This document shows positions 1-64,000 of a stretch of 64,000 nucleotides of DNA, one piece after another (the first letter of the stretch is position 1; every line of letters starts with the position of its first letter). The notes below the pieces were generated by a model. That model was not told the DNA's origin and ran no database searches. It worked only from the letters and a program-made list of their open reading frames with translations. Origin of the DNA: Vulcanimicrobium alpinum (GTDB lineage: Bacteria; Vulcanimicrobiota; Vulcanimicrobiia; Vulcanimicrobiales; Vulcanimicrobiaceae). A program made the position numbers and the translations under genes. Location of the stretch: contig NZ_AP025523.1 of assembly GCF_027923555.1 (NCBI RefSeq), forward strand, positions 2,980,484 to 3,044,483, read 5' to 3'.

Positions 1-60
1 GCTGACGCGGGTGACGGAACGACGGGTGCAGGATGCGCGCGGCGCCGCGCGGACGTATGC

Positions 61-972
61 ATGCGAATGCCGTTGCGAGATTTGACCGGCTACGGTGCGA
101 CGCCGCCCCATCCTCGCTGGCCCGGCGGCGCGCGCGTCGCGGTGCAGATCGTGATGAACTACGAAGAAGGCTCCGAGTACACGATCGGGGACGGCGACGG
201 GATCTCGGAAACGTACCTCACCGAAGTCCCCGGCGCGACGCTCGGTCCCGGTGCGCGTGACCTGATCGTCGAATCGATCTACGAGTACGGCAGCCGTGCC
301 GGGTTCTGGCGGCTGATGCGGATGTTCGGAGAGCGCGGCATCCGGATCACCGTCTTCGGCGCCGCGCTCGCCCTCGAGCGCAATCCCGCGGCGGCGGCGG
401 CGATCCGCGCGGCGGGCTATGAGGTGTGCTCGCACGGCTGGCGCTGGATCAGCTTTGCCGGGATGGACGTCGACGAAGAACGGGCGCAGATGCGGCGCGC
501 GATCGCGTCGCTCACGCAGACGATCGGCGAACGTCCCTACGGCTGGTACTGCCGCTACGCGCCGAGCGACAACACGCGCCGGCTCGTGGTCGAGGAGGGC
601 GGCTTTCTCTACGATTCGGATGCGTACAACGACGATCTGCCCTACTGGACGCGCGTCGAGGGCAAGCCGCACCTGGTGATTCCGTACACGCTCGACAACA
701 ACGACATGAAATTCTCGGTCGCACCGGGTTTCACGTCGGGCCAAGGCTTCTTCGCGTATCTGAAGGATGCGTTCGACGTGCTCTACCGGGAGGGTGCGAC
801 GCAGCCGAAGATGATGTCGGTCGGACTGCACACGCGACTGGCCGGCCGGCCCGGCCGCGCCGCCGCGCTGGAGCGGTTTCTCGATTACGTGCTCGGCTTC
901 GACGGCGTGTGGATCGCGCGCCGCGTCGACATCGCGCGGCATTGGATCGCGACCTTCCCGGCGCCGGCATGA
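61..972 (+). CDS. puuE: Allantoinase, polysaccharide-deacetylase type (PuuE)
   Basis: This 303-residue protein has the length and pattern of PuuE, the cofactor-independent allantoinase that opens the allantoin ring to allantoate. It belongs to the polysaccharide deacetylase (NodB) fold rather than the metal-dependent amidohydrolases. Recognisable stretches are the N-terminal [20 protein letters not shown], then [22 protein letters not shown] near residue 125 and [18 protein letters not shown] near 160, all typical of PuuE. The ATG at 61 is followed by a second in-frame ATG at 67, so the first two residues are uncertain. Its stop overlaps the next start (ATGA), so it is co-transcribed with a purine deaminase and an allantoate hydrolase. 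The 60 bases upstream hold no recognisable gene. Confidence 0.93.
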
Positions 973-1982
973 ACCAACTCGCGTTCGCACTGCCGAAGGC
1001 GGAGCTACACCTCCACATCGAGGGGACGTTCGAGCCGGGCTTGATCTTCACGCTTGCCGAGCGCAACGGCGTGCAGCTGCCGTATCCGAATGTCGACGCG
1101 CTGCGCCGCGCATATGCATTCACCGATCTGCGGTCGTTTCTCGACGTCTACTATGCGGCGATGGCGGTGCTGCGCACCGAACGCGATTTCACGGAGCTCG
1201 CCGACGCGTATCTGTCGCGCGCCCGAGAGCAGGGCGTGGTGCACGTCGAGATGTTCTTCGATCCGCAGGCGCACACGGCGCGCGGAATCCCGTTCGCGAC
1301 GGTGATCGACGGGCTGTGGGAAGCGGTGCGGACCAGCGAGGCGCGGTTCGGGATCAGCGCGTCGCTGATCATGTGCTTTCTGCGCGACCAGAGTGAGGAG
1401 TCGGCGTTCGCGACGCTCGACGAGGCGCTTCCGTACGGCGACCGCATCGTCGCCGTCGGCCTCGACTCCGCCGAAGTCGGCCACCCGCCGTCGAAGTTCC
1501 GCCGCGTGTTCGAACGGGCGCTGGCGGAAGGCTGGAAGACCGTCGCGCACGCGGGCGAAGAAGGGCCGCCTGCGTACGTGTGGGAGGCGCTCGATCTTTT
1601 GCGCGTCTCGCGCGTCGATCACGGCGTCCGTTCGCTCGAGGATCCGCGGCTCGTGGCGCGGCTGCGTGACGAACGCATCCCGCTCACCGTCTGCCCGCTC
1701 TCGAACGTGAAGCTGCGGGTAGTCGACACGCTCGCCGATCACCCGCTGCGGCGGATGCTGGACGAAGACCTCGTCGTCACGGTCAATTCCGACGATCCCG
1801 CGTATTTCGGCGGGTACATCGGGACCAACTACGCCCAGGTCGCGCAGGCGCTGCACCTCGACGATGCTGCGCTGCTGACGTTGGCGCGCAACAGCTTCGA
1901 AGCGTCATTCATCGACGTGCGCACGCGAGACGCGTACCTGGCGCGCGTCGACGCCGCCGTGCCGGCGCACCGGTGCAGGTAA
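969..1982 (+). CDS. Adenine/adenosine deaminase (adenine deaminase-like)
   Basis: A 337-residue member of the adenosine deaminase superfamily. The HLHIEG metal motif is at residues 14-19, followed by [17 protein letters not shown] and a C-terminal [12 protein letters not shown]. The last signature, with tyrosine and phenylalanine after the DDP, is characteristic of the adenine deaminase branch, which hydrolyses adenine to hypoxanthine, rather than true adenosine deaminases. That makes adenine the likelier substrate, although sequence alone cannot exclude adenosine. The start at 969 overlaps the puuE stop by four bases. The 3' end overlaps the next gene by ten bases. It feeds hypoxanthine into the xanthine dehydrogenase encoded farther downstream. 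Confidence 0.88.
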
Positions 1983-3196
1983 CGCAGGCCCTCGCCGAGC
2001 TCGCGACGCTCGGCGCGACCAGCGGCGGGATCGACCGCGGGCTGTTCACGCCGGCCGAGCATGCGGCGCGCACGCGGTTCGCCGCGTGGGCGCGCGCCCT
2101 CGGTGCCGACGTCACGCAGGACCGCTGCGGGAACGTCTTCGCACGCATCGCTGGCAGCGAGCCGGGGCTCGCGCCGATCCAATGCGGCTCGCATCTCGAC
2201 ACGGTGAAGGACGGCGGCGCGTACGACGGCGCCTACGGCGTCGCCGGCGGCCTGGCCGCGCTTTCGATGATCTTGACGCGCGGCGCACGCACGCGGCACC
2301 CGCTCGAGGTCGTCGCGTGGGCCGGCGAAGAGGGGAGCCGCTTTCCGGTGGGGACGCTCGGCAGCGCCGTCTACGCCGGGCTGATCCACTACGCGGAGAT
2401 CGCCGAACTGCAAAGCGCCGACGGCGAGCCCTTCGCGGATGCGTTCGCCGGACCGTCGGGCGCGCTCGCCGGCGTCCCCGTGCGCGAGACGAACGTGCCG
2501 CCCGCGGCGTACGTCGAACTGCACATCGAACAAGGCCCCGTCCTCGAGCGCGGGGGCGCGCGGCTGGGGATCGTCTCGGCGATCGCCGGGCAGCGGCGCT
2601 ATGCAATCACCGTGAGCGGCACGGCGGGTCACGCCGGAACGGTTCCGATGCGCGATCGCGCCGATGCGCTCGCGGCCGCCGCCGAGGTGGTACTCGAACT
2701 CGAACGAAGTGCGCGCGCGATCGGCGACTGCGTCGCGACGATCGGCACGATCGCCGTCGAACCGAACCAGGCCAACGTGATCCCCGGCGTCGCGCGCATG
2801 CGCGCCGACGTCCGTTCCGGCGATGACGCGACGATCGAACGCATCGCCGCCGCCCTGTACGATGCGTGCACGCGGATCGGCGAACGGCGCGGTGTCGGCA
2901 TCGCCGTCGACGAAACCGAACGCCGCGCCGCGGTCGCGATGGATGCCGCCGTTATCGAGACGGTACGCGATGTGTGCCGTGCGCTCGATCCTGACGCGTT
3001 CGTCCTCACCAGCGGCGCCGGACACGACGCGATGTGCGTCGCGCGGGTCGCGCCCGCCGGGATGATCTTCGTGCCGAGCGCCGGCGGCCGCAGCCACGTC
3101 GGCGAGGAGCATACGGCTCCCGCCGACCTCGAACTCGGCGTCGAGGCGCTGGCGAACGCGCTGGTCGCACTCGACGCTGCGTTCGCGAAGAACTGA
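1973..3196 (+). CDS. Allantoate amidohydrolase-like M20 hydrolase
   Basis: A 407-residue M20-family metallohydrolase of the allantoate amidohydrolase / N-carbamoyl-amino-acid amidohydrolase group. Metal-site motifs appear in order: GSHLDTV near residue 70, [20 protein letters not shown] near 122 with the catalytic Glu, and [10 protein letters not shown] near 185. [10 protein letters not shown] lies near the C-terminus. Allantoate amidohydrolases release ammonia and CO2 from allantoate to give ureidoglycine. The position directly after allantoinase argues for that role, but ureidoglycolate amidohydrolase or carbamoylase activity is possible in the same family. The start is GTG at 1973, inside the end of the deaminase gene, indicating translational coupling. 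Confidence 0.88.
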
Positions 3197-3221
3197 CGCG
3201 CCGCGGCGGGAAAGACCGGCC

Positions 3222-3590
3222 ATGCTCTTCTTCATCTGCGGCTCCGCGCTGCGCGGCCAACCCGATCACGCCAACCTCGGCACGGCACGGTTCGTCCGCG
3301 AAGCGAAGACCGCACCGATCTACCGGCTCCACTCCGTGAACGACCAGCATCCCGGGATCTACGAGGTGGCGGACGGCGGCGTCGCGATCGCGGGCGAGAT
3401 CTACGAGATGACCGACGCGCAGCACGCGCACCTCATCGCTACCGAACCGCCCGACCTGTACGAAGCGCCGATCCGCCTCGACGACGGCACGTCCGTCTCC
3501 GCGATGATCTACCCGCGCGAACTCATCGAAGCCCGCGGCTTCCGCGACATCTCCGAATACGGCGGCTGGGCGGCGTACAAGTCACGCTGA
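3222..3590 (+). CDS. Stand-alone allophanate-hydrolase C-terminal-like protein
   Basis: A 122-residue protein beginning MLFFICGSALRGQPDH and ending DISEYGGWAAYKSR, the pattern of the gamma-glutamylcyclotransferase-like domain found at the C-terminus of allophanate hydrolase (AtzF) and as free proteins in ureide gene clusters. In AtzF this domain finishes breakdown of the allophanate-derived N-carboxycarbamate. The role of free versions is less certain, and the amidase half of AtzF is absent here. It lies 25 bases after the allantoate hydrolase gene and is probably the last gene of that operon. The final codons and stop (TCA CGC TGA) are contributed by a copy of the dispersed palindromic repeat. 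Confidence 0.8.
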   Translation: MLFFICGSALRGQPDHANLGTARFVREAKTAPIYRLHSVNDQHPGIYEVADGGVAIAGEIYEMTDAQHAHLIATEPPDLYEAPIRLDDGTSVSAMIYPRELIEARGFRDISEYGGWAAYKSR

Positions 3591-3677
3591 GCTCGTCCAA
3601 GCGCAGCCCGCTCCTTCCCGCAATGCGCGGGTCGTCGAGACACGAACGCGTCCGCGCTTCGACAAGCTCAGCGTGAC
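3581..3677. repeat. Palindromic repeat, locus 1 (two inverted arms)
   Basis: Two inverted 22-bp arms lie at 3581-3602 (a variant with GAGCTCGTCC) and 3656-3677 (a perfect copy of the other orientation), separated by about 53 bases. They sit between two convergent genes. Transcripts of either strand could fold into a long hairpin, so a bidirectional terminator is a reasonable guess. The left arm provides the stop codon of the gene ending at 3590. Confidence 0.85.
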
Positions 3678-3704
3678 GGAGGGTCGCGAGACCGGCGAGA
3701 ACGT

Positions 3705-4511
3705 TCAGCGCGCGACGTTGTGTGCGAACGCGAGCATCGCCCCGTTGAAAACCGCGGGCCGCTGCAGCGGAGCGAAATGGCTGACGCCGGGAAGCACGAG
3801 CAGTTCGGCGTTCAGGATCGTACGGGCGAGACGGTCGATATGCGAGCGATGAATGAACTCGTCGCGTTCGGCATGGACGAGGGTCATCGGCACGCTCGCC
3901 GCTGCGAGCTCTGCGGCCGAACAATTCGGTTTCCGCCGCATCATCGCTGTCACCGCGCCGACAAACTGCCGGAACCCTTCGGGCGCCGGAGAGAGCGCGG
4001 CAAAGTCTCGCGCGTGGCGCGCGAAGCAGCGGTCGATCAACGGACTCGCATCGAATGGGTCTTTCGCTCCGCTCGGGTCGAGATTCGCGCCGAAAAAGAA
4101 CAGACCGGCGACGCGCTCCGGCGCGCTCTTTGCGAGAAACCATCCGATCGTTGCGCCGTCACTCCAGCCGACGATCGCGGCCGTCGCGATGCTGCGTGCG
4201 TCGAGCACGGCGCGGACGTCCGCGGCCATTCGGGCGTACGCGTACGAGCGGCCGTCGGCGGAACTGCGGCCTTACCGGCGGCTGTCGATGACGACGGTGC
4301 GATACCCGTGTGCGACGAGGGCGGGAACCTGGTAGCCCCAGTTTCCGCTGTGCCCGAGGCCGCCGTGCAGCAGAACGACCGCCGGGCCGTCGCCGTATGC
4401 GGCGTGCCAGATGCGGGCCCCGTCGTGTTCGGTGTACGCAACGTCGCCGTCGGCGGGCAACGGTGGGGCGCCCTCGGCTTCGAATCGGATCAGATCGTCG
4501 TCGGTGTTCAC
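3705..4511 (-). pseudogene. Alpha/beta-hydrolase interrupted by one in-frame stop
   Basis: The N-terminal piece (4511 down to 4275) ends RTVVIDSRR and holds the oxyanion-hole motif LLHGGLGHSGNW. An in-frame TAA at 4274-4272 follows. The same frame then continues without shift as GRSSADGRSYAYARMAADVR and the nucleophile elbow VGWSDGATIG, through to NGAMLAFAHNVAR at 3705. Related alpha/beta hydrolases run straight through this point (DSRGHGRSS-type), so a single substitution, for example TAC or CAA to TAA, explains the break. It may be a true nonsense mutation, an assembly error or, less likely, readthrough. It lies 30 bases downstream of uraH on the same strand, so it belonged to the urate operon. 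Confidence 0.8.
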
Positions 4512-4540
4512 TGGTTCGCTTTCGGTTGCGTGCGCGAGCG

Positions 4541-4873
4541 TCAGCTTCCGCGGTACGTCGTGTAGCCGAACGGCGAAAGCAGCAAGGGGACGTGATATCG
4601 CTCCGCCGTTGCGTCGACCGAAAACCGCACGGGGATCTCGTCGTAGAACGGTACGTCGCCGCGAGCGCGAACATACGGGCCCGCCGTGAATACGAGCTCG
4701 TAGGTTCCGGCCTCGAGCGGCTCCGGCATTCCGGCGCGGCCGTCGGCGTCCGTCACTGCACTCGCGACGTGCATCCGGTGCTCGCCGAACAGCCGGTGCA
4801 GCGCGACGGAGATTCCCGGCGCGGGGACGCCGCGAGCGAGGTCGAGGACGTGTGTCGAGAGCATGGCGCTCAC
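4541..4873 (-). CDS. uraH: 5-hydroxyisourate hydrolase (transthyretin-like)
   Basis: A 110-residue transthyretin-related protein that hydrolyses 5-hydroxyisourate, the product of urate oxidation, to OHCU. Family landmarks are the N-terminal LSTHVLDLARGVPAPG, the central AGPYVRARG and the C-terminal YHVPLLLSPFGYTTYRGS, which ends in the YRGS tail that distinguishes the hydrolase from hormone-binding transthyretin. There is no signal peptide, so it should be cytoplasmic. It lies 22 bases downstream of puuD, whose product makes its substrate, in a minus-strand operon uraD-puuD-uraH. Confidence 0.95.
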   Translation of the reverse strand: MSAMLSTHVLDLARGVPAPGISVALHRLFGEHRMHVASAVTDADGRAGMPEPLEAGTYELVFTAGPYVRARGDVPFYDEIPVRFSVDATAERYHVPLLLSPFGYTTYRGS

Positions 4874-4895
4874 GCGGCGCGCACTCCGGTGCGAC

Positions 4896-6086
4896 TCATT
4901 GGAGGTGGGCTCCCGCGGCGATCCATGCGCCGAGCGTTGCGCGCTCGGCGTCCGTCATCCCGGTGACGTTGCCCAGCGGCATCGCGTGCGAGCGCACTGC
5001 CTGCGCCTCGATCCGCTGCGCGTTGGCGGCGATCCGTTCGGGCGTGTCGAGCTGAACCCCCATCGGCGGGCTGGTGACGCCCGCCTGCGTCGGCGATGCC
5101 GCGTGGCAGACCGCGCAGCGCTGAGCGACGATCGGCGCGACTTGCGCGAAGGCGACGGGCGCCGCAGCGGGCTGCGGGCGCGGCGCGATCGCGACGGCGA
5201 CGGCGGCGAGGACCGCGGCCGCCACCGCGGGGAGCGCGACGACGATCCGTCCGCGATGGCTCAGCACGAAGAACCGCCGCACCAGGACGCCCGCCGCGCC
5301 GATCGCGAGCAGGACGAGCCAGCCCCACGGCCCGGCATAGACCATCGGATAATGCGCGCTGATCATCGCGAAGAGCACGGGCAGCGTGAAGTAGGTGTTG
5401 TGGACGGAGCGCATCTTCCCGAGCTCGCCCAGTCGCGGATCGGGGATCTCGCCGGCGCGGAGCTGTGCAACGACGCGCTGCTGCCCGGGGATGATGATGA
5501 AGAACACGTTGGCGACCATGATCGTACCGAGCATAGCGCCGGCATGCAGCGCAGCCGCGCGCGGCGCGAAGACGTGAAAGAGCGCGTACGTCACCACGAC
5601 AACGTACGCACCGATCGCGCTCCACAGCAGCGTTGGACGCGACGCGAAGACGCGGCAGATCGCATCGTAGACCAGCCACCCCAGCGCCAGCGTCGCGATG
5701 CTCACCGCGATCGCGAGCGGCGGCGCGATGTCGAGCACGCTGCGATCGATCAGCAGCGATTGCGCATCGGCCCAGTAGACGATCGCGAGCATCGCGATGC
5801 CGGAGAGGAACGTCGTGTACGCTTCCCATTTGAACCAGTGCAGATCGCGGCTCAACGGTTCGCCGGCGGGTCCGGTCGGGAACTTCTGATTGTGATAGAA
5901 TCCGCCGCCGTGCACGGCCCACAGTTCGCCGGCGACGCCGCGCTCGGCGTCGCGCGGATCGCTCGGCGGCGTGAGATGGTTGTCGAGCCAGACGAAATAG
6001 AACGATGCGCCGATCCAGCTGATTCCGGCGATCAGATGCGTCCAGCGTGCGAGCAGGCTCAGCCATGAGAGCACGTACGCGCTCAT
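4896..6086 (-). CDS. puuD: Membrane-bound urate hydroxylase with cytochrome c domain (PuuD)
   Basis: A 396-residue protein with eight or so hydrophobic segments in its first 310 residues (starting LLARWTHLIAGISWIGASFY) and a C-terminal cytochrome c domain. The heme motif CAVCH is at residues 324-328 and the likely axial Met in SHAMPLGN is near 369. This matches PuuD-type urate oxidases. They oxidise urate to 5-hydroxyisourate at the membrane and pass electrons to a cytochrome, so unlike soluble uricase they make no hydrogen peroxide. The start overlaps the uraD stop by four bases. Activity implies c-type cytochrome maturation elsewhere in the genome. Confidence 0.93.
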   Translation of the reverse strand: MSAYVLSWLSLLARWTHLIAGISWIGASFYFVWLDNHLTPPSDPRDAERGVAGELWAVHGGGFYHNQKFPTGPAGEPLSRDLHWFKWEAYTTFLSGIAMLAIVYWADAQSLLIDRSVLDIAPPLAIAVSIATLALGWLVYDAICRVFASRPTLLWSAIGAYVVVVTYALFHVFAPRAAALHAGAMLGTIMVANVFFIIIPGQQRVVAQLRAGEIPDPRLGELGKMRSVHNTYFTLPVLFAMISAHYPMVYAGPWGWLVLLAIGAAGVLVRRFFVLSHRGRIVVALPAVAAAVLAAVAVAIAPRPQPAAAPVAFAQVAPIVAQRCAVCHAASPTQAGVTSPPMGVQLDTPERIAANAQRIEAQAVRSHAMPLGNVTGMTDAERATLGAWIAAGAHLQ

Positions 6087-6598
6087 CCGCGCACCGCGTC
6101 GTGAAGCCGCAGCCGCGCAATCTTCGCGATCTCGGCCAGCGCAGTCGCGATCTCGACGTCGCGGTCGTTGCGCGTGCGCGCGCGCAACCCGGCGAGGATC
6201 GCCGCTTTCCGATGCTCGCGCACGCAGATCACGAACGGAAAACCGAAGCGTTCACGGTAGGCGGCGTTGAGCGACGTAAACGTCGCGATCTCGCTGTCGT
6301 CGAGCCGGTCGAGCCCCGCCGACGCCTGCTCTGCGCGCGAGGCGTCGCCGAGCCTGCCGTCGCGGGCGGCCGCGCCCACGAGGTCGGGATGCGCGGAGAT
6401 CAGCGCGATTTGCGCGGAGCGCGGCGCGGCGTCAACGGCTGCGCACATCGCGCGATGCAGCGCTTCGACCGACGCGAACGGACGCTGCGCTACGACCGCG
6501 CGCGGAATCCACGGCGAGTCCTCGAAGATGTGCGCGAGCAGCGCGACGAAGCGCGCGTCGCCGGCCGCGTTGAGCTCGGCGAGATCGATCGCATTCAT
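6083..6598 (-). CDS. uraD: OHCU decarboxylase
   Basis: A 171-residue 2-oxo-4-hydroxy-4-carboxy-5-ureidoimidazoline decarboxylase, the third enzyme of urate breakdown, which yields S-allantoin. Visible family features are the N-terminal IDLAELNAAGDARFVALLAHIFEDSPWI (written here only as a landmark for residues 3-30), the catalytic-His segment LISAHPDLVG near 66, LNAAYRERFGFPFVICVREH near 112 and EIATALAEIAKIARLRL at the end. The ATG at 6598 is chosen because it begins the conserved N-terminus; the reading frame is open far upstream only as antisense of the divergent deaminase gene. It is first in the uraD-puuD-uraH operon, with only about 12 bases between it and the divergent deaminase start. 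Confidence 0.93.
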   Translation of the reverse strand: MNAIDLAELNAAGDARFVALLAHIFEDSPWIPRAVVAQRPFASVEALHRAMCAAVDAAPRSAQIALISAHPDLVGAAARDGRLGDASRAEQASAGLDRLDDSEIATFTSLNAAYRERFGFPFVICVREHRKAAILAGLRARTRNDRDVEIATALAEIAKIARLRLHDAVRG

Positions 6599-6599
6599 C

Positions 6600-6605
6600 G
6601 GAGGT
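6600..6605 (+). promoter_or_regulatory. Ribosome binding site pointing to an ATC start
   Basis: GGAGGT with a five-base spacer (CCGCC) before ATC at 6611. No standard start codon lies at a usable distance: ATT at 6593 is upstream of it, and TTG at 6623 is 17 bases past it. Confidence 0.6.
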
Positions 6606-6610
6606 CCGCC

Positions 6611-7972
6611 ATCTCCACGCTCTTGGTGCGCGACGCCGCGCTCCTCGCCACGTTCGACGACGCCGGCCGCGAGATCGCCGGCGGTTCGCTGCTCGCCCGC
6701 GACGGCGTCATCGAGGCGGTCGGTGCGACGCGCGATCTCCCCGCGCACGCCGACCGCGTGATCGAGGCGCGGAACCTCGTCGTCCTGCCGGGTCTGGTCA
6801 ACACCCACCATCACTTCTACCAGACACTCACCCGCAACATTCCCGCCGCCCAGGACGCGAAGCTCTTCGACTGGCTCGTAACCCTCTATCCTCTTTGGGC
6901 GCGCATGGACGCCGAAGCCGTCCGCTCCGCGACCGCGATCGCGATCGCCGAATTGCTGCTCTCCGGCTGCACCACCGCGAGCGACCATACGTATCTGTGG
7001 CCCAACGGCGCGCGGCTCGACGATCAGATCGAGGTCGCGCGCGCGATGGGCGTGCGGTTTCACGCCGCGCGCGGCTCGATGTCGATCGGCCGCTCGCAGG
7101 GCGGTCTCCCGCCCGACGCCGTCGTGGAAGACGAGGACGCGATCCTCGCCGACGGCGCCCGCCTGATCGACGCCTATCACGACCCGTCGCGGCACGCGAT
7201 GACGCGCGTCGTCCTCGCGCCGTGCTCGCCGTTCTCCGTCTCGCCCCGCTTGATGCGCGAGACGGTCGCGTGCGCGCGGCGGCGCGGCGTGCACGTCCAC
7301 ACCCATCTCGCCGAGACGCGCGACGAACAGGACTATTGCCTGCAACGCTTCGGCCGCCGTCCGGTCGAACTGGCCGAGGAGTTGGGCTGGACCGGCGACG
7401 ACGTGTGGCACGCGCACATGGTCCATCCGTCGCCCGAGGAGATCGTGCGCCTCGGGCGCACGCGCACGGGCGTCGCGCACTGCGCGACGTCGAACATGCG
7501 GCTCGGCTCGGGTATCGCGCCGCTGCGCGCGCTCGTCAACGCCGGCGCACGGGTCGGGCTCGGCGTCGACGGCTCTGCCTCCAACGACGGCTCGCACCTG
7601 CTTGCCGAGGCGCGGCAAGCGCTGCTGCTCGCGCGCGTCCACGATGCCCCCGGCGCGTTCTCCGCGCGCGAGATCCTGCGCGTCGCGACGCGCGGCGGCG
7701 CGTCCGTGCTGGGACGCGACGACATCGGTGCGCTCGCGCCCGGAATGTGCGCCGACATCATCGGCGTGCGGCTCGATACGCTCGCGATGGCCGGCGCCGC
7801 CGTCCACGATCCGCTCGCCGCGCTCGTCTTCACCCAGCCGGCGGGCGTCGACGTGAGCATCGTCAACGGACGCGTGCTCGTCGACGGCGGCCGCCTCGCC
7901 GGCATCGATCTCGAGACGCTGATCGCGCAGCACGCGCGGATTGCGCGCGCGCTGACGGCGCAGTCACGCTGA
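6611..7972 (+). CDS. 8-oxoguanine/guanine-type deaminase (amidohydrolase)
   Basis: A roughly 453-residue amidohydrolase of the guanine/8-oxoguanine deaminase group. Motifs in order are NTHHHFYQTLTRNIP (the HxH metal site, with the extended text typical of 8-oxoguanine deaminases), VHVHTHLAETRDE, VWHAHMVHPS and GVDGSASNDGSHL. It would deaminate 8-oxoguanine to urate, or guanine to xanthine, and so feed the flanking urate genes. The start is unclear. There is no ATG or GTG at the conserved N-terminus. A strong GGAGGT at 6600-6605 lies five bases before ATC at 6611, whereas TTG (6623) and GTG (6626) are too far and would shorten the first strand. The stop codon falls in the palindromic repeat. 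Confidence 0.88.
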   Translation: MSTLLVRDAALLATFDDAGREIAGGSLLARDGVIEAVGATRDLPAHADRVIEARNLVVLPGLVNTHHHFYQTLTRNIPAAQDAKLFDWLVTLYPLWARMDAEAVRSATAIAIAELLLSGCTTASDHTYLWPNGARLDDQIEVARAMGVRFHAARGSMSIGRSQGGLPPDAVVEDEDAILADGARLIDAYHDPSRHAMTRVVLAPCSPFSVSPRLMRETVACARRRGVHVHTHLAETRDEQDYCLQRFGRRPVELAEELGWTGDDVWHAHMVHPSPEEIVRLGRTRTGVAHCATSNMRLGSGIAPLRALVNAGARVGLGVDGSASNDGSHLLAEARQALLLARVHDAPGAFSAREILRVATRGGASVLGRDDIGALAPGMCADIIGVRLDTLAMAGAAVHDPLAALVFTQPAGVDVSIVNGRVLVDGGRLAGIDLETLIAQHARIARALTAQSR

Positions 7973-8055
7973 GCTTTCGTCGTCACGCGGAGCTTGTCGA
8001 AGCGCAGTCGCTGACGTGCACGGAACGGGCGACGCTTCGACAAGCTCAGCGTGAC
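7963..8055. repeat. Palindromic repeat, locus 2
   Basis: Three arms: a partial copy at 7963-7976, a forward arm with one substitution at 7982-8003 and a perfect inverted arm at 8034-8055. The locus lies between convergent genes. It supplies the TGA stop of both the plus-strand deaminase (7970-7972) and the minus-strand molybdoenzyme (8048-8046), each of which ends in Ser-Arg. Confidence 0.85.
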
Positions 8056-10229
8056 AAGGCGGCCGGCATCGTGACGGCGTCGACGCGCGCGCGTTGCAGC
8101 GCGTCGAGGACGCGTTCGGGCGTGAACGGCTGATCGCTTACCCACACGCCGGCGGCGTCGTGAATCGCCGCCGCGATCGCCGCAGCGAACGGCACCAGCG
8201 GCATCTCCGACATCCCGCGCGCGCCGTAGGGTCCGTTGGGATCGGCGCCTTCGAGAATCACCGGCACGATCTCGACCGGCACGTCGAGCGTCGTCGGCAG
8301 CAGATACGAACTGAAATGCCGCGTCGCGATCGCGCCCTGCTGCACGACAAAGTTCTCGGTGAGCGCGTAACCGACGGCCTGCGCGATGCAGCCTTCGATC
8401 TGTCCTTCGACTTGCTGCCGGTTCACCGCCCGCCCGACGTCATGCACGCTGACGACGCGCTCGACGTGCACCAACCCCGTCAGCGTATCGACCGCGACCT
8501 CGACGCCCTGCGCAACGTACCCGTAGCAGTAGTTGGGAACGCCGTCGCCGGTCTCGGGGTCGAGCCGCGTCGTCGCCGGCGGACGATAGCACGCCGTCGC
8601 GGCCGCCGGACGTTCGCCGCGCTCGAACGCCTGCCGCGCCGCCGCGGCGGCGTCGTGAACGGCGCGGCCGCCCATCAGCGTCATCCGCGACGCCGAGGCG
8701 GAGCCCGCGTTCGGCGCGTCGTCGCTGCTCTCGGCGACGAGCGCGACTGCCGAGAGCGGGAGCGCGAGCGTCTCGGCGGCGATCTGCCGCAGGATCAGAT
8801 GCGAGCCCTGCCCGACGTCCGCTGCGCCGCAGCGCACGACGGCGCCCTCGATGCGCGCTGCTCCCCGAAGCTCGACCGTCGCCGTCGCCTGTTCCGGAAA
8901 ACCGAAGGAGTATCCGACGTTCTTGATCCCGCACGCGATCGCGCTGCCGCGGCGCACGCGCGCGCCGGCGGGAGCGCGCGTCGCGGTGAAGCGCGCGCGC
9001 GTCTCCTCGACGCAGCGGTCGAGGACCGCATGCGCGGCGACGCCGGCCGGGAGCGGATGGCCCGTCGCTTCGCGGTCGCCTTCGCGATAGAGATTGCGAC
9101 GCCGCACGTCGACCGGATCGAGTCCGAGCGCGTGCGCGACGCGCGCGATCATCGACTCGGCGGCGAAATGCGCTTGCGGCGAACCGAAGCCGCGAAACGC
9201 GCCGCTCGGCACGTTGTTCGTGTAGACCACGATCCCGTCGGTCCACACGTTCGGCACGTGGTAGGGACCTTGCGCGAAGATCGTCGCGCACTTGAGGACT
9301 TCAATGCTGGTCGAAGCGTAAGCGCCGCCGTCCGCGATCGTCCGCGTCTTCACCGCCACGATCGTCCCGTCGCGGCGCGCACCCCACGTCGTGTCGATCG
9401 TGAACGGATGGCGCTTGTGGTGGCCGGTGATCGACTCCTCGCGGTTCCACACGATCGCGACCGGACGCCGAAGCTTCCACGCGGCAAGTGCCGCGAGCGG
9501 CTGCACCGAGAGGTCTTCGCGGCCGCCGAACGCGCCGCCGATCTTCAGATAGCGTACGACGACCTGCTCCTCGGCGAGGCCGAGCAGGGCTGCGATCTGA
9601 CGGCGGTCTTCATGCAGCCACTGTCCGGCGGTTTCGATCACCACGCGCTCGCCGTCGGCGTACGCGACCGCGGCGTCGGGCTGCAGGTACGCGTGCTCCT
9701 GCCACGTCGTCGTGAACCTGCCGGTGAGCACGAGATCGGCGCCGGCGAATGCAGCGTCGACGTCGCCTTTGCGGATCTTCTGATGCAGCAGCACGTTGGA
9801 GCGGCCGGCGTGCACCTCCGGTGCGCCGGGGCGCAGCGCCGCTTCCGCGTCGGCGACCGCGGGAAGATCCTCGTACCGCACATCGACGAGCGCGGCGGCG
9901 CTGCGCGCGATCGCCTCGGTTTCGGCGACGACGAGCGCGACCCGGTCGCCCTCGTACCGCACGATTCCCGAGCACAGCAGCTCCTGATCGGCGTCGATTA
10001 AGCCGTAGCGGTTGTGCGGAACGTCCGCCGCGGTGAACACCGCGACGACGCCGGGAACCGCGCGCGCGGCGGCCGTGTCGATCGCCAGAATGCGCGCGTG
10101 GGCGCGGTGCGCGAAAACCGCGGCCAAGCGCAGCATCGAGGCGTCGATGACGTCGGAGGGATACTGCGCCGCACCGACGACCTTGTCGAGCGCGTCGGGA
10201 CGCGCGAGCGATGCGCCGACGATGTTCAT
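8046..10229 (-). CDS. Xanthine dehydrogenase-like molybdenum-binding subunit
   Basis: A 727-residue large subunit of the xanthine oxidase family. It has the N-terminal a/b hammerhead region (SLARPDALDKVVGAAQYPSD), the first molybdopterin-binding part with KIGGAFGGREDL, the substrate-site arginine segment GAFRGFGSPQAHFAAE and the C-terminal GARGMSEMPLVPFA containing the catalytic Glu. The Arg in AFRGFG is the xanthine dehydrogenase version of that loop; CO dehydrogenases carry a Cys-containing loop there. Oxidation of hypoxanthine or xanthine to urate is therefore the best guess, given the neighbours. The start overlaps the upstream gene's stop (ATGA). The last codons lie inside the palindromic repeat. 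No XdhC-type maturation gene is in the window. Confidence 0.88.
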   Translation of the reverse strand: MNIVGASLARPDALDKVVGAAQYPSDVIDASMLRLAAVFAHRAHARILAIDTAAARAVPGVVAVFTAADVPHNRYGLIDADQELLCSGIVRYEGDRVALVVAETEAIARSAAALVDVRYEDLPAVADAEAALRPGAPEVHAGRSNVLLHQKIRKGDVDAAFAGADLVLTGRFTTTWQEHAYLQPDAAVAYADGERVVIETAGQWLHEDRRQIAALLGLAEEQVVVRYLKIGGAFGGREDLSVQPLAALAAWKLRRPVAIVWNREESITGHHKRHPFTIDTTWGARRDGTIVAVKTRTIADGGAYASTSIEVLKCATIFAQGPYHVPNVWTDGIVVYTNNVPSGAFRGFGSPQAHFAAESMIARVAHALGLDPVDVRRRNLYREGDREATGHPLPAGVAAHAVLDRCVEETRARFTATRAPAGARVRRGSAIACGIKNVGYSFGFPEQATATVELRGAARIEGAVVRCGAADVGQGSHLILRQIAAETLALPLSAVALVAESSDDAPNAGSASASRMTLMGGRAVHDAAAAARQAFERGERPAAATACYRPPATTRLDPETGDGVPNYCYGYVAQGVEVAVDTLTGLVHVERVVSVHDVGRAVNRQQVEGQIEGCIAQAVGYALTENFVVQQGAIATRHFSSYLLPTTLDVPVEIVPVILEGADPNGPYGARGMSEMPLVPFAAAIAAAIHDAAGVWVSDQPFTPERVLDALQRARVDAVTMPAALSR

Positions 10230-11650
10230 CGCCTCACCGCGTCGATCTCGCGCCGCCGGGCCGCGCGCCGCTCGCCGGCATCCTGCATCGCGTCGAGGAT
10301 CTTGCGGTAGCCGGTGCAGCGGCAGATGTTGCCGCTGATCGCGGTCTGCGCTTCCGCGGTCGTCGCCGCGGGACGCTCGTCGAGCAGCTTCGCGCCCGCC
10401 ATCAGCATCCCGGGGATGCAGAAGCCGCATTGCACCGCGCCGTGCGCGATGTACGCGTCCTGCAGGGGATGGAGACCATCGTCGCCGGCGAGCCCTTCGA
10501 TCGTCGTCACCTGCGCGCCGTGCGCCTGCGAGGCGAGCACAAGGCACGACATCACCGCCGCGCCGTCGAGCCACACGGTGCATGCGCCGCACTCGCCCTC
10601 TGCACAGCCTTCTTTCGTTCCGGTCAGCCCGGCGTCGTCGCGCAGCGCCGCGAGCAGCGTCTTGTCGCCGACGTTCGCGAGCCGCCGCGGCACCCCGTTG
10701 ATCGTGGCGAAGAGGGTGCCGTCGAATTCGGCCGGCTCCGCGCGCGCCGCCTGCGTCTGCAGCAGCACCGGACGTTCGGGGACGCCGTCGGCCTCGCGAT
10801 GTTCCGCGATGCGCTGCAATGCATCGGCGACGAGGCCGCCTAAGACGGCGCGCCGGTACGCCGCCGAGCCGCGCACGTCGTCGATCGGCCGTGCACTTCG
10901 GGCCGCGAGTTCGCCGATCGCGGCGCAGGTGCGCGCGTCGAGCCGCGCGCCCGCGAGCGCGCGTTCCGCCGGCTCGGCGCGGATCACCGTCGGCGCGACG
11001 CAGCCCAGCGCGAGGCGCGCCGATTGCACCGTCGCGTCGAGCGCGAACTCGACGAGCGCCGCGAGCGACACCACCGAGATCGCCTGCGCGCGGCGCAGTC
11101 CCAGTTTGACGAAAACGCCGCGACGCGAGGAGGAAAGCGCCGGGAAACGGATTGCGCGAATCAGTTCGCCCGGCGCGAGCGCCGTCTGCCGGAAGCCGGT
11201 GAAGAACGCGTCGAGCGGGATCGTCCGCTCCCCGCTGGCGGAGACCAGCGTCACCGCCGCGCCGAGCGCGAGCAGAGGCGCGATCGTGTCGTTCGCCGGT
11301 GAGGCGGTGACGAGGTTGCCGGCGATCGTGGCGCGCGCCCGGATCTGCGGCGCGCCGACCTCGAGCGCGGCCTGGACCAGCGGCAGCGCGGCGCCTCGCG
11401 CCGGCGGCCATGCCAGCAGGTCGTTGTACGTCGCCAGCCCGCCGAGGACGACGTCGTCGCCTTCACGCCGCACGAACCGGAGTTCGTCGATCGCGCTCAC
11501 GTCGATCAGGACCTCGGCCGGGTCGGCCTTGCGCTGCAGCTCGACCAGGACGTCGGTCCCACCCGCGACGATTCTCGCGCGTCCGCTCTCCTGCCGGAGA
11601 GCCGCGACCGCTGCGGGGAGCGTCGTCGGGCGGATGATGCGCCGCGCCAT
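10226..11650 (-). CDS. Fused FAD-binding and 2Fe-2S subunit of xanthine dehydrogenase-like enzyme
   Basis: A 474-residue protein. The first about 275 residues are a CoxM-type FAD domain (RIVAGGTDVLVELQRK, and APQIRARATIAGNLVTASPA near 105). A CoxS-type two-iron domain follows from about residue 310, with CAEGECGACTVWLDG for the plant-type cluster and QCGFCIPGMLMAG and NICRCTGYRKIL for the second cluster. It passes electrons from the molybdenum subunit to FAD. Canonical XdhA fuses these domains in the opposite order (2Fe-2S first), so the arrangement is noteworthy. The start is placed at ATG 11650 (MARRIIRPT) rather than an upstream Met at 11683. It is co-transcribed with the large subunit. 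Confidence 0.87.
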   Translation of the reverse strand: MARRIIRPTTLPAAVAALRQESGRARIVAGGTDVLVELQRKADPAEVLIDVSAIDELRFVRREGDDVVLGGLATYNDLLAWPPARGAALPLVQAALEVGAPQIRARATIAGNLVTASPANDTIAPLLALGAAVTLVSASGERTIPLDAFFTGFRQTALAPGELIRAIRFPALSSSRRGVFVKLGLRRAQAISVVSLAALVEFALDATVQSARLALGCVAPTVIRAEPAERALAGARLDARTCAAIGELAARSARPIDDVRGSAAYRRAVLGGLVADALQRIAEHREADGVPERPVLLQTQAARAEPAEFDGTLFATINGVPRRLANVGDKTLLAALRDDAGLTGTKEGCAEGECGACTVWLDGAAVMSCLVLASQAHGAQVTTIEGLAGDDGLHPLQDAYIAHGAVQCGFCIPGMLMAGAKLLDERPAATTAEAQTAISGNICRCTGYRKILDAMQDAGERRAARRREIDAVRR

Positions 11651-11689
11651 CAGCGGAGAATACCGCGCGCCGGCGCCGCGCACCCGCGC

Positions 11690-13312
11690 TCAGCGCACGC
11701 TCCACTCCCAGGCGTTCCAGAAGTCGCGGCCGAGCGGGTTGGGTCGAAACCCGCTCAGCCGCGGCGAGACCGCGTACACGCTGCGTTCCAAACCCAGGGG
11801 GATCACGGGAACGTCGTCGACGAGGACGTTCCCCGCCGCGCGGTAGGCCGCGGCGCGCCGCGACGGATCGTAGGTCGACGCGCCGGCCGCCTCGTCGCGG
11901 TCGTACGCACGGCTGCACCAGCCCATCGAGTTGCCGCCGCCCGGCGGCGTCGCGGCGCAGCCGAACAAATACGACCGATCCGGATCGAGCGCCGGCGACC
12001 ACGACGTGAGCGCGAGATCGTAGCGTCCGCCCTCGAGGATCCCGCCGGCGTCTTTCGCCCCCCAGAACGTCGCTTCGGAGAACGAGCGGATTGCGACCGT
12101 GACGCCGGCGCGCCGCAGGTCGTCGACGATCTGCACCGCCGCGTCGGCGCTGCGGCGCCAGTCGCCGGCGATCGCGAGATCGAGCGAGAGGTGCAGCGGG
12201 CGCAGCACGCTGGCCGCCGCCGCGGTGTCGAAACGCGGCAGCGCGCGCGTCGCGGTGAACGCGGGATCGTACTGCACGCCGTCGGTCGGAACCAGCGCAG
12301 CGCGATACACCGTCGCGGCGAGCCTGCGACGGTCGATCGCCGCGGCGAGCGCGCGGCGCACGCGCGCGTCGGCGAGCGCGGGCCGGCGCACGTTCATCTG
12401 CAGGTAGTCGACGATGTTCGTCGTCGCGGCGACCGTCGCCAGACCGCGCGCCGCGTCGATCTGCAATCCGGTGAGCGGCACGGCGTCGAGCTGGTGCGCC
12501 AGCGCTTCGACCAATCGTGTCTGGGCCGCGGGCCGGATCTCGACGACGACGTTCGCGCTGCGCGCGCGCCGCCACGCGTACGGGTTCCGTTCGAACTCCA
12601 GCCGCTCGCCGCGCGCCCAGCGCGCGAGCCGGAACGGTCCGAGGCCGATCGGGTGGTCGTCGAGCGAGCTGCGGTCGAGCGATGCGTACGCGGCCGCAAC
12701 GTGCCGCGGCAGGATCGCGAACGGATCGTTCGCGCCCAGCGTGAGAAACGACGCGACGAAGGGCGCGAAGGGACGCTTCAAGTGCACGACGAGCCGGTCG
12801 GGACGCGGCACCTCGACCGACGCGATCGGCGCGACCGCCGAGGTGTCGGGGACCGAGGTGCGCGGATTGCGCAGCGCGGCGACGGTGAACGCGACGTCGC
12901 GCGCGTCGAACGGCGCGCCGTCGCTCCAGCGGCCGGTCCGGATCTCGTAGGTGATCGTGCGCAAGTCGCGCGCGATCAGCCCGTTCGGGAGCGTCGGAAC
13001 GCGCAGCGCGCGATCGGGGACGAGCCGGCCGCGATCGTCGACGAGAAAGAGATAGCCCTGCGTGAGCGGGCCGAGAAGCCATCCGAACGGCGTGTTGCGG
13101 ATCGTATCGAGCGAGTTGGGATCGCCGTCGATGACGAACGCCGGCGGCCTCGGCGGCGCGGCATCGGCAGTCCGCGGGCCGCTGCTCGCGAACAGCGCCG
13201 CCAGCGCGACGACGAACGCGCCGACGCGCCGCGTCGAGGCCGCCGGCGACGGACCGTCGTACCTCGCGCACCGTGAGCGCAATGCCGGGCCGCGTCCGAG
13301 GGGTTGGGGCAT
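11690..13312 (-). CDS. ABC transporter solute-binding protein, family 5
   Basis: A 540-residue extracellular solute-binding protein of the peptide/nickel (SBP_bac_5) family. An Ala-rich signal peptide ends near ADAAPP, residue 52, with no lipobox cysteine. The mature part has the family pattern: NSLDTIRNTPFGWLLG, YEIRTGRWSDGAPFDARDVAFT near 125, DHPIGLGPFRLARWARGE near 225 and the tail SGFRPNPLGRDFWNAWEWSV. No permease or ATPase gene is adjacent. It may serve an unlinked transporter; the neighbouring purine genes hint at a ureide or nucleobase-related ligand, but that is inference. Forty bases separate it from the xanthine dehydrogenase genes on the same strand. The exact start is uncertain because the signal peptide region has several options. 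Confidence 0.8.
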   Translation of the reverse strand: MPQPLGRGPALRSRCARYDGPSPAASTRRVGAFVVALAALFASSGPRTADAAPPRPPAFVIDGDPNSLDTIRNTPFGWLLGPLTQGYLFLVDDRGRLVPDRALRVPTLPNGLIARDLRTITYEIRTGRWSDGAPFDARDVAFTVAALRNPRTSVPDTSAVAPIASVEVPRPDRLVVHLKRPFAPFVASFLTLGANDPFAILPRHVAAAYASLDRSSLDDHPIGLGPFRLARWARGERLEFERNPYAWRRARSANVVVEIRPAAQTRLVEALAHQLDAVPLTGLQIDAARGLATVAATTNIVDYLQMNVRRPALADARVRRALAAAIDRRRLAATVYRAALVPTDGVQYDPAFTATRALPRFDTAAAASVLRPLHLSLDLAIAGDWRRSADAAVQIVDDLRRAGVTVAIRSFSEATFWGAKDAGGILEGGRYDLALTSWSPALDPDRSYLFGCAATPPGGGNSMGWCSRAYDRDEAAGASTYDPSRRAAAYRAAGNVLVDDVPVIPLGLERSVYAVSPRLSGFRPNPLGRDFWNAWEWSVR

Positions 13313-13364
13313 ACGACGGTGTCGACTACGGCCGTCGCCGTGTCGTCTCCGCTTTCACTTCCGC

Positions 13365-14513
13365 GTGAGCGGGCGCGCCCTGCGCGGCATCCTGCTCTGG
13401 TGGGCCGGCGCCGATCTGCGGATCACGCTGCTCGCGATTCCGCCGGTGATCCCGCTGCTCCATCGCGATCTGGGCCTCGACGAATCGGGGATCGCGGCGC
13501 TCTCGAACCTTCCCGTCCTCGTCCTCGCGGCGTCATCGATCTTCGGTTCGCTGTTCGCGGCGCGTCTCGGTGCGCGCCGCGCACTCGTCGCCGGACTCTG
13601 GCTCATCGCGCTCGGCGGCGCACTGCGTGGCGCTGGCCCGTCGGTCCCGTTGCTCTTCGTGATGAGCGCCGTGATGGGCGGCGGCATCGCGATCGCGCAG
13701 CCGGCGCTCCCCGCGCTCTCGCGCGCGTGGTTTCCGTCGCGCGTCCCGCTCGCCACCGGGATCTGGGCGAACGGCCTGCTGTGCGGCGAAGCGCTCAGCG
13801 CGTCGCTGACGATTCCGCTGATGCTGCCTCTCGTCGGCGGGAGTTGGGAACTCAGCCTCGCGGCTTGGAGCGTCCCGGTCGCGCTGACGGCGATCGCCTG
13901 CGCGACGGTGCGCGACGGCGGCAACGTCGCCGCGCCGGGCGAACGCTGGTTTCCGGACTTCCGCGATCCGCGCATCCGCCAGCTCGGCGTGTATCAATCC
14001 GCCGCGAGCCTCGCGTACTTCGGCGCCAACACGTTCCTGCCGGATTACTTTCACGCGACCCATCGCCCCGCGCTCATCGGTCCGTGTCTCGCGGCGCTCA
14101 ACATCGGCCAGATCCCCGCGTCGCTCGTCGTCGGGCTGATCCCGTTGCGGGTGCTCGGCACGCGCGCGGTCTCGCTCCTCGTCGCCGCGCTCCTGCTGGC
14201 GGCGCTCGCCGCCTTGCTGCTCGGCGGCGCGGCCGCCGCGATCGCGGCCTCGGCGGTCGTCGGCTTCTTCGGCGCGTACGTCCTCACGATGAGCTTCGCG
14301 CTGCCGGCGGTGCTCGGCGCACCCGGCGAGGTGGCGCGCATCTCGGCCGGGACGTTCACGCTCGGATACAGCATCGCGTTCGTGACGACGGTGCTCGCCG
14401 GCGCCGCCTGGGACCTCACCCACGTCGCGGCGTCGGCCTTCGCGCCGATCCTCGCGGCGGCCGCGATCGCCGCGATCCTGGGGACGCGCCTGGGAGCGCG
14501 CCTGCAACGGTAA
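13365..14513 (+). CDS. MFS transporter, CynX/NimT-like
   Basis: A 382-residue major facilitator protein with about twelve hydrophobic segments. The N-terminal part (GILLWWAGADLRITLLAIPP, then LLHRDLGLDESGIAALSNLP) matches the cyanate/nitroimidazole transporter group. The substrate is not deducible. The GTG at 13365 is taken as the start since it immediately precedes the first membrane segment; the frame is open farther upstream only as antisense of the binding-protein gene. It is divergent from that gene, with about 50 bases between, and is followed 28 bases later by a dioxygenase gene in the same direction. Confidence 0.8.
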   Translation: MSGRALRGILLWWAGADLRITLLAIPPVIPLLHRDLGLDESGIAALSNLPVLVLAASSIFGSLFAARLGARRALVAGLWLIALGGALRGAGPSVPLLFVMSAVMGGGIAIAQPALPALSRAWFPSRVPLATGIWANGLLCGEALSASLTIPLMLPLVGGSWELSLAAWSVPVALTAIACATVRDGGNVAAPGERWFPDFRDPRIRQLGVYQSAASLAYFGANTFLPDYFHATHRPALIGPCLAALNIGQIPASLVVGLIPLRVLGTRAVSLLVAALLLAALAALLLGGAAAAIAASAVVGFFGAYVLTMSFALPAVLGAPGEVARISAGTFTLGYSIAFVTTVLAGAAWDLTHVAASAFAPILAAAAIAAILGTRLGARLQR

Positions 14514-14541
14514 TCGCCGGCGCGGCGGTGAAACCGGGAGG

Positions 14542-15432
14542 ATGGCGCTGACGGCCCGTCCGTTGCATCCCCTCTTCGCCGCCGAAGCGAGCGGTTCGGT
14601 GCTGCGCGACACGTACGACGATGCCGTGCTCGGCGAGATCCGCACGCTGCTCGACCGCTACGCGGTGCTGGTCTTTCGCGATCAGCCGTTCACCGACGAC
14701 GAGCAGATCGCGTTCGCGCGCCGGCTCGACGGCGAACTCGTGATGCAGGTCGCGCGCACGGTGATCGACGCGAAGCCGCGTCTCACCGAACCCGGGATCA
14801 CCGACATCTCCAACCTCGACGAGAACGGCGCGCCGCTCGAGCGCGCCGACCGCCGCCGGATGTACTCACTCGGGAACCGCCTGTGGCACACCGACGCGTC
14901 GTTTCAGCATCCGCCCGCGCGCTACTCGATGCTCTCCGCGAAGACGGCGCCCGACCGCGACGGTGAAACCGAATACGCGGACATGCGCGCGGCCTACGAT
15001 GCGCTGCCCGCCGCGCGCAAGGAGCAGATCGCGAACCTGCGCGCATTTCATTCGATCATCTACTCGCGCGAAACGATCGGCTTCACCGACTTCAGCGACG
15101 CGGAGCGCGCCGCGTTTCCCGGCGCGGAGCAGCCGCTGGTGCGCGTCCATCCCGGCTCCGGCCGCACGGGGCTCTACCTCGCCTCGCACGCCGAACGCAT
15201 CGCCGGCTGGCCCGTCCCCGACGGCCGCCTGCTGCTGCGCGACCTGATGGCGTCGGCCACGCTGCCCCAGTTCGTCTACCGTCACGCGTGGCACCCGGGC
15301 GACTTCGTCATCTGGGACAACCGCTGCACGATGCATCGCGGGCTCCCGTTCGACGAGACGACGCAGCGCCGCGATCTGCGGCGCGCGACGACGCTCGATC
15401 TCGCGCGTACGCCGGCGGGCGCCGCTACCTGA
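14542..15432 (+). CDS. TauD/TfdA-family 2-oxoglutarate-dependent dioxygenase
   Basis: A 296-residue non-heme iron dioxygenase. The metal-binding HxD is in LWHTDASF near residue 116, the distal His in TMHRGLPF near 264 and the 2-oxoglutarate-binding Arg in QRRDLRRATTLD near 277. The family includes taurine dioxygenase and TfdA, which cleaves aryloxyacetates; SLGNRLWHTDASFQHPPARY is closer to the TfdA side. The neighbouring Rieske-oxygenase remnants suggest a former aromatic-degradation locus, so an aryl ether substrate is plausible but unproven. It is co-directional with the MFS gene, which might import the substrate. Confidence 0.85.
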   Translation: MALTARPLHPLFAAEASGSVLRDTYDDAVLGEIRTLLDRYAVLVFRDQPFTDDEQIAFARRLDGELVMQVARTVIDAKPRLTEPGITDISNLDENGAPLERADRRRMYSLGNRLWHTDASFQHPPARYSMLSAKTAPDRDGETEYADMRAAYDALPAARKEQIANLRAFHSIIYSRETIGFTDFSDAERAAFPGAEQPLVRVHPGSGRTGLYLASHAERIAGWPVPDGRLLLRDLMASATLPQFVYRHAWHPGDFVIWDNRCTMHRGLPFDETTQRRDLRRATTLDLARTPAGAAT

Positions 15433-15460
15433 CCTCGCCGATCCGCGCGAGATAATACCG

Positions 15461-16061
15461 GTCGACGCGGCGAGCAGACCTTCCGCGTTCGCATACGGAC
15501 CGGACGCTCGTGCACCATCACTGAATCGGGATGCAGGCTGAGCAGCATCGACGGAAAGACGGTACACTAATAGACGCGTTCGCGATCCGCGGCGCGCACG
15601 CAGGGCAGCTGAGCGTGCGCGCTCACGCCCGACGTCGTGAGGCTCGTTCCGGCGCGCCGCAGGTCGGAGTAGCCGCCGAGAAACGGTCCGTCGACCAGAT
15701 CGTTGCGGCCGCTCTCCGACGGCGAGAGGCCGTCGAGCTGCGGGTGCACGAGCGGACAACGATAGCATTCACAATAGTTCTGAAACACCAGCTTCCAGTT
15801 GCACGCGAGGTCGTAGTCGATCGCGTGCGCGACCCGCAGCGTTTCGATCGCCCACGGCGCGATTCGTTGCGCGAGCGGAGCGAACGTCTGCGCGAACGGC
15901 ACCGGCTGCGCCGCCAGCGAGACGAAGACGAATCCCGCAAACTCCGCGGCCTGCGCCCGGTGCAGCCTCGAAGCGCGCTTTGACGAAGCTCTCCATGGCG
16001 CGACGTTCGCGCCCGCCGCAGCGCGCCGCCTTGCGAGAGGCGGTGACCCCGGCGTGCCCAA
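15461..16061 (-). pseudogene. Truncated Rieske ring-hydroxylating oxygenase alpha subunit
   Basis: Minus-strand coding remnants of a catalytic alpha subunit. FAGFVFVSLA marks the end of the Rieske domain, then NWKLVFQNYCECYRCPLVHP is the mononuclear iron site. In functional enzymes the text is CYHCP, so one ligand His is replaced by Arg. An in-frame TAG at 15569-15567 follows RERVY; the same frame then continues as TVFPSMLLSLHPDSVMVHE before degenerating. The Rieske iron-sulfur domain itself is missing, its place being taken by the divergent regulator gene that starts at 16073. It is clearly dead. Confidence 0.8.
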
Positions 16062-16072
16062 AGTGCACCGCT

Positions 16073-19000
16073 ATGCTGCGGGTCCATCTCTTCGGGCATC
16101 CGCGGTTGCTGCTCGACGAGATCGCCTTCCCCACCGCGAGCCGGCCCAAGGTCATCCCGCTGCTGGCGTACGTGCTGCTGCACGACGGACCGCTGGCGCG
16201 CCGTGCCGTCGCCGGGACGTTTTGGCCCGACGCCGCCGAAGACGACGCGCGCGCCAACCTCCGCCGCCACCTGAACTACCTCCAGCGGCTGCTCCCGCAG
16301 GCGCCGCCGGAACGCCCGTGGATCCTCGCCGGGGAGCGCACGATCCAATGGAACCCCGCCGCGCCCGTGTGGTGCGACGTGCGGGCGTTCGAGCAGCTTG
16401 CCGCCGATCCGCGCCGCGCGCGCGACGCGCTCGCGCTGTACGCCGGAGATCTGCTTGCCGACGTCGGCGAGCCGTGGGTCGACGCCGAACGTGAACGTCT
16501 GCGCGAACGGTACCTCGACGCCGCCGACGTCCACGTCGCGGCGCTGCGCGCGGCCGGCGACGACCGTGCCGCGATCGCCGCCGCGCAACGCGTGCTCGCC
16601 CTTGACCCGTGGCGCGAAGACACCCTGCGCGTGGCGCTGCAACTGCGTCATGCCTGCGGCGACCGCTCCGGCGCGCTCGCGCAGTACGATGCGTTCGCGC
16701 AGCGCTTACGCCGGGAACTCGGCGCCGCGCCGATGCCCGAGACGCGCGCGGTGCATGCGGCGATCCTGCGCGACGCGGCGCCGGCGGAGCCGCGGTCCGC
16801 GCCCGGCGCGCGCGCGAGCCCGCTCCCCGCCTCGCTCCCCTTCGCCGGGCGCGACGCCGAACTGACGGTGCTGCGCGAAGCGTACGACGCCGCGGCGGCG
16901 GGGCACGGCGGCCTGGTGCTCGTCGGTGGTGAAGCCGGAGTCGGGAAAACGAGGCTCGTGCGCGAGTTCGCCGCGCGCTGCGAGGCACGCGGCGCGCAGG
17001 TCTTCAGCGCGAGCCTGGCATCCGCCGAAGCCGAACCCTATCACGGCCCCGCGCTGCTCCTGCAGCGCGCCGCGACGCTCGCGCAGATGCTCGGCGTCGA
17101 CCCTCTCGCGCTGCGCGTTCTCGCCGCGATCGCGCCTGCGCTCGACGAAACTGCGCTCGCGCAGTCGCCGCTCGAAGCGCTCGATCCGGCGCGCGAACGT
17201 GCACGTCTTTTCGATGCCTTCGCCGGGGTGTGGATCGCGCTCGCCCGGCGCCGGCCGGCAATCGTACTGCTCGACGACGCGCAGTGGGCCGGCGATGCGA
17301 CGCTCGCGCTGTTCGAGCACCTCGCACACCGCGCAGCCGGCGAGCGCGTGCTCGTCGTGATGACGTACCGCGAGGACGAACTCGCGCCGCGGCATCCGCT
17401 GCGCGCCCTGCGCCGTTCGGGCGAACGCGACGGCATCTGCCGGCACCTCGCGCTCGCGCGCCTGTCGCGCGACGCGATCGGCGCGCTCGTCGGCTGGCTC
17501 GGCGACGCGTCCGCCGCAGCGACGTTCGCCGCCGAGCTGTACGAACGCAGCGAGGGGAACGCGTTCTTCGCCGGCGAGCTGATCCGCGGCGCGATCGAAT
17601 CCGGACGTCTGCACGAGGCGGATGGCGACTGGCACGTCGTCGCCGATCGCCCCGGCGATGCGCTGCCGCCTGCGCTGCGCGACGTGCTCGCCCAGCGGAT
17701 CGCACGGCTCGACGATGCATCGCGGACGCTCGCGGAGTTCGCCGCGGTGATCGGCCGCGATTTCGACGTCGAACTGCTGCGCGAGACCAGCGGCTGGAGC
17801 GAAGCCTCGGTGCTCGATGCGCTCGAATCGCTCGTCGACCGCCGCGTCGTGGCGATCGTCGGGATGCACGGACGATTCGACTACGCGTTCACGCACCAGC
17901 TCATGCAAGGCTTCGTGTACGAAGCGATCGACCCGGCGGTGCGGCGTCACCGCCATCGCCGCATCGCTCACGTAATGGAGGCCGGCGGGGCACGGCGTCG
18001 CGGGATCGCGGCCGCGTCGGCGCGTCACTGGGACTGCGGCGGCGACGCCGAACGCGCGGCGGCCCGCTACGTCGACGCGGCGTGCGAGGCGTTCGAGGTC
18101 TACGCGTACACCGAAGCGTCGGCTGCGGTCGACCGCGTGCTCGCGCTGGGCGCCGCCGACCGCACGCGGTTCGACGCGCTCCTCGTGCGCGAACGCATCG
18201 CGGCGATTGCCGGGGAACGTGAGCGTCAGGCGTCCGCGCTCGCGGAACTGACCGCGCTCGCGCGGCTTCTCGGCGGCGAGAGCGTCGCGCTCGCGCTCGA
18301 ACGGACGGCGGAGCACGCCAACGTCGTGAGCGACCGGCGGCGCGAACGGGTCGCGGTCGCACTGCTCGAACGGTTCGCGCGGCGCTCGCGCGATCCGCAC
18401 TGGCGCTCGCGTGCGCTGGCCCTGCGTGCGCGGCAGCGGCGCTGGGCCGAAGACTTCGACGGCGCGCACGCCGCGTTCGCCGAACTCATCGCGTTTTCGG
18501 CGCAGAGCGATCACCGGCGCGAACTGGTGCGAGCGCGGCTCGCCGTCGCTTACGCGTTCATCTACGAGGGCAAGCTCGAACGCGCGAACGACGCGCTCGC
18601 GTCGCTGCGCGCCGAGGCCCACGCGACCGGAAACGCGAGCGATCTCATCCGCACGCTGATGACGTTCGCGCGCGCCGCGCTCGCGCGTCAGGACTATGCA
18701 GCGATGACCGAATGCGCCGAAGAGGCCCGCGACCTGAGCCGCGCGATCGGCGACACCGAGGGCGAAGCGCTGGCCCTGCACACGATCGCCAACGGTCTCG
18801 TGTACGCGTTTCGCATCGACGGGACGAGCGCGCACTACCGCGAGGCGCTCGCGCTCTACGAACGGCTCGCCCACCGCGTCGGGATCGCGTCGATCGCCGT
18901 CGACATGGGGCTCTTCGCGACCGAGCTCGGCCTCTTCGACGAAGCGCTCGCGCGCTATGCGCGCGCCCGCGAGGTCGCGGCGGCGATCGGGTTCCGCTGG

Positions 19001-19570
19001 GTCACCTGCATCGAGCGGATCGACGCGGGCTACTGCGCGCGCCTGCAAGGCGACGACGCCGGCGCGGAGGCGGCCGGCGAGGAGGCCCTCCGGCTCGCGC
19101 GCGACCTCGGCTCGGCGCCGCTCGAATCGGCCGCGCTCGCGACAGTGGGCGCCGCGCGCAGCGCGCGCGGCCGGCACGCCGAAGCGCTGGCATTCCTGCA
19201 CGACGCCGTCGCGCTGCGGCGTCCCGCCGGTCCGACGCCGCGGCTCGGCGACAACCTGTGCGCGCTCGCGCGAGCGCTGCTGCGCGCGAACCTCGTCGAC
19301 GACGCCGCCCGGGTCGCCGCCGAACTCCGCGCGCTGTACGACGCGCACCTGCATCTGCCGCCGCAGCCCGCCGAACGGCTCGTCACGATCGCACGCGCCG
19401 AACGCGCGGCGGGACGCGACGGCGCCGCCGAGACCGCGTTGCGGCGGGCGCGCGCGGCGATGCAGGCGCGGGCCGCCGCGATTCGCGATCCGGCAATCCG
19501 GTCAGCGTTCCTCGCGCTGCCGTTTCATCGTGAGGCGACGGCTACGGCCGCGCTTCGAACACCAGGTTGA
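16073..19570 (+). CDS. BTAD/AAA-ATPase transcriptional regulator with TPR-like tail
   Basis: A 1165-residue regulator of the SARP-like/LuxR-LAL architecture. Residues 1-90 resemble the OmpR-type winged helix (MLRVHLFGHPRLLLDE), about 95-240 is a bacterial transcriptional activation domain (DLLADVGEPWVDAERERLRE), and an AAA-type ATPase follows with Walker A GGEAGVGKTR near 285 and Walker B IVLLDDAQWAGD near 397. The C-terminal half is alanine-rich helical repeats of TPR type. No LuxR helix-turn-helix is seen at the end. The ATG at 16073 begins the conserved domain; an earlier Met is in the wreck of the divergent oxygenase. It may once have controlled that oxygenase locus. It overlaps the convergent methyltransferase by 29 bases. 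Confidence 0.85.
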   Translation: MLRVHLFGHPRLLLDEIAFPTASRPKVIPLLAYVLLHDGPLARRAVAGTFWPDAAEDDARANLRRHLNYLQRLLPQAPPERPWILAGERTIQWNPAAPVWCDVRAFEQLAADPRRARDALALYAGDLLADVGEPWVDAERERLRERYLDAADVHVAALRAAGDDRAAIAAAQRVLALDPWREDTLRVALQLRHACGDRSGALAQYDAFAQRLRRELGAAPMPETRAVHAAILRDAAPAEPRSAPGARASPLPASLPFAGRDAELTVLREAYDAAAAGHGGLVLVGGEAGVGKTRLVREFAARCEARGAQVFSASLASAEAEPYHGPALLLQRAATLAQMLGVDPLALRVLAAIAPALDETALAQSPLEALDPARERARLFDAFAGVWIALARRRPAIVLLDDAQWAGDATLALFEHLAHRAAGERVLVVMTYREDELAPRHPLRALRRSGERDGICRHLALARLSRDAIGALVGWLGDASAAATFAAELYERSEGNAFFAGELIRGAIESGRLHEADGDWHVVADRPGDALPPALRDVLAQRIARLDDASRTLAEFAAVIGRDFDVELLRETSGWSEASVLDALESLVDRRVVAIVGMHGRFDYAFTHQLMQGFVYEAIDPAVRRHRHRRIAHVMEAGGARRRGIAAASARHWDCGGDAERAAARYVDAACEAFEVYAYTEASAAVDRVLALGAADRTRFDALLVRERIAAIAGERERQASALAELTALARLLGGESVALALERTAEHANVVSDRRRERVAVALLERFARRSRDPHWRSRALALRARQRRWAEDFDGAHAAFAELIAFSAQSDHRRELVRARLAVAYAFIYEGKLERANDALASLRAEAHATGNASDLIRTLMTFARAALARQDYAAMTECAEEARDLSRAIGDTEGEALALHTIANGLVYAFRIDGTSAHYREALALYERLAHRVGIASIAVDMGLFATELGLFDEALARYARAREVAAAIGFRWVTCIERIDAGYCARLQGDDAGAEAAGEEALRLARDLGSAPLESAALATVGAARSARGRHAEALAFLHDAVALRRPAGPTPRLGDNLCALARALLRANLVDDAARVAAELRALYDAHLHLPPQPAERLVTIARAERAAGRDGAAETALRRARAAMQARAAAIRDPAIRSAFLALPFHREATATAALRTPG

Positions 19571-20621
19571 ACGGCGTCTCCGTCGCCCGGCGGAAACGCG
19601 TGTAGCTGGCTTCGTTGAACACCGCGCGCAGCGCCGCTTCGCCGGCTTGCGCGCCGAGCCCGAGTCCGACTTCCTGCGAGAGCGACGCCGGCGTGCACAG
19701 CATCGTCGACGCCGCGTAGAAGATCCGGCCGACGGGGTTGAGGTTGTCTTCGAGGGCGTCGTTCGCGTACGGCTCGACCATCATGAACGTGCCGTCGTCG
19801 GCCAGCGCGCTGCGGATGTGAGCGGCCGCGCCGACCGGATCGCCCATGTCGTGGATGCAGTCGAAGCACGCGACGAAGTCGTAGCCTTTGCCGGGGAACG
19901 ACTGCGCTGGCGCGACTTCGAACGAGACGCGGTCGGCGACGCCGGCGCGTTCCGCAGCCGCGCGCGCGAGCGCGATCGAACCGGCGTGGTAGTCGAAGCC
20001 GTGGAAGCGCGACTTCGGATACGCCCTGGCCATCAGAATCGTCGACGTTCCCAGGCCGCATCCGACGTCGGCGACCTTGGCGCCGGCGCGCAGTTTCGCG
20101 TCGACGCCGTCGAGCGCGGGGATCCAGTTCGCGACGATGTTGGCGTTGTATCCGGGCCGGAAAAAGCGTTCCGTCGCCGAGAACAGCCGCCGATCGTGCT
20201 CGTGCCAGCCGAAGCCTTTGCCGGTTTTGAACGCCTCGGTAATCTGCGGCTCGTCGACGTAGAGCGTCTGCCCGATCTCGAAGAGGCCGCACATCATGAA
20301 CGGGCTCGAATCGTCGGCGAGCATCGGCGCGTGTTCGGGTGGGAGCGTGAACGCTTTGGTCGCCGGGTCGTAGGTGAGATAGCCCGACGCGGCTTGATTC
20401 GAAAGCCATTCGCGCACGTAGCGCTCGTGCGTCCCGGTCTTCTCGGCGAGCTGCGCCGAGGTGAGCGGCCCCTGTTCGGCGAGTGCCTTGTAGAGCCCGA
20501 GGCGGTCGCCGATCAGGACGAGCGCGCCGGTCAGCGTCGCGCCGACGTCGCCGAGCATCGTTCCGATGAATGCCTGCTGCGCGGCCTCGTCGATCTGCGG
20601 GGAAACGGATGCACTGGACAT
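19542..20621 (-). CDS. SAM-dependent methyltransferase with N-terminal winged helix
   Basis: A 359-residue protein. Residues 1-110 form a helical/winged-helix part (GDRLGLYKALAEQGPLTSAQ, then THERYVREWLSNQAASGYL), as in small-molecule O-methyltransferases. From about 180 there is a class I methyltransferase fold with motif I KVADVGCGLGTSTILMARAY and DYHAGSIALARAAAE. ACFDCIHDMGDPVGA follows near 245. Related proteins are widespread in Actinobacteria and Chloroflexi, generally without a known substrate. It is convergent with and overlaps the large regulator gene. An ATG at 20621 with AGGAGG-like text upstream (20629 region) supports the start. Confidence 0.82.
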   Translation of the reverse strand: MSSASVSPQIDEAAQQAFIGTMLGDVGATLTGALVLIGDRLGLYKALAEQGPLTSAQLAEKTGTHERYVREWLSNQAASGYLTYDPATKAFTLPPEHAPMLADDSSPFMMCGLFEIGQTLYVDEPQITEAFKTGKGFGWHEHDRRLFSATERFFRPGYNANIVANWIPALDGVDAKLRAGAKVADVGCGLGTSTILMARAYPKSRFHGFDYHAGSIALARAAAERAGVADRVSFEVAPAQSFPGKGYDFVACFDCIHDMGDPVGAAAHIRSALADDGTFMMVEPYANDALEDNLNPVGRIFYAASTMLCTPASLSQEVGLGLGAQAGEAALRAVFNEASYTRFRRATETPFNLVFEARP

Positions 20622-20705
20622 GCAAGCCTCCTGGCGAAGCGTGTGACGAACCGGTTCGCGACCGGCTCGACGCCGAGCCTACACCGCGCCCGTCTCAGAA
20701 CCGTC

Positions 20706-21911
20706 TCAGGGCCGCCCGGCGTACTCGCCGCCATAGGCACCGACGCTCCGCCACGGTGCGCCGATCAGGATCACGCGCTGCTCGCTCGCCAAGCGGGTAA
20801 ACGGGATCGCCGAATCGTGGCCGATCAGCGGCTCGCCAGCCTGGAAGCGCCGCACGTTCTTCCAATTGCCGCCGCCGCATCGGGATGATCGCCACGTCCG
20901 ACGTTCCCAGATGTTCCTGACTGCGATCGACGACCGGGCCCATCGATTCTTGCGCCGCGATATCCTGATTCTGAAACCGCGATCCCCGTCCAGCTCCCGG
21001 CTTTCATCGCGGCGCGGTCCTGCTGCCAGCGATTGCGCGAAGTCGCGAAACGATCCCAGTCGCCCTCGAGATCGACGCCCGGCGTGTCGTTCTGGCTGTG
21101 AAACACGTCGAAGAGCAATCGTCCGTTCGTCGTCGACCGGAACGAAGAGCTGGGTGTGCGCGGGCAGATCGGGGTTTAGTGGCGGCGGGATGAACGCCGT
21201 CGACGGCACGGCAAACAGCGTGACGCGAACGTACCTCTGCTCGTCCGGCCGTTCGGTCGGCTTGCGGATCCGTACGGCGTGTCTTCGGTCTCGAGCTTCG
21301 GCGATCGATCGGTCGAGACGTCGAAGCGCTTCTCCCAATCGCGCCAACCGCCGCGGTGCAGGAACCACGAGTGCGCTGAATCGATCGCGCCTTCGACCGC
21401 CTGCAGGTAGTTCGCGCGGATCCCGATCTTCACGATCGCGCGCTGCTCGCGCGGCTGCGACGTCCAGTCGAACGCGGGGAACGGTAGTTCGTGCTCGCGC
21501 GGGCCGAGGTCGCCCACACCATCACGCCGGCCTCGCGCGTCGGATACGACGCGATGCGCACGCGATTTTTGAACCCGTATCCGTCCGGTTCGGTCGGCAT
21601 CTCGACGCAGTTGCCGTCGACGTCGACTTTCCAGCCGTGATAGAAGCAGGTGAGGCCGCAGTCTTCGTTGCGTCCGATCACCAGCGACGCAAGACAGTGC
21701 GGGCAGCGCTCGCCGACCAGACCGATGCGCCCCGGCTGTCGCGAAACGCGACCGGGTCTTCGCCGAGCAGGCGGACGGGGACCGGCGTGCCGTCGGCATC
21801 GGCGACCTCGTCGGCGAGCAGCGCCGCAAGCCAATAGCGCCGGAGCACCTCGCCCTGCGGCTTCCCCGCGCCGACGCGCGTAAGCAGTTCGTTTTCGGCG
21901 GCGGTCAGCAT
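20706..21911 (-). pseudogene. Rieske oxygenase (phthalate-dioxygenase type) shattered by frameshifts
   Basis: Minus-strand pieces of one Rieske non-heme oxygenase appear in order in changing frames: MLTAAENELLTRVGAGKPQG (from 21911), then GERCPHCLASLVIGR and CFYHGWKVDVDG (Rieske Cys-His pairs), then LPFPAFDWTSQPREQ with GAIDSAHSWFLH, then RYVRVTLFAVPSTAFIPPP, then FDVFHSQNDTPGVDLEGDWD, then QESMGPVVDRSQEHLGTSD, ending GAPWRSVGAYGGEYAGRP at 20706. Each step needs a frameshift, at least six in all, so it cannot make enzyme. The order and the C-terminal GPVVDRSQEHLG text match the phthalate 4,5-dioxygenase-like single-component family. The density of indels is much higher than in the flanking genes. 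Confidence 0.85.
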
Positions 21912-21939
21912 CGCACGGCGTCCTCTCGATCGTGACGCA

Positions 21940-22179
21940 TCAAAACACGCGCCGCTCGGCGATCTGATCGGCGGCGCGCACCACTTCGAGACCGAGCACG
22001 AGCATCGGCATCCCGCGTTCACGGTCGCGGTCCTTGACGGCGGCGACCGCGTCAAACGCGACCTGTTCGGGCAGCAGATAGCGCGGATGCTCGCCGCGGT
22101 CGCGCGCGGCGACGATCAGCGGGCGCACCTCGTCGAGGAGCGTCGCAAGCGACAGGTGATCGTCAGCGGACATCGGCAC
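21940..22179 (-). CDS. Small conserved-looking protein in oxygenase locus
   Basis: A 79-residue ORF, or 77 from the second Met at 22173, whose start overlaps the 3' end of the dehydrogenase gene by 17 bases and which ends 28 bases before the broken oxygenase gene. It is rich in helix-forming residues (LATLLDEVRPLIVAARDRGE, then FDAVAAVKDRDRERGMPM) with no signal peptide or membrane segment. I do not recognise a family. The overlap geometry and intact frame in a decaying neighbourhood suggest it is real and was translated together with the dehydrogenase and oxygenase. Confidence 0.5.
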   Translation of the reverse strand: MPMSADDHLSLATLLDEVRPLIVAARDRGEHPRYLLPEQVAFDAVAAVKDRDRERGMPMLVLGLEVVRAADQIAERRVF

Positions 22180-23341
22180 CCTCCAGCATGATCTCGCGCC
22201 GTTCGCGCGCGGACTGCACCAGCGCCAGCGCCGCCGCGACCGTCGCGGTCCCCCACGCCGCGTCGTGCAGGGGCGCGATGCCGCGCACGACGGCGTCGTA
22301 GAGTTCGTCGATCACGCCGTCCTTGTTCGGAAACGTGCGGCCGCGCGGAAGCGGGATCTCGCGCACGCCGTCGTCGCCGTACACCAGCACGCCGTCTGCC
22401 GACGGCCGCAGGTCGCCGCGCTCGCAACTCGCGATCAGCATCCCAAAGTGCGGCTGATGCGCCGGCGTCTCGGCGAGGCGCACGCCGCGCCCGGCGAAGG
22501 CGCTCTCCGCTTTCATGCGCGCCTCGTCGCCGGCTGATCGCGCGCCCAGCGCGCGCCGCGCTGCACCGTGCGCGGGCGACTTGTCCGCGCCCGACTCCGC
22601 GATCCAGAACGCCAGCTCGTCGGAATCGAAATGGTCGTAGCCGCTGTACGTGAGCGAGGCGGCGACGCCGGAGGCGAACTCGAGGAGCGCCGTCATCGCG
22701 CCTTCGGTAGGTCGATTTCGGTCCCACACGCCGCTCGCCGCGCGCACGCTGCGCAGCGGCCCGCCGTCGAGCGCGCGCACGATCTCGATCTGGTGCGGCA
22801 CCTGGTTATACATGATCCCGCCGCCGCGCGCGCTGTCGAGTTCTTCGGGTCGCCGCGGCCGGTAGAGAAAATCGGTGTACGCGACGTTCACGATCATGCG
22901 CAGCGCGCCGAGTTCGCCGGAGGCGATGACGTCGCGCATCGTGCGTACGACGGGATCGAACGCGTGGGTGTGTCCGACGACGAGCGCGATACCCGAGGCG
23001 CGCGCCGCATCGGTCATCGCCGCGCACTCCTCGACGCTCAGCGCCATCGGCTTCTCGACGAGCACATGTTTGCCGTGCGCGGCGGCGGCGACGACGTCGG
23101 AGACGTGGCACTGGTGCGGCGTCGCGACGTAGATCGCGTCGATCCCCGGATCGCCCGCGAGCGCCTCGGCGCTCTCCCACGTGCGGCCGCCGAAATCGGC
23201 TTCGAATCGCGCGCGCGCGAGCGGGAGCTGATCGGCGGCGGCGACGATGTCGACGTGCGGATGCGCGGCGAGACTCGGCAGCATCGACGAGGCCGCTCGT
23301 CCCAGCCCGGCGACGCCGAGCCGCAGCCGCCGCTCAGCCAT
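22163..23341 (-). CDS. Gfo/Idh/MocA oxidoreductase, Pht4-like
   Basis: A 392-residue NAD(P)-dependent oxidoreductase. The Rossmann N-terminus RLRLGVAGLGRAASSMLP is followed by AIYVATPHQCHVSDVV and HVLVEKPMALSVEECAAM (the conserved EKP). GGGIMYNQVPHQIEIVRALD near 205 and SLTYSGYDHFDSDELAFWI near 255 follow. The NQxPHQ and GYDHFDSDE segments match the phthalate 4,5-cis-dihydrodiol dehydrogenase-like subgroup. That fits the adjacent remnant of a phthalate-type Rieske oxygenase, whose dihydrodiol product such an enzyme would rearomatise. The start is set at ATG 23341 (MAERRLRLG) rather than 23404. Confidence 0.82.
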   Translation of the reverse strand: MAERRLRLGVAGLGRAASSMLPSLAAHPHVDIVAAADQLPLARARFEADFGGRTWESAEALAGDPGIDAIYVATPHQCHVSDVVAAAAHGKHVLVEKPMALSVEECAAMTDAARASGIALVVGHTHAFDPVVRTMRDVIASGELGALRMIVNVAYTDFLYRPRRPEELDSARGGGIMYNQVPHQIEIVRALDGGPLRSVRAASGVWDRNRPTEGAMTALLEFASGVAASLTYSGYDHFDSDELAFWIAESGADKSPAHGAARRALGARSAGDEARMKAESAFAGRGVRLAETPAHQPHFGMLIASCERGDLRPSADGVLVYGDDGVREIPLPRGRTFPNKDGVIDELYDAVVRGIAPLHDAAWGTATVAAALALVQSARERREIMLEGADVR

Positions 23342-23515
23342 CGCCGTCGGCTCGAAGGCTCGCATCGACGCGTTCGAGGAGTGCGCGGAACTGACGCGCC
23401 TCAACCTCGCTCAGACCGCGGCGCATGACCGCGTTGAGGCGCAGGGCGTGCGCGCGGAGCGGACGCCGCAGCGCTTGTCCGCGCCGCGCGAGCCATTGAG
23501 CAGTCGGCACGATCC
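23334..23515 (-). pseudogene. Possible MarR-type C-terminal tail
   Basis: On the minus strand the frame ending at 23334 reads LNAVMRRGLSEVEARQFRAL followed by LERVDASLRADGDG and a stop. This looks like the last helix of a MarR regulator. The upstream sequence lacks the winged-helix core, so this is either a truncated remnant or chance. Nothing else is recognisable between 23520 and the tRNA at 23682. Confidence 0.3.
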
Positions 23516-23681
23516 TTACTCCGTTAAGTATTTTTCGACGCCCTGCGGAACGCGCAAAATTGTGCCCCGCCGTGATGACGCCGAGAACAACAGCAGCACC
23601 ATCGACGCGTTCGCGCGCTCGATCCGCGACGCGAACGCAAAAGAATTGCTGCTCGGCGCACCGGGACGCGCGGGACGCATG

Positions 23682-23753
23682 TGGGCGATGACGGATTCGA
23701 ACCGCCGACCATCTCCGTGTAAAGGAGCCGCTCTCCCGCTGAGCTAATCGCCC
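23682..23753 (-). tRNA. tRNA-Val (anticodon TAC)
   Basis: The minus strand folds as a cloverleaf: acceptor GGGCGAT pairs with the ATCGCCC 3' strand, D-arm GCTC-AGCGGGA-GAGC, anticodon loop TTTACAC with anticodon TAC at positions 34-36, and T-arm GGTTCGAATCC. The 3' CCA is not encoded. Confidence 0.93.
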
Positions 23754-23816
23754 GCCGCCGTGCGGCCATCGTTCGCCGCGCGGGAGACCGCTCCCCGGGG
23801 GCGGTAGACGCCTCCG

Positions 23817-25214
23817 ATGCAGCGCCGCGGACCCGCCATCGACGACAGCCGGCCGATCTGGCGCACGATGCTCGTCTTTCTGATCCCGCTGATGCTGAGC
23901 AACGTGATGCAGTCGGCGTCGGCGACGCTCAACAGCATCTATCTCGGCCAGCTGATCGGCGTACATGCGCTGGCGGCGGCGTCCGGGTTTTTCCCGATCG
24001 TGTTCTTCATGGTCTCGTTCTTCATCGGGGTCTCGAGCGCGAGCGCGGTCCTGATCGGACAAGCCTACGGCGCGCGCGACGAAGAGCGGCTCAAAGCCGT
24101 CGCCGGCACGACGCTGACGCTGGCGATCGGCTCGGGCCTGGTGATCGGCGTGCTCGGCGTGATCTTCGGACCGCAGCTGCTGCATCTCATCGCAACGCCG
24201 GCCGATATCTTCGACGCCTCGCTCGCGTATGCACGGCTCACATTCCTCTCGCTGCCGCTGGTGTTTGTGTACCTGGCGTATTCGACGTTCATCCGCGGAA
24301 CCGGCGACTCGACGACGCCGTTCGTCTCGCTGATCGTCAGCTCGGCGGTCACGCTGATGATGACGCCCGCGTTCATCCTGGGCTGGGCGGGTCTTCCGCA
24401 CCTCGGCGTCGTCAGCGCAGCCGCGGCAAACATCGTCGCGAGCGCCGTGGGGTTGACGTACCTGCTGGTCGCGCTTACGCTGGCGAAGAATCCGCTGGCG
24501 TTCGACGGCTCCGTCCTGCGCAACATGAACCTCGAGCCGAAGCTTTCGATCACGCTGCTGCGGATCGGGATTCCGACCGGGATCCAGCTCGTGATGGTCT
24601 CGCTCTCGGAGATCGCGGTACTCGCGCTGGTGAACCGCTTCGGTTCGAGCGCGACGGCGGCGTATGGCGCGGTCAACCAGATCGTCTCGTACGTGCAGTT
24701 CCCGGCGATCTCGATCGGAATCACCGCGTCGATATTCGGCGCGCAGTCGATCGGCGCGAAACGCGTCGATCGCCTCACGCGCGTGGCGCGCGCAGGCGTT
24801 GGCCTGAACTGGCTCATCGGCGGGATTCTGATCGCGCTGGTGTACGTCTTCAACGATCTGATTCTCTCGCTGTTCATTACCGATCCGCAGGTGCTGCGCA
24901 CCGCGCACGGCCTGCTCGCGATTACGCTGTGGAGTTACGTCATTTTCGGCACGTCGAGCGTGCTCTCGGGGCTGATGCGCTCGAGCGGCGCGGTGCTGTG
25001 GCCGACGCTGCTCTCGATCGTCGCGATCTGGGGCATCGAAGTTCCGGTCGCGTACGCGCTCGCGCCGCACTACGGCCTCCCGGGCGTGTGGGTGGCATAC
25101 CCGGTGGCGTATTGCTGCAGTCTCGCGTTCCAGACCGTGTACTACTTCGCGTTTTGGCGTAGGCGCAAGCTCACGGCGCTGCTCGACGATCGCGCGGCGC
25201 CGGCGGCGACGTAA
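23817..25214 (+). CDS. MATE-family efflux transporter
   Basis: A 465-residue multidrug and toxic compound extrusion protein with about twelve hydrophobic helices in two related halves. Recognisable text includes PLMLSNVMQSASATLNSIYL near residue 25, FFIGVSSASAVLIGQAYGAR near 75, and in the second half GIPTGIQLVMVSLSEIAVLA and TASIFGAQSIGAKR. MATE proteins exchange cationic drugs for Na+ or H+; the substrate here is unknown. It starts 64 bases after the tRNA-Val 5' end on the other strand. Its 3' end overlaps the antisense remnant of an antiporter gene. Confidence 0.88.
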   Translation: MQRRGPAIDDSRPIWRTMLVFLIPLMLSNVMQSASATLNSIYLGQLIGVHALAAASGFFPIVFFMVSFFIGVSSASAVLIGQAYGARDEERLKAVAGTTLTLAIGSGLVIGVLGVIFGPQLLHLIATPADIFDASLAYARLTFLSLPLVFVYLAYSTFIRGTGDSTTPFVSLIVSSAVTLMMTPAFILGWAGLPHLGVVSAAAANIVASAVGLTYLLVALTLAKNPLAFDGSVLRNMNLEPKLSITLLRIGIPTGIQLVMVSLSEIAVLALVNRFGSSATAAYGAVNQIVSYVQFPAISIGITASIFGAQSIGAKRVDRLTRVARAGVGLNWLIGGILIALVYVFNDLILSLFITDPQVLRTAHGLLAITLWSYVIFGTSSVLSGLMRSSGAVLWPTLLSIVAIWGIEVPVAYALAPHYGLPGVWVAYPVAYCCSLAFQTVYYFAFWRRRKLTALLDDRAAPAAT

Positions 25215-25660
25215 CGGCCGGCGGCGGCGACGTGCCAAGCTCGCTCACTTCTTCACCGATGTCGTCGGCGTCACCGGCCATGCGTTCGAGTTCCGTCTGG
25301 GCCATGTCGAGCGTGAGCTGCAGCCGGCGCAAGACCTTGTTGTCGACGTCGCCGCGCTTTCGCGTCGCGATGAGCGTCGCGCGCTCGACCTCGACGAGGT
25401 CGGATCGCGTAGCGCTGTAGCGCACGGCGTTCGTCCTCGGGCCGGCTGCTCGCCTGACCCAGCGGCTCGCGATAGAAGTCGCGCAGCGCGCCGGCGTAGC
25501 CCAACTCGACCTTTCCGCCGCGCTCGAGTTCGTCGAGGCGGCGCAGCGCCGCTTCGCTAATCGCTCGCCGGGCATGCCGCACTTCGTCGCTTTCCGTCTC
25601 GTCGCCGTCGATCCGCAGCGCGCGCGCCACGGCCGGCATCGCAAGGCGCCCCCGACCGTA
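25215..25660 (-). pseudogene. C-terminal remnant of a NhaP-type Na+/H+ antiporter
   Basis: Two frames on the minus strand carry the cytoplasmic tail of a cation:proton antiporter. RRAISEAALRRLDELERGG and VELGYAGALRDFYREPLGQ (about 25580-25440) are followed, after a frame change near 25430, by LVEVERATLIATRKRGDVDN and VLRRLQLTLDMAQTELERM. This is the usual tail of NhaP/CPA1 proteins. The membrane domain is absent upstream, so only a frameshifted fragment remains. Confidence 0.6.
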
Positions 25661-25738
25661 ACAGGCCCTAACACATTATAGTAACGTTCTAACGCCCGCC
25701 GCTCGCGCACCAAATCCGCACACCAAGCCCAAAACAAG

Positions 25739-25764
25739 GTAGGCCGGGTCTACGCCCCGGCCCA
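25739..25764. terminator. GC-rich hairpin in gene-poor stretch
   Basis: GGCCGGG and CCCGGCC arms with a short TCTACGC loop, followed by ATTAAAA, make a stable hairpin. It lies in the 25660-25890 stretch, which has no recognisable gene. Terminator function is a guess. Confidence 0.35.
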
Positions 25765-25888
25765 TTAAAACAGCGCTACGGTAGCTGCCATCAACGCCCT
25801 CTGGCCTCGCCGTTCACCGCCCCGTCACGATAGCATCGATCGTGCCCCGCGGAGTGGTGTACGAGTAACTCTCGACGCGGGTCGTTTC

Positions 25889-26062
25889 TCAGCCCGTAAT
25901 CACGGCTGAGAGCCGCTGGTTCTGGTTGTCGCTGATCGCTCCGAGTCCTTCGAGCGAGAGGTACCGCCGCTGCAGCCGCCACTCGACGTTCTGTTCCAAG
26001 AGCAGCGCGCCGACGAGCCGCACGATCGCGGCTTCGTTCGGGAAGATACCAACGACGTCCAC
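25889..26062 (-). pseudogene. IS256-family transposase C-terminal scrap
   Basis: The minus-strand frame reads FPNEAAIVRLVGALLLEQN then EWRLQRRYLSLEGLG and ends in a stop at 25889. This is the characteristic C-terminus of mutator-type (IS256) transposases. Only about 57 residues remain, with no upstream catalytic domain. The fragment joins abruptly to a different gene near 26060. Confidence 0.75.
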
Positions 26063-26211
26063 GCCGGATCGCTCAGCGACGGGTCGAGCGCCGGCGGCTT
26101 CTCGGCGCGGACGGCGGGAAACGACGCCGCCGGCCCGCTCACGGCGAGGGCCGGCGACGCGGCGGCCGCAACCAACATCGCAGCCCAAACGAGGACGGAA
26201 CGCAAGCGCAT
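26060..26211 (-). pseudogene. N-terminus of a secreted CBM9-like protein, cut by the IS256 scrap
   Basis: From ATG 26211 (a second ATG lies at 26229) the frame encodes a clear signal peptide (RSVLVWAAMLVAAAASPALA) and then FPAVRAEKPPALDPSLSDPAW. That text is typical of the start of secreted proteins with a family 9 carbohydrate-binding-like or DUF5916 domain. The match stops exactly where IS256-type sequence begins, so the gene lost its body in an insertion or deletion. Confidence 0.6.
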
Positions 26212-26306
26212 GACGGCGATACGGTGCATGACAACTAATTGTTTCGGAGAGTTATTCTTATTTTCCTAGTTGTCGCGGCTGGCGTCGCTTCTGCCGAGTG
26301 GCCGGA

Positions 26307-27269
26307 CTACTGGACGATGACCGTCCCGATCATGTGCTCCGTGTCGTCGTGGAACAGGCATTGGTACGTGAACGTCCCGACGGTCGTGAATTTCAGCGAG
26401 AAGCTCGCGCCGGAGAAGAGGACGCCGGAGTTTACCAACATCGTCCCGTCGTACACGTTCCCGCCGGTGGGCGGGGCGAACGGGTTGAGAATCGGGAACG
26501 GCGCCCCAACGGGCGCGATCGTAACCGTGTGCGGCGCGTTGTTTGATTGATTCGTCCATGTGACGATGTCGCCGACGTGGACGGTGACCGACGTCACTGC
26601 CAGCGACGGTCCGTCGAGGAATCGCTGCACCGCCACAGGCGACGGCGGACCGACGGTGAGGCCCGGCGTCAGTCCCGCAACGAGATGGGGCCCGCCGGGC
26701 GCATATGGGAACTGGGAAACCGCCGTTGTCCCGAGCGCGAGATCCGCGGCTTGCGCCGCCGACGCGCCGAGTTCAGCGACGGTATTCGACGGCGGGTAGG
26801 GCGTGCCGGAAGGCTGCACGACGATCGTTCCTCGCATCGCAGGTCCGTGCAGCAGGCAGGTGTACGTGTAGGTTCCGGGATTCGTGAACGTCAGACTGTA
26901 CGACTTGCCCAGAAGCAGGAAGCCTGAACTCGTGTACGTCGTCGCGTCGTACGTCGGCCCGCCGAACGGCTGCGCCGACGTCGGATCAGTCGGAGGCGGA
27001 TACGCCGTGCGAGGCCCGAGCAGCGTCACGGTGTGCGGCTCGCCGGACGGAAATGCCCAGTGCACCGTGTCGCCGACATTCACCGTCAGCGAACTCGGAT
27101 AGAAGCGGAAGGACTGCATCGCTTCCATGTTTGACGAGCCGCCTGCCGTGATCGTGAAGACCGGCGAGCCGGTATTGAACGGCGGCGGGCTCACGCTGCC
27201 GCCCTGACAACCCCCCAGCGCCAACGCCGCAACTATCGCGGACGCGTAGAAAACACGCGCTGAGATCAT
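26307..27269 (-). CDS. Lipoprotein with two cupredoxin domains
   Basis: A 320-residue exported protein. The lipobox LALGGC predicts lipidation at Cys 21. Two plastocyanin-like domains follow, at about 30-155 and 205-320. Each carries a type-1 copper pattern: an N-terminal His in GEPHTVTLL or NAPHTVTIA, and the C-terminal Cys-His-Met loop in YTCLLHGPAMRG or YQCLFHDDTEHM. Two complete copper sites in one small lipoprotein suggest a membrane-anchored electron carrier, possibly for a periplasmic oxidase, but no partner gene is next to it. The 113-base upstream region holds an inverted repeat. Confidence 0.85.
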   Translation of the reverse strand: MISARVFYASAIVAALALGGCQGGSVSPPPFNTGSPVFTITAGGSSNMEAMQSFRFYPSSLTVNVGDTVHWAFPSGEPHTVTLLGPRTAYPPPTDPTSAQPFGGPTYDATTYTSSGFLLLGKSYSLTFTNPGTYTYTCLLHGPAMRGTIVVQPSGTPYPPSNTVAELGASAAQAADLALGTTAVSQFPYAPGGPHLVAGLTPGLTVGPPSPVAVQRFLDGPSLAVTSVTVHVGDIVTWTNQSNNAPHTVTIAPVGAPFPILNPFAPPTGGNVYDGTMLVNSGVLFSGASFSLKFTTVGTFTYQCLFHDDTEHMIGTVIVQ

Positions 27270-27301
27270 CGTCCACCTCCGAAGATACCCGGCTCCGCGC
27301 C

Positions 27302-27326
27302 TATCCTGGGCTTAAAACCCCGGATA
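27302..27326. promoter_or_regulatory. Inverted repeat between divergent genes
   Basis: TATCC-T-GGG and CCC-C-GGATA arms flank a CTTAAAA centre, between the divergent cupredoxin lipoprotein gene and the TonB-like gene. It is an operator-like palindrome; the factor is unknown. Confidence 0.4.
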
Positions 27327-27383
27327 GTCAAGTTAACTGGGTGAGCAACCAACCGGACGCGCGAAACGGTTTCGGGTTCCGCG

Positions 27384-28481
27384 ATGCGGCTACAACGGAG
27401 CATGCGTCTCGGCCGAGTTGGAATCGTCATGCTTGCGCTGGCGGCCTTTGCCCCTGTGCCCGCCGGTGCCGAGACCTGGCACTGGCATCACCTCTGGCAC
27501 GTCGTCACGGGGTCGACCGTCGACTCCCAGCTCACCGTGACCGTCGGCGGCGGTCAAGCAGCGTGGTCGTACGTCGCGCTGCTCGAAAAACGGAGCACCG
27601 TCATCTTCTCGTGTCACGCGCCGGCGGCCGACGTCGACAGCGCCTCGGCGTTTCGCGACGGCAACGAGATCTCGCTGGTCGTCGCGCTGAAGGCCGGCCG
27701 CAGCGCGAACTGCGGGACGACGCGACAGCGCGTCAGCGCGATCCCCGGCGACAGCTACGCACAGATGCAGCAGATCGCCGCGGGGATCAATCGCGCCCTG
27801 GCGGCAAATCGACCGCCCGAGAAACCGCAGCCAGCGCCGATCGCGCCGCGTCCCCGATCGCCGTCGCCGAGTGCCGTGCCGCTCGAAAGCGCTTCGCCGC
27901 GTGCAACGCCGCGAACGTCGCCGGTACCGCGCAGCAATCGCAGCGCAGAGCCGGCTCCGTCCGGCGCGCCGGAGGTTGTCCCCGACATCCGCCCGCGGCT
28001 GCTCGTGCGCGGTACGTCGTCGCTCTCGATCGGTCACCGCGGCGTTGCACGCGTGCGCGTGCTGGTCGGCGCCGACGGCACTCCAGAACAAGCGTCAATA
28101 CTTTCGATCACCGACCGCGCGCTCGTGCCGGCAGCGATCGAAACCGCAGTCTCGTCGACCTACGCGCCAGCGAAGAAGAACGGGCGGCCGATCGCCGCAA
28201 CGTACGTCGCGACGTTCACGTTCAACGGCGAAGATCCGGCGCTGCAGTCGATTCCGGTGTGGCGCCGCGTGCCGCTTGCAACGCCCACACCGACGGAAGA
28301 GCCCAGCATCGCGCCGACGCCGGCACCAACCCCGACGCCGACACCGCGACCGACGGCAACACCGACGCCGCGTCCGACCCCGACCCCGACACCGCTGCCG
28401 ACGCGGCGCCCGGGCGCGCCCGCACTCCGCGGCGTCTCCCATCCTGCGAAGCCGACACCGGTACCGACGCGCGCGCCATAA
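27384..28481 (+). CDS. Secreted TonB-C-like protein with Pro-Thr tail
   Basis: A 365-residue protein with a signal peptide ending at PVPAGA near residue 30 and a central region rich in Pro and Ser (145-195). A TonB C-terminal-like domain at about 200-290 reads GVARVRVLVGADGTPEQASI, then AVSSTYAPAKKNGRPIAATY. The final 70 residues are low-complexity TPTPTPRPTATPTPRPT. TonB proteins normally anchor at the N-terminus and end with this domain. Here it is followed by a long Pro/Thr tail and there is no anchoring helix beyond the signal, so a classical energy transducer is unlikely. It may be a periplasmic or surface protein. Confidence 0.65.
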   Translation: MRLQRSMRLGRVGIVMLALAAFAPVPAGAETWHWHHLWHVVTGSTVDSQLTVTVGGGQAAWSYVALLEKRSTVIFSCHAPAADVDSASAFRDGNEISLVVALKAGRSANCGTTRQRVSAIPGDSYAQMQQIAAGINRALAANRPPEKPQPAPIAPRPRSPSPSAVPLESASPRATPRTSPVPRSNRSAEPAPSGAPEVVPDIRPRLLVRGTSSLSIGHRGVARVRVLVGADGTPEQASILSITDRALVPAAIETAVSSTYAPAKKNGRPIAATYVATFTFNGEDPALQSIPVWRRVPLATPTPTEEPSIAPTPAPTPTPTPRPTATPTPRPTPTPTPLPTRRPGAPALRGVSHPAKPTPVPTRAP

Positions 28482-28487
28482 ATCGCA

Positions 28488-29131
28488 TGGCGCGCGATGA
28501 GAAAGCGGGACACAGAAAGATGTTGGAGCTCGCGGCGGGAGGCGGAACGCTCGCCACCGAGCTCGCGCGGTGCGCCGCGTTCGGTGATCGCAACAGACAT
28601 TTCGCCGCGCATGGTAACGCATATCGAGTCGGCGGCGAAGCGTGCCGGATCCGCGAACATTCGTGCCGTTGCGATGGATGCCGAGTTTCTCGACGTGGCC
28701 GACTCCTCGATCGATGCCGCGTACTGCATGTTCGGAGTGATGTTGTTTGCGGATCGCACGCGCGCATTCCGCGAAGTGCACCGCGTCCTCAGACCCGGCG
28801 GACGTTTCGTCACCACGACGTGGCACGAAACGTCGCGCCTGCTGGCGCCCGTGCGCGCGGCGGTGCACGCGATCAGGCCGGGTTCGCCCCCGGATGCGGC
28901 GCTCTCGGCTCCCCCGGTACTCGGTACGCCGGACGCGTTACGGCAAGAACTCGAGACGGCGGGTTTGCGCGACATCGAGGTGCACGAGCTCGAGCGAACG
29001 CTGGAGTTCTCCTCACATGATGTCTATTTGGATGACTTCCCCCGCGCAAATCCGATGGGAATCATGATGCAGCGGATGCTGCTGCCGCCTGTCCGCGCCG
29101 CGATGCGAGAACGGACTGACGTTGCCCCGGA
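28488..29131 (+). pseudogene. SAM methyltransferase, frameshifted and cut by IS3 element
   Basis: Motif I (KMLELAAGGGTLATELAR) is read from ATG 28488 in one frame. The rest (SVIATDISPRMVTHIESAA, then VHRVLRPGGRFVTTTW) is in another, so one base was gained or lost around 28565-28575. The protein lacks the usual residues before motif I. Its 3' end stops at the edge of the IS3 element near 29132, with the C-terminal text [14 protein letters not shown] running into the terminal repeat. Confidence 0.75.
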
Positions 29132-29133
29132 TG

Positions 29134-29952
29134 TCAGGCCGCGGATAACCGTGAGTTTGGGGTAGTGCGATGATGCTCGATGAACTCGGCCGGCGTCAAG
29201 CCGCCGAGCGCGGTGTGGGGTCGGCGATGGTTGTAATCGACACGCCATGCTTCGATCGCGGTGCGAGCGTGGAAGAGCGTGGGAAAGGCGTGCTCGTTGA
29301 GTAACTCGTCTCGGAAACGTCCGTTAAAGCTCTCGACGCTGCCGTTCTGAGTCGGCTTGCCGGGTTCGATAAAGTGCAGCTCAACGTTGACCCGCGCGGC
29401 CCAGCCGAGCATCGCGTTGCTCGTGAACTCGGTTCCGTTGTCGAACTTGAGCGTCGGCGGTAGACCGCGCTCTTGCGCGAGACGTGAGAGCACGCGCACG
29501 ACACGCTCGCCGGTGAGCGAGAAGTCGACTTCGATGCCGATCGACTCTCGGGTGAAGTCGTCGATAATCGTCAGCGAGCGAAACTTTCGCCCGTTGCTAA
29601 GCGCGTCGTGTACGAAGTCGAGCGACCAGCGTTCGTTCGGCCGCGTGACCGGCGGCACGACGTTGCCACGGACGTATCGTACGCCACGCTTACGTCGACT
29701 GCGCAGCTGTAGACCAGCGTTGCGATAGATCCGATGAACTCGCTTGTGGTTCACGACGAAGCCTTCGCGGCGCAGCATGATCGTGAGCCGGCGGTAGCCG
29801 AACCGACGGCGTTCTGCGGCGAGCGCCTTGAGCCGCTCGAGCAACGCCGGATCGTCCGTCCGCCGCACGCGATACTGCGCGACGGATCGCGGACAACGCG
29901 CGATGCGGCATGCGGCGCGTTGGCTCACACCGAGGTCTTGCAGGGCCCTCAC
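29134..29952 (-). CDS. IS3-family transposase orfB (DDE integrase)
   Basis: A 272-residue DDE transposase. An N-terminal HTH-like region ([20 protein letters not shown]) is followed by HRRPHT-type core motifs: [13 protein letters not shown] (first Asp), [12 protein letters not shown] (second Asp) and [17 protein letters not shown] (Glu), ending [19 protein letters not shown]. The frame is complete. Natural continuation from orfA requires joining ELIAK to [15 protein letters not shown] across an A5 run near 29980. That is +1 (or -2) relative to orfA, not the -1 shift typical of IS3, so a one-base change in the A run may have altered production of the fusion. Confidence 0.88.
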
Positions 29953-30241
29953 CGCGGCTTTTCGCTGCGAGGGCCCCAGGAGTTTTTGCGATTAGCTCTT
30001 TCATCGCGTCGTTCTCGAGCGAAAGGTTCGCGATGATGCGCTTCATGCGCCCGTTCTCGTCTTCGAGCACGCGACCGCGGGCGATCTCGCTGCTCTGCAT
30101 GCCGCCGTACCGGGATTTCCAGGCGGAGATGGTGTTCGGATGAACGCCGTGTCGACGGCCGAGCTCGATGAACGAGGCGCCGGCGTCGTGTTCTCGGAGG
30201 ATCGAGACGATCTGCGTCTCGGTGAAGCGGGACTTCCGCAT
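29690..30241 (-). CDS. IS3-family orfA (HTH protein)
   Basis: The first about 87 residues ([20 protein letters not shown], then [18 protein letters not shown], then a leucine-rich coiled segment to MKELIAK) are a standard IS3 orfA helix-turn-helix protein. After the A5 run the frame continues without family resemblance to 29690, antisense-like to nothing known. The extended tail is probably an artefact of a one-base change in that run. The start is ATG at 30241. Confidence 0.75.
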
Positions 30242-30304
30242 GCGGGCTTCCTTTCGGCCCATCGGCCGGGGAAACCCACGGTATCAACTGACCCGGATCA
30301 CCGG

Positions 30305-30449
30305 GGCAACGTCACACGGCGTGCCGTTGGAGGTCGTCTCGAAACGGCTGGGACACGCGACGATCGGCATTACTGCCGAGCGGTATTTGCACGTGTACCG
30401 GGAGCGGGATGCGGAAGCCGCGGAAGTGTTCGAACAGCTCGCCAGCTAA
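30305..30449 (+). pseudogene. Tyrosine recombinase (integrase) C-terminal stub
   Basis: The plus-strand frame reads GVPLEVVSKRLGHATIGITA then ERYLHVYRERDAEAAEVFEQ and stops at 30449. LGHATIGITAERYLHV is the box II region with the conserved HxxR-like His and catalytic Tyr of phage-type integrases. Everything upstream is removed by the IS3 element. It points at, and lies about 90 bases from, the 3' end of tRNA-Glu, the normal position for an integrase that used that tRNA as attachment site. Confidence 0.8.
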
Positions 30450-30468
30450 GGCGTCTCGTTAGAGTCTG

Positions 30469-30507
30469 TTAGACGATTGTTAGACGGGCGGCCCAACAAT
30501 CGTCTAA
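30469..30507. repeat. Perfect 13-bp inverted repeat between integrase stub and tRNA-Glu
   Basis: TTAGACGATTGTT at 30469-30481 and its exact inverse at 30495-30507 flank a GC-rich 13-base loop. GTTAGA-type motifs are repeated three times in the left side. It may be the integrase gene terminator or an arm-type recombinase site. Confidence 0.7.
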
Positions 30508-30542
30508 ATCAGCGGAATCCCTCGTAAATCAAGGGTTTCAAG

Positions 30543-30617
30543 TGGTAGCGCCAACGGGAATCGAACCCGTCTCTCCGCCTTGAAAGGGCAGCGTCCTAAC
30601 CGATAGACTATGGCGCC
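30543..30617 (-). tRNA. tRNA-Glu (anticodon TTC)
   Basis: Minus-strand cloverleaf starting GGCGCCA, with anticodon loop CTTTCAA (TTC), T-arm GGGTTCGATTCCC and an encoded 3' CCA at 30545-30543. The integrase stub lies just past its 3' end. Confidence 0.92.
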
Positions 30618-30684
30618 GAGACCGCCGGGGTTTGGGCGCCGGGGGGCGCCGTCCCTTTGACGCTGGGCGACTCGCGAAGGTTGC

Positions 30685-31401
30685 TCAGCGCGAGCGGCGT
30701 TCGGCGATGAGGCCCTGGCGGATCGCGGCGACGACCGCCTGGCGGCGGCCGCTGACGCCGAGTTTGCGGCAGATGCTGCGGATGTGCACGTCGACGGTCT
30801 GGGAACTGCGGCCGAGTTCGGCGGCGATCTCCTTGCTGGTCGCGCCGCCGGCGGCGAGCAGCAGCACGCGTTTCTCCGCTTTGCTCAGCAGCGCCACTTT
30901 GCCGCGCTCGGGAGCGCGCTCCGGGAGCGCGCGGATCACGCGCACGAGCGACGCGCGTCCGGCATCATCGAGCGCGCGCAGCGGCTGTTCGAGGTCGACG
31001 GCGCCGTCGGCGTGCCCGCCGTACCGTTCGCGAAAGGACTGCGTCGCATCGGCGAGCGCGTTGGCTGCTTCGTCGCCCCGGTGCGCTTCGCCGCGCAGGC
31101 CGGCGATCGCGCTGCGCGCGCGCGCATCGTGGCCTAGTACGATCGTTGCCAGCGCGAGATACGCGCGCGTCGTGAGCGCATCGGCGCCGTGCGGGTGCGC
31201 GCGCAGGAGCGCGCGGCTCCGCTGCATCGCCTTCGCGCTCTCGCCGCGCTTTCCGATCGCTGCCGCGAAGAGGCCGGCCTGCGCCCACGACACCGCACCG
31301 CCGGGTTCCGCTGTCGCTTCGGCGGCACGGGCGGCAGCCCGCAGCGCGTCGTCGAAGCGCCCGGCCGCCGCGAGATCTTCCGCTTCTTGGGGTTCCGCCA
31401 T
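30685..31401 (-). CDS. LuxR-family regulator with helical N-terminal domain
   Basis: A 238-residue protein. The first about 165 residues are alanine-rich helical repeats (TPR-like); the last 65 are a GerE/LuxR helix-turn-helix with LSKAEKRVLLLAAGGATSKE then RSSQTVDVHIRSICRKLGV. There is no receiver or autoinducer domain, so activation probably goes through the helical part. It sits between two tRNA genes on the same strand, and no target is evident. Confidence 0.8.
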   Translation of the reverse strand: MAEPQEAEDLAAAGRFDDALRAAARAAEATAEPGGAVSWAQAGLFAAAIGKRGESAKAMQRSRALLRAHPHGADALTTRAYLALATIVLGHDARARSAIAGLRGEAHRGDEAANALADATQSFRERYGGHADGAVDLEQPLRALDDAGRASLVRVIRALPERAPERGKVALLSKAEKRVLLLAAGGATSKEIAAELGRSSQTVDVHIRSICRKLGVSGRRQAVVAAIRQGLIAERRSR

Positions 31402-31428
31402 TCCTCCAACGCGTGCGACGGGGGAGAG

Positions 31429-31500
31429 TAGGCCCGGCTGGATTCGAACCAGCGCGCTACCAGTTATGAGCCGGCTGCTCTACCGCTGAGCTACGGGCCC
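31429..31500 (-). tRNA. tRNA with CAT anticodon (Met or Ile2)
   Basis: Minus-strand cloverleaf: GGGCCCG acceptor, D-arm GTAGCTCAGCGGTAGAGC, anticodon loop CTCATAA and T-arm GGTTCGAATCC. The acceptor closes with a G-T pair. It is not the initiator type. Elongator Met and lysidine-modified Ile2 cannot be told apart here. CCA is not encoded. Confidence 0.88.
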
Positions 31501-31547
31501 GTCGCTCGGGCGGCCTTCGACGGATGCGCGCCGATGATCTTCCCGTG

Positions 31548-33341
<1,794 letters not shown>

Positions 33342-33347
33342 CTATAC

Positions 33348-34154
33348 GTGCCAATCGAAAGCGAACCTCTCCTGAACGTCGAGCGCGTCCGCGGCGCGCT
33401 CGCGGGCACGTCGTTCGCCGACGTGCGCTACGTGCGCGAGACCGGGAGCACGAACGACGACGCGGCGGCCCTGCTCGGCGATCCCGCCGCAGCGGGACGC
33501 ACGCTCGTCGCGGAGTTCCAAACGGCCGGCAAAGGACGCAAGGCCGGACGCGCGTGGATCGCGCCGGCGGGGAGCGCGCTGCTGTTCACGGCCGTGCTGC
33601 CGCAGGCGGTGCCGGCCTCGGCGCTGTGGGCCGTTCCGTTCTGGACGGCGCTGGCAGTCGCCGACGGCGTCGAGGAAGGGAGCGGGGTGCGGCTGGACCT
33701 GCGCTGGCCCAACGACTGCGATCTGCGCGGACGGAAGGTCGCCGGGATCCTCTGCGTCTCGCGGATCGTCGGCGCGACCGCGTGGGTCGGCTGCGGCGTG
33801 GGGATCAACCTTCGCCGTCCGGACGACCCCGCGGTCGCCGCGATCGAACCGGCGCCCGCGTATCTCTCCGACGCCGCGCCCGACGTGGAACGCGAAACCG
33901 TGCTCGCCGCGATCCTCGGCGCGATGGACGGACTCCTCGACGTGCTCGAACGGCCCGACGACGCGGCGGGCGCGTGGGAGGAACGCGCGGCGCTGCGCGG
34001 GACGCGCTACCGGCTGCGGCTCGACGCCGACGGCAGCGAGATCGACGGCGCGGCGCAGTCGCTCGACCGCGAAGGCGGGCTTGTCGTCGCGACGGCGCAC
34101 GGAATACGTACCGTGCACCTCGGCGACGCGCGGGTCATCCCTCCGTCACCCTGA
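33348..34154 (+). CDS. birA: Biotin-[acetyl-CoA-carboxylase] ligase (short form)
   Basis: A 268-residue biotin protein ligase without the N-terminal DNA-binding domain, so it attaches biotin to carrier proteins but should not repress biotin genes. Motifs are ETGSTNDDAAALL, the biotinoyl-AMP loop FQTAGKGRKAGRAW (usually GRGRxGR), LRWPNDCDLRGRKVAGIL near residue 120 and VGCGVGINLRR. A C-terminal SH3-like domain ends the protein. The GTG at 33348 is used. The last codons lie in a variant copy of the palindromic repeat. Confidence 0.92.
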   Translation: MPIESEPLLNVERVRGALAGTSFADVRYVRETGSTNDDAAALLGDPAAAGRTLVAEFQTAGKGRKAGRAWIAPAGSALLFTAVLPQAVPASALWAVPFWTALAVADGVEEGSGVRLDLRWPNDCDLRGRKVAGILCVSRIVGATAWVGCGVGINLRRPDDPAVAAIEPAPAYLSDAAPDVERETVLAAILGAMDGLLDVLERPDDAAGAWEERAALRGTRYRLRLDADGSEIDGAAQSLDREGGLVVATAHGIRTVHLGDARVIPPSP

Positions 34155-34242
34155 GCATGTCGAAGGGCGGAGAGGGACGTGCACGCAGGGCGCGGCTCGC
34201 ATCGGCGTGATCGCGGCTGCCCTTCGACAAGCTCAGGGTGAC
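34145..34242. repeat. Palindromic repeat, locus 3 (variant arms)
   Basis: Inverted arms at 34145-34166 and 34219-34242 use GTCACCCTGAG instead of GTCACGCTGAG, a compensated variant, since both arms carry the change. The locus lies between convergent birA and the small minus-strand gene and includes the birA stop codon. Confidence 0.8.
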
Positions 34243-34270
34243 GAGGGGGCTCGACCCGCTCAGGGGGGCG

Positions 34271-34486
34271 TTATTTTACGACGCCGCCGAGGGCGACGTT
34301 GGCGGCGGTGAGGGCGGTGAGCGCCTTCGACTCGAGGGAGCCTTCGATGCTCAGCGCGAGGTTGGCGGACGCGGCGACCGTCGCCGGTTTGGGGATCATC
34401 TTCGCGGAGACGCCGTGATCCTTGAGCGCCTTCGTGGCGATCATCGTGTCGGCGTTCGACGCGAAGAACAGAACGACGTCAGGCAT
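34271..34486 (-). CDS. DUF3343-like small protein (putative Se/S-carrier type)
   Basis: A 71-residue protein beginning MPDVVLFFASNADTMIATKA, with GVSAKMIPKPATVAASANLA in the middle. The layout (N-terminal strand, helix, then an Ile-Pro-x-Pro motif before a Ser/Gly turn) matches DUF3343, whose better-known members are putative Se/S carrier proteins. The usual Cys in the turn is replaced here by Asn, so that chemistry is doubtful. It is translated right after the sensor gene (three-base gap), suggesting a link to the chemoreceptor pair. Confidence 0.55.
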   Translation of the reverse strand: MPDVVLFFASNADTMIATKALKDHGVSAKMIPKPATVAASANLALSIEGSLESKALTALTAANVALGGVVK

Positions 34487-34489
34487 CGA

Positions 34490-35857
34490 TCACTTCGCGC
34501 CGGTCACCAACTCGTCGAGTCCCGCCGCGACTTCGTTGAGTTCGCCGACGCGCGCGACGGCCTGCTTGGTGCGTGACGCCATCTCGGTCGCGAGCGTGTC
34601 GATGACGACGATGTCGCTGAGGATCTCGGCGTTGAGCGCCGAGGCGGCGAGGATCGCCTCGGACGCCGCCGGCTGCGTCGCAACCGCGTGGCCGTTCCCC
34701 GACGCGCCGTTGCTGCTCGGCGCGTGCGCACCGGTCGCCGCCCGCATGAGCAGATCGCCTTGCCGCTCCACCGCTTCGCGCGTCTGCGCGATGTGATCGC
34801 CCGAAACTTCGCTGCCGACGATGACGACCGAGAGCTCCTTGGCCGACGCGCGCACCTGACGGCTGCGCGCCCCGATCTGGCGACAGACGCGCTCGACGAC
34901 CGGCAGCGCGATCAGCGCCGCGATCGCGATCCCGACCAGTCCCCACAGCAGGAGCGATCCGAGCGTGTGCCGCTGCACCTCCGCGAACGCCGAGAGCGGG
35001 ACGCCGAACCAGCGCTGCGCGATGACGTCGTTCTGATCGTTGAGCACCGGCTCGACGCGCACGAGATAGTCGAGGCCGCCTTCGTTGTCGACGCCTTCGT
35101 ACGGCCGCTTCACGACCGCGATCGCCGGCGGTGTCATCTCGTCGACCAGGCGCGTGCCGTCCTGGCGCGAGATCGAACTGGAGATCACTTCGTTCCCGAA
35201 CAGGATCGCGGCTTTCCCGCCCAGCGCGTGCGCCGCTTGATCGACGACGTCGTAGTAGTGGTTCATCAGCAGCCCGCCGTACACGGCGCCGATCGTGCGC
35301 TCGTTCTGATCGGAGACCGGCGCCGCGGCGATCAGGCCGAGCCCGTCCACGACCCCTTCGCGCCCCGACGTCGTCGCTTCGATCTGCGGCACGAGCTGTT
35401 CGGGTTCGAGTTCGTCGTGCGGGACGCGCGCCGCCGTTGTGACGGTCTCGCCGCTGAGCGCGCGGGCGACGTACGGCGATCGCAGCAGCGCGCCGGGCGG
35501 CCCGGCGTTGGCGCGCGCGAGCACCCGGCCCTTCACGTCGACGACGGTGAGGAACGAGAGTCCGCCCTGCCGCTCGATCCCGCTGAGCGCGTCTTCGAGC
35601 GCCTTCCCGTTGTGCGCGACGAGCGCACGGCGCACCGACTCGTTGATCGCCGACTGCGTGACGAGAAGCTGGACCTGGTCTTTCTTCGTGTCCCAGTAGC
35701 CGGCGAATCCGGTCGAAGCGCTCGTCACCTGCTGCGCGGCGAGCTTGTTCAAGTCGGTCGCCATCGTCTGCCGCGCGGCGACCGCGCTGATCGCGCCAGA
35801 GATCACGATGGCGACGAGCATCGTCCCCACCATCTTGGTGCGCAGGCCGATCTTCAT
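34490..35857 (-). CDS. Membrane sensor with periplasmic CACHE-type domain, no signalling domain
   Basis: A 455-residue protein. Membrane segment 1 is at about 8-28, a large extracytoplasmic region at 30-300 has CACHE-type text ([20 protein letters not shown], then [20 protein letters not shown]), and membrane segment 2 is at about 310-330. The remaining cytoplasmic part is short and helical ([20 protein letters not shown] to the end). There is no methyl-accepting or kinase domain. Its ATG overlaps the stop of the upstream chemotaxis transducer, which lacks a periplasmic domain, so the two products may work as a split receptor. Confidence 0.8.
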
Positions 35858-37482
35858 AACGGGGTTTCCTCCCTGGCGTCCGCGATCGCGTAGCGTCCGA
35901 GCAGCGCGTCGATCGACGACGCGCGCTGATTCATCTCCTCGACCGACTCGAGGATCCGCTGGGCCGCCGACGTCACCTCGGCGTTCACGTACGTCAGCAC
36001 CTCGACCGACGACGCGTTCTGCGACGAGATCGAGGTGATCGCATCGAAGGCGCGCGAGACTTCGCCGGAGTGTGACGCCATGCGCGTGGTGGCGGCGAGG
36101 TTTGCGCCGACGGAGTGCGTGATCTCCTCGATCGACCGGATCACGCGGAACGTGTTCTCCGCCATCGAGCGCGTCACGGTGCTGATCTGGCCGATCTGCC
36201 GGTTCGCGCCGAGCACCGCCTCGACGATCTCGCGCAGCGCCTCCGACGCGCTGTCCGTCGACTTGACGCTCTGCTCGACCCGTTCGTTCAAGCGCGTCAT
36301 CGCGTCGGTCACCTGGGCGATGACGCTCTGCGTCGAGCCGATGTGGCCGGCGATCTCCTTGGTGGCCTGGACGCTGCCGTCGGCGAGCTTGCGGATCTCG
36401 GATGCCACCACGGCGAAGCCGCGGCCGTGCTCGCCGGCGCGCGCCGCCTCGATGGCGGCGTTGAGCGCGAGCAGGTTCGTCTGTTCCGCGATCCGGTCGA
36501 TCACTTTGACGATGTCGCCGATTTGATCGGAGTTGTCGCCGAGGCGGCGGATGTCGTCGCCGAGTTCGTCGATCGTCGAGCGGATCGTCGCCATCGCGTC
36601 GACGATGGTGTGAATCGCCGTCCCGCCGCGGTCGGCGGTCAGCGTCGTCTCCGACGAGATGCTGAGCAGAGAGTCGACCTGCGCGGAGACCTCTTCGATC
36701 GATGCCGACATCGCGGTGACCGAGACGGCGGTTTCGTCGAGCGAACGCGTCTGCTGTTCCGCCGATCCGGCGAGCTCGCCGATCGCATCCGCCATCGAAC
36801 GGACCTTCGTGAGCGCACCCTCGACGATCGTGCTCTGCTCGACGATCCCGTCCTCGAGCTGCTTCTGCGCGATCGCGCCGCCCTCGATGACCGCGAGCGA
36901 ACTCGACGCCGTCGACCGCAGTTCGGCGCCGGAACGCTGCAGCGTCGCGGTTTCGCCGTGCATCGAACGCAGAAACTCGCGGATGCCGAAGATCAGTTTG
37001 TTCAAGCCGACCGCGAGCTCGCCGAGCGGCCCGTCGGCGACGGCGAGGTTCTTGGTGAGGTCGCCGCCGGCGACTTCGCGCACGCCGGTGTTGAGCGCGG
37101 CGATGCTCTGCGCGAGCGTCCCGCTCGCCGGGAGCGCGACCCGCTCGCCGCCGAGCAGCGCAAGGCTCAGTTCATCGCCGTCGCCGCGCGCCGCCGCCGC
37201 GTCGCCGAGCATCCACGCGAGTCCCGTGCCGCCTGCGAAGACCGCGAGCGCGCTCAGGATCGCCGCCTCGGAGCCGCTCGGATGCGCGAGAAACGCCGCG
37301 ATGCCGCCGGCGAGTGCGGCGCCGATCGCCGTCAAGCGCCCCGCCGCAAGGGCGGCGAAACCGACCGCGACCAGCGCAACCGGATCGAGCTCCGGGAACC
37401 GCGGACAGCCCGCAAACAGGGCCGCCGCGATCACCGCGACGGCTCCGATGACGAGACGGCCGGGCGACGCTTGGCGACGCAC
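35854..37482 (-). CDS. Methyl-accepting chemotaxis protein without periplasmic domain
   Basis: A 542-residue transducer. Three or four hydrophobic segments in the first about 95 residues are joined by very short loops. A HAMP-like linker follows ([20 protein letters not shown]), then a long coiled coil with the conserved hairpin tip [18 protein letters not shown] and [17 protein letters not shown] near residue 340. This is the CheA/CheW-interacting region. No ligand-binding domain is present, and the next gene encodes a membrane CACHE protein lacking a signalling domain. The four-base overlap implies matched production. No che genes are in the window. The start is provisional. Confidence 0.88.
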
Positions 37483-37579
37483 GGCGACGAGGCGATCCAG
37501 AGTCAGACGATGACTCCCCGGCAGAAAAGAGAAACCTCATTCGGGTGTCGGCCGTTCGGCCCGGTACCTTAAGCGCCGG

Positions 37580-38116
37580 TCAGGCGGACTTATTCGCTCG
37601 GCTGCGTCGCTCGCAGGCCTCGCAGAAATGCGAGTACTTGTTGTCGGTGTCGAACACCGAGTTCGAATAGTACATCGCGCAGCGCGCGTTGTAGCAGTGG
37701 CGCAGCCCGAGCGCGTGCCCGATCTCGTGCACGCTCTCCTTTAAGAGCCGCTGGAACAGGGCGTTCTCGTCGGGAGCGTCGCCGTAGTATTCCGAGCGCA
37801 GCCGATGGAGCGAGACGACCGCGCAGCGCTGCGCTTCGCTCGACGACCCGAAGACGAACTGATGCGACGTCTTGTAGAGGTCGTACTCGGTGATCCCGAG
37901 GACGAGGTCGCCGCGCGGTTCGTACGCGCTGGTCAGGCGGCTCGCGAGCGAACTGAAGAACAGTTGCCCGCGCATGCTGTTGAGCGCGCTCTTCGGGACC
38001 GCGAGCGCGGCGCGGACGACGGCGGTTGCGAGGAACCGCTCCTCCAGGCACAACGCAAGCCGGGTAAGCAATTCCCCGTCGATCGCATTGATCGGAACGA
38101 TGCTGATCTCGCGCAC
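37580..38116 (-). CDS. Archaemetzincin-like zinc metalloprotease
   Basis: A 178-residue protein with the archaemetzincin signature: HEIGHALGLRHC supplies the HExxHxxGxxH zinc site, and four Cys (RHCYNARCAMYY and HFCEAC) form the second zinc site of the family. The N-terminus REISIVPINAIDGELLTRLA is typical. Substrates of bacterial members are unknown. GTG at 38116 is preferred over an ATG at 38200 because the latter would run back through the divergent acpS start at 38187. About 70 bases separate the two divergent genes. Confidence 0.85.
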   Translation of the reverse strand: MREISIVPINAIDGELLTRLALCLEERFLATAVVRAALAVPKSALNSMRGQLFFSSLASRLTSAYEPRGDLVLGITEYDLYKTSHQFVFGSSSEAQRCAVVSLHRLRSEYYGDAPDENALFQRLLKESVHEIGHALGLRHCYNARCAMYYSNSVFDTDNKYSHFCEACERRSRANKSA

Positions 38117-38186
38117 GGCCGGAGTAGATCGTTCGGTTCGCGACGGGAGCGGTCCTGGCCGCGCGGCGGCGAAGGACTGCCGCGGG

Positions 38187-38549
38187 ATGATCGTCGGCAT
38201 CGGGATCGATCTTGCCGAAGTGGAGCGCTACCGCTTCGACGACGCTGCGCGCGCGCGGTTCGCGCGCAAAGTGTACACCGAGGAAGAGATGGCGTACGCG
38301 ATGCGCAAGCGGCTGTGGCCCGAACGGCTCGCGGGCTTCTTCGCGGCGAAGGAAGCGGCGCGCAAAGCGTTCGGGCACGCGATTCCGTGGAACGCCGTCG
38401 GCGTTTCGCACGAGCGCAGCGGAAAGCCGATCCTGCGGTTCTATCGCGACTACGAGCGGCTGCTCGTCGAACGCGGCGTGCGCACGGTGCACCTGACGAT
38501 CACGCACACGGCGACGACCGCCGCGGCGATCGTCATCCTGGAAGGGTAA
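38187..38549 (+). CDS. acpS: Holo-[acyl-carrier-protein] synthase
   Basis: A 120-residue phosphopantetheinyl transferase that activates acyl carrier protein. Motif one is VGIGIDLAEVERY with the metal-binding Asp at residue 8. Motif two is RLAGFFAAKEAARKAFG with the Glu and Lys near 53-57. The ending HLTITHTATTAAAIVI fits the trimeric AcpS fold. It is followed ten bases later by the NAD(P)HX repair gene, a common arrangement. Confidence 0.95.
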   Translation: MIVGIGIDLAEVERYRFDDAARARFARKVYTEEEMAYAMRKRLWPERLAGFFAAKEAARKAFGHAIPWNAVGVSHERSGKPILRFYRDYERLLVERGVRTVHLTITHTATTAAAIVILEG

Positions 38550-38559
38550 ACGGCGCGTC

Positions 38560-40083
38560 GTGCGGGCGGTCACGGCGGCGCAGATGCGCGCGATCGATGC
38601 AGCGGCGGCGGCGCGCGACGGCGAGGTCGCGCTGATGCGCGCCGCCGGCGCTGCGATCGCGCGCCTGATCGACCGCTACGCGCACGGCGACGGACCGATC
38701 GTCGGCGTCGCCGGGAACGGCAACAACGGCGGCGACGCGTACGCGGCGCTGGCCGCGTACGCCGGAGGGCGGCGCCGGATCGTCTACGGCGATCCGGCGG
38801 CCGAGGGAAGCCGCGCGCGTCACGACGCACGCTGGCGCGCGCGGATTGCAGGCGTCGAAGAACGGCCGCTCCCGGTCGACGCGAACGCGCTGCGCGGCGC
38901 GGCGCTGGTGCTCGACGGCGTGCTCGGCGTCAACGCGCGCCTGCCGCTCGACGCGCGCAGCGCGGCGGCGGTCGCCGCGATTGCCGCGAGCGGGGCGGCG
39001 GTGCTCGCGCTCGACATCCCGACCGGGACCGAGCCGACGACGGGGGCGGTCGACGCGCACGTCGTGCGCGCCGTCGCGACGATCGCGCTGGGACGGCCCA
39101 AGCTCGGCACGCTGCTCGACCCGGCGCGCGACTGCACCGGTGCACTGTGGTGCGCGCCGATCGGGATGCGCGACGCCGACGCCGCCGGCGTCGACGATCC
39201 GCCGGCCGAAGTGCTCGATCCGGCGGCGTTCGCCGCGCTCTTGCCGGTTCGTGCCGACGAGTCCGACAAACGCAGCTCGGGCGCACCGCTCATCGTCGCC
39301 GGATCGACGCAGTTCCCCGGCGCCGCGGTGCTGTGCGCGTGGGGCGCGGCGCGCGCGGGCGCAGGGTACGTCACGGTCGCGGCGCCCGAAGGCGCGGCGG
39401 CGGCGCTGCGCGCCCACCTCGTCGAGCAAGTGGTGGTGACGTACGACGAGCGCGATCCCGCCGCGGCGGTGCAGACGATCCTCGACCTCACGAACCGCTG
39501 CAGCGCGATCGCGATCGGGCCGGGGCTCGGGCTCTCCGACGACTCTGCCGCGATCGTGAACGGCGTCGTCGGCGGGACGACCCTGCCGGTCGTCGCCGAC
39601 GCGAGCGCACTCTACCACCTCGCGAAACGGCTCGATGCGTATCGCGATGCACCGCTGGTCATCACGCCGCATGCCGGCGAGTTCGCGCGCATCAGCGGAA
39701 AGGGGACCGTCGCGCCGGACGAACGCCTCGCACGCGTGCGCGAGTTCGTCGACCGCACGGGGATCGTCACGCTGCTCAAAGGACGCACGACGCTGATCGC
39801 CTCGCGCGACGCGACGCATCTCAACCCGACGGGGACGAACGCACTGGCGACGGCCGGTACCGGCGACGTCCTCACCGGTGCGATCGCGACGCTGCTCGCG
39901 CAGGGACTCGCGCCGGTCGACGCCGCGCGCGCCGGCGCGTACTGGCACGGCCGCGCCGGGAGCGTTGCGCTCGCGCATCGCCACCGCGGCGTCGTCGCAC
40001 GCGACGTCGCCGAAGCCCTCGGCGAAGCCTCGCTGGTCGCCCCGCAAGACCCCGAACTGATCCGTCTGTTCTCGTCACGCTGA
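38560..40083 (+). CDS. nnrD: Bifunctional NAD(P)HX epimerase/dehydratase
   Basis: A 507-residue fusion. Residues 1-210 are the YjeF-N epimerase, with VAGNGNNGGDAYAAL near 50 and LALDIPTGTEPTTG near 150. Residues 220-507 are the ADP-dependent dehydratase, with GAPLIVAGSTQFPGAAVLCA, IGPGLGLSDD, ITPHAGEFARISG and NALATAGTGDVLTGAIATLL near 420. It repairs hydrated NADH and NADPH. The start is GTG at 38560. The protein ends in Ser-Arg encoded by the palindromic repeat, just before the IS110 insertion. Confidence 0.94.
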   Translation: MRAVTAAQMRAIDAAAAARDGEVALMRAAGAAIARLIDRYAHGDGPIVGVAGNGNNGGDAYAALAAYAGGRRRIVYGDPAAEGSRARHDARWRARIAGVEERPLPVDANALRGAALVLDGVLGVNARLPLDARSAAAVAAIAASGAAVLALDIPTGTEPTTGAVDAHVVRAVATIALGRPKLGTLLDPARDCTGALWCAPIGMRDADAAGVDDPPAEVLDPAAFAALLPVRADESDKRSSGAPLIVAGSTQFPGAAVLCAWGAARAGAGYVTVAAPEGAAAALRAHLVEQVVVTYDERDPAAAVQTILDLTNRCSAIAIGPGLGLSDDSAAIVNGVVGGTTLPVVADASALYHLAKRLDAYRDAPLVITPHAGEFARISGKGTVAPDERLARVREFVDRTGIVTLLKGRTTLIASRDATHLNPTGTNALATAGTGDVLTGAIATLLAQGLAPVDAARAGAYWHGRAGSVALAHRHRGVVARDVAEALGEASLVAPQDPELIRLFSSR

Positions 40084-40142
40084 GCTTGTCGAAGCGGCGC
40101 GAGCGAGGTACACAACCGGCTGCGGCGCTTCGACAAGCTCAG
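40074..40142. repeat. Palindromic repeat, locus 4, interrupted by IS110 element
   Basis: The left arm at 40074-40095 is intact and provides the nnrD stop. The right arm starts at 40127, but only its first 16 bases are here, up to the AG at 40141-40142. The missing CGTGAC is found at 44220-44225, preceded by a second AG. So the 4.1-kb composite element was inserted inside this arm. Confidence 0.92.
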
Positions 40143-40155
40143 ATTCCGTGTCCGC

Positions 40156-40161
40156 CGTCAA
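40156..40161 (-). promoter_or_regulatory. -35 half of the IS110 circle-junction promoter
   Basis: TTGACG on the minus strand, overlapping the transposase stop codon. When the element's ends are joined with the CT core, it lies exactly 17 bases before TATGAT of the other end. Confidence 0.65.
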
Positions 40162-40825
40162 GCCGATACGGGTTGATAGGGCCGCTGATTCTTGAGTAGC
40201 GAGTAAGCCAGGCGCACGAGCTTGTGCATCACCGCCACGATGATTTGCTTGCCGCTCTTACCGCGCGCTTCGAGGCGATCGGCGAGCTCCTTGAAGGCCG
40301 GGACTTTGCGCTTTGCCGTCAGGGCAGCCATGTAGAGTGCCCGCCGGAGCTTCGCGTTGCCTGTCTTGCAAATGCGCGGCTTGCCCTTCACCGAGGTCCC
40401 GGACTGCCGCTCTGCCGGCGTAAGGCCGGCATACGCCGCTGCGGCTTTGGCACTATGGAGCCGATGCACCGGCAACTCCGCAAGCACGTTTGCCGCTGTC
40501 AAGGACGCGACGCCTGGTATGGTCTGAAGAAGCTGCGCGTTCCGGCTTAGCGTGACATCCGAGCAAAGAACACCTTGGATCTGCGACTCGATCTGCTTGA
40601 CCATCTCCGCGATACCGACCAGATGCGTTTCGTTCATTTTGAGCAGCGTTGCTCCGACGGCGACGGATTGCACGATCTGCGTAAGGGCAATACGCTGCGC
40701 GATGAGCTGGTCGCGATACGCCAGCAAACCGCGCAGGGACAGGATTTCGTCGCTATCAGGCTCCCAGAGCGCGGGGCGCTCGGAGGCGCAGAATTGGGCC
40801 AGCATTCGAGCGTCGACCGCATCGG
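40158..40825 (-). pseudogene. IS110 transposase, C-terminal part
   Basis: The frame starts in VDARMLAQFCASERPALW and continues through LLQTIPGVASLTAANVLAEL and SGTSVKGKPRICKTGNAKLR to LLKNQRPYQPVSA. It is the helical linker and Transposase_20 part, which holds the catalytic serine region (RQSGTSV). It is separated from the N-terminal part by the IS3-like insertion. Removing that element plus one copy of GCATCGG restores an exact in-frame fusion (KTDA-VDAR) of 317 residues. Confidence 0.92.
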
Positions 40826-40879
40826 AACTTGTCAAGTAATTTGATACCAGCAGGTTGCGGGAGTTTGTGAGCATCTTGG

Positions 40880-41815
40880 TCATGCGGCGATGTCGGCAGC
40901 CTTCGACTCGTTGATCCAGACTTGGCTCGGAATTGTTGCGAGTTTTGGCGCGCCAGCGGCAAAGCGATGCGGCTGCAACGCATAAGCAGCGATCATCGTC
41001 TTGTGACGCGCGGCGAGGATGGCTTCGCCCTGACCGAAGTGTACCGCCGCCGGCGTCAACATCGCAATTCCCGAATGGCGATGCTCGTTGTTGTACCACA
41101 TAAAGTACGGCGAGCAGAACGCGTACGAGTCCTCAAGCGATCCGAACGCCGATGGAAACGTCGGCTGGTACTTCAGCGTCTTGAACGACGATTCGATGAA
41201 CGGATTGTCGTCGCTCACGCGCGGGCGGCTATAGGATCGCGCGACGCCCATCTTGTCGAGAAGATCACACACTGGCTGCGCGGTCATCTCGGTTCCGCGA
41301 TCGCTGTGAACGACGGCTTGTCGCGGCTCGATTCCTTCGCGCAGGAGCGTCGCACGAATGAATTCCGCCGCGATCTCGGCGTTGGCACGCCGCACGATGG
41401 TCCAGCCGACGACGTATCGGCTGAAGATGTCGATCATCACGAGCAACGAAAAGTACACGCCCTTGACGGAACTCGGCAACTTGGTGATATCCCACGTCAA
41501 GACTTGTCGCGGCGCGTTAGCAACCAGGCGTGGCTTCTCATGCGCGGGATGGCGCGCAAGACGCCGCCGTTCGCGGACTTGCGCGTTTGCTCGTAGGATG
41601 CGATACATCGTGCTTACCGAACACAGATACGTTCCCTCGTCGAGCAGGCGCGTGAAGACTTGCGGCACGGCAAGGTCTGCAAATCGCTCGCAGCACAACA
41701 CCGCCGCGACATACCGGCGCTCGGCTTCGCTCAATGCGTTGCGGCGCGCGATCGTCTTGAGCAGCGCGCGCTCGCCTGCGGGTTTGCGCCGCCGACGTAA
41801 CGTCGAGCGGCTCAC
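40880..41815 (-). CDS. IS3-like transposase orfB
   Basis: A 311-residue DDE transposase: VLTWDITKLPSSVKGVYFSL (first Asp), VVHSDRGTEMTAQPVCDLL (second Asp) and NPFIESSFKTLKYQPTFP (Glu), ending near WYNNEHRHSGIAMLTPAAVH. The GTG at 41815 begins VSRSTLRRRR. The frame is open to the end of orfA, and related text (LELCATAPERATCLALG) precedes the GTG, so the native product may include about 20 more residues by frameshifting from orfA. Confidence 0.88.
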   Translation of the reverse strand: MSRSTLRRRRKPAGERALLKTIARRNALSEAERRYVAAVLCCERFADLAVPQVFTRLLDEGTYLCSVSTMYRILRANAQVRERRRLARHPAHEKPRLVANAPRQVLTWDITKLPSSVKGVYFSLLVMIDIFSRYVVGWTIVRRANAEIAAEFIRATLLREGIEPRQAVVHSDRGTEMTAQPVCDLLDKMGVARSYSRPRVSDDNPFIESSFKTLKYQPTFPSAFGSLEDSYAFCSPYFMWYNNEHRHSGIAMLTPAAVHFGQGEAILAARHKTMIAAYALQPHRFAAGAPKLATIPSQVWINESKAADIAA

Positions 41816-41877
41816 GCCGAGCGCAAGGCACGTCGCGCGTTCGGGTGCCGTTGCGCACAGCTCGAGCGCAACATCGA

Positions 41878-42312
41878 TCAGTCGTCCAGGTCGTCGAACT
41901 CGGGGCTCTTGTACTCGATGTTCAAGAGCCCCGCTGCTTTTTTTCGGATGTCTTCGAGAAGCTCCAAGCGCGCGATCTTGCGTTGCAACCTGCGTATCTC
42001 AATGTCTTGCTCGTGGTTCGTTTTCTTGAGCGATTCCGCTTCCTTACGATCGAGAGCTCGGGCCTTAATTTCCTTTGGATCGTAATCGCCGCGATCGCGC
42101 TCCTTGCGCCATGCGTACAGCTGCGAAGAGTAGATGCCTTAGCGGCGCAAGAACGCACCGACCGTACCCGACTCGCAGGCATCAGCATCGTTCACAATAC
42201 GCGCCTTTTCGGCGACCGAGAAGCGACGTCGCGTCGGCCGCTGAACCGGCGTCTCGACAATCGAGAGCCGACGCTCAATCGACGGCGGCGAACCGTTTGA
42301 GGGTGGGTTCAT
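41878..42312 (-). pseudogene. IS3-like orfA with in-frame TAA
   Basis: From ATG 42312 the frame reads RRRFSVAEKARIVNDADACE then GTVGAFLRR, a TAA at 42141-42139, and then GIYSSQLYAWRKERDRGDYD and a leucine-zipper-like segment to a stop at 41878. The expected text at the break is RREGIYSS, so a single G-to-T change (GAA to TAA) truncates the helix-turn-helix protein. This probably immobilises the element. Confidence 0.8.
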
Positions 42313-42385
42313 GGTATGCTCCTGACAGCCCCAGCTTAACAGAACTTTTCCGAGGGAGCTGGTACCACATCATCCTGACACATGG

Positions 42386-42678
42386 GCATCGGTCTTGGTC
42401 CGCAGCAAACGGCTCTTCGCAAAATATGCCGTACGCGTCGGGTTCACCACGCTCACCCGGATTTTCGCTTTGTGCAAGTTCGCCGCTAAGTTGCGCCAAT
42501 ACGGCCCGGTTGACTCCATGCACACATGAACCTCGTGGGCGCGATGCGTGCGCAACCAACTGCGAAGCTTTCTGAAGCCGGTTCGCGTGTTCTCAAAACT
42601 CGCCTCACTGCGCTTCTCGCCGCGTTGCAAGCAGCAGTGGAACGTGTCCTTAGAGATATCGACGCCCAACATGCTCAT
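42386..42678 (-). pseudogene. IS110 transposase, N-terminal part
   Basis: From ATG 42678: MSMLGVDISKDTFHCCLQRG with the first catalytic Asp, VHVCMESTGPYWRNLAANLH with the Glu, and VSVVNPTRTAYFAKSRLLRT then KTDA with the last acidic residues of the RuvC-like DEDD site. The frame then enters the IS3-like element and stops. GAGGGA a few bases upstream of the ATG, at 42684-42689, is a good ribosome binding site. Confidence 0.92.
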
Positions 42679-42696
42679 CGCAGGATTTCCCTCTAG

Positions 42697-44013
42697 CAGG
42701 CTGATGAAAAATCGGCCGAGTTGATGTTGGCGTGACGGCGTTTTTCGCGTATTATAAGAGCAAGTCTCCTCATACCTTGGTGAGGTTGCGGCCGATGCGG
42801 ACTCATGATGAGCAGCGTGCATCCGTTTGGACGACGTTGCAGCCGGAAGACACCGTGCCCGGCGATCATCCGTTGCGCCCGATGCGCGTGATGGTCAACG
42901 AAATTCTGCGCGAACTCTCGCCGGAGTTTTCCAAGCTCTACTCCCGACGGGGCCGGCCATCGATCGCGCCGGAGAAGCTGCTGCGAGCCTTGCTGTTGCA
43001 AATGTTCTACTCGATCCGCAGCGAGCCGATGCTGCTGGAGCAGTTGCGTTACAATTTGCTCTTTCGTTGGTTCGTGGGCTTGAGCATGGACGACAAGATC
43101 TGGGACCCCTCGACGTTCAGCAAGAACCGCGATCGGTTCTTGAATGGCGAAATCTCCGAGCGGTTCTTCGCCGCTGTGGTCGAGCGGGCGCGTGCCGACG
43201 AACTGCTCTCGAACGAGCATTTCACCGTCGATGGGACGCTAATCGAGGCGTGGGCCAGCCACAAGAGCTTTCGGCCCAAGTCGGACGACGAACCGCCGAC
43301 CTCGAGCGGCGGTCGCAACGAGGGCGTGAACTTTCGTGGCCGGCCGCGCAGCAACGAGACGCACGTCTCGAGTACCGATCCGGACGCGCGGTTGTACCGC
43401 AAGAGCAGCGGCGCGCCGGCGATTCTCGGCTATCTCGGACATGCTCTGATGGAGAATCGCAACGGCTTGATCGTCGGCGTGAAGACCACTCGCGCGACCG
43501 GGATCGCCGAACGCGAAGCAGCGCTGGAATTGATTCGCGGGGTCAGCGGAAGCAACCGAATCACGCTCGGCGCCGACAAGGCGTACGATACCAAAGACTT
43601 TGTCGAGGCGTTGCGAGCGCTCAACGTGACGCCGCACGTTGCTCAAAATACGACCCGTCGCCGCAGCGCGATCGACCGCCGAACCGTCCGCCATCCGGGC
43701 TACACGGTGAGTCAACGCAGGCGCAAGTTGATCGAGGAGAGCTTCGGGTGGGGCAAGACGATCGGCCGATTGCGCAAGGTGCATTTCCGCGGGCTTGATC
43801 TGGTCGGCGACATTGTGCGCTGGACGGCCGCGGCGTACAACTTGATCAGGATACGCAATCTGAGGGCCGCGACATGATGCGAAGTGATGCTGACCCGAGG
43901 GGCGTTTTCGAGATGAACCGCTCGGCAACGGGCTTCGAGAGGTCCGCCGACCTCCCGAAAACCGTGCTGAACGGGCAGTTCGCGAACCACGCGCCGATTT
44001 TTTCACGGGGCTG
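42697..44013 (+). mobile_element. IS5-family element inserted between bridge RNA region and transposase start
   Basis: A 1317-bp element with inverted ends (CAGGCTGATGAAAAATCGGC on the left, CAGCCCCGTGAAAAAATCGG in reverse on the right) and a 4-bp CTAG duplication at 42693-42696 and 44014-44017. CTAG fits the YTAR target preference of IS5 elements. It carries one intact transposase gene on the plus strand, opposite to the host IS110. Confidence 0.93.
42795..43877 (+). CDS. IS5-family transposase
   Basis: A 360-residue DDE transposase, complete. It has the N-terminal DUF772-type region (GRPSIAPEKLLRALLLQMFY, then RYNLLFRWFVGLSMDD), the first Asp in HFTVDGTLIEAWASHKS, the second in GADKAYDTKDFVE near residue 270 and the Glu in EESFGWGKTIGRLRK. 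The start is taken at ATG 42795 (MRTHDEQR); a GTG at 42732 would add 21 residues. All catalytic motifs are intact, so this copy could still be active. Confidence 0.9.
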   Translation: MRTHDEQRASVWTTLQPEDTVPGDHPLRPMRVMVNEILRELSPEFSKLYSRRGRPSIAPEKLLRALLLQMFYSIRSEPMLLEQLRYNLLFRWFVGLSMDDKIWDPSTFSKNRDRFLNGEISERFFAAVVERARADELLSNEHFTVDGTLIEAWASHKSFRPKSDDEPPTSSGGRNEGVNFRGRPRSNETHVSSTDPDARLYRKSSGAPAILGYLGHALMENRNGLIVGVKTTRATGIAEREAALELIRGVSGSNRITLGADKAYDTKDFVEALRALNVTPHVAQNTTRRRSAIDRRTVRHPGYTVSQRRRKLIEESFGWGKTIGRLRKVHFRGLDLVGDIVRWTAAAYNLIRIRNLRAAT

Positions 44014-44027
44014 CTAGGTTCCGGCCT

Positions 44028-44206
44028 AGCGATCATCTTACCAGGCTCATGCATACGGGCTCGTCGCAGACGGCCCACGATTCCGTTCGGCTGATCGCTT
44101 GGAGGTTGGTGCGAGCGCCAATCTGAGCTACGGGCTCTTGGGCCCAGGCGTGACGACGGCGCTCGACACCGCGTAGGGGGATGATTCGTTCGAGTCATCC
44201 CCCTAC
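44028..44206 (-). ncRNA. Predicted IS110 bridge RNA with target- and donor-binding loops
   Basis: Read on the minus strand from 44206. (1) A 12-bp hairpin pairs GTAGGGGGATGA (44206-44195) with 44184-44173. (2) A target-binding loop has lower stem GGTG-T-CGAGCGCC (44170-44158) paired to GGCGCTCG-CACC (44119-44108) and an upper GGGC/GCCC hairpin. Its 5' strand holds GTCACGC (44154-44148), identical to the left target, and its 3' strand holds AGCTCAG (44129-44123), complementary to core CT plus GAGCT of the right target. (3) A donor-binding loop has lower stem AGCGATCA/TGATCGCT (44099-44092, 44035-44028) and an upper GGGCCGTC hairpin. ACGGAATC (44086-44079) is identical to the element's right end plus core C, and ATGAG (44050-44046) is complementary to CT plus CAT of the left end. 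This is the layout known for IS621 bridge RNA. Confidence 0.88.
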
Positions 44207-44209
44207 CCC

Positions 44210-44215
44210 ATCATA
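44210..44215 (-). promoter_or_regulatory. -10 half of the IS110 circle-junction promoter
   Basis: TATGAT on the minus strand, two bases inside the left end. In the excised circle it pairs with TTGACG of the right end at a 17-base spacing, with transcription expected to start near 44203, at the foot of the first bridge-RNA hairpin. Confidence 0.65.
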
Positions 44216-44233
44216 TGAGCGTGACGGGGGACG

Positions 44234-47517
<3,284 letters not shown>

Positions 47518-47546
47518 CGCGAATCTGCGAGCGCGGTGTGGGCTGC

Positions 47547-47568
47547 GCTTCGACAGGCTCAGCGTGAC
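47547..47568. repeat. Palindromic repeat, single arm (locus 5)
   Basis: One arm in the GCTTCGACAGGCTCAGCGTG orientation, between two plus-strand genes. This is the only locus in the window not between convergent genes, and no partner arm is visible. Confidence 0.75.
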
Positions 47569-47613
47569 CCCGGGGTCTTGACAGATCGGGGTGAAAGGTA
47601 GGATGCTATCGAC

Positions 47614-48036
47614 GTGTCCCACCCCACGCTCGACTTCAAGCGCGCGTACCTGGCGATGCGCCGGGCGCTCGAACAGACGCTGAAGCCGTTTCACGTTACC
47701 GGTGCCCAGTTCGACGTGGTGCAGCTGCTGCTCCACGACGGCGCGCTGGAGCATCGCGATCTCCAGCGCCGGCTCGCGATCGCCTCCCCGACGCTGACCA
47801 ACATCATCGACGGGATGGAGCGCGAAGGTCACGTGGTTCGCAAATCCGACACCGGCGACGCGCGCGTGAAGACGATCCACTTGAGCAGCAAGGCGCGACG
47901 CCTCTGCTCGTCCGACGAATTCTGCGCGGCCGGCGACGCGCTCGTCGAGCGGATGTTCGCCGGCTTCACCGCCGCGGAGCGCCGTGAGTTCACGCGGTAT
48001 CTCAAACGCATCGAGACGAACCTCGACGCGGGTTGA
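47614..48036 (+). CDS. MarR-family regulator
   Basis: A 140-residue winged-helix repressor starting at GTG 47614: YLAMRRALEQTLKPFHVTGA, then LQRRLAIASPTLTNIIDGME (recognition helix near residue 65) and the wing REGHVVRKSDTGDARVKTIH. The ending AAERREFTRYLKRIETNLDA is typical. The next gene, a membrane beta-propeller protein, starts 78 bases later behind an imperfect palindrome, and is a plausible target. Confidence 0.88.
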   Translation: MSHPTLDFKRAYLAMRRALEQTLKPFHVTGAQFDVVQLLLHDGALEHRDLQRRLAIASPTLTNIIDGMEREGHVVRKSDTGDARVKTIHLSSKARRLCSSDEFCAAGDALVERMFAGFTAAERREFTRYLKRIETNLDAG

Positions 48037-48072
48037 GCGGAAGCGCTCCGTCTTTTTTTTACGCAACTCGTT

Positions 48073-48114
48073 AGTTTCCTACCTGATAGGTTTCTACCGG
48101 AAGGGAGTTCCCTT
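48073..48114 (+). promoter_or_regulatory. Imperfect palindrome and start-proximal hairpin
   Basis: AGTTTCCTA and TAGGTTTCT (48073-48081, 48087-48095) form an operator-like palindrome. AAGGG-AGTT-CCCTT then lies immediately before the GTG at 48115 and could mask the ribosome binding site. The link to the upstream MarR gene is inference. Confidence 0.35.
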
Positions 48115-49347
48115 GTGATCGTTCTGACCATCGCGCTGCAGTGCGCCGCCGCCATCGGCGCGCTCGGCATCGCCTTCGTTCAGCTGCGTACGCGCCGGGC
48201 GGGCCGCATCGCGCTCGGCATCGCGGCGCTGCTCGGCGGGATCGCGATGATGGCCGCAATCGCCGTCCCGTTCCTGACGTTCTTCGTCGCCGCCGTTCTC
48301 GCGATCGTCGCGGTCGCGGTGCTGCTCGCCGGCGGCGACCGTTCCGCGCGCACGAGCCGTCGGCTCACCGTTGCGGCGCTCGCCGCCGCGATCGCGGCGG
48401 GCGCGGTGCAGCCGTTCGGTCTCAAAGTGCTGATGCTGCCGAAGGCTGACGCGCTGCCGCTGGAGACGGCCGTCACCGCGCTGCTGAAGACGTATCCGTC
48501 CGGCACGTGGTTCGAGGGGATCGCCTTCGGCCCCGACGGCACGATGTATCTGGCCGCGAACTCGGGCGAGAACTACGTCACCGGCGACAAGAGCCGCGTG
48601 CACGCGCAGGTAATCGCGCGCTCGCCGGACGGTTCGGAGCGCGTGTTCTTCCGGCCGCCGCAGGGCGCGACCGCCGGCGTCATGGCATTCGGGCGCGACG
48701 GAACGATGTACATGACCGGCACCGGCGCGAAACGCGGAGTCTGGCGCATCGCCCCCGACGGAACGGGGACGCTGTTCGCGCCGCTGCCGCACGGCGCATG
48801 GCCCAACGGCATCGACGTCGGCCCGGACGGGAAGCTGTACGTCGCGGACTCGGCGCTCGGCGCCATCTGGCGCGTCGATCCGCACTCGGGTGCCGCGGAG
48901 AAGGCCGCCGAACTCGAGGCGTTGCGCGCGCGTCCGTATGTCGCGCTGGCGCCCGGGGCGAACGGGATCCATTTCTTCGGCCGCGACCTGTTCGTCACGG
49001 TCTCGGACAACGCGTGGGTGCTGAAATTCCGGCTCGCCGGCGACGGGCGGCTCGGTGCGCCGGCGGTCGTCGCGCGCGGTATCCCCGGCGACGACTTCGC
49101 GATCGACTCGCGCGGCGCGCTGTACGTGACATCGCACCCCTACAACACGATCGTCCGCGTGATGCCCGACGGGCGGCGCAGTATCGTTGCCGGCGCGGCG
49201 CAGCACATCGTCGGCGCGACCGACGCGGTGTTCGGCGTGCGCGCCGGGGGTCGCGATACGCTCTATGTCGTGACCGACGGCGGCGCGTTCTCCGGCAACC
49301 TTCGCGCGGGCGGGACTCTGGTTGCGGTGAAGGTTCCGCGGGCGTGA
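48115..49347 (+). CDS. Membrane-anchored SMP-30/NHL-type beta-propeller protein
   Basis: A 410-residue protein. Four hydrophobic segments occupy residues 1-110; after that come repeated blades of the SMP-30/gluconolactonase type: EGIAFGPDGTMYLAANSGEN, VMAFGRDGTMYMTGTG, GIDVGPDGKLYVADSALGAI and DFAIDSRGALYVTSHPYNTI. The propeller is probably extracytoplasmic. Lactonase activity is possible, but residues cannot be checked without an alignment. The start is GTG 48115. Confidence 0.75.
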   Translation: MIVLTIALQCAAAIGALGIAFVQLRTRRAGRIALGIAALLGGIAMMAAIAVPFLTFFVAAVLAIVAVAVLLAGGDRSARTSRRLTVAALAAAIAAGAVQPFGLKVLMLPKADALPLETAVTALLKTYPSGTWFEGIAFGPDGTMYLAANSGENYVTGDKSRVHAQVIARSPDGSERVFFRPPQGATAGVMAFGRDGTMYMTGTGAKRGVWRIAPDGTGTLFAPLPHGAWPNGIDVGPDGKLYVADSALGAIWRVDPHSGAAEKAAELEALRARPYVALAPGANGIHFFGRDLFVTVSDNAWVLKFRLAGDGRLGAPAVVARGIPGDDFAIDSRGALYVTSHPYNTIVRVMPDGRRSIVAGAAQHIVGATDAVFGVRAGGRDTLYVVTDGGAFSGNLRAGGTLVAVKVPRA

Positions 49348-49357
49348 TTGGGGCTGC

Positions 49358-49379
49358 GCTTCGACGAGCTCAGCGTGAC
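49358..49379. repeat. Palindromic repeat, single arm (locus 6)
   Basis: One arm (GCTTCGACGAGCTCAGCGTG orientation) between convergent genes, followed by a shorter CGCTCGGCGTGAC echo that ends at 49396. Confidence 0.75.
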
Positions 49380-49400
49380 TTCGCGCTCGGCGTGACGTCG

Positions 49401-52403
<3,003 letters not shown>

Positions 52404-52472
52404 GCTTCGGCTGTGACCTCATCGCATGACGCGGTAGTTCCACCCGCACTCCCGCCCGGTTCGGCCGGACGG

Positions 52473-52703
52473 TCAGTGCAGCGGCGAGCGGTTGGCCCAT
52501 TCCCACGACACCAGCGTTCCGGCGACGAGAACGGCGCCAAGGATGCGCAACCCGAAGACCGCCGCATCGCGGCTGATCTGATCGTCGCGCCGCGCTCCGG
52601 TCGGTACGGGCTTGCGGTTGAAGCGCTGCTGCACGACCTCGCTCAGCACGAACGCGACGATCCCGGCCCCGATGAGGGCGAAGCGAAGGGCGGTCGGGCT
52701 CAT
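52473..52703 (-). CDS. Small two-helix membrane protein
   Basis: A 76-residue protein with two hydrophobic stretches (FALIGAGIVAFVLSEVVQQ and FGLRILGAVLVAGTLVSWEW) joined by a basic and acidic loop. No family is recognised. It follows the HAD gene by 22 bases on the same strand and could be the last gene of that run. The 69 bases between it and uvrA show nothing notable. Confidence 0.55.
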   Translation of the reverse strand: MSPTALRFALIGAGIVAFVLSEVVQQRFNRKPVPTGARRDDQISRDAAVFGLRILGAVLVAGTLVSWEWANRSPLH

Positions 52704-52725
52704 GCGAACGTATGTTCGCCCCGGG

Positions 52726-53478
52726 TCATCCGAGGCCTGTCGATCCGCGAGCGGGCGCGCCGGCCGCGAGCGGGAGCACGTCGAGCACTTCGGTGATGCG
52801 CTGGACGATCGCGTCAGGCTGCGGTCCGTCCGGCGGGATCGGGTGGGCGTGGACGTCGATCAGCACCGTGAACATGCCGATGTCGTGCGCGCCGCGGACG
52901 TCGCGGTCGTAGCGGTCACCGACCATCGCGGTGCGTTCCGGGGTGCTTCCGAGCACGCGCGCGGCGTGGCGGAACAGCTCCGGATCGGGCTTCACCATCC
53001 CGACCTCGTCGGCGAGGAAGAACGCGTCCATCAGCTCGCGCAGGCCCAGCCGGTCGATCTTGTCGTGATGCGTCGCCGCGAAGCCGTTGGTGACGAGTCC
53101 GAGCTTGCAGCCGCGCGCACGCAGCGACGCCAGCACGTCGACGGCGCCCGGCGAGAGCGCGAGCGCGCCGGAACGAGCATCGACATAAGCCGCGGCGGCG
53201 CGCTGCGCCAGCGCGAGGTCGTCGATCCCGACCTGCTGCAGCGCGTCGCGCCACATCCCGACACGCACGTCCTCGATCGGCTGCGCGAGATGGTCGCTGG
53301 TCAGACCCGACCAGAAGCCCATCGCCGCGTCGTCGTAAGCGTCGGCCAGTTCCCGCACGTCGATCGCGCGCTCGGCGGCGATCAATTCCGCCGCGCTGCG
53401 CGCCGCACTGCGATACGCCGTCGTGTCGTCGTGCAGCGTGTCGTCCAGGTCGAAGAGCACCGTATCGATCGTACGCAT
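52726..53478 (-). CDS. HAD-superfamily hydrolase (YjjG/FCP-like)
   Basis: A 250-residue phosphatase. The nucleophile motif DTVLFDLDDTLHDDTTAYR has Asp 10 and Asp 12. The Thr motif is LGLVTNGFAATHHDKIDRLG near residue 115, and VKPDPELFRHAARVLG is followed by MVGDRYDRDVRGA near 190. This arrangement is typical of YjjG-type nucleotide or sugar-phosphate phosphatases. It lies six bases after the mannosidase gene and is probably part of the same operon. Confidence 0.87.
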   Translation of the reverse strand: MRTIDTVLFDLDDTLHDDTTAYRSAARSAAELIAAERAIDVRELADAYDDAAMGFWSGLTSDHLAQPIEDVRVGMWRDALQQVGIDDLALAQRAAAAYVDARSGALALSPGAVDVLASLRARGCKLGLVTNGFAATHHDKIDRLGLRELMDAFFLADEVGMVKPDPELFRHAARVLGSTPERTAMVGDRYDRDVRGAHDIGMFTVLIDVHAHPIPPDGPQPDAIVQRITEVLDVLPLAAGAPARGSTGLG

Positions 53479-53483
53479 CACCG

Positions 53484-55934
53484 TCAGAACGCAATCAGGA
53501 ACGAACGCAGCGCAAACGCGCCGAGCTCGAAGTGCAGTGCTTCTTCGACGATGCGGGCCTCCCCGGCGTTCGGGAGCGGACGCTCCGCCGCGTCGATCGC
53601 CGTCGCCGTCCGCATCCGCCCGCCGCAACGCAACGCGACCGCGCGCGCCGCGCCGTCGAGCTCGCGCACGCGCACGACGACCGCCTCGCCGTCGCGCGAC
53701 GGGTACGTCGCGACGACCACCACCGCGGGATCGTCGCACGTGAACAGCCGCACGCGGGCATCCTCGACGTATGCCAGCCAGGCGTGTTCGAGCGCGGAAA
53801 TCGCCGCGCCGGCGGTGGGGACGAGCGCGTACGCGATCCGCTGTTCGCCGCGATCCGCGCCGGGATCGGGCCACCGCGGCGAGCGCAGCAGCGAGGTTCC
53901 CAGCCGCACGCCGCCGCCGTCCAAGCCGGTGCCGTTCCAGCCGTAGCAGTCGGGGCTGAACACGGCCAAGCCGTGCGCGCCGTCGCTCGCGTGCGCCCAG
54001 CGCTGCGCGGGCACCTCGAACTTCGCGCGCTCCGCATCGGTCTGCGGATATGCGTTGCGCACCAGCGTTCCGTGCGGCTGGCCGTAGCGCACGTCGCGCG
54101 CGGCGACCGCGACGCGATGCTCGGCGCGCAGCAGCACGCGATCGTCGTGCCACGCCGCGGCGATCTCCACCCGAAGCCAAGGCTCGTCCTCGTGCAGCGC
54201 AATCCGCATCGCGAGCTTCGACTTCGGCAGCGCGAAGCGCGCCTCGATCCCGCTCTCGTCGGCCGATCCGCCGTCGGGCTTCACCGGCACCTGCTTGCGC
54301 CAATAACCGTCGTCGACGTTCCAGGCGTCGTAGCGCTTCGGCTTGTCTTCGTACGCCGCCAGGCCGTTGGCGAGCGCGACGACGTTGACGCCGTCGGCGC
54401 CGGCGAGCTCGACCACGGTCCCGTCGTCGCGCAGGCGCGCCTGCACGTATTCGTTGCGCAGGAGCCACGTCTCGCCATCGCGCTGCGGCCTCACGGCGGC
54501 CGCTGCGGCGGCACGCACATCGCTGCGCGGAAGCAGCGAAGCAGCCGACTCGCGCACGCGCGCGACGATCGCCGCGGCACGCGCGTGCTCCTCGGCGACG
54601 TCGGCGTAGACGGGCGGGATCGCGGTCCCGGTGATCACATCGTGGAACTGCGCGCGGAGCACGATCTCCCACGCGGCACGCAGATCGTCGGCGAGCGCCC
54701 GCCGAACGGTGCGCGGCGCGCGGACGGCAACGCACCAGGCGGCAAGCTCCTCGGCGTGCGCAAGCTCTCGCTCGAGCGCGGCGTTGCGCTCTTTCACGTC
54801 GTGATGCGTCGTGTACGTGCCGCGGTGCGTTTCGAGATAGAGCTCGCCGCGCACCTCGGGGAGCGCGCGCGCGTCGAGCGCCGCAAACCACGTGTCGGCG
54901 TGCGTCCACGGGCGCGACGCGCGCGCGACCGACGCGAGCTGTTCGTCGGTGGCGCCCCCGCCGCCGTCGCCGTAACCGTGGATCAGCGGCTCGTTGCGCG
55001 CGCGCGCCTGCGTCTCGCGCTCCGCGGTGATGTCGCCGCCGTACGACAGCGCCATCGCGGCGAGCAGCGTGCTGCCGTCGTCGCCGGTCCAGCGAAACTG
55101 CGGGTGCGGCCAGCGCGTCGCTTCGTTCCACGCGAGTTTGGTCGAGAAAAAGTACGGGATCCCGGCGTGGACCGCGAGGGTCGGGAACGTCGACGGAAAG
55201 CCAAAGGTGTCGGGAAGCCACGCGACGCTCGGATCGCGGCCGAGGTGCTCGCGCGTCCAGGCGATCCCAAGCGCGAACTGGCGCAGGATCGATTCGCCGC
55301 TCGGCGCGTGCAGATCCGATTCGACCCACATCGACGCGACGCTCGCGTCCCAGCCGCGCGCGCTCGCCGCGCGTTCGCGCACGCGCTCGAACAGGGCGGG
55401 GTCGCCGGCCCGAACCCACGCGTAGAGCTGGGGCATCGATTGGGCGAAGACGTAGCGGTCGTCGAGCTCCATCTCGCGCAGGGCGGTGGCGAACGTGCGC
55501 AGCGCCTTGCGTTTCGTCTCGTCGTAGGTCCACAGCCACGCCACGTCGAGATGGGCGTGGCCGATCAGCGGGACGTCGACCGCTGCTCCGTCCGAGGCGC
55601 CGTTGCGCTGCTCGACCTCGAGGTGGTCGTCCGGCGTCTGCTCGGCGCGCGCGAGCATCCAGCGCCATCGCACGCCGTCGCCGGCCGGGAGCGCCGAGAT
55701 CGGAAGCGAGCGGCGTTCGACGCGCAACGAGAGCTCGCGTTCGCCCTCGAGCGGCGGGAGATCGATCGCTTCATGCTTTCCGTCGAACGCGCCGCGAACG
55801 GCGCCGTCGACGCGCAGCAGCGCGCCGGTGCGGGTGCGGTAGCACAGGCGCAGCGGTCCCTCCGGAAGCGTTGCGCGCGCGGCAAGGGTGACGGTCGCAT
55901 CGTCGCCGTCGCGGCGCTCGAGCCGCACGCGCAC
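53484..55934 (-). CDS. Alpha-mannosidase, glycoside hydrolase family 38
   Basis: An 816-residue family 38 glycosidase. The zinc-binding and substrate motif PLIGHAHLDVAWLW is at residues 122-135, the catalytic nucleophile Asp is in AWLPDTFGFPSTFPTL at about 242, and LRAQFHDVITGTAIPPVYAD near 440 is the typical HDxxxGT region. Beta-sandwich domains follow (LLRNEYVQARLRDDGTVVEL to the end). It removes alpha-linked mannose from glycans; there is no signal peptide, so it should be cytoplasmic. The GTG at 55934 overlaps the preceding stop as TAGTG. Confidence 0.92.
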   Translation of the reverse strand: MRVRLERRDGDDATVTLAARATLPEGPLRLCYRTRTGALLRVDGAVRGAFDGKHEAIDLPPLEGERELSLRVERRSLPISALPAGDGVRWRWMLARAEQTPDDHLEVEQRNGASDGAAVDVPLIGHAHLDVAWLWTYDETKRKALRTFATALREMELDDRYVFAQSMPQLYAWVRAGDPALFERVRERAASARGWDASVASMWVESDLHAPSGESILRQFALGIAWTREHLGRDPSVAWLPDTFGFPSTFPTLAVHAGIPYFFSTKLAWNEATRWPHPQFRWTGDDGSTLLAAMALSYGGDITAERETQARARNEPLIHGYGDGGGGATDEQLASVARASRPWTHADTWFAALDARALPEVRGELYLETHRGTYTTHHDVKERNAALERELAHAEELAAWCVAVRAPRTVRRALADDLRAAWEIVLRAQFHDVITGTAIPPVYADVAEEHARAAAIVARVRESAASLLPRSDVRAAAAAAVRPQRDGETWLLRNEYVQARLRDDGTVVELAGADGVNVVALANGLAAYEDKPKRYDAWNVDDGYWRKQVPVKPDGGSADESGIEARFALPKSKLAMRIALHEDEPWLRVEIAAAWHDDRVLLRAEHRVAVAARDVRYGQPHGTLVRNAYPQTDAERAKFEVPAQRWAHASDGAHGLAVFSPDCYGWNGTGLDGGGVRLGTSLLRSPRWPDPGADRGEQRIAYALVPTAGAAISALEHAWLAYVEDARVRLFTCDDPAVVVVATYPSRDGEAVVVRVRELDGAARAVALRCGGRMRTATAIDAAERPLPNAGEARIVEEALHFELGAFALRSFLIAF

Positions 55935-56341
55935 TACTGCAACGTCGCGGTCAAGAGATCGTTGTCGTTCTTGCAGTTCTCGCGCGCCGCGTCGTGCTGA
56001 TCGGCGAGGACGTAGTGGAACGTCACGGTGATCGGCATGCGCTTCTTCACGTGCGGCAGCTGCATGCGGAACGCCGCCGGATACGTGACGGCGGCACCGA
56101 GCGCGGGGATCGGCTGCGTCCCGATCACCTTGCCGTCCTTCACCAGATCGAGGCGCTGGGCGATCGCGGCGCCTTGACCGTCGTGTCCGTCGTTCTTCAC
56201 GTCGACCGTGACGATGTAGTTGTCGAACGCCTTGTCGGTCGAGCGCACGACTTTCAAGCGCGGGTCGTCGACCATCAGGTCGGACGGACACGCAGACGGG
56301 CCGGAAGCGGCCAGGACGGCGGCGGCGAGCAGCAGCAGCAT
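55934..56341 (-). CDS. Small exported protein with Ig-like fold
   Basis: A 135-residue protein with a short signal peptide (MLLLLAAAVLAASGPSA). The rest is beta-rich: FDNYIVTVDVKNDGHDGQGA and KVIGTQPIPALGAAVTYPAA, the layout of CARDB-like adhesion or scaffold domains. Two Cys (CPSDL near the N-terminus and ENCKNDN near the C-terminus) could form a disulfide. The function is unknown. Overlapping stop-start junctions on both sides show it is translated with the hydrolase and mannosidase genes. Confidence 0.65.
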   Translation of the reverse strand: MLLLLAAAVLAASGPSACPSDLMVDDPRLKVVRSTDKAFDNYIVTVDVKNDGHDGQGAAIAQRLDLVKDGKVIGTQPIPALGAAVTYPAAFRMQLPHVKKRMPITVTFHYVLADQHDAARENCKNDNDLLTATLQ

Positions 56342-57243
56342 CACGCGCTCTCGTACGCGCGCAGATGCGCCAGCACCCGCTCCGCGACCGCCGCCGGCCG
56401 TTCGCGGTGCAGAAAGTGACCGGCGCGTTCGACGACCTCGACGCGGTAGGGGCCGGTGAACAGCGATTCCTTGCCGTCCGCGCTCGACGGCAGCGTCGCA
56501 GCGTCGTCGCGTCCCATCAGCGCGAGGGTGGGGATGGAGATCGGCGGGACCGCGGCGAGCGCAGCGCGTGCGCGTTCGTACGCAGGGGCGCCGGCGACGA
56601 ATCCCCAGCGCTGGCGGTACGACGAGAGCGCGACCGCGACGAAGTCGGGATTGTCGAACGATGCCGCCGTGCGCGCGTATTCGGCATCGTCGACGTGCCA
56701 CTCCGGCGACCAGTAGCCCCAGAGCGCGCGGCAGAATGCGCCGCGGTTGCGTTCGAGTTCGGCGGCGCCGCGCGGCGTCGCGAAGTACCATTGATACCAG
56801 TACGCGCGCGTCTGGGCGATCTCCATCGCCTGCGCCGCGTGGTTGGTCCCGTACGCGACGGCGAGCGCGCAGAGGGAACGCAGGCGCTGCGGCGCGAGCA
56901 CCGCGGCGCCGTAGCCGGCCCGTGCGCCCCAATCGTGGCCGACGACGTGCAAGCGGTCCAGGCCGAGCGCGTCGGCGAACGCGACGACGTCGCTCGCCAG
57001 CGCCGCGAGTTCGCCCGTCTTCTCGACGCCGTCGACGAAGCGCGTCGGACCGAAGCCGCGCACGAACGGCGCCAGCGTCCGGTACCCTTCCGCCGCGAGC
57101 ACCGGCGCAAGCGAATCCCAGGTGTGCGCATCATCGGGGAAACCGTGATAGAGCAGGACGGGGACGCCGGGGGCGGGGCCGCGCTCGAAATAGGCGACCT
57201 GCAGATCGCGCGTCTCGACCGTGCGCAGGACGGCGTCGCTCAC
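56341..57243 (-). CDS. Alpha/beta hydrolase, epoxide-hydrolase-like
   Basis: A 300-residue alpha/beta hydrolase. The oxyanion motif is VLLYHGFPDDAHTWDSL near residue 32, and the nucleophile elbow VVGHDWGARAGYG near 103 has an Asp nucleophile as in epoxide hydrolases and haloalkane dehalogenases. The C-terminal His is in ERAGHFLHRERP. The HGFPDD text is typical of epoxide hydrolases. The start is GTG 57243, overlapping the upstream stop; the stop overlaps the next ATG. Confidence 0.84.
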   Translation of the reverse strand: MSDAVLRTVETRDLQVAYFERGPAPGVPVLLYHGFPDDAHTWDSLAPVLAAEGYRTLAPFVRGFGPTRFVDGVEKTGELAALASDVVAFADALGLDRLHVVGHDWGARAGYGAAVLAPQRLRSLCALAVAYGTNHAAQAMEIAQTRAYWYQWYFATPRGAAELERNRGAFCRALWGYWSPEWHVDDAEYARTAASFDNPDFVAVALSSYRQRWGFVAGAPAYERARAALAAVPPISIPTLALMGRDDAATLPSSADGKESLFTGPYRVEVVERAGHFLHRERPAAVAERVLAHLRAYESA

Positions 57244-58322
57244 GTCTCGCCCTCGAAGTAGTCGAGTTCCGGTTCGGACCGCACGAGCGTCCCCGTCGAC
57301 TCGACCAGCACTTTGCGCGAGTCGGGATAGTAGCAGACGTCGCCGCGATCGGTGTTCGCGATCATCAGCACGAGCGCGTCCTCGTCGGCCTCGTTCCACA
57401 GGCGGTGGGCGCCGTGCGCGCCGGTCGGAAACGCGACGATGTCGTGCGGACGCAGCGCGAACGTGCCGTGCGGCGTGCGCAGGGTCGGCGTTCCGCGCAG
57501 CACGACGAAGAGTTCCTCTTCCCGCGTGTGCCAATGCATCGGCGCGTAGTGATCGCCGCGGCGCAGCACGCCGAGCGCGTAGCCGAGCTTCTTCGCACCG
57601 AGGAGCCGCCCGACTTCGGCGACTGCCGCGGTGTACGGCGCGAAGTCGGAGGACGTGCGGCGCGGATCGAGTTCGTCGGCGTTGATGCGCGCCGCCAGCA
57701 GGCCGTCGCGCGCGTCGATCATCGCGCCGATCGCGGCGTGCGCGTTGCCGAAGACGCAGGCGCCGTCGCCGACGAGCAGATGGTCGATCCACAGCGCGCG
57801 CAGCGCCCGCGCGCTCAGCATCGCGCGCACCGGATCGGCGAGCTTCGCATCGGGCATCAAGGTCAGCGCGCCGGCCGGAGTGCCCCATAGCGCGTCGCCG
57901 ACGAGCGCGGCGGCGCGCGAGCGATCGTAGAGTGCGATCTCGCCGGCGGTCTTGAAGCCGTCGAGGCCGATCACCGTCCAGCCGTGGACGACGTCGCCGG
58001 GTACCACGGTGCGCTGCACCGGCGCCGCGAGCAGCGGCGCATCGAGCGCGCTTGCGATCGTCACCGCACCGGTCGCGGCTGCCACGGCGGCGCTCGCACG
58101 CTCGTGATCGCGGTTGGTGATGAGCACAGCGGCGATGCCGCGCTCGCGCAGCGACGCCAGGGTCTCCTCGTCGGGCTCGACCGGATCGACGACCAGATTC
58201 CCGTCGTCCGTTTCGATGAAGAAGCCGTTGAAGTCGAGGTTCCGGTCGGGCTGCCAGCGCGACCACGACCAGACCCCGCGCACCACCGTTTGCCGCATCC
58301 CGGGGTCTCCGCCGCCGGACAC
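57240..58322 (-). CDS. Metallo-beta-lactamase-like / cupin fusion protein
   Basis: A 360-residue protein joining two folds. Residues 1-200 look like a metallo-beta-lactamase fold (GFFIETDDGNLVVDPVEPDE, then AVLITNRDHERASAAVAA), but the HxHxDH metal motif is reduced to RDH. This suggests a structural or weakly catalytic domain. Residues 245-345 are a cupin with a metal site in MHWHTREEELFVVLRG and HGAHRLWNEADEDA. I know no named family with this pairing. It heads the six-gene minus-strand run, is divergent from a MarR regulator, and starts at 58322 or at Met 58298. Confidence 0.72.
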   Translation of the reverse strand: MSGGGDPGMRQTVVRGVWSWSRWQPDRNLDFNGFFIETDDGNLVVDPVEPDEETLASLRERGIAAVLITNRDHERASAAVAAATGAVTIASALDAPLLAAPVQRTVVPGDVVHGWTVIGLDGFKTAGEIALYDRSRAAALVGDALWGTPAGALTLMPDAKLADPVRAMLSARALRALWIDHLLVGDGACVFGNAHAAIGAMIDARDGLLAARINADELDPRRTSSDFAPYTAAVAEVGRLLGAKKLGYALGVLRRGDHYAPMHWHTREEELFVVLRGTPTLRTPHGTFALRPHDIVAFPTGAHGAHRLWNEADEDALVLMIANTDRGDVCYYPDSRKVLVESTGTLVRSEPELDYFEGET

Positions 58323-58347
58323 CGCCGATCCTCATCACATCGGTGTG

Positions 58348-58380
58348 TTGACCATATTGTTCGTCATGCATACTATATGC
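58348..58380 (+). promoter_or_regulatory. Promoter and likely operator of the MarR-MFS pair
   Basis: TTGACC (58348-58353) and TACTAT (58371-58376) with a 17-base spacer make a good sigma-70-type promoter. The palindrome GCATA-CTA-TATGC (58368-58380) covers the -10 box, as expected for autorepression by the MarR protein encoded right after it. Confidence 0.6.
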
Positions 58381-58392
58381 TATGCTGCGTAT

Positions 58393-58839
58393 ATGCGAAC
58401 TCAGGAGAGGGCCTCGACGGCCCTGGCGGCGCTGATACCGCGGCTCGCCCGCTTTGCCGCCAACCGGCTCGAACAAGGCGAGGGGGCGCTGAGCGTCGCG
58501 CAATTCTACGTCCTGCAGCGGATCGCCGAAGGCGTCGTCCGCGGCTCCGACCTGGCGAAGCGTTCCGGCGTCAGCCCCGCGACGATGAGCGGGATCGTCG
58601 ACCGGCTTGTCGTCGCCGAACTCGTGCGCCGCGAGCCGCACCCCGAGGATCGGCGAGCGCTGGTCCTTTCGCTGACCGACCGCGGCCGCGCGCTGCTGGC
58701 CTCGGGCGAACGCCGGCTCGACGACGGCGTCGCGTCCCTGCTCGAATCGCTTTCGCGCGAGCAGCGCGACGCGATCGCGCAAGGCTGCCGCGCAATCACC
58801 GTCGCGCTCGACGCGCGCGTCGCAACGGTCACGGCATGA
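58393..58839 (+). CDS. MarR-family regulator
   Basis: A 148-residue winged-helix regulator: ALSVAQFYVLQRIAEGVVRG, then DLAKRSGVSPATMSGIVDRL (recognition helix near residue 70) and the wing REPHPEDRRALVLSLTDRG. The ATG at 58393 is only about ten bases after the predicted transcription start. An ATG at 58366 is possible, but lies inside the promoter. It overlaps the MFS gene by four bases, so the regulator probably controls that exporter and perhaps the divergent operon. Confidence 0.9.
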   Translation: MRTQERASTALAALIPRLARFAANRLEQGEGALSVAQFYVLQRIAEGVVRGSDLAKRSGVSPATMSGIVDRLVVAELVRREPHPEDRRALVLSLTDRGRALLASGERRLDDGVASLLESLSREQRDAIAQGCRAITVALDARVATVTA

Positions 58840-60017
58840 TGAAGTATTCGCCGACGGTCCTCGCGACCGCGCTCGCCACCACGATGGCGTTTCTCGGGAT
58901 CGGCGTCATCGATCCGATCCTGCCGCTGATCTCGCACCAGATGGGCGCGAGCCGCGCGCAAGTCGAACTCCTCTTCACCGCGTACATCGCGATCATGGCC
59001 GTGGCGATGCTCGTCGCCGGCGTCGCCGCGACGCGCTGGGGCGGACGCAAGACGCTGCTCGTCGGCTTGGGCTGGGTTGCGCTGTGCGCGTTCGCGTGCG
59101 GCTTCGCGCAGAATGTCCCGGAGCTCGCGGTGTTGCGCGCATTCTGGGGATTCGGCAACGCGCTGTTCGTCTCGACCGCGCTCTCGATCATCGTCGGCGC
59201 GTCGACCGGGACGCACGAGGACGCGATCACGCTCTACGAAGCGTCGCTGGGTTTCGGAATCGCGGCCGGGCCGCTCGTCGGCGGCTTCCTCGGCGGCTTC
59301 GGCTGGCAGTTTCCGTTCTTCGGCACCGCCGCGTTCATGACGCTGGGCTGGATCGTCGCATTTCTGCGCGTGCGCGAACCGTCGCGCCGCGAACCGCCGC
59401 GCCGCGCGCAGGACGTATTCGCCGCGCTGCGCCACCCCGACGTACTGACAAACGCACTGGTCGGACTGTGCTACTCCTTCGGCTTCTTTACGATCCTCGC
59501 GTACGCGCCGCTCGCGCTCGGGATGAGCCCGCTCGCGCTCGGCTGGACATTCTTCGGCTGGGGCGCGCTGGTTGCGTTCTCATCCGTCGTGCTCGTGCGC
59601 GTGCTGCAGAAGCGGTTCGGGATCGCGCTGCTCCTCGGGGGCACGATCGTCACGCTCGCGCTGATCTTCATCGCGCTCGTCGCCGCACCGGGGAAAGCGA
59701 CGGCGATCGCGCTCGTCGTTGCGACCGGCGTGCCGTGCGGAATCGCGAACACGCTGCTCACGACGCTGGCGATCGACGTCTCGCCGTACAGCCGCTCGAT
59801 CTCCTCGGGCGCCTACAACTTCCTGCGCTGGAGCGGCGGCGCCGTGGCGCCGGTGCTTGCGGGCCGGCTCGGCGACACGATTGGCGTGCGCGCGCCGTTC
59901 GCTGTCGCCGCGGTCGTTGCGCTGATCGCGATCGCGATCGTCGTGGTGCGCGGCGGCGCGCTCAGCGCGGCCCTGCACCGCAACGTCGAGCGCACCTCCG
60001 CAGCGGCGATGGGTTAG
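58836..60017 (+). CDS. MFS drug exporter
   Basis: A 393-residue major facilitator protein with twelve predicted helices. It begins VLATALATTMAFLGIGVIDP and carries the motif A-like loop VAGVAATRWGGRKTLLVGLG near residue 65. EASLGFGIAAGPLVGGFLGG near 135 is a motif C-like antiporter signature, indicating export. Coupling to a MarR repressor also suggests drug or toxin efflux. The ATGATG at 58836 offers two adjacent starts. Confidence 0.88.
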   Translation: MMKYSPTVLATALATTMAFLGIGVIDPILPLISHQMGASRAQVELLFTAYIAIMAVAMLVAGVAATRWGGRKTLLVGLGWVALCAFACGFAQNVPELAVLRAFWGFGNALFVSTALSIIVGASTGTHEDAITLYEASLGFGIAAGPLVGGFLGGFGWQFPFFGTAAFMTLGWIVAFLRVREPSRREPPRRAQDVFAALRHPDVLTNALVGLCYSFGFFTILAYAPLALGMSPLALGWTFFGWGALVAFSSVVLVRVLQKRFGIALLLGGTIVTLALIFIALVAAPGKATAIALVVATGVPCGIANTLLTTLAIDVSPYSRSISSGAYNFLRWSGGAVAPVLAGRLGDTIGVRAPFAVAAVVALIAIAIVVVRGGALSAALHRNVERTSAAAMG

Positions 60018-60976
60018 GTCGCGGGCGTCTTCGACGCGGTGCACCGCTCGACGTCGATCGCCGTCTTTTTCGAGGCGCCGAACGCATCGCGAAACCGCGC
60101 GAAGATGCGGCCGTCCAGCGCGACGAGTCCGGCGAAGATGCACGCCATCCCGGCCGCCGTCCCCGGCGCGAGCCGCTCGCCCAGCACGAGCGTGCCGAGC
60201 AGCACCGCGCTGACCGGAACCAGGAAGGTCACCGAGGCGGCGTTGGTCGCGCCGGCGACGTCGATGAGGCGGAAGTAGAGCACGAACGCGAACGCGGTGC
60301 TGGGGATCGCCAGACCGATCCAGGCCCACCACGCCGCCGTGGGAAGCGCGAGGTGCGCGAGCGGATGTTCGAACAGCGCGAGCGGGAGCGCGATCAGCGC
60401 CGACGCCGCCAGCTGGCCGAACGAGACGACGAACGGATCGATCCCCTGCGCACGAAAGCGCCGCGCGTAGAGCGCGCCGAAGCCGTAGGTGACCGCGGCG
60501 CCGATGCAGGCCAGCTGCGCGATGCTGGTCAGGTTGACCCCGTGGATCACGTTCGGGCCGATCAGCAGCACCACGCCGGCGAGCGCGACGACGATCCCCG
60601 CAACCTTGTTCGGCGAGAGCTTCTCGTCGCGCGAGAGCAAGTGCGCGAGCAGCGCGGTGAAGACCGGCGTCGTCGCGTTGAAGATCGACGCGAGACCGCT
60701 GTCGATCTGTTTTTCGCCGACGATGATCAGGCTGAACGGCAGCACGTTGTTGACGGCGCCGAGGACGAGGAACTGCGCCCACATCGAGGGCGAGCGCGGG
60801 ATCGCGCGGCGCATGACGAGCAGGACCGGGAGCAGCGCGAGCGCGGCGACGCCGACGCGTCCGAGCACGATCGTGAACGGCGGAACGTTCGCTTCGTCGA
60901 GGAGCTTGTAGAAGAGGAACGCACCGCCCCACGCGACCGAGAGGACCACGAGCATGATCCATTCGGGGAGGCCCAT
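60014..60976 (-). CDS. EamA-family (DMT) transporter
   Basis: A 320-residue protein with ten hydrophobic helices in two EamA repeats: MLVVLSVAWGGAFLFYKLLD at the start and FLVPVSAVLLGTLVLGERLA in the second half, the usual end-of-repeat signature. Members export amino acids or metabolites. ATG 60976 is chosen over 61060, because the latter would overlap the upstream gene by 47 bases. It converges with and overlaps the MFS gene by four bases. Confidence 0.85.
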   Translation of the reverse strand: MGLPEWIMLVVLSVAWGGAFLFYKLLDEANVPPFTIVLGRVGVAALALLPVLLVMRRAIPRSPSMWAQFLVLGAVNNVLPFSLIIVGEKQIDSGLASIFNATTPVFTALLAHLLSRDEKLSPNKVAGIVVALAGVVLLIGPNVIHGVNLTSIAQLACIGAAVTYGFGALYARRFRAQGIDPFVVSFGQLAASALIALPLALFEHPLAHLALPTAAWWAWIGLAIPSTAFAFVLYFRLIDVAGATNAASVTFLVPVSAVLLGTLVLGERLAPGTAAGMACIFAGLVALDGRIFARFRDAFGASKKTAIDVERCTASKTPAT

Positions 60977-61013
60977 TTTCAGCGAAGTCTTGGTCTGCCC
61001 GCGGGACACGATA

Positions 61014-61814
61014 TCAGGAAGGAGCCGCGGCCACACTCCGATGGTTGCGCGCGCACTCATCGTGCAGGCGATCGGTCACGAACATGTGGCCGGGTTCGTG
61101 CGTGATCGCGAACGGCACGCGGCTCGCGACGATCACGCTCTGCGGGGTGACGCCGCAGCCCCAGAACACCGGCACATCGCCGTCTTCGAGCACCGGCGCG
61201 TCGCCGTACTCGGGATGCATCAGATCGTCGATCCCCAGCTGCGCCGGATCGCCCCAGGCGACCGGCTCGCCGTGCGCGACGCGGAACGGGCGCGTCACCT
61301 CGCGGACGCGCTCGATCTCGTGCTCCTTGTACGGCCGCATGCTCACGACCATCATCCCGCGCAGGCGGCCGGCGGAAGCGAGCGGGACGCGGGTGCGATA
61401 CATCGGGACGTTGCGGTCGAGCGCGTAATGCCGCGGCGCGAGCCCCGCCTCGCTCAGCGCGTGGTCGAACGTGAACGAGCAACCAATCAGAAACGCGACG
61501 AGCTCGTCGCTCCAGAGCGCACGCACGTCGCGCGGCTGTTCGGTCAGTTCGCCGTCGCGCCACACGCGATACCGCCCGAGATCCGTGCGCAGGTCGGCAC
61601 ACTCGGCGCTGCGCGGCGCGTGCGCACCCGGTGCGAGCGGCGCTTCCACCAGCGGACACGGCACCGGGTTGCGCGCGCACAGGTCGGCGAGCTCGCCGGC
61701 GTACGCACGCGGGACGACGACGAGGTTGGCCTGCACGTAGTCGGGCGCCAGACGTTCCGTCGGGCCGGCGAGCGTCCCGTCGCGGATCGCCGCGCGCACC
61801 TCGGCGGCCGTCAT
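61014..61814 (-). CDS. DUF1445 protein (putative hydro-lyase / D-glutamate cyclase-like)
   Basis: A 266-residue member of DUF1445, annotated as putative hydro-lyase and related to D-glutamate cyclase. Landmarks are VRAAIRDGTLAGPTERLAPD, YVQANLVVVPRAYAGELADL, LIGCSFTFDHALSEAGLAPR near 120, MVVSMRPYKEHEIERVREVT and VPVFWGCGVTPQSVIVASRV near 220. Its start overlaps the hydantoinase B stop. Both families touch 5-oxoproline chemistry, so the pair may recycle it; this is inference. Confidence 0.85.
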   Translation of the reverse strand: MTAAEVRAAIRDGTLAGPTERLAPDYVQANLVVVPRAYAGELADLCARNPVPCPLVEAPLAPGAHAPRSAECADLRTDLGRYRVWRDGELTEQPRDVRALWSDELVAFLIGCSFTFDHALSEAGLAPRHYALDRNVPMYRTRVPLASAGRLRGMMVVSMRPYKEHEIERVREVTRPFRVAHGEPVAWGDPAQLGIDDLMHPEYGDAPVLEDGDVPVFWGCGVTPQSVIVASRVPFAITHEPGHMFVTDRLHDECARNHRSVAAAPS

Positions 61815-63457
61815 TCCGCGCACGCGATCCGGTCGGCCGCGTCGCGCGCGCGCGCCTCGGGGTCGCGCCGCTGCGGATCGCCGTAGCCGCCGCCGCCCGC
61901 GGTGCGCACGATGATCGCGTCGCCCGGCTGCATCGCGACGCTTGTCTTCGCCGGCAGATCGCGCGTGGAGCCGTCGCGGCCGACGAGGACGTGCGCGCCG
62001 GTCGCGCCGTCGCCGCCCCCTTGCGCTCCGTGCGGACGCACCGCGTGGCGTTCGGCGAGCAGCGACGCCGTCGCGCTGCCGTCGCGCAGCGCGAACGCGC
62101 GCACCAGCCCGGAGCCGCCGCGAAACTCGCCGTCGCCTGCGCTCGTCTCGGCGAACTCGTAGGCGGTGATCAGCATCGGCATCGTCCGTTCGATCGCTTC
62201 GATCGGCGTGTTGAGCGTGTTGGTCATGTGCACGTGGATTCCGTCGATCCCGTCGGCGTCCGGGCGCGCGCCCATTCCGCAGCCGTTCGTTTCGTAGAAC
62301 GCCCACGAGCGACCGCCGCCGTCGAGGCCGCCGATCATCACGTTGTTCATCGAGCCGCCGCTCTGCGCGGGAACGCGTCCCGGCGCGAGCCGCGCGAGCG
62401 CGCCGAGCACCAGATCGGCGTTGCGCATCGACGTCTCGACGTTCCCCGCGCTCACCGGCGCGGGACGGCGCGGGTTGAGCAGCGTCCCCTCCGGGACGCG
62501 CACGGTGATCGGGCGGAACGAGCCGTCATTCATCGGGATGCGCGGATCGGTCACCGCGCGCAGCGCGTAGTACGCGCCCGAGAGCGTCACGCCGTAGACG
62601 GAGTTGAGCGGCATCGCGCGCTGCGGCGCGGTGCCGTCGTAGTCGAGCGCGATCGCGTCGCCCTGCTTCTCCAGCCGCACGCGCAGGACGATCGACGGTT
62701 CGCCGCGCTCGTCTTCCATCACGTCTTCGTGCACGACGACGCCGTCGGGGAGCGCGCGCAGCGCGGCGCGCGTGCGGCGTTCGCCGTCGTCGAGCGCCTT
62801 CTCGAGTGCGGCGTCGACGACGCCGATCCCGTAGCGATCGATCAATTCGAAAAAGCGGCGCTCGCCGACGACGTTGCCCGCGATCTGCGCGCGCAGGTCG
62901 CCGGCGCGCGCTTCGGGCGTGCGCGAGTTCGCCATCAGCAGATCGACGGTCTCGTCGGCGACGCGGTCGCCGCGCATCAGCAGCGTCGGCGTGATCACCG
63001 CACCCTCGGCGAACAGATCGCGTGCGTCGGGCGGCATCGAACCGGGAACGGCACCGCCGACATCGGTCTGATGCGCCTTGTTCGCCGCGTACCCGGCCAG
63101 CCGGCCGTCGTGATAGATCGCGCGGATCACGGTCACGTCGTTGAGATGCGTTCCCGATAGATACGGATCGTTGACGACGATCATCTCGCCCGGCGCGAGC
63201 GTGCGCCCGCGCTCCGCCATCCACGCCAGCGAGCGGCGCAGGCCCCACGGGAGTGAGCCCAGATGGACCGGGATGTGTTCGGCCTGCGCGACCAGGCGTG
63301 CGCGCGCGTCGAAGAGCGCGCAGGAATGGTCCAGACGTTCTTTGATGTTCGGCGAGTAGGCGGCGTCGCGCACGGCGATCCCCATCTCTTCGCTGGCGTA
63401 GATCAGCGCCGAGGCGACGAGCTCGGCGGTGATCGGGTCGACGGCGGCGGCGTTCAC
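61811..63457 (-). CDS. Hydantoinase B / oxoprolinase family subunit
   Basis: A 548-residue HyuB-type protein, complete: ELVASALIYASEEMGIAVRD and SPNIKERLDHSCALFDARAR at the N-terminus, EMIVVNDPYLSGTHLNDVTV near 90, GGSMNNVMIGGLDGGGRSWA near 370 and IIVRTAGGGGYGDPQRRDPE at the end. HyuB normally works with an ATP-binding HyuA partner to open hydantoins or 5-oxoproline. No hyuA lies next to it on either side, which is unusual. Confidence 0.9.
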   Translation of the reverse strand: MNAAAVDPITAELVASALIYASEEMGIAVRDAAYSPNIKERLDHSCALFDARARLVAQAEHIPVHLGSLPWGLRRSLAWMAERGRTLAPGEMIVVNDPYLSGTHLNDVTVIRAIYHDGRLAGYAANKAHQTDVGGAVPGSMPPDARDLFAEGAVITPTLLMRGDRVADETVDLLMANSRTPEARAGDLRAQIAGNVVGERRFFELIDRYGIGVVDAALEKALDDGERRTRAALRALPDGVVVHEDVMEDERGEPSIVLRVRLEKQGDAIALDYDGTAPQRAMPLNSVYGVTLSGAYYALRAVTDPRIPMNDGSFRPITVRVPEGTLLNPRRPAPVSAGNVETSMRNADLVLGALARLAPGRVPAQSGGSMNNVMIGGLDGGGRSWAFYETNGCGMGARPDADGIDGIHVHMTNTLNTPIEAIERTMPMLITAYEFAETSAGDGEFRGGSGLVRAFALRDGSATASLLAERHAVRPHGAQGGGDGATGAHVLVGRDGSTRDLPAKTSVAMQPGDAIIVRTAGGGGYGDPQRRDPEARARDAADRIACAE

Positions 63458-63516
63458 CCTTGACGGACGTCCTCTCTGGGGGCTACGGTGGCGACCATGC
63501 GGTTCGGAACGCGAAC

Positions 63517-64000
63517 GTGCTGACGCGGCCGCCCGCCGCGATCGATGCGGCGACCTGGCGCGAGTATCTCGCGTTTTGCGCGATGCCGAGCGACGCGATC
63601 GTTCCGGCGGACATTCAGCGCAACGCGGCGTGGCTGGTCGACGCGTGCGCGCGGCGCGCGCTCGACGCGCGGCTGCTGGCGAACGGCGACGTGCCGATGG
63701 TATACGCGGCGTGGCCGCGCGTCCGGACCGAGCTGCCGACGATCCTCTTCTACGCCCATTTCGACGCGCAGCCCGTCGTCGCCGAAGCGTGGTCGCAGCC
63801 CGACCCCTGGACGCCGGTGCTCAAGGAACGGGCGCTGGACGGCACCTGGCGCACGATCCCTGCCGAACGGCTCTTCGACGCGCAGCCCGATCCGGAATGG
63901 CGCGTCTTCGGCCGCGCAGCCGCCGACGACAAGGGTCCGATCGTGATGCTGCTCGCCGCGCTCGACGCGCTGCGCAGCGCCGGCGCCGAGCCGTGCGTCA
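63517..64000 (+). CDS. M20-family dipeptidase, partial (runs off the window)
   Basis: The first 161 codons of an M20 metallopeptidase from GTG 63517: ATWREYLAFCAMPSDAIVPA, then PTILFYAHFDAQPVVAEAWS with the first metal His and Asp, and FGRAAADDKGPIVMLLAALD with the bridging Asp. The spacing fits CNDP/dipeptidase-like members. It is divergent from the hydantoinase gene with 59 bases between. The end is not in the window. Confidence 0.82.
   Translation, partial: MLTRPPAAIDAATWREYLAFCAMPSDAIVPADIQRNAAWLVDACARRALDARLLANGDVPMVYAAWPRVRTELPTILFYAHFDAQPVVAEAWSQPDPWTPVLKERALDGTWRTIPAERLFDAQPDPEWRVFGRAAADDKGPIVMLLAALDALRSAGAEPCV

Follow-up and report, generated by a model that had tools for sequence, protein, structure and literature searches.

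A probable split chemoreceptor composed of a Cache sensor, an MCP-type transducer and a DUF3343 protein in the family of Vulcanimicrobium alpinum

Chemoreceptors are usually drawn as one chain leading from the ligand pocket to the kinase. In the window analyzed here, which is the whole 64,000-nucleotide stretch of contig NZ_AP025523.1 of Vulcanimicrobium alpinum WC8-2, a member of a group of little-known soil and volcano bacteria, a methyl-accepting chemotaxis protein (MCP), a membrane-anchored Cache protein and a small DUF3343 protein are encoded by three consecutive genes (hereafter, the set; Table 1). This arrangement raises the question whether the three proteins form one receptor system, as had been proposed in the initial annotation of this DNA. 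The proposal is partly supported by the results presented below, and we consider it probable that the three genes encode one split chemoreceptor, in which a Cache sensor, an MCP transducer and a DUF3343 adaptor act together.

Anatomy of the three proteins

The MCP carries the MCPsignal domain (PF00015), which scored 149 bits against a cut-off of 34.6 in profile searches. In the AlphaFold model, four membrane helices were predicted at residues 8–24, 30–47, 49–65 and 72–98, followed by the two helices of the signalling hairpin (residues 152–348 and 350–529); model confidence is low for the membrane helices and drops to very low for the HAMP region (residues 94–150). Since the loops between the membrane helices do not exceed about six residues in this model, the claim that the protein combines membrane helices and a full signalling hairpin with the absence of a periplasmic domain holds. 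Of all parts of the MCP, the membrane domain is the least conserved, with a few positions being nearly invariant, and the hairpin tip is invariant throughout an alignment (A4) of the window protein with 25 further MCPs (three paralogues excluded). Other MCPs of two genomes (G034 and G055; 673, 674 and 696 aa) have, as judged by eye, a long N-terminal region between hydrophobic stretches, as in one-piece receptors.

Table 1. Features of the three-gene set in the window (positions of the window; residues of the respective protein)
Feature	Position	Strand	Basis
MCP-type transducer, 542 aa, without periplasmic domain	35854..37482	−	ORF listing, GTG start; PF00015 1.3e-43; AF2
MCP membrane domain, four predicted helices, residues 8–98, short loops	37189..37461	−	Hydropathy and AF2, pLDDT about 55–69
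MCP weak HAMP match, residues 121–164	36991..37122	−	PF00672 E = 0.022, under curated cut-off
MCP predicted cytoplasmic signalling hairpin, residues 152–529	35896..37029	−	AF2 helices; PF00015 on residues 276–456
MCP hairpin tip, residues 336–351	36430..36477	−	Every residue invariant in 26 aligned sequences
Four-base ATGA overlap, MCP stop/Cache start	35854..35857	−	GGGAGGA just upstream
Membrane-anchored Cache sensor, 455 aa, without signalling domain	34490..35857	−	PF17203 8e-9, PF17202 5e-8; AF2; Foldseek
Cache region, residues 31–295, expected outside the cytoplasm	34973..35767	−	Profiles, AF2, Foldseek
Predicted cytoplasmic tail helix 1, residues 327–373, strongly conserved motif VGSEVSGDH	34739..34879	−	Alignments, AF2
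Predicted cytoplasmic tail helix 2, residues 397–451	34505..34669	−	AF2 helix 397–451
DUF3343/Se_S_carrier protein, 71 aa, canonical Cys-Gly replaced	34271..34486	−	PF11823, 27-sequence alignment

The second protein had been described as membrane-anchored, with a CACHE domain and no signalling domain, and this description was borne out by profile matches to sCache_3_2 (8e-9) and sCache_3_3 (5e-8), by the absence of MCPsignal in the profile search and by two hydropathy peaks (residues 9–27 and 303–321), which correspond to two predicted membrane helices. A weaker third peak (residues 401–419) of the window protein was not flagged in the relatives shown. The AlphaFold model (mean pLDDT 80; loop 376–397 under 50) consists of a Cache fold and a two-helix tail, formed by helices 287–373 and 397–451 and predicted to be cytoplasmic. 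The profile matches together with the double-Cache fold place the protein in the Cache superfamily. Using Foldseek, the top matches comprised integrative MCP models (McpB, McpC), with poor overall superposition, together with sensor domains from DctB, LuxQ and PctA (TM-scores of 0.53–0.69, by target). At the sequence level, the second half of the Cache region (residues about 204–305) matches the sensor domains of formate chemoreceptors (8py1, 4e-5; 8py0, 3e-4). As a single-sequence PDB search with the Cache protein returned no match, its relation to one-piece Cache receptors is a distant one. A formate-like ligand is a guess.

The two-helix tail is absent from the initial annotation. Among first-type Cache orthologues, the Cache region is 55% identical, compared to 63% and 65% for tail helices 1 and 2, respectively. 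An origin of the tail as a remnant of an MCP hairpin was considered and rejected, as profile comparison with the MCP did not rise above background: helix 2 gave a best P of 0.009 (reversed control 0.045; not significant), and helix 1 a P of 0.33, for which the reversed control was better (0.06).

The third protein had been called DUF3343-like, DUF3343 being the older name of the Se_S_carrier family (PF11823). Its family assignment stands, with 31.2 bits against the curated cut-off of 25, but the likeness does not extend to the canonical Cys-Gly motif, which presumably carries selenium or sulfur in this family. In an alignment (A3) of the window protein with 26 of the 31 closed sequences from named loci, this motif is replaced in 27/27 sequences, the Cys by Ala (16) or Ser (11) and the Gly by Asn (27). 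A Cys three residues beyond the lost motif is found in 21 of the 27 sequences, that of WC8-2 not being among them. The Cys-Gly is kept in two relatives from the phylum (L167 of G005 and L168 of G014), the former lying, by eye, among selD-like and yedF-like genes. A PDB search with the DUF3343 alignment gave no match.

Arrangement and co-inheritance of the set

The annotated four-base overlap between the MCP and Cache genes and the three-base gap to the DUF3343 gene were confirmed in their coordinates on the minus strand, with the DUF3343 gene starting at 34486. Given the GGGAGGA just upstream of the ATGA, translation of the Cache protein probably begins at a separate ribosome site. Of 40 regions fetched, 37 concerned set loci; MCP matches below 50% identity were excluded and gene starts were picked closest to that of the window protein. 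The overlap measures exactly four bases in all 31 loci, one per genome, in which both genes are visible, and the two genes accordingly lie in different frames in 31/31 loci; a sensor and a signalling domain joined in one chain, as in one-piece Cache chemoreceptors, are not found here. An overlap fixed in this way is more than chance. The gaps between the Cache and DUF3343 genes amount to 2–18 bases in 32 of 35 pairs and to 136–175 in the other three.

As far as the contigs extend, the whole neighbourhood is kept in the family, in the order ligA-nnr-acpS-metzincin-[set]-birA-ndk-eno; the recognised neighbours of the set are housekeeping genes. No other signalling gene was recognised adjoining the set in the neighbourhood of the fetched loci. 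Because this synteny comprises the entire neighbourhood, gene order is weak evidence, and we rejected it as proof of function; the fixed overlap and the closed set-less sites described below weigh more. Two further observations were made by eye around the set in the window, namely an inverted repeat of the CCCTGAGC..TCGAAGGG type between birA and the DUF3343 gene (34148–34245), and transposase/integrase-like ORFs on both flanks (29690–30262 and 40158–41815).

Among the 149 phylum genomes searched, a Cache match (E<=1e-5) was obtained in 46, comprising 45 genomes of the same family and G005. The latter was rejected as a distant member, since it reads, by eye, as a Cache-HAMP histidine kinase, and the set is confined to its own family in this sample. 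Of the 99 genomes of the family, 46 carry the MCP orthologue (E<=1.3e-68), 45 of these also the Cache gene, and the DUF3343 gene is likewise present in 45 genomes. There is a single exception of each kind: only G062 has an MCP without Cache, its MCP gene stopping 52 bases short of the end of the contig; only G069 has a Cache gene without DUF3343, its contig breaking off within the Cache gene; and only G126 has a DUF3343 gene without Cache, this gene being of a second kind (see below) and the contig that covers the expected site terminating in birA. A pattern scan of a collection in which 84,980 species are represented by one genome each, which detects stretches carrying both tail motifs, matched 82 stretches, 34 of which encode a relative; these lie in 33 loci titled Eremiobacterota or Eremiobacteria MAGs or just ‘bacterium’. 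Distant MCP relatives in f6 were not retained: in the fetched case (G008), the gene lies beside CheW-/CheA-like genes, and no Cache gene was found among the listed ORFs.

In view of the weakness of gene order as evidence, we examined the corresponding site in genomes lacking the set, using 20 of the 53 family genomes without an MCP orthologue. Two of these contigs end in birA (L141 and L157), and in 14 of the 18 readable sites metzincin and birA are immediate neighbours (<=55 bases separating the ends of the two matches). Of the other four sites, one has a 725-base gap, one holds other ORFs (G091, 3.5 kb), one is on a contig that begins 3.3 kb upstream of birA and includes neither metzincin nor the set, and that of G060 is occupied by the diverged MCP described below. 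The closing up of the neighbourhood in 14/18 sites indicates that the set behaves as a unit. Overall, the gene pair pointed out in the initial annotation proved to be conserved and co-inherited, together with the third gene, within one family.

Chemotaxis proteins and the state of strain WC8-2

CheW-domain matches, counted from genome lists compiled by hand, were present in 41/45 genomes with the set compared to 13/54 others (Fisher p 5e-12, kinship ignored). The genomes with the set and without a CheW match are G056 (93% complete), G069 (61%), G071 (88%) and G119 (86%); conversely, CheW occurs without a Cache match in thirteen family genomes.

Splitting the FHIPEP matches into a flagellar FlhA class (at least 703 bits) and a lower class (about 666 bits or less), 13 genomes with the set are without flagellar-class FlhA, a count that includes G114 (partial, 602.6 bits) and G116 and G056 (fragments), all three not safely placeable, as well as G111 (no match). 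In genus g36 (G110–G117), the set and CheW-domain matches are present in 8/8 genomes and no clear flagellar-class FlhA was found, with only partial FHIPEP matches in G114 and G116 and none in G111. T2SSE-type ATPases were detected in all three g36 genomes scanned; as they are also near-universal in the scanned genomes (10/10) and the controls (13/14), an output through pili in this genus is only a possibility. G110 and G117 each have a further MCP gene at a distance of about 5 kb from T2SSE-type ATPase genes.

According to the accessible text of PMC9758169, strain WC8-2 is a phototroph of the Eremiobacterota that bears pili and shows phototaxis, and flagella were not observed. Only the lower-scoring FHIPEP class is present in its genome, with no FlhA-class match. 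Its sole CheA gene (che locus, L083:7450-9427) contains an in-frame stop and a frameshift, with the adjoining CheY, CheC and CheW genes being open; otherwise, this CheA carries few changes at conserved sites (5/315, compared to 3/313 in G128). Both other MCP genes of the strain (L002, L004, L005) look interrupted, the first by a TAG and the second by a break in the frame. Of its two CheR matches, one is partial, and in CheW 3 of 90 otherwise invariant sites are changed, versus 0–1 of 87–88 in three genus mates. With CheA broken and flagella absent, the set may be idle in WC8-2, and we give an even chance to the reading that, in this strain only, it is a functionless vestige of a lost chemotaxis system, which is compatible with a split receptor elsewhere in the family. 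Against a vestige, all three ORFs of the set are intact, and changes at sites that are otherwise invariant are not in excess, with 4/109 for Cache (mates 1–5), 1/177 for the MCP (mates 1–5) and 0/35 for DUF3343 (mates 0–1), and relaxed selection on the set was rejected on these grounds; moreover, the strain still moves, by pili-driven phototaxis according to the accessible text of PMC9758169. An intact set in a strain with a broken CheA implies that CheA was lost only recently, or else that the set serves some purpose without it. Due to the broken kinase gene, the description as a split receptor fits the family rather than WC8-2 itself.

A two-chain receptor, its alternatives and additional sensors

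How might the three proteins work together? In the split receptor that we favour, the Cache protein would bind a small extracytoplasmic ligand as a dimer, upon which its second membrane helix would move. Its two-helix tail would pack on the membrane-proximal part of the MCP dimer, that is, the HAMP region and the upper coiled coil, and thereby shift the state of the MCP hairpin, such that CheA could be controlled via CheW, where these exist. The DUF3343 protein, having lost its Se/S-carrier site, may serve as a soluble adaptor by which the binding of the sensor tail to the transducer is stabilised or modulated. This model draws on the joint occurrence of the MCP and Cache genes, the fixed overlap, the closed set-less sites, the weakened MCP of G060, the second Cache sensors and the repeated pair of G057 (both described below), the association with CheW, the invariant hairpin tip and the precedent of CetA/CetB. 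Arguments against it are the lack of significant profile similarity between tail and MCP, the synteny of the whole neighbourhood, the generally better conservation of the tail, the set genomes lacking CheW or flagellar-class FlhA, the family genomes having CheW but no Cache match, and the intact set of WC8-2 with its broken CheA.

Alternatively, the MCP may sense alone through its four-helix membrane domain, responding for example to membrane state or energy level, with the Cache protein being an accessory or inhibitory regulator. We regard this as unlikely. The nearly invariant positions in the membrane domain would agree with it, but taken as a whole the domain is less conserved than any other part of the protein. 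Similarly, G060 (L158:2893-4626) has a diverged MCP alone at the site of the set, with a similar hydrophobic N-terminal region (by eye) and without Cache and DUF3343 matches; yet its signalling tip is altered and its signalling domain weakened (MCPsignal 58 bits compared to 135–149 in the other MCPs scanned), and no other MCP orthologue lacks a Cache match save at a contig end. A Cache protein that signals to a non-MCP partner and is merely co-transcribed with the MCP, a reading to which the conservation of the neighbourhood as a whole (gene order hence not being independent evidence) and the stand-alone membrane sensors followed by DUF3343 in six genomes, in stretches without a recognised MCP gene, lend some credit, is quite improbable in the face of the exact overlap in every locus, the joint presence and absence of the genes and the lack of any other recognised signalling gene beside the set.

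The split receptor resembles the bipartite energy-taxis receptor CetA/CetB of Campylobacter and the CetBA2 system of Magnetospirillum, in which, as far as the accessible text of PMC12442639 describes them, a membrane-linked MCP without sensory domain is accompanied by a sensor encoded in a separate adjoining gene, the genes overlapping in Magnetospirillum. It differs in that CetB is, according to the same text, a small cytoplasmic PAS protein, binding FAD in CetB2 (PMC12442639), whereas the sensor of the set has two predicted membrane helices and a double Cache, its gene lying downstream of the MCP gene and being followed by DUF3343. As its sensor is not a PAS protein, the set would work like CetA/CetB without being a member of that type.

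A second precedent comes from the sensory rhodopsins and transducers of haloarchaea, the SRI-HtrI and SRII-HtrII pairs, in which a membrane sensor and an MCP-type transducer are likewise two proteins from neighbouring genes; there, however, the sensor is a seven-helix photoreceptor, and neither Cache nor DUF3343 is involved. With the one-piece Cache chemoreceptors (PctA, McpB and the formate receptors 8py0 and 8py1), the set shares the Cache fold, but these carry sensor and hairpin in one chain, compared to two chains here. Searches of open-licence literature yielded no paper that deals with a split Cache receptor or with a part of DUF3343 in chemotaxis.

Four loci (G097, G089, G033 and G075) contain a second, diverged Cache gene upstream of the MCP gene, a remnant of which is present in G099. 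Mean identity between the first and the second type (68 comparisons) is 30% for the Cache region, compared to 42% for tail helix 1 and 46% for tail helix 2, the best conserved of these segments. The better conservation of the tail over the Cache region could result from the docking of two sensors to one transducer, although the retention of the tail is partly general, since it is also better conserved among ordinary orthologues. Moreover, the Cache-DUF3343 pair is repeated in G057.

A second DUF3343 gene was found in six genomes of the same genus as WC8-2 (G119, G120, G122, G123, G124 and G126) behind a gene for a stand-alone membrane protein of about 210–235 residues and about six helices (by eye), from which it is separated by 2–3 bases in L161, L162, L165 and L166, being close behind in L163 and overlapping in L164. 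Stand-alone modules of this kind are also present in G121, G099, G097 and G033, with no recognisable DUF3343 in the examined flanks, which speaks against a fixed partnership, as does the absence of the module from WC8-2 and G128 (see below). DUF3343 thus repeatedly accompanies sensors without an output part, though by no means every one. This recurrence led us to a broader reading, put forward tentatively and, on balance, rather doubtful, of a plug-in design of this family, in which output-less sensors would be made as proteins of their own and a repurposed DUF3343 adaptor, devoid of its Se/S-carrier site, would connect them in trans to a shared transducer. It is with the same reserve that the double Cache, the second Cache type and the multi-helix membrane module may be counted as plug-in sensors.

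A natural split in 45 genomes, with extra sensors beside one transducer in four of them, would let the step from sensor helix to signalling hairpin be studied by mixing the individual parts, and the set offers a natural module for engineered sensors as well as a possible new job for DUF3343. More generally, the split suggests that bacterial sense organs may be of plug-in construction.

The multi-helix module itself had no match at a useful level in Pfam or NCBIfam and was not found in WC8-2 and G128 at E<=1e-4. Its loci together with the second DUF3343 gene are L161–L166 and L172–L177. Elsewhere in the phylum, the same module heads, as judged by eye, an MCP (G097 and G125), a histidine kinase and GGDEF-EAL proteins.
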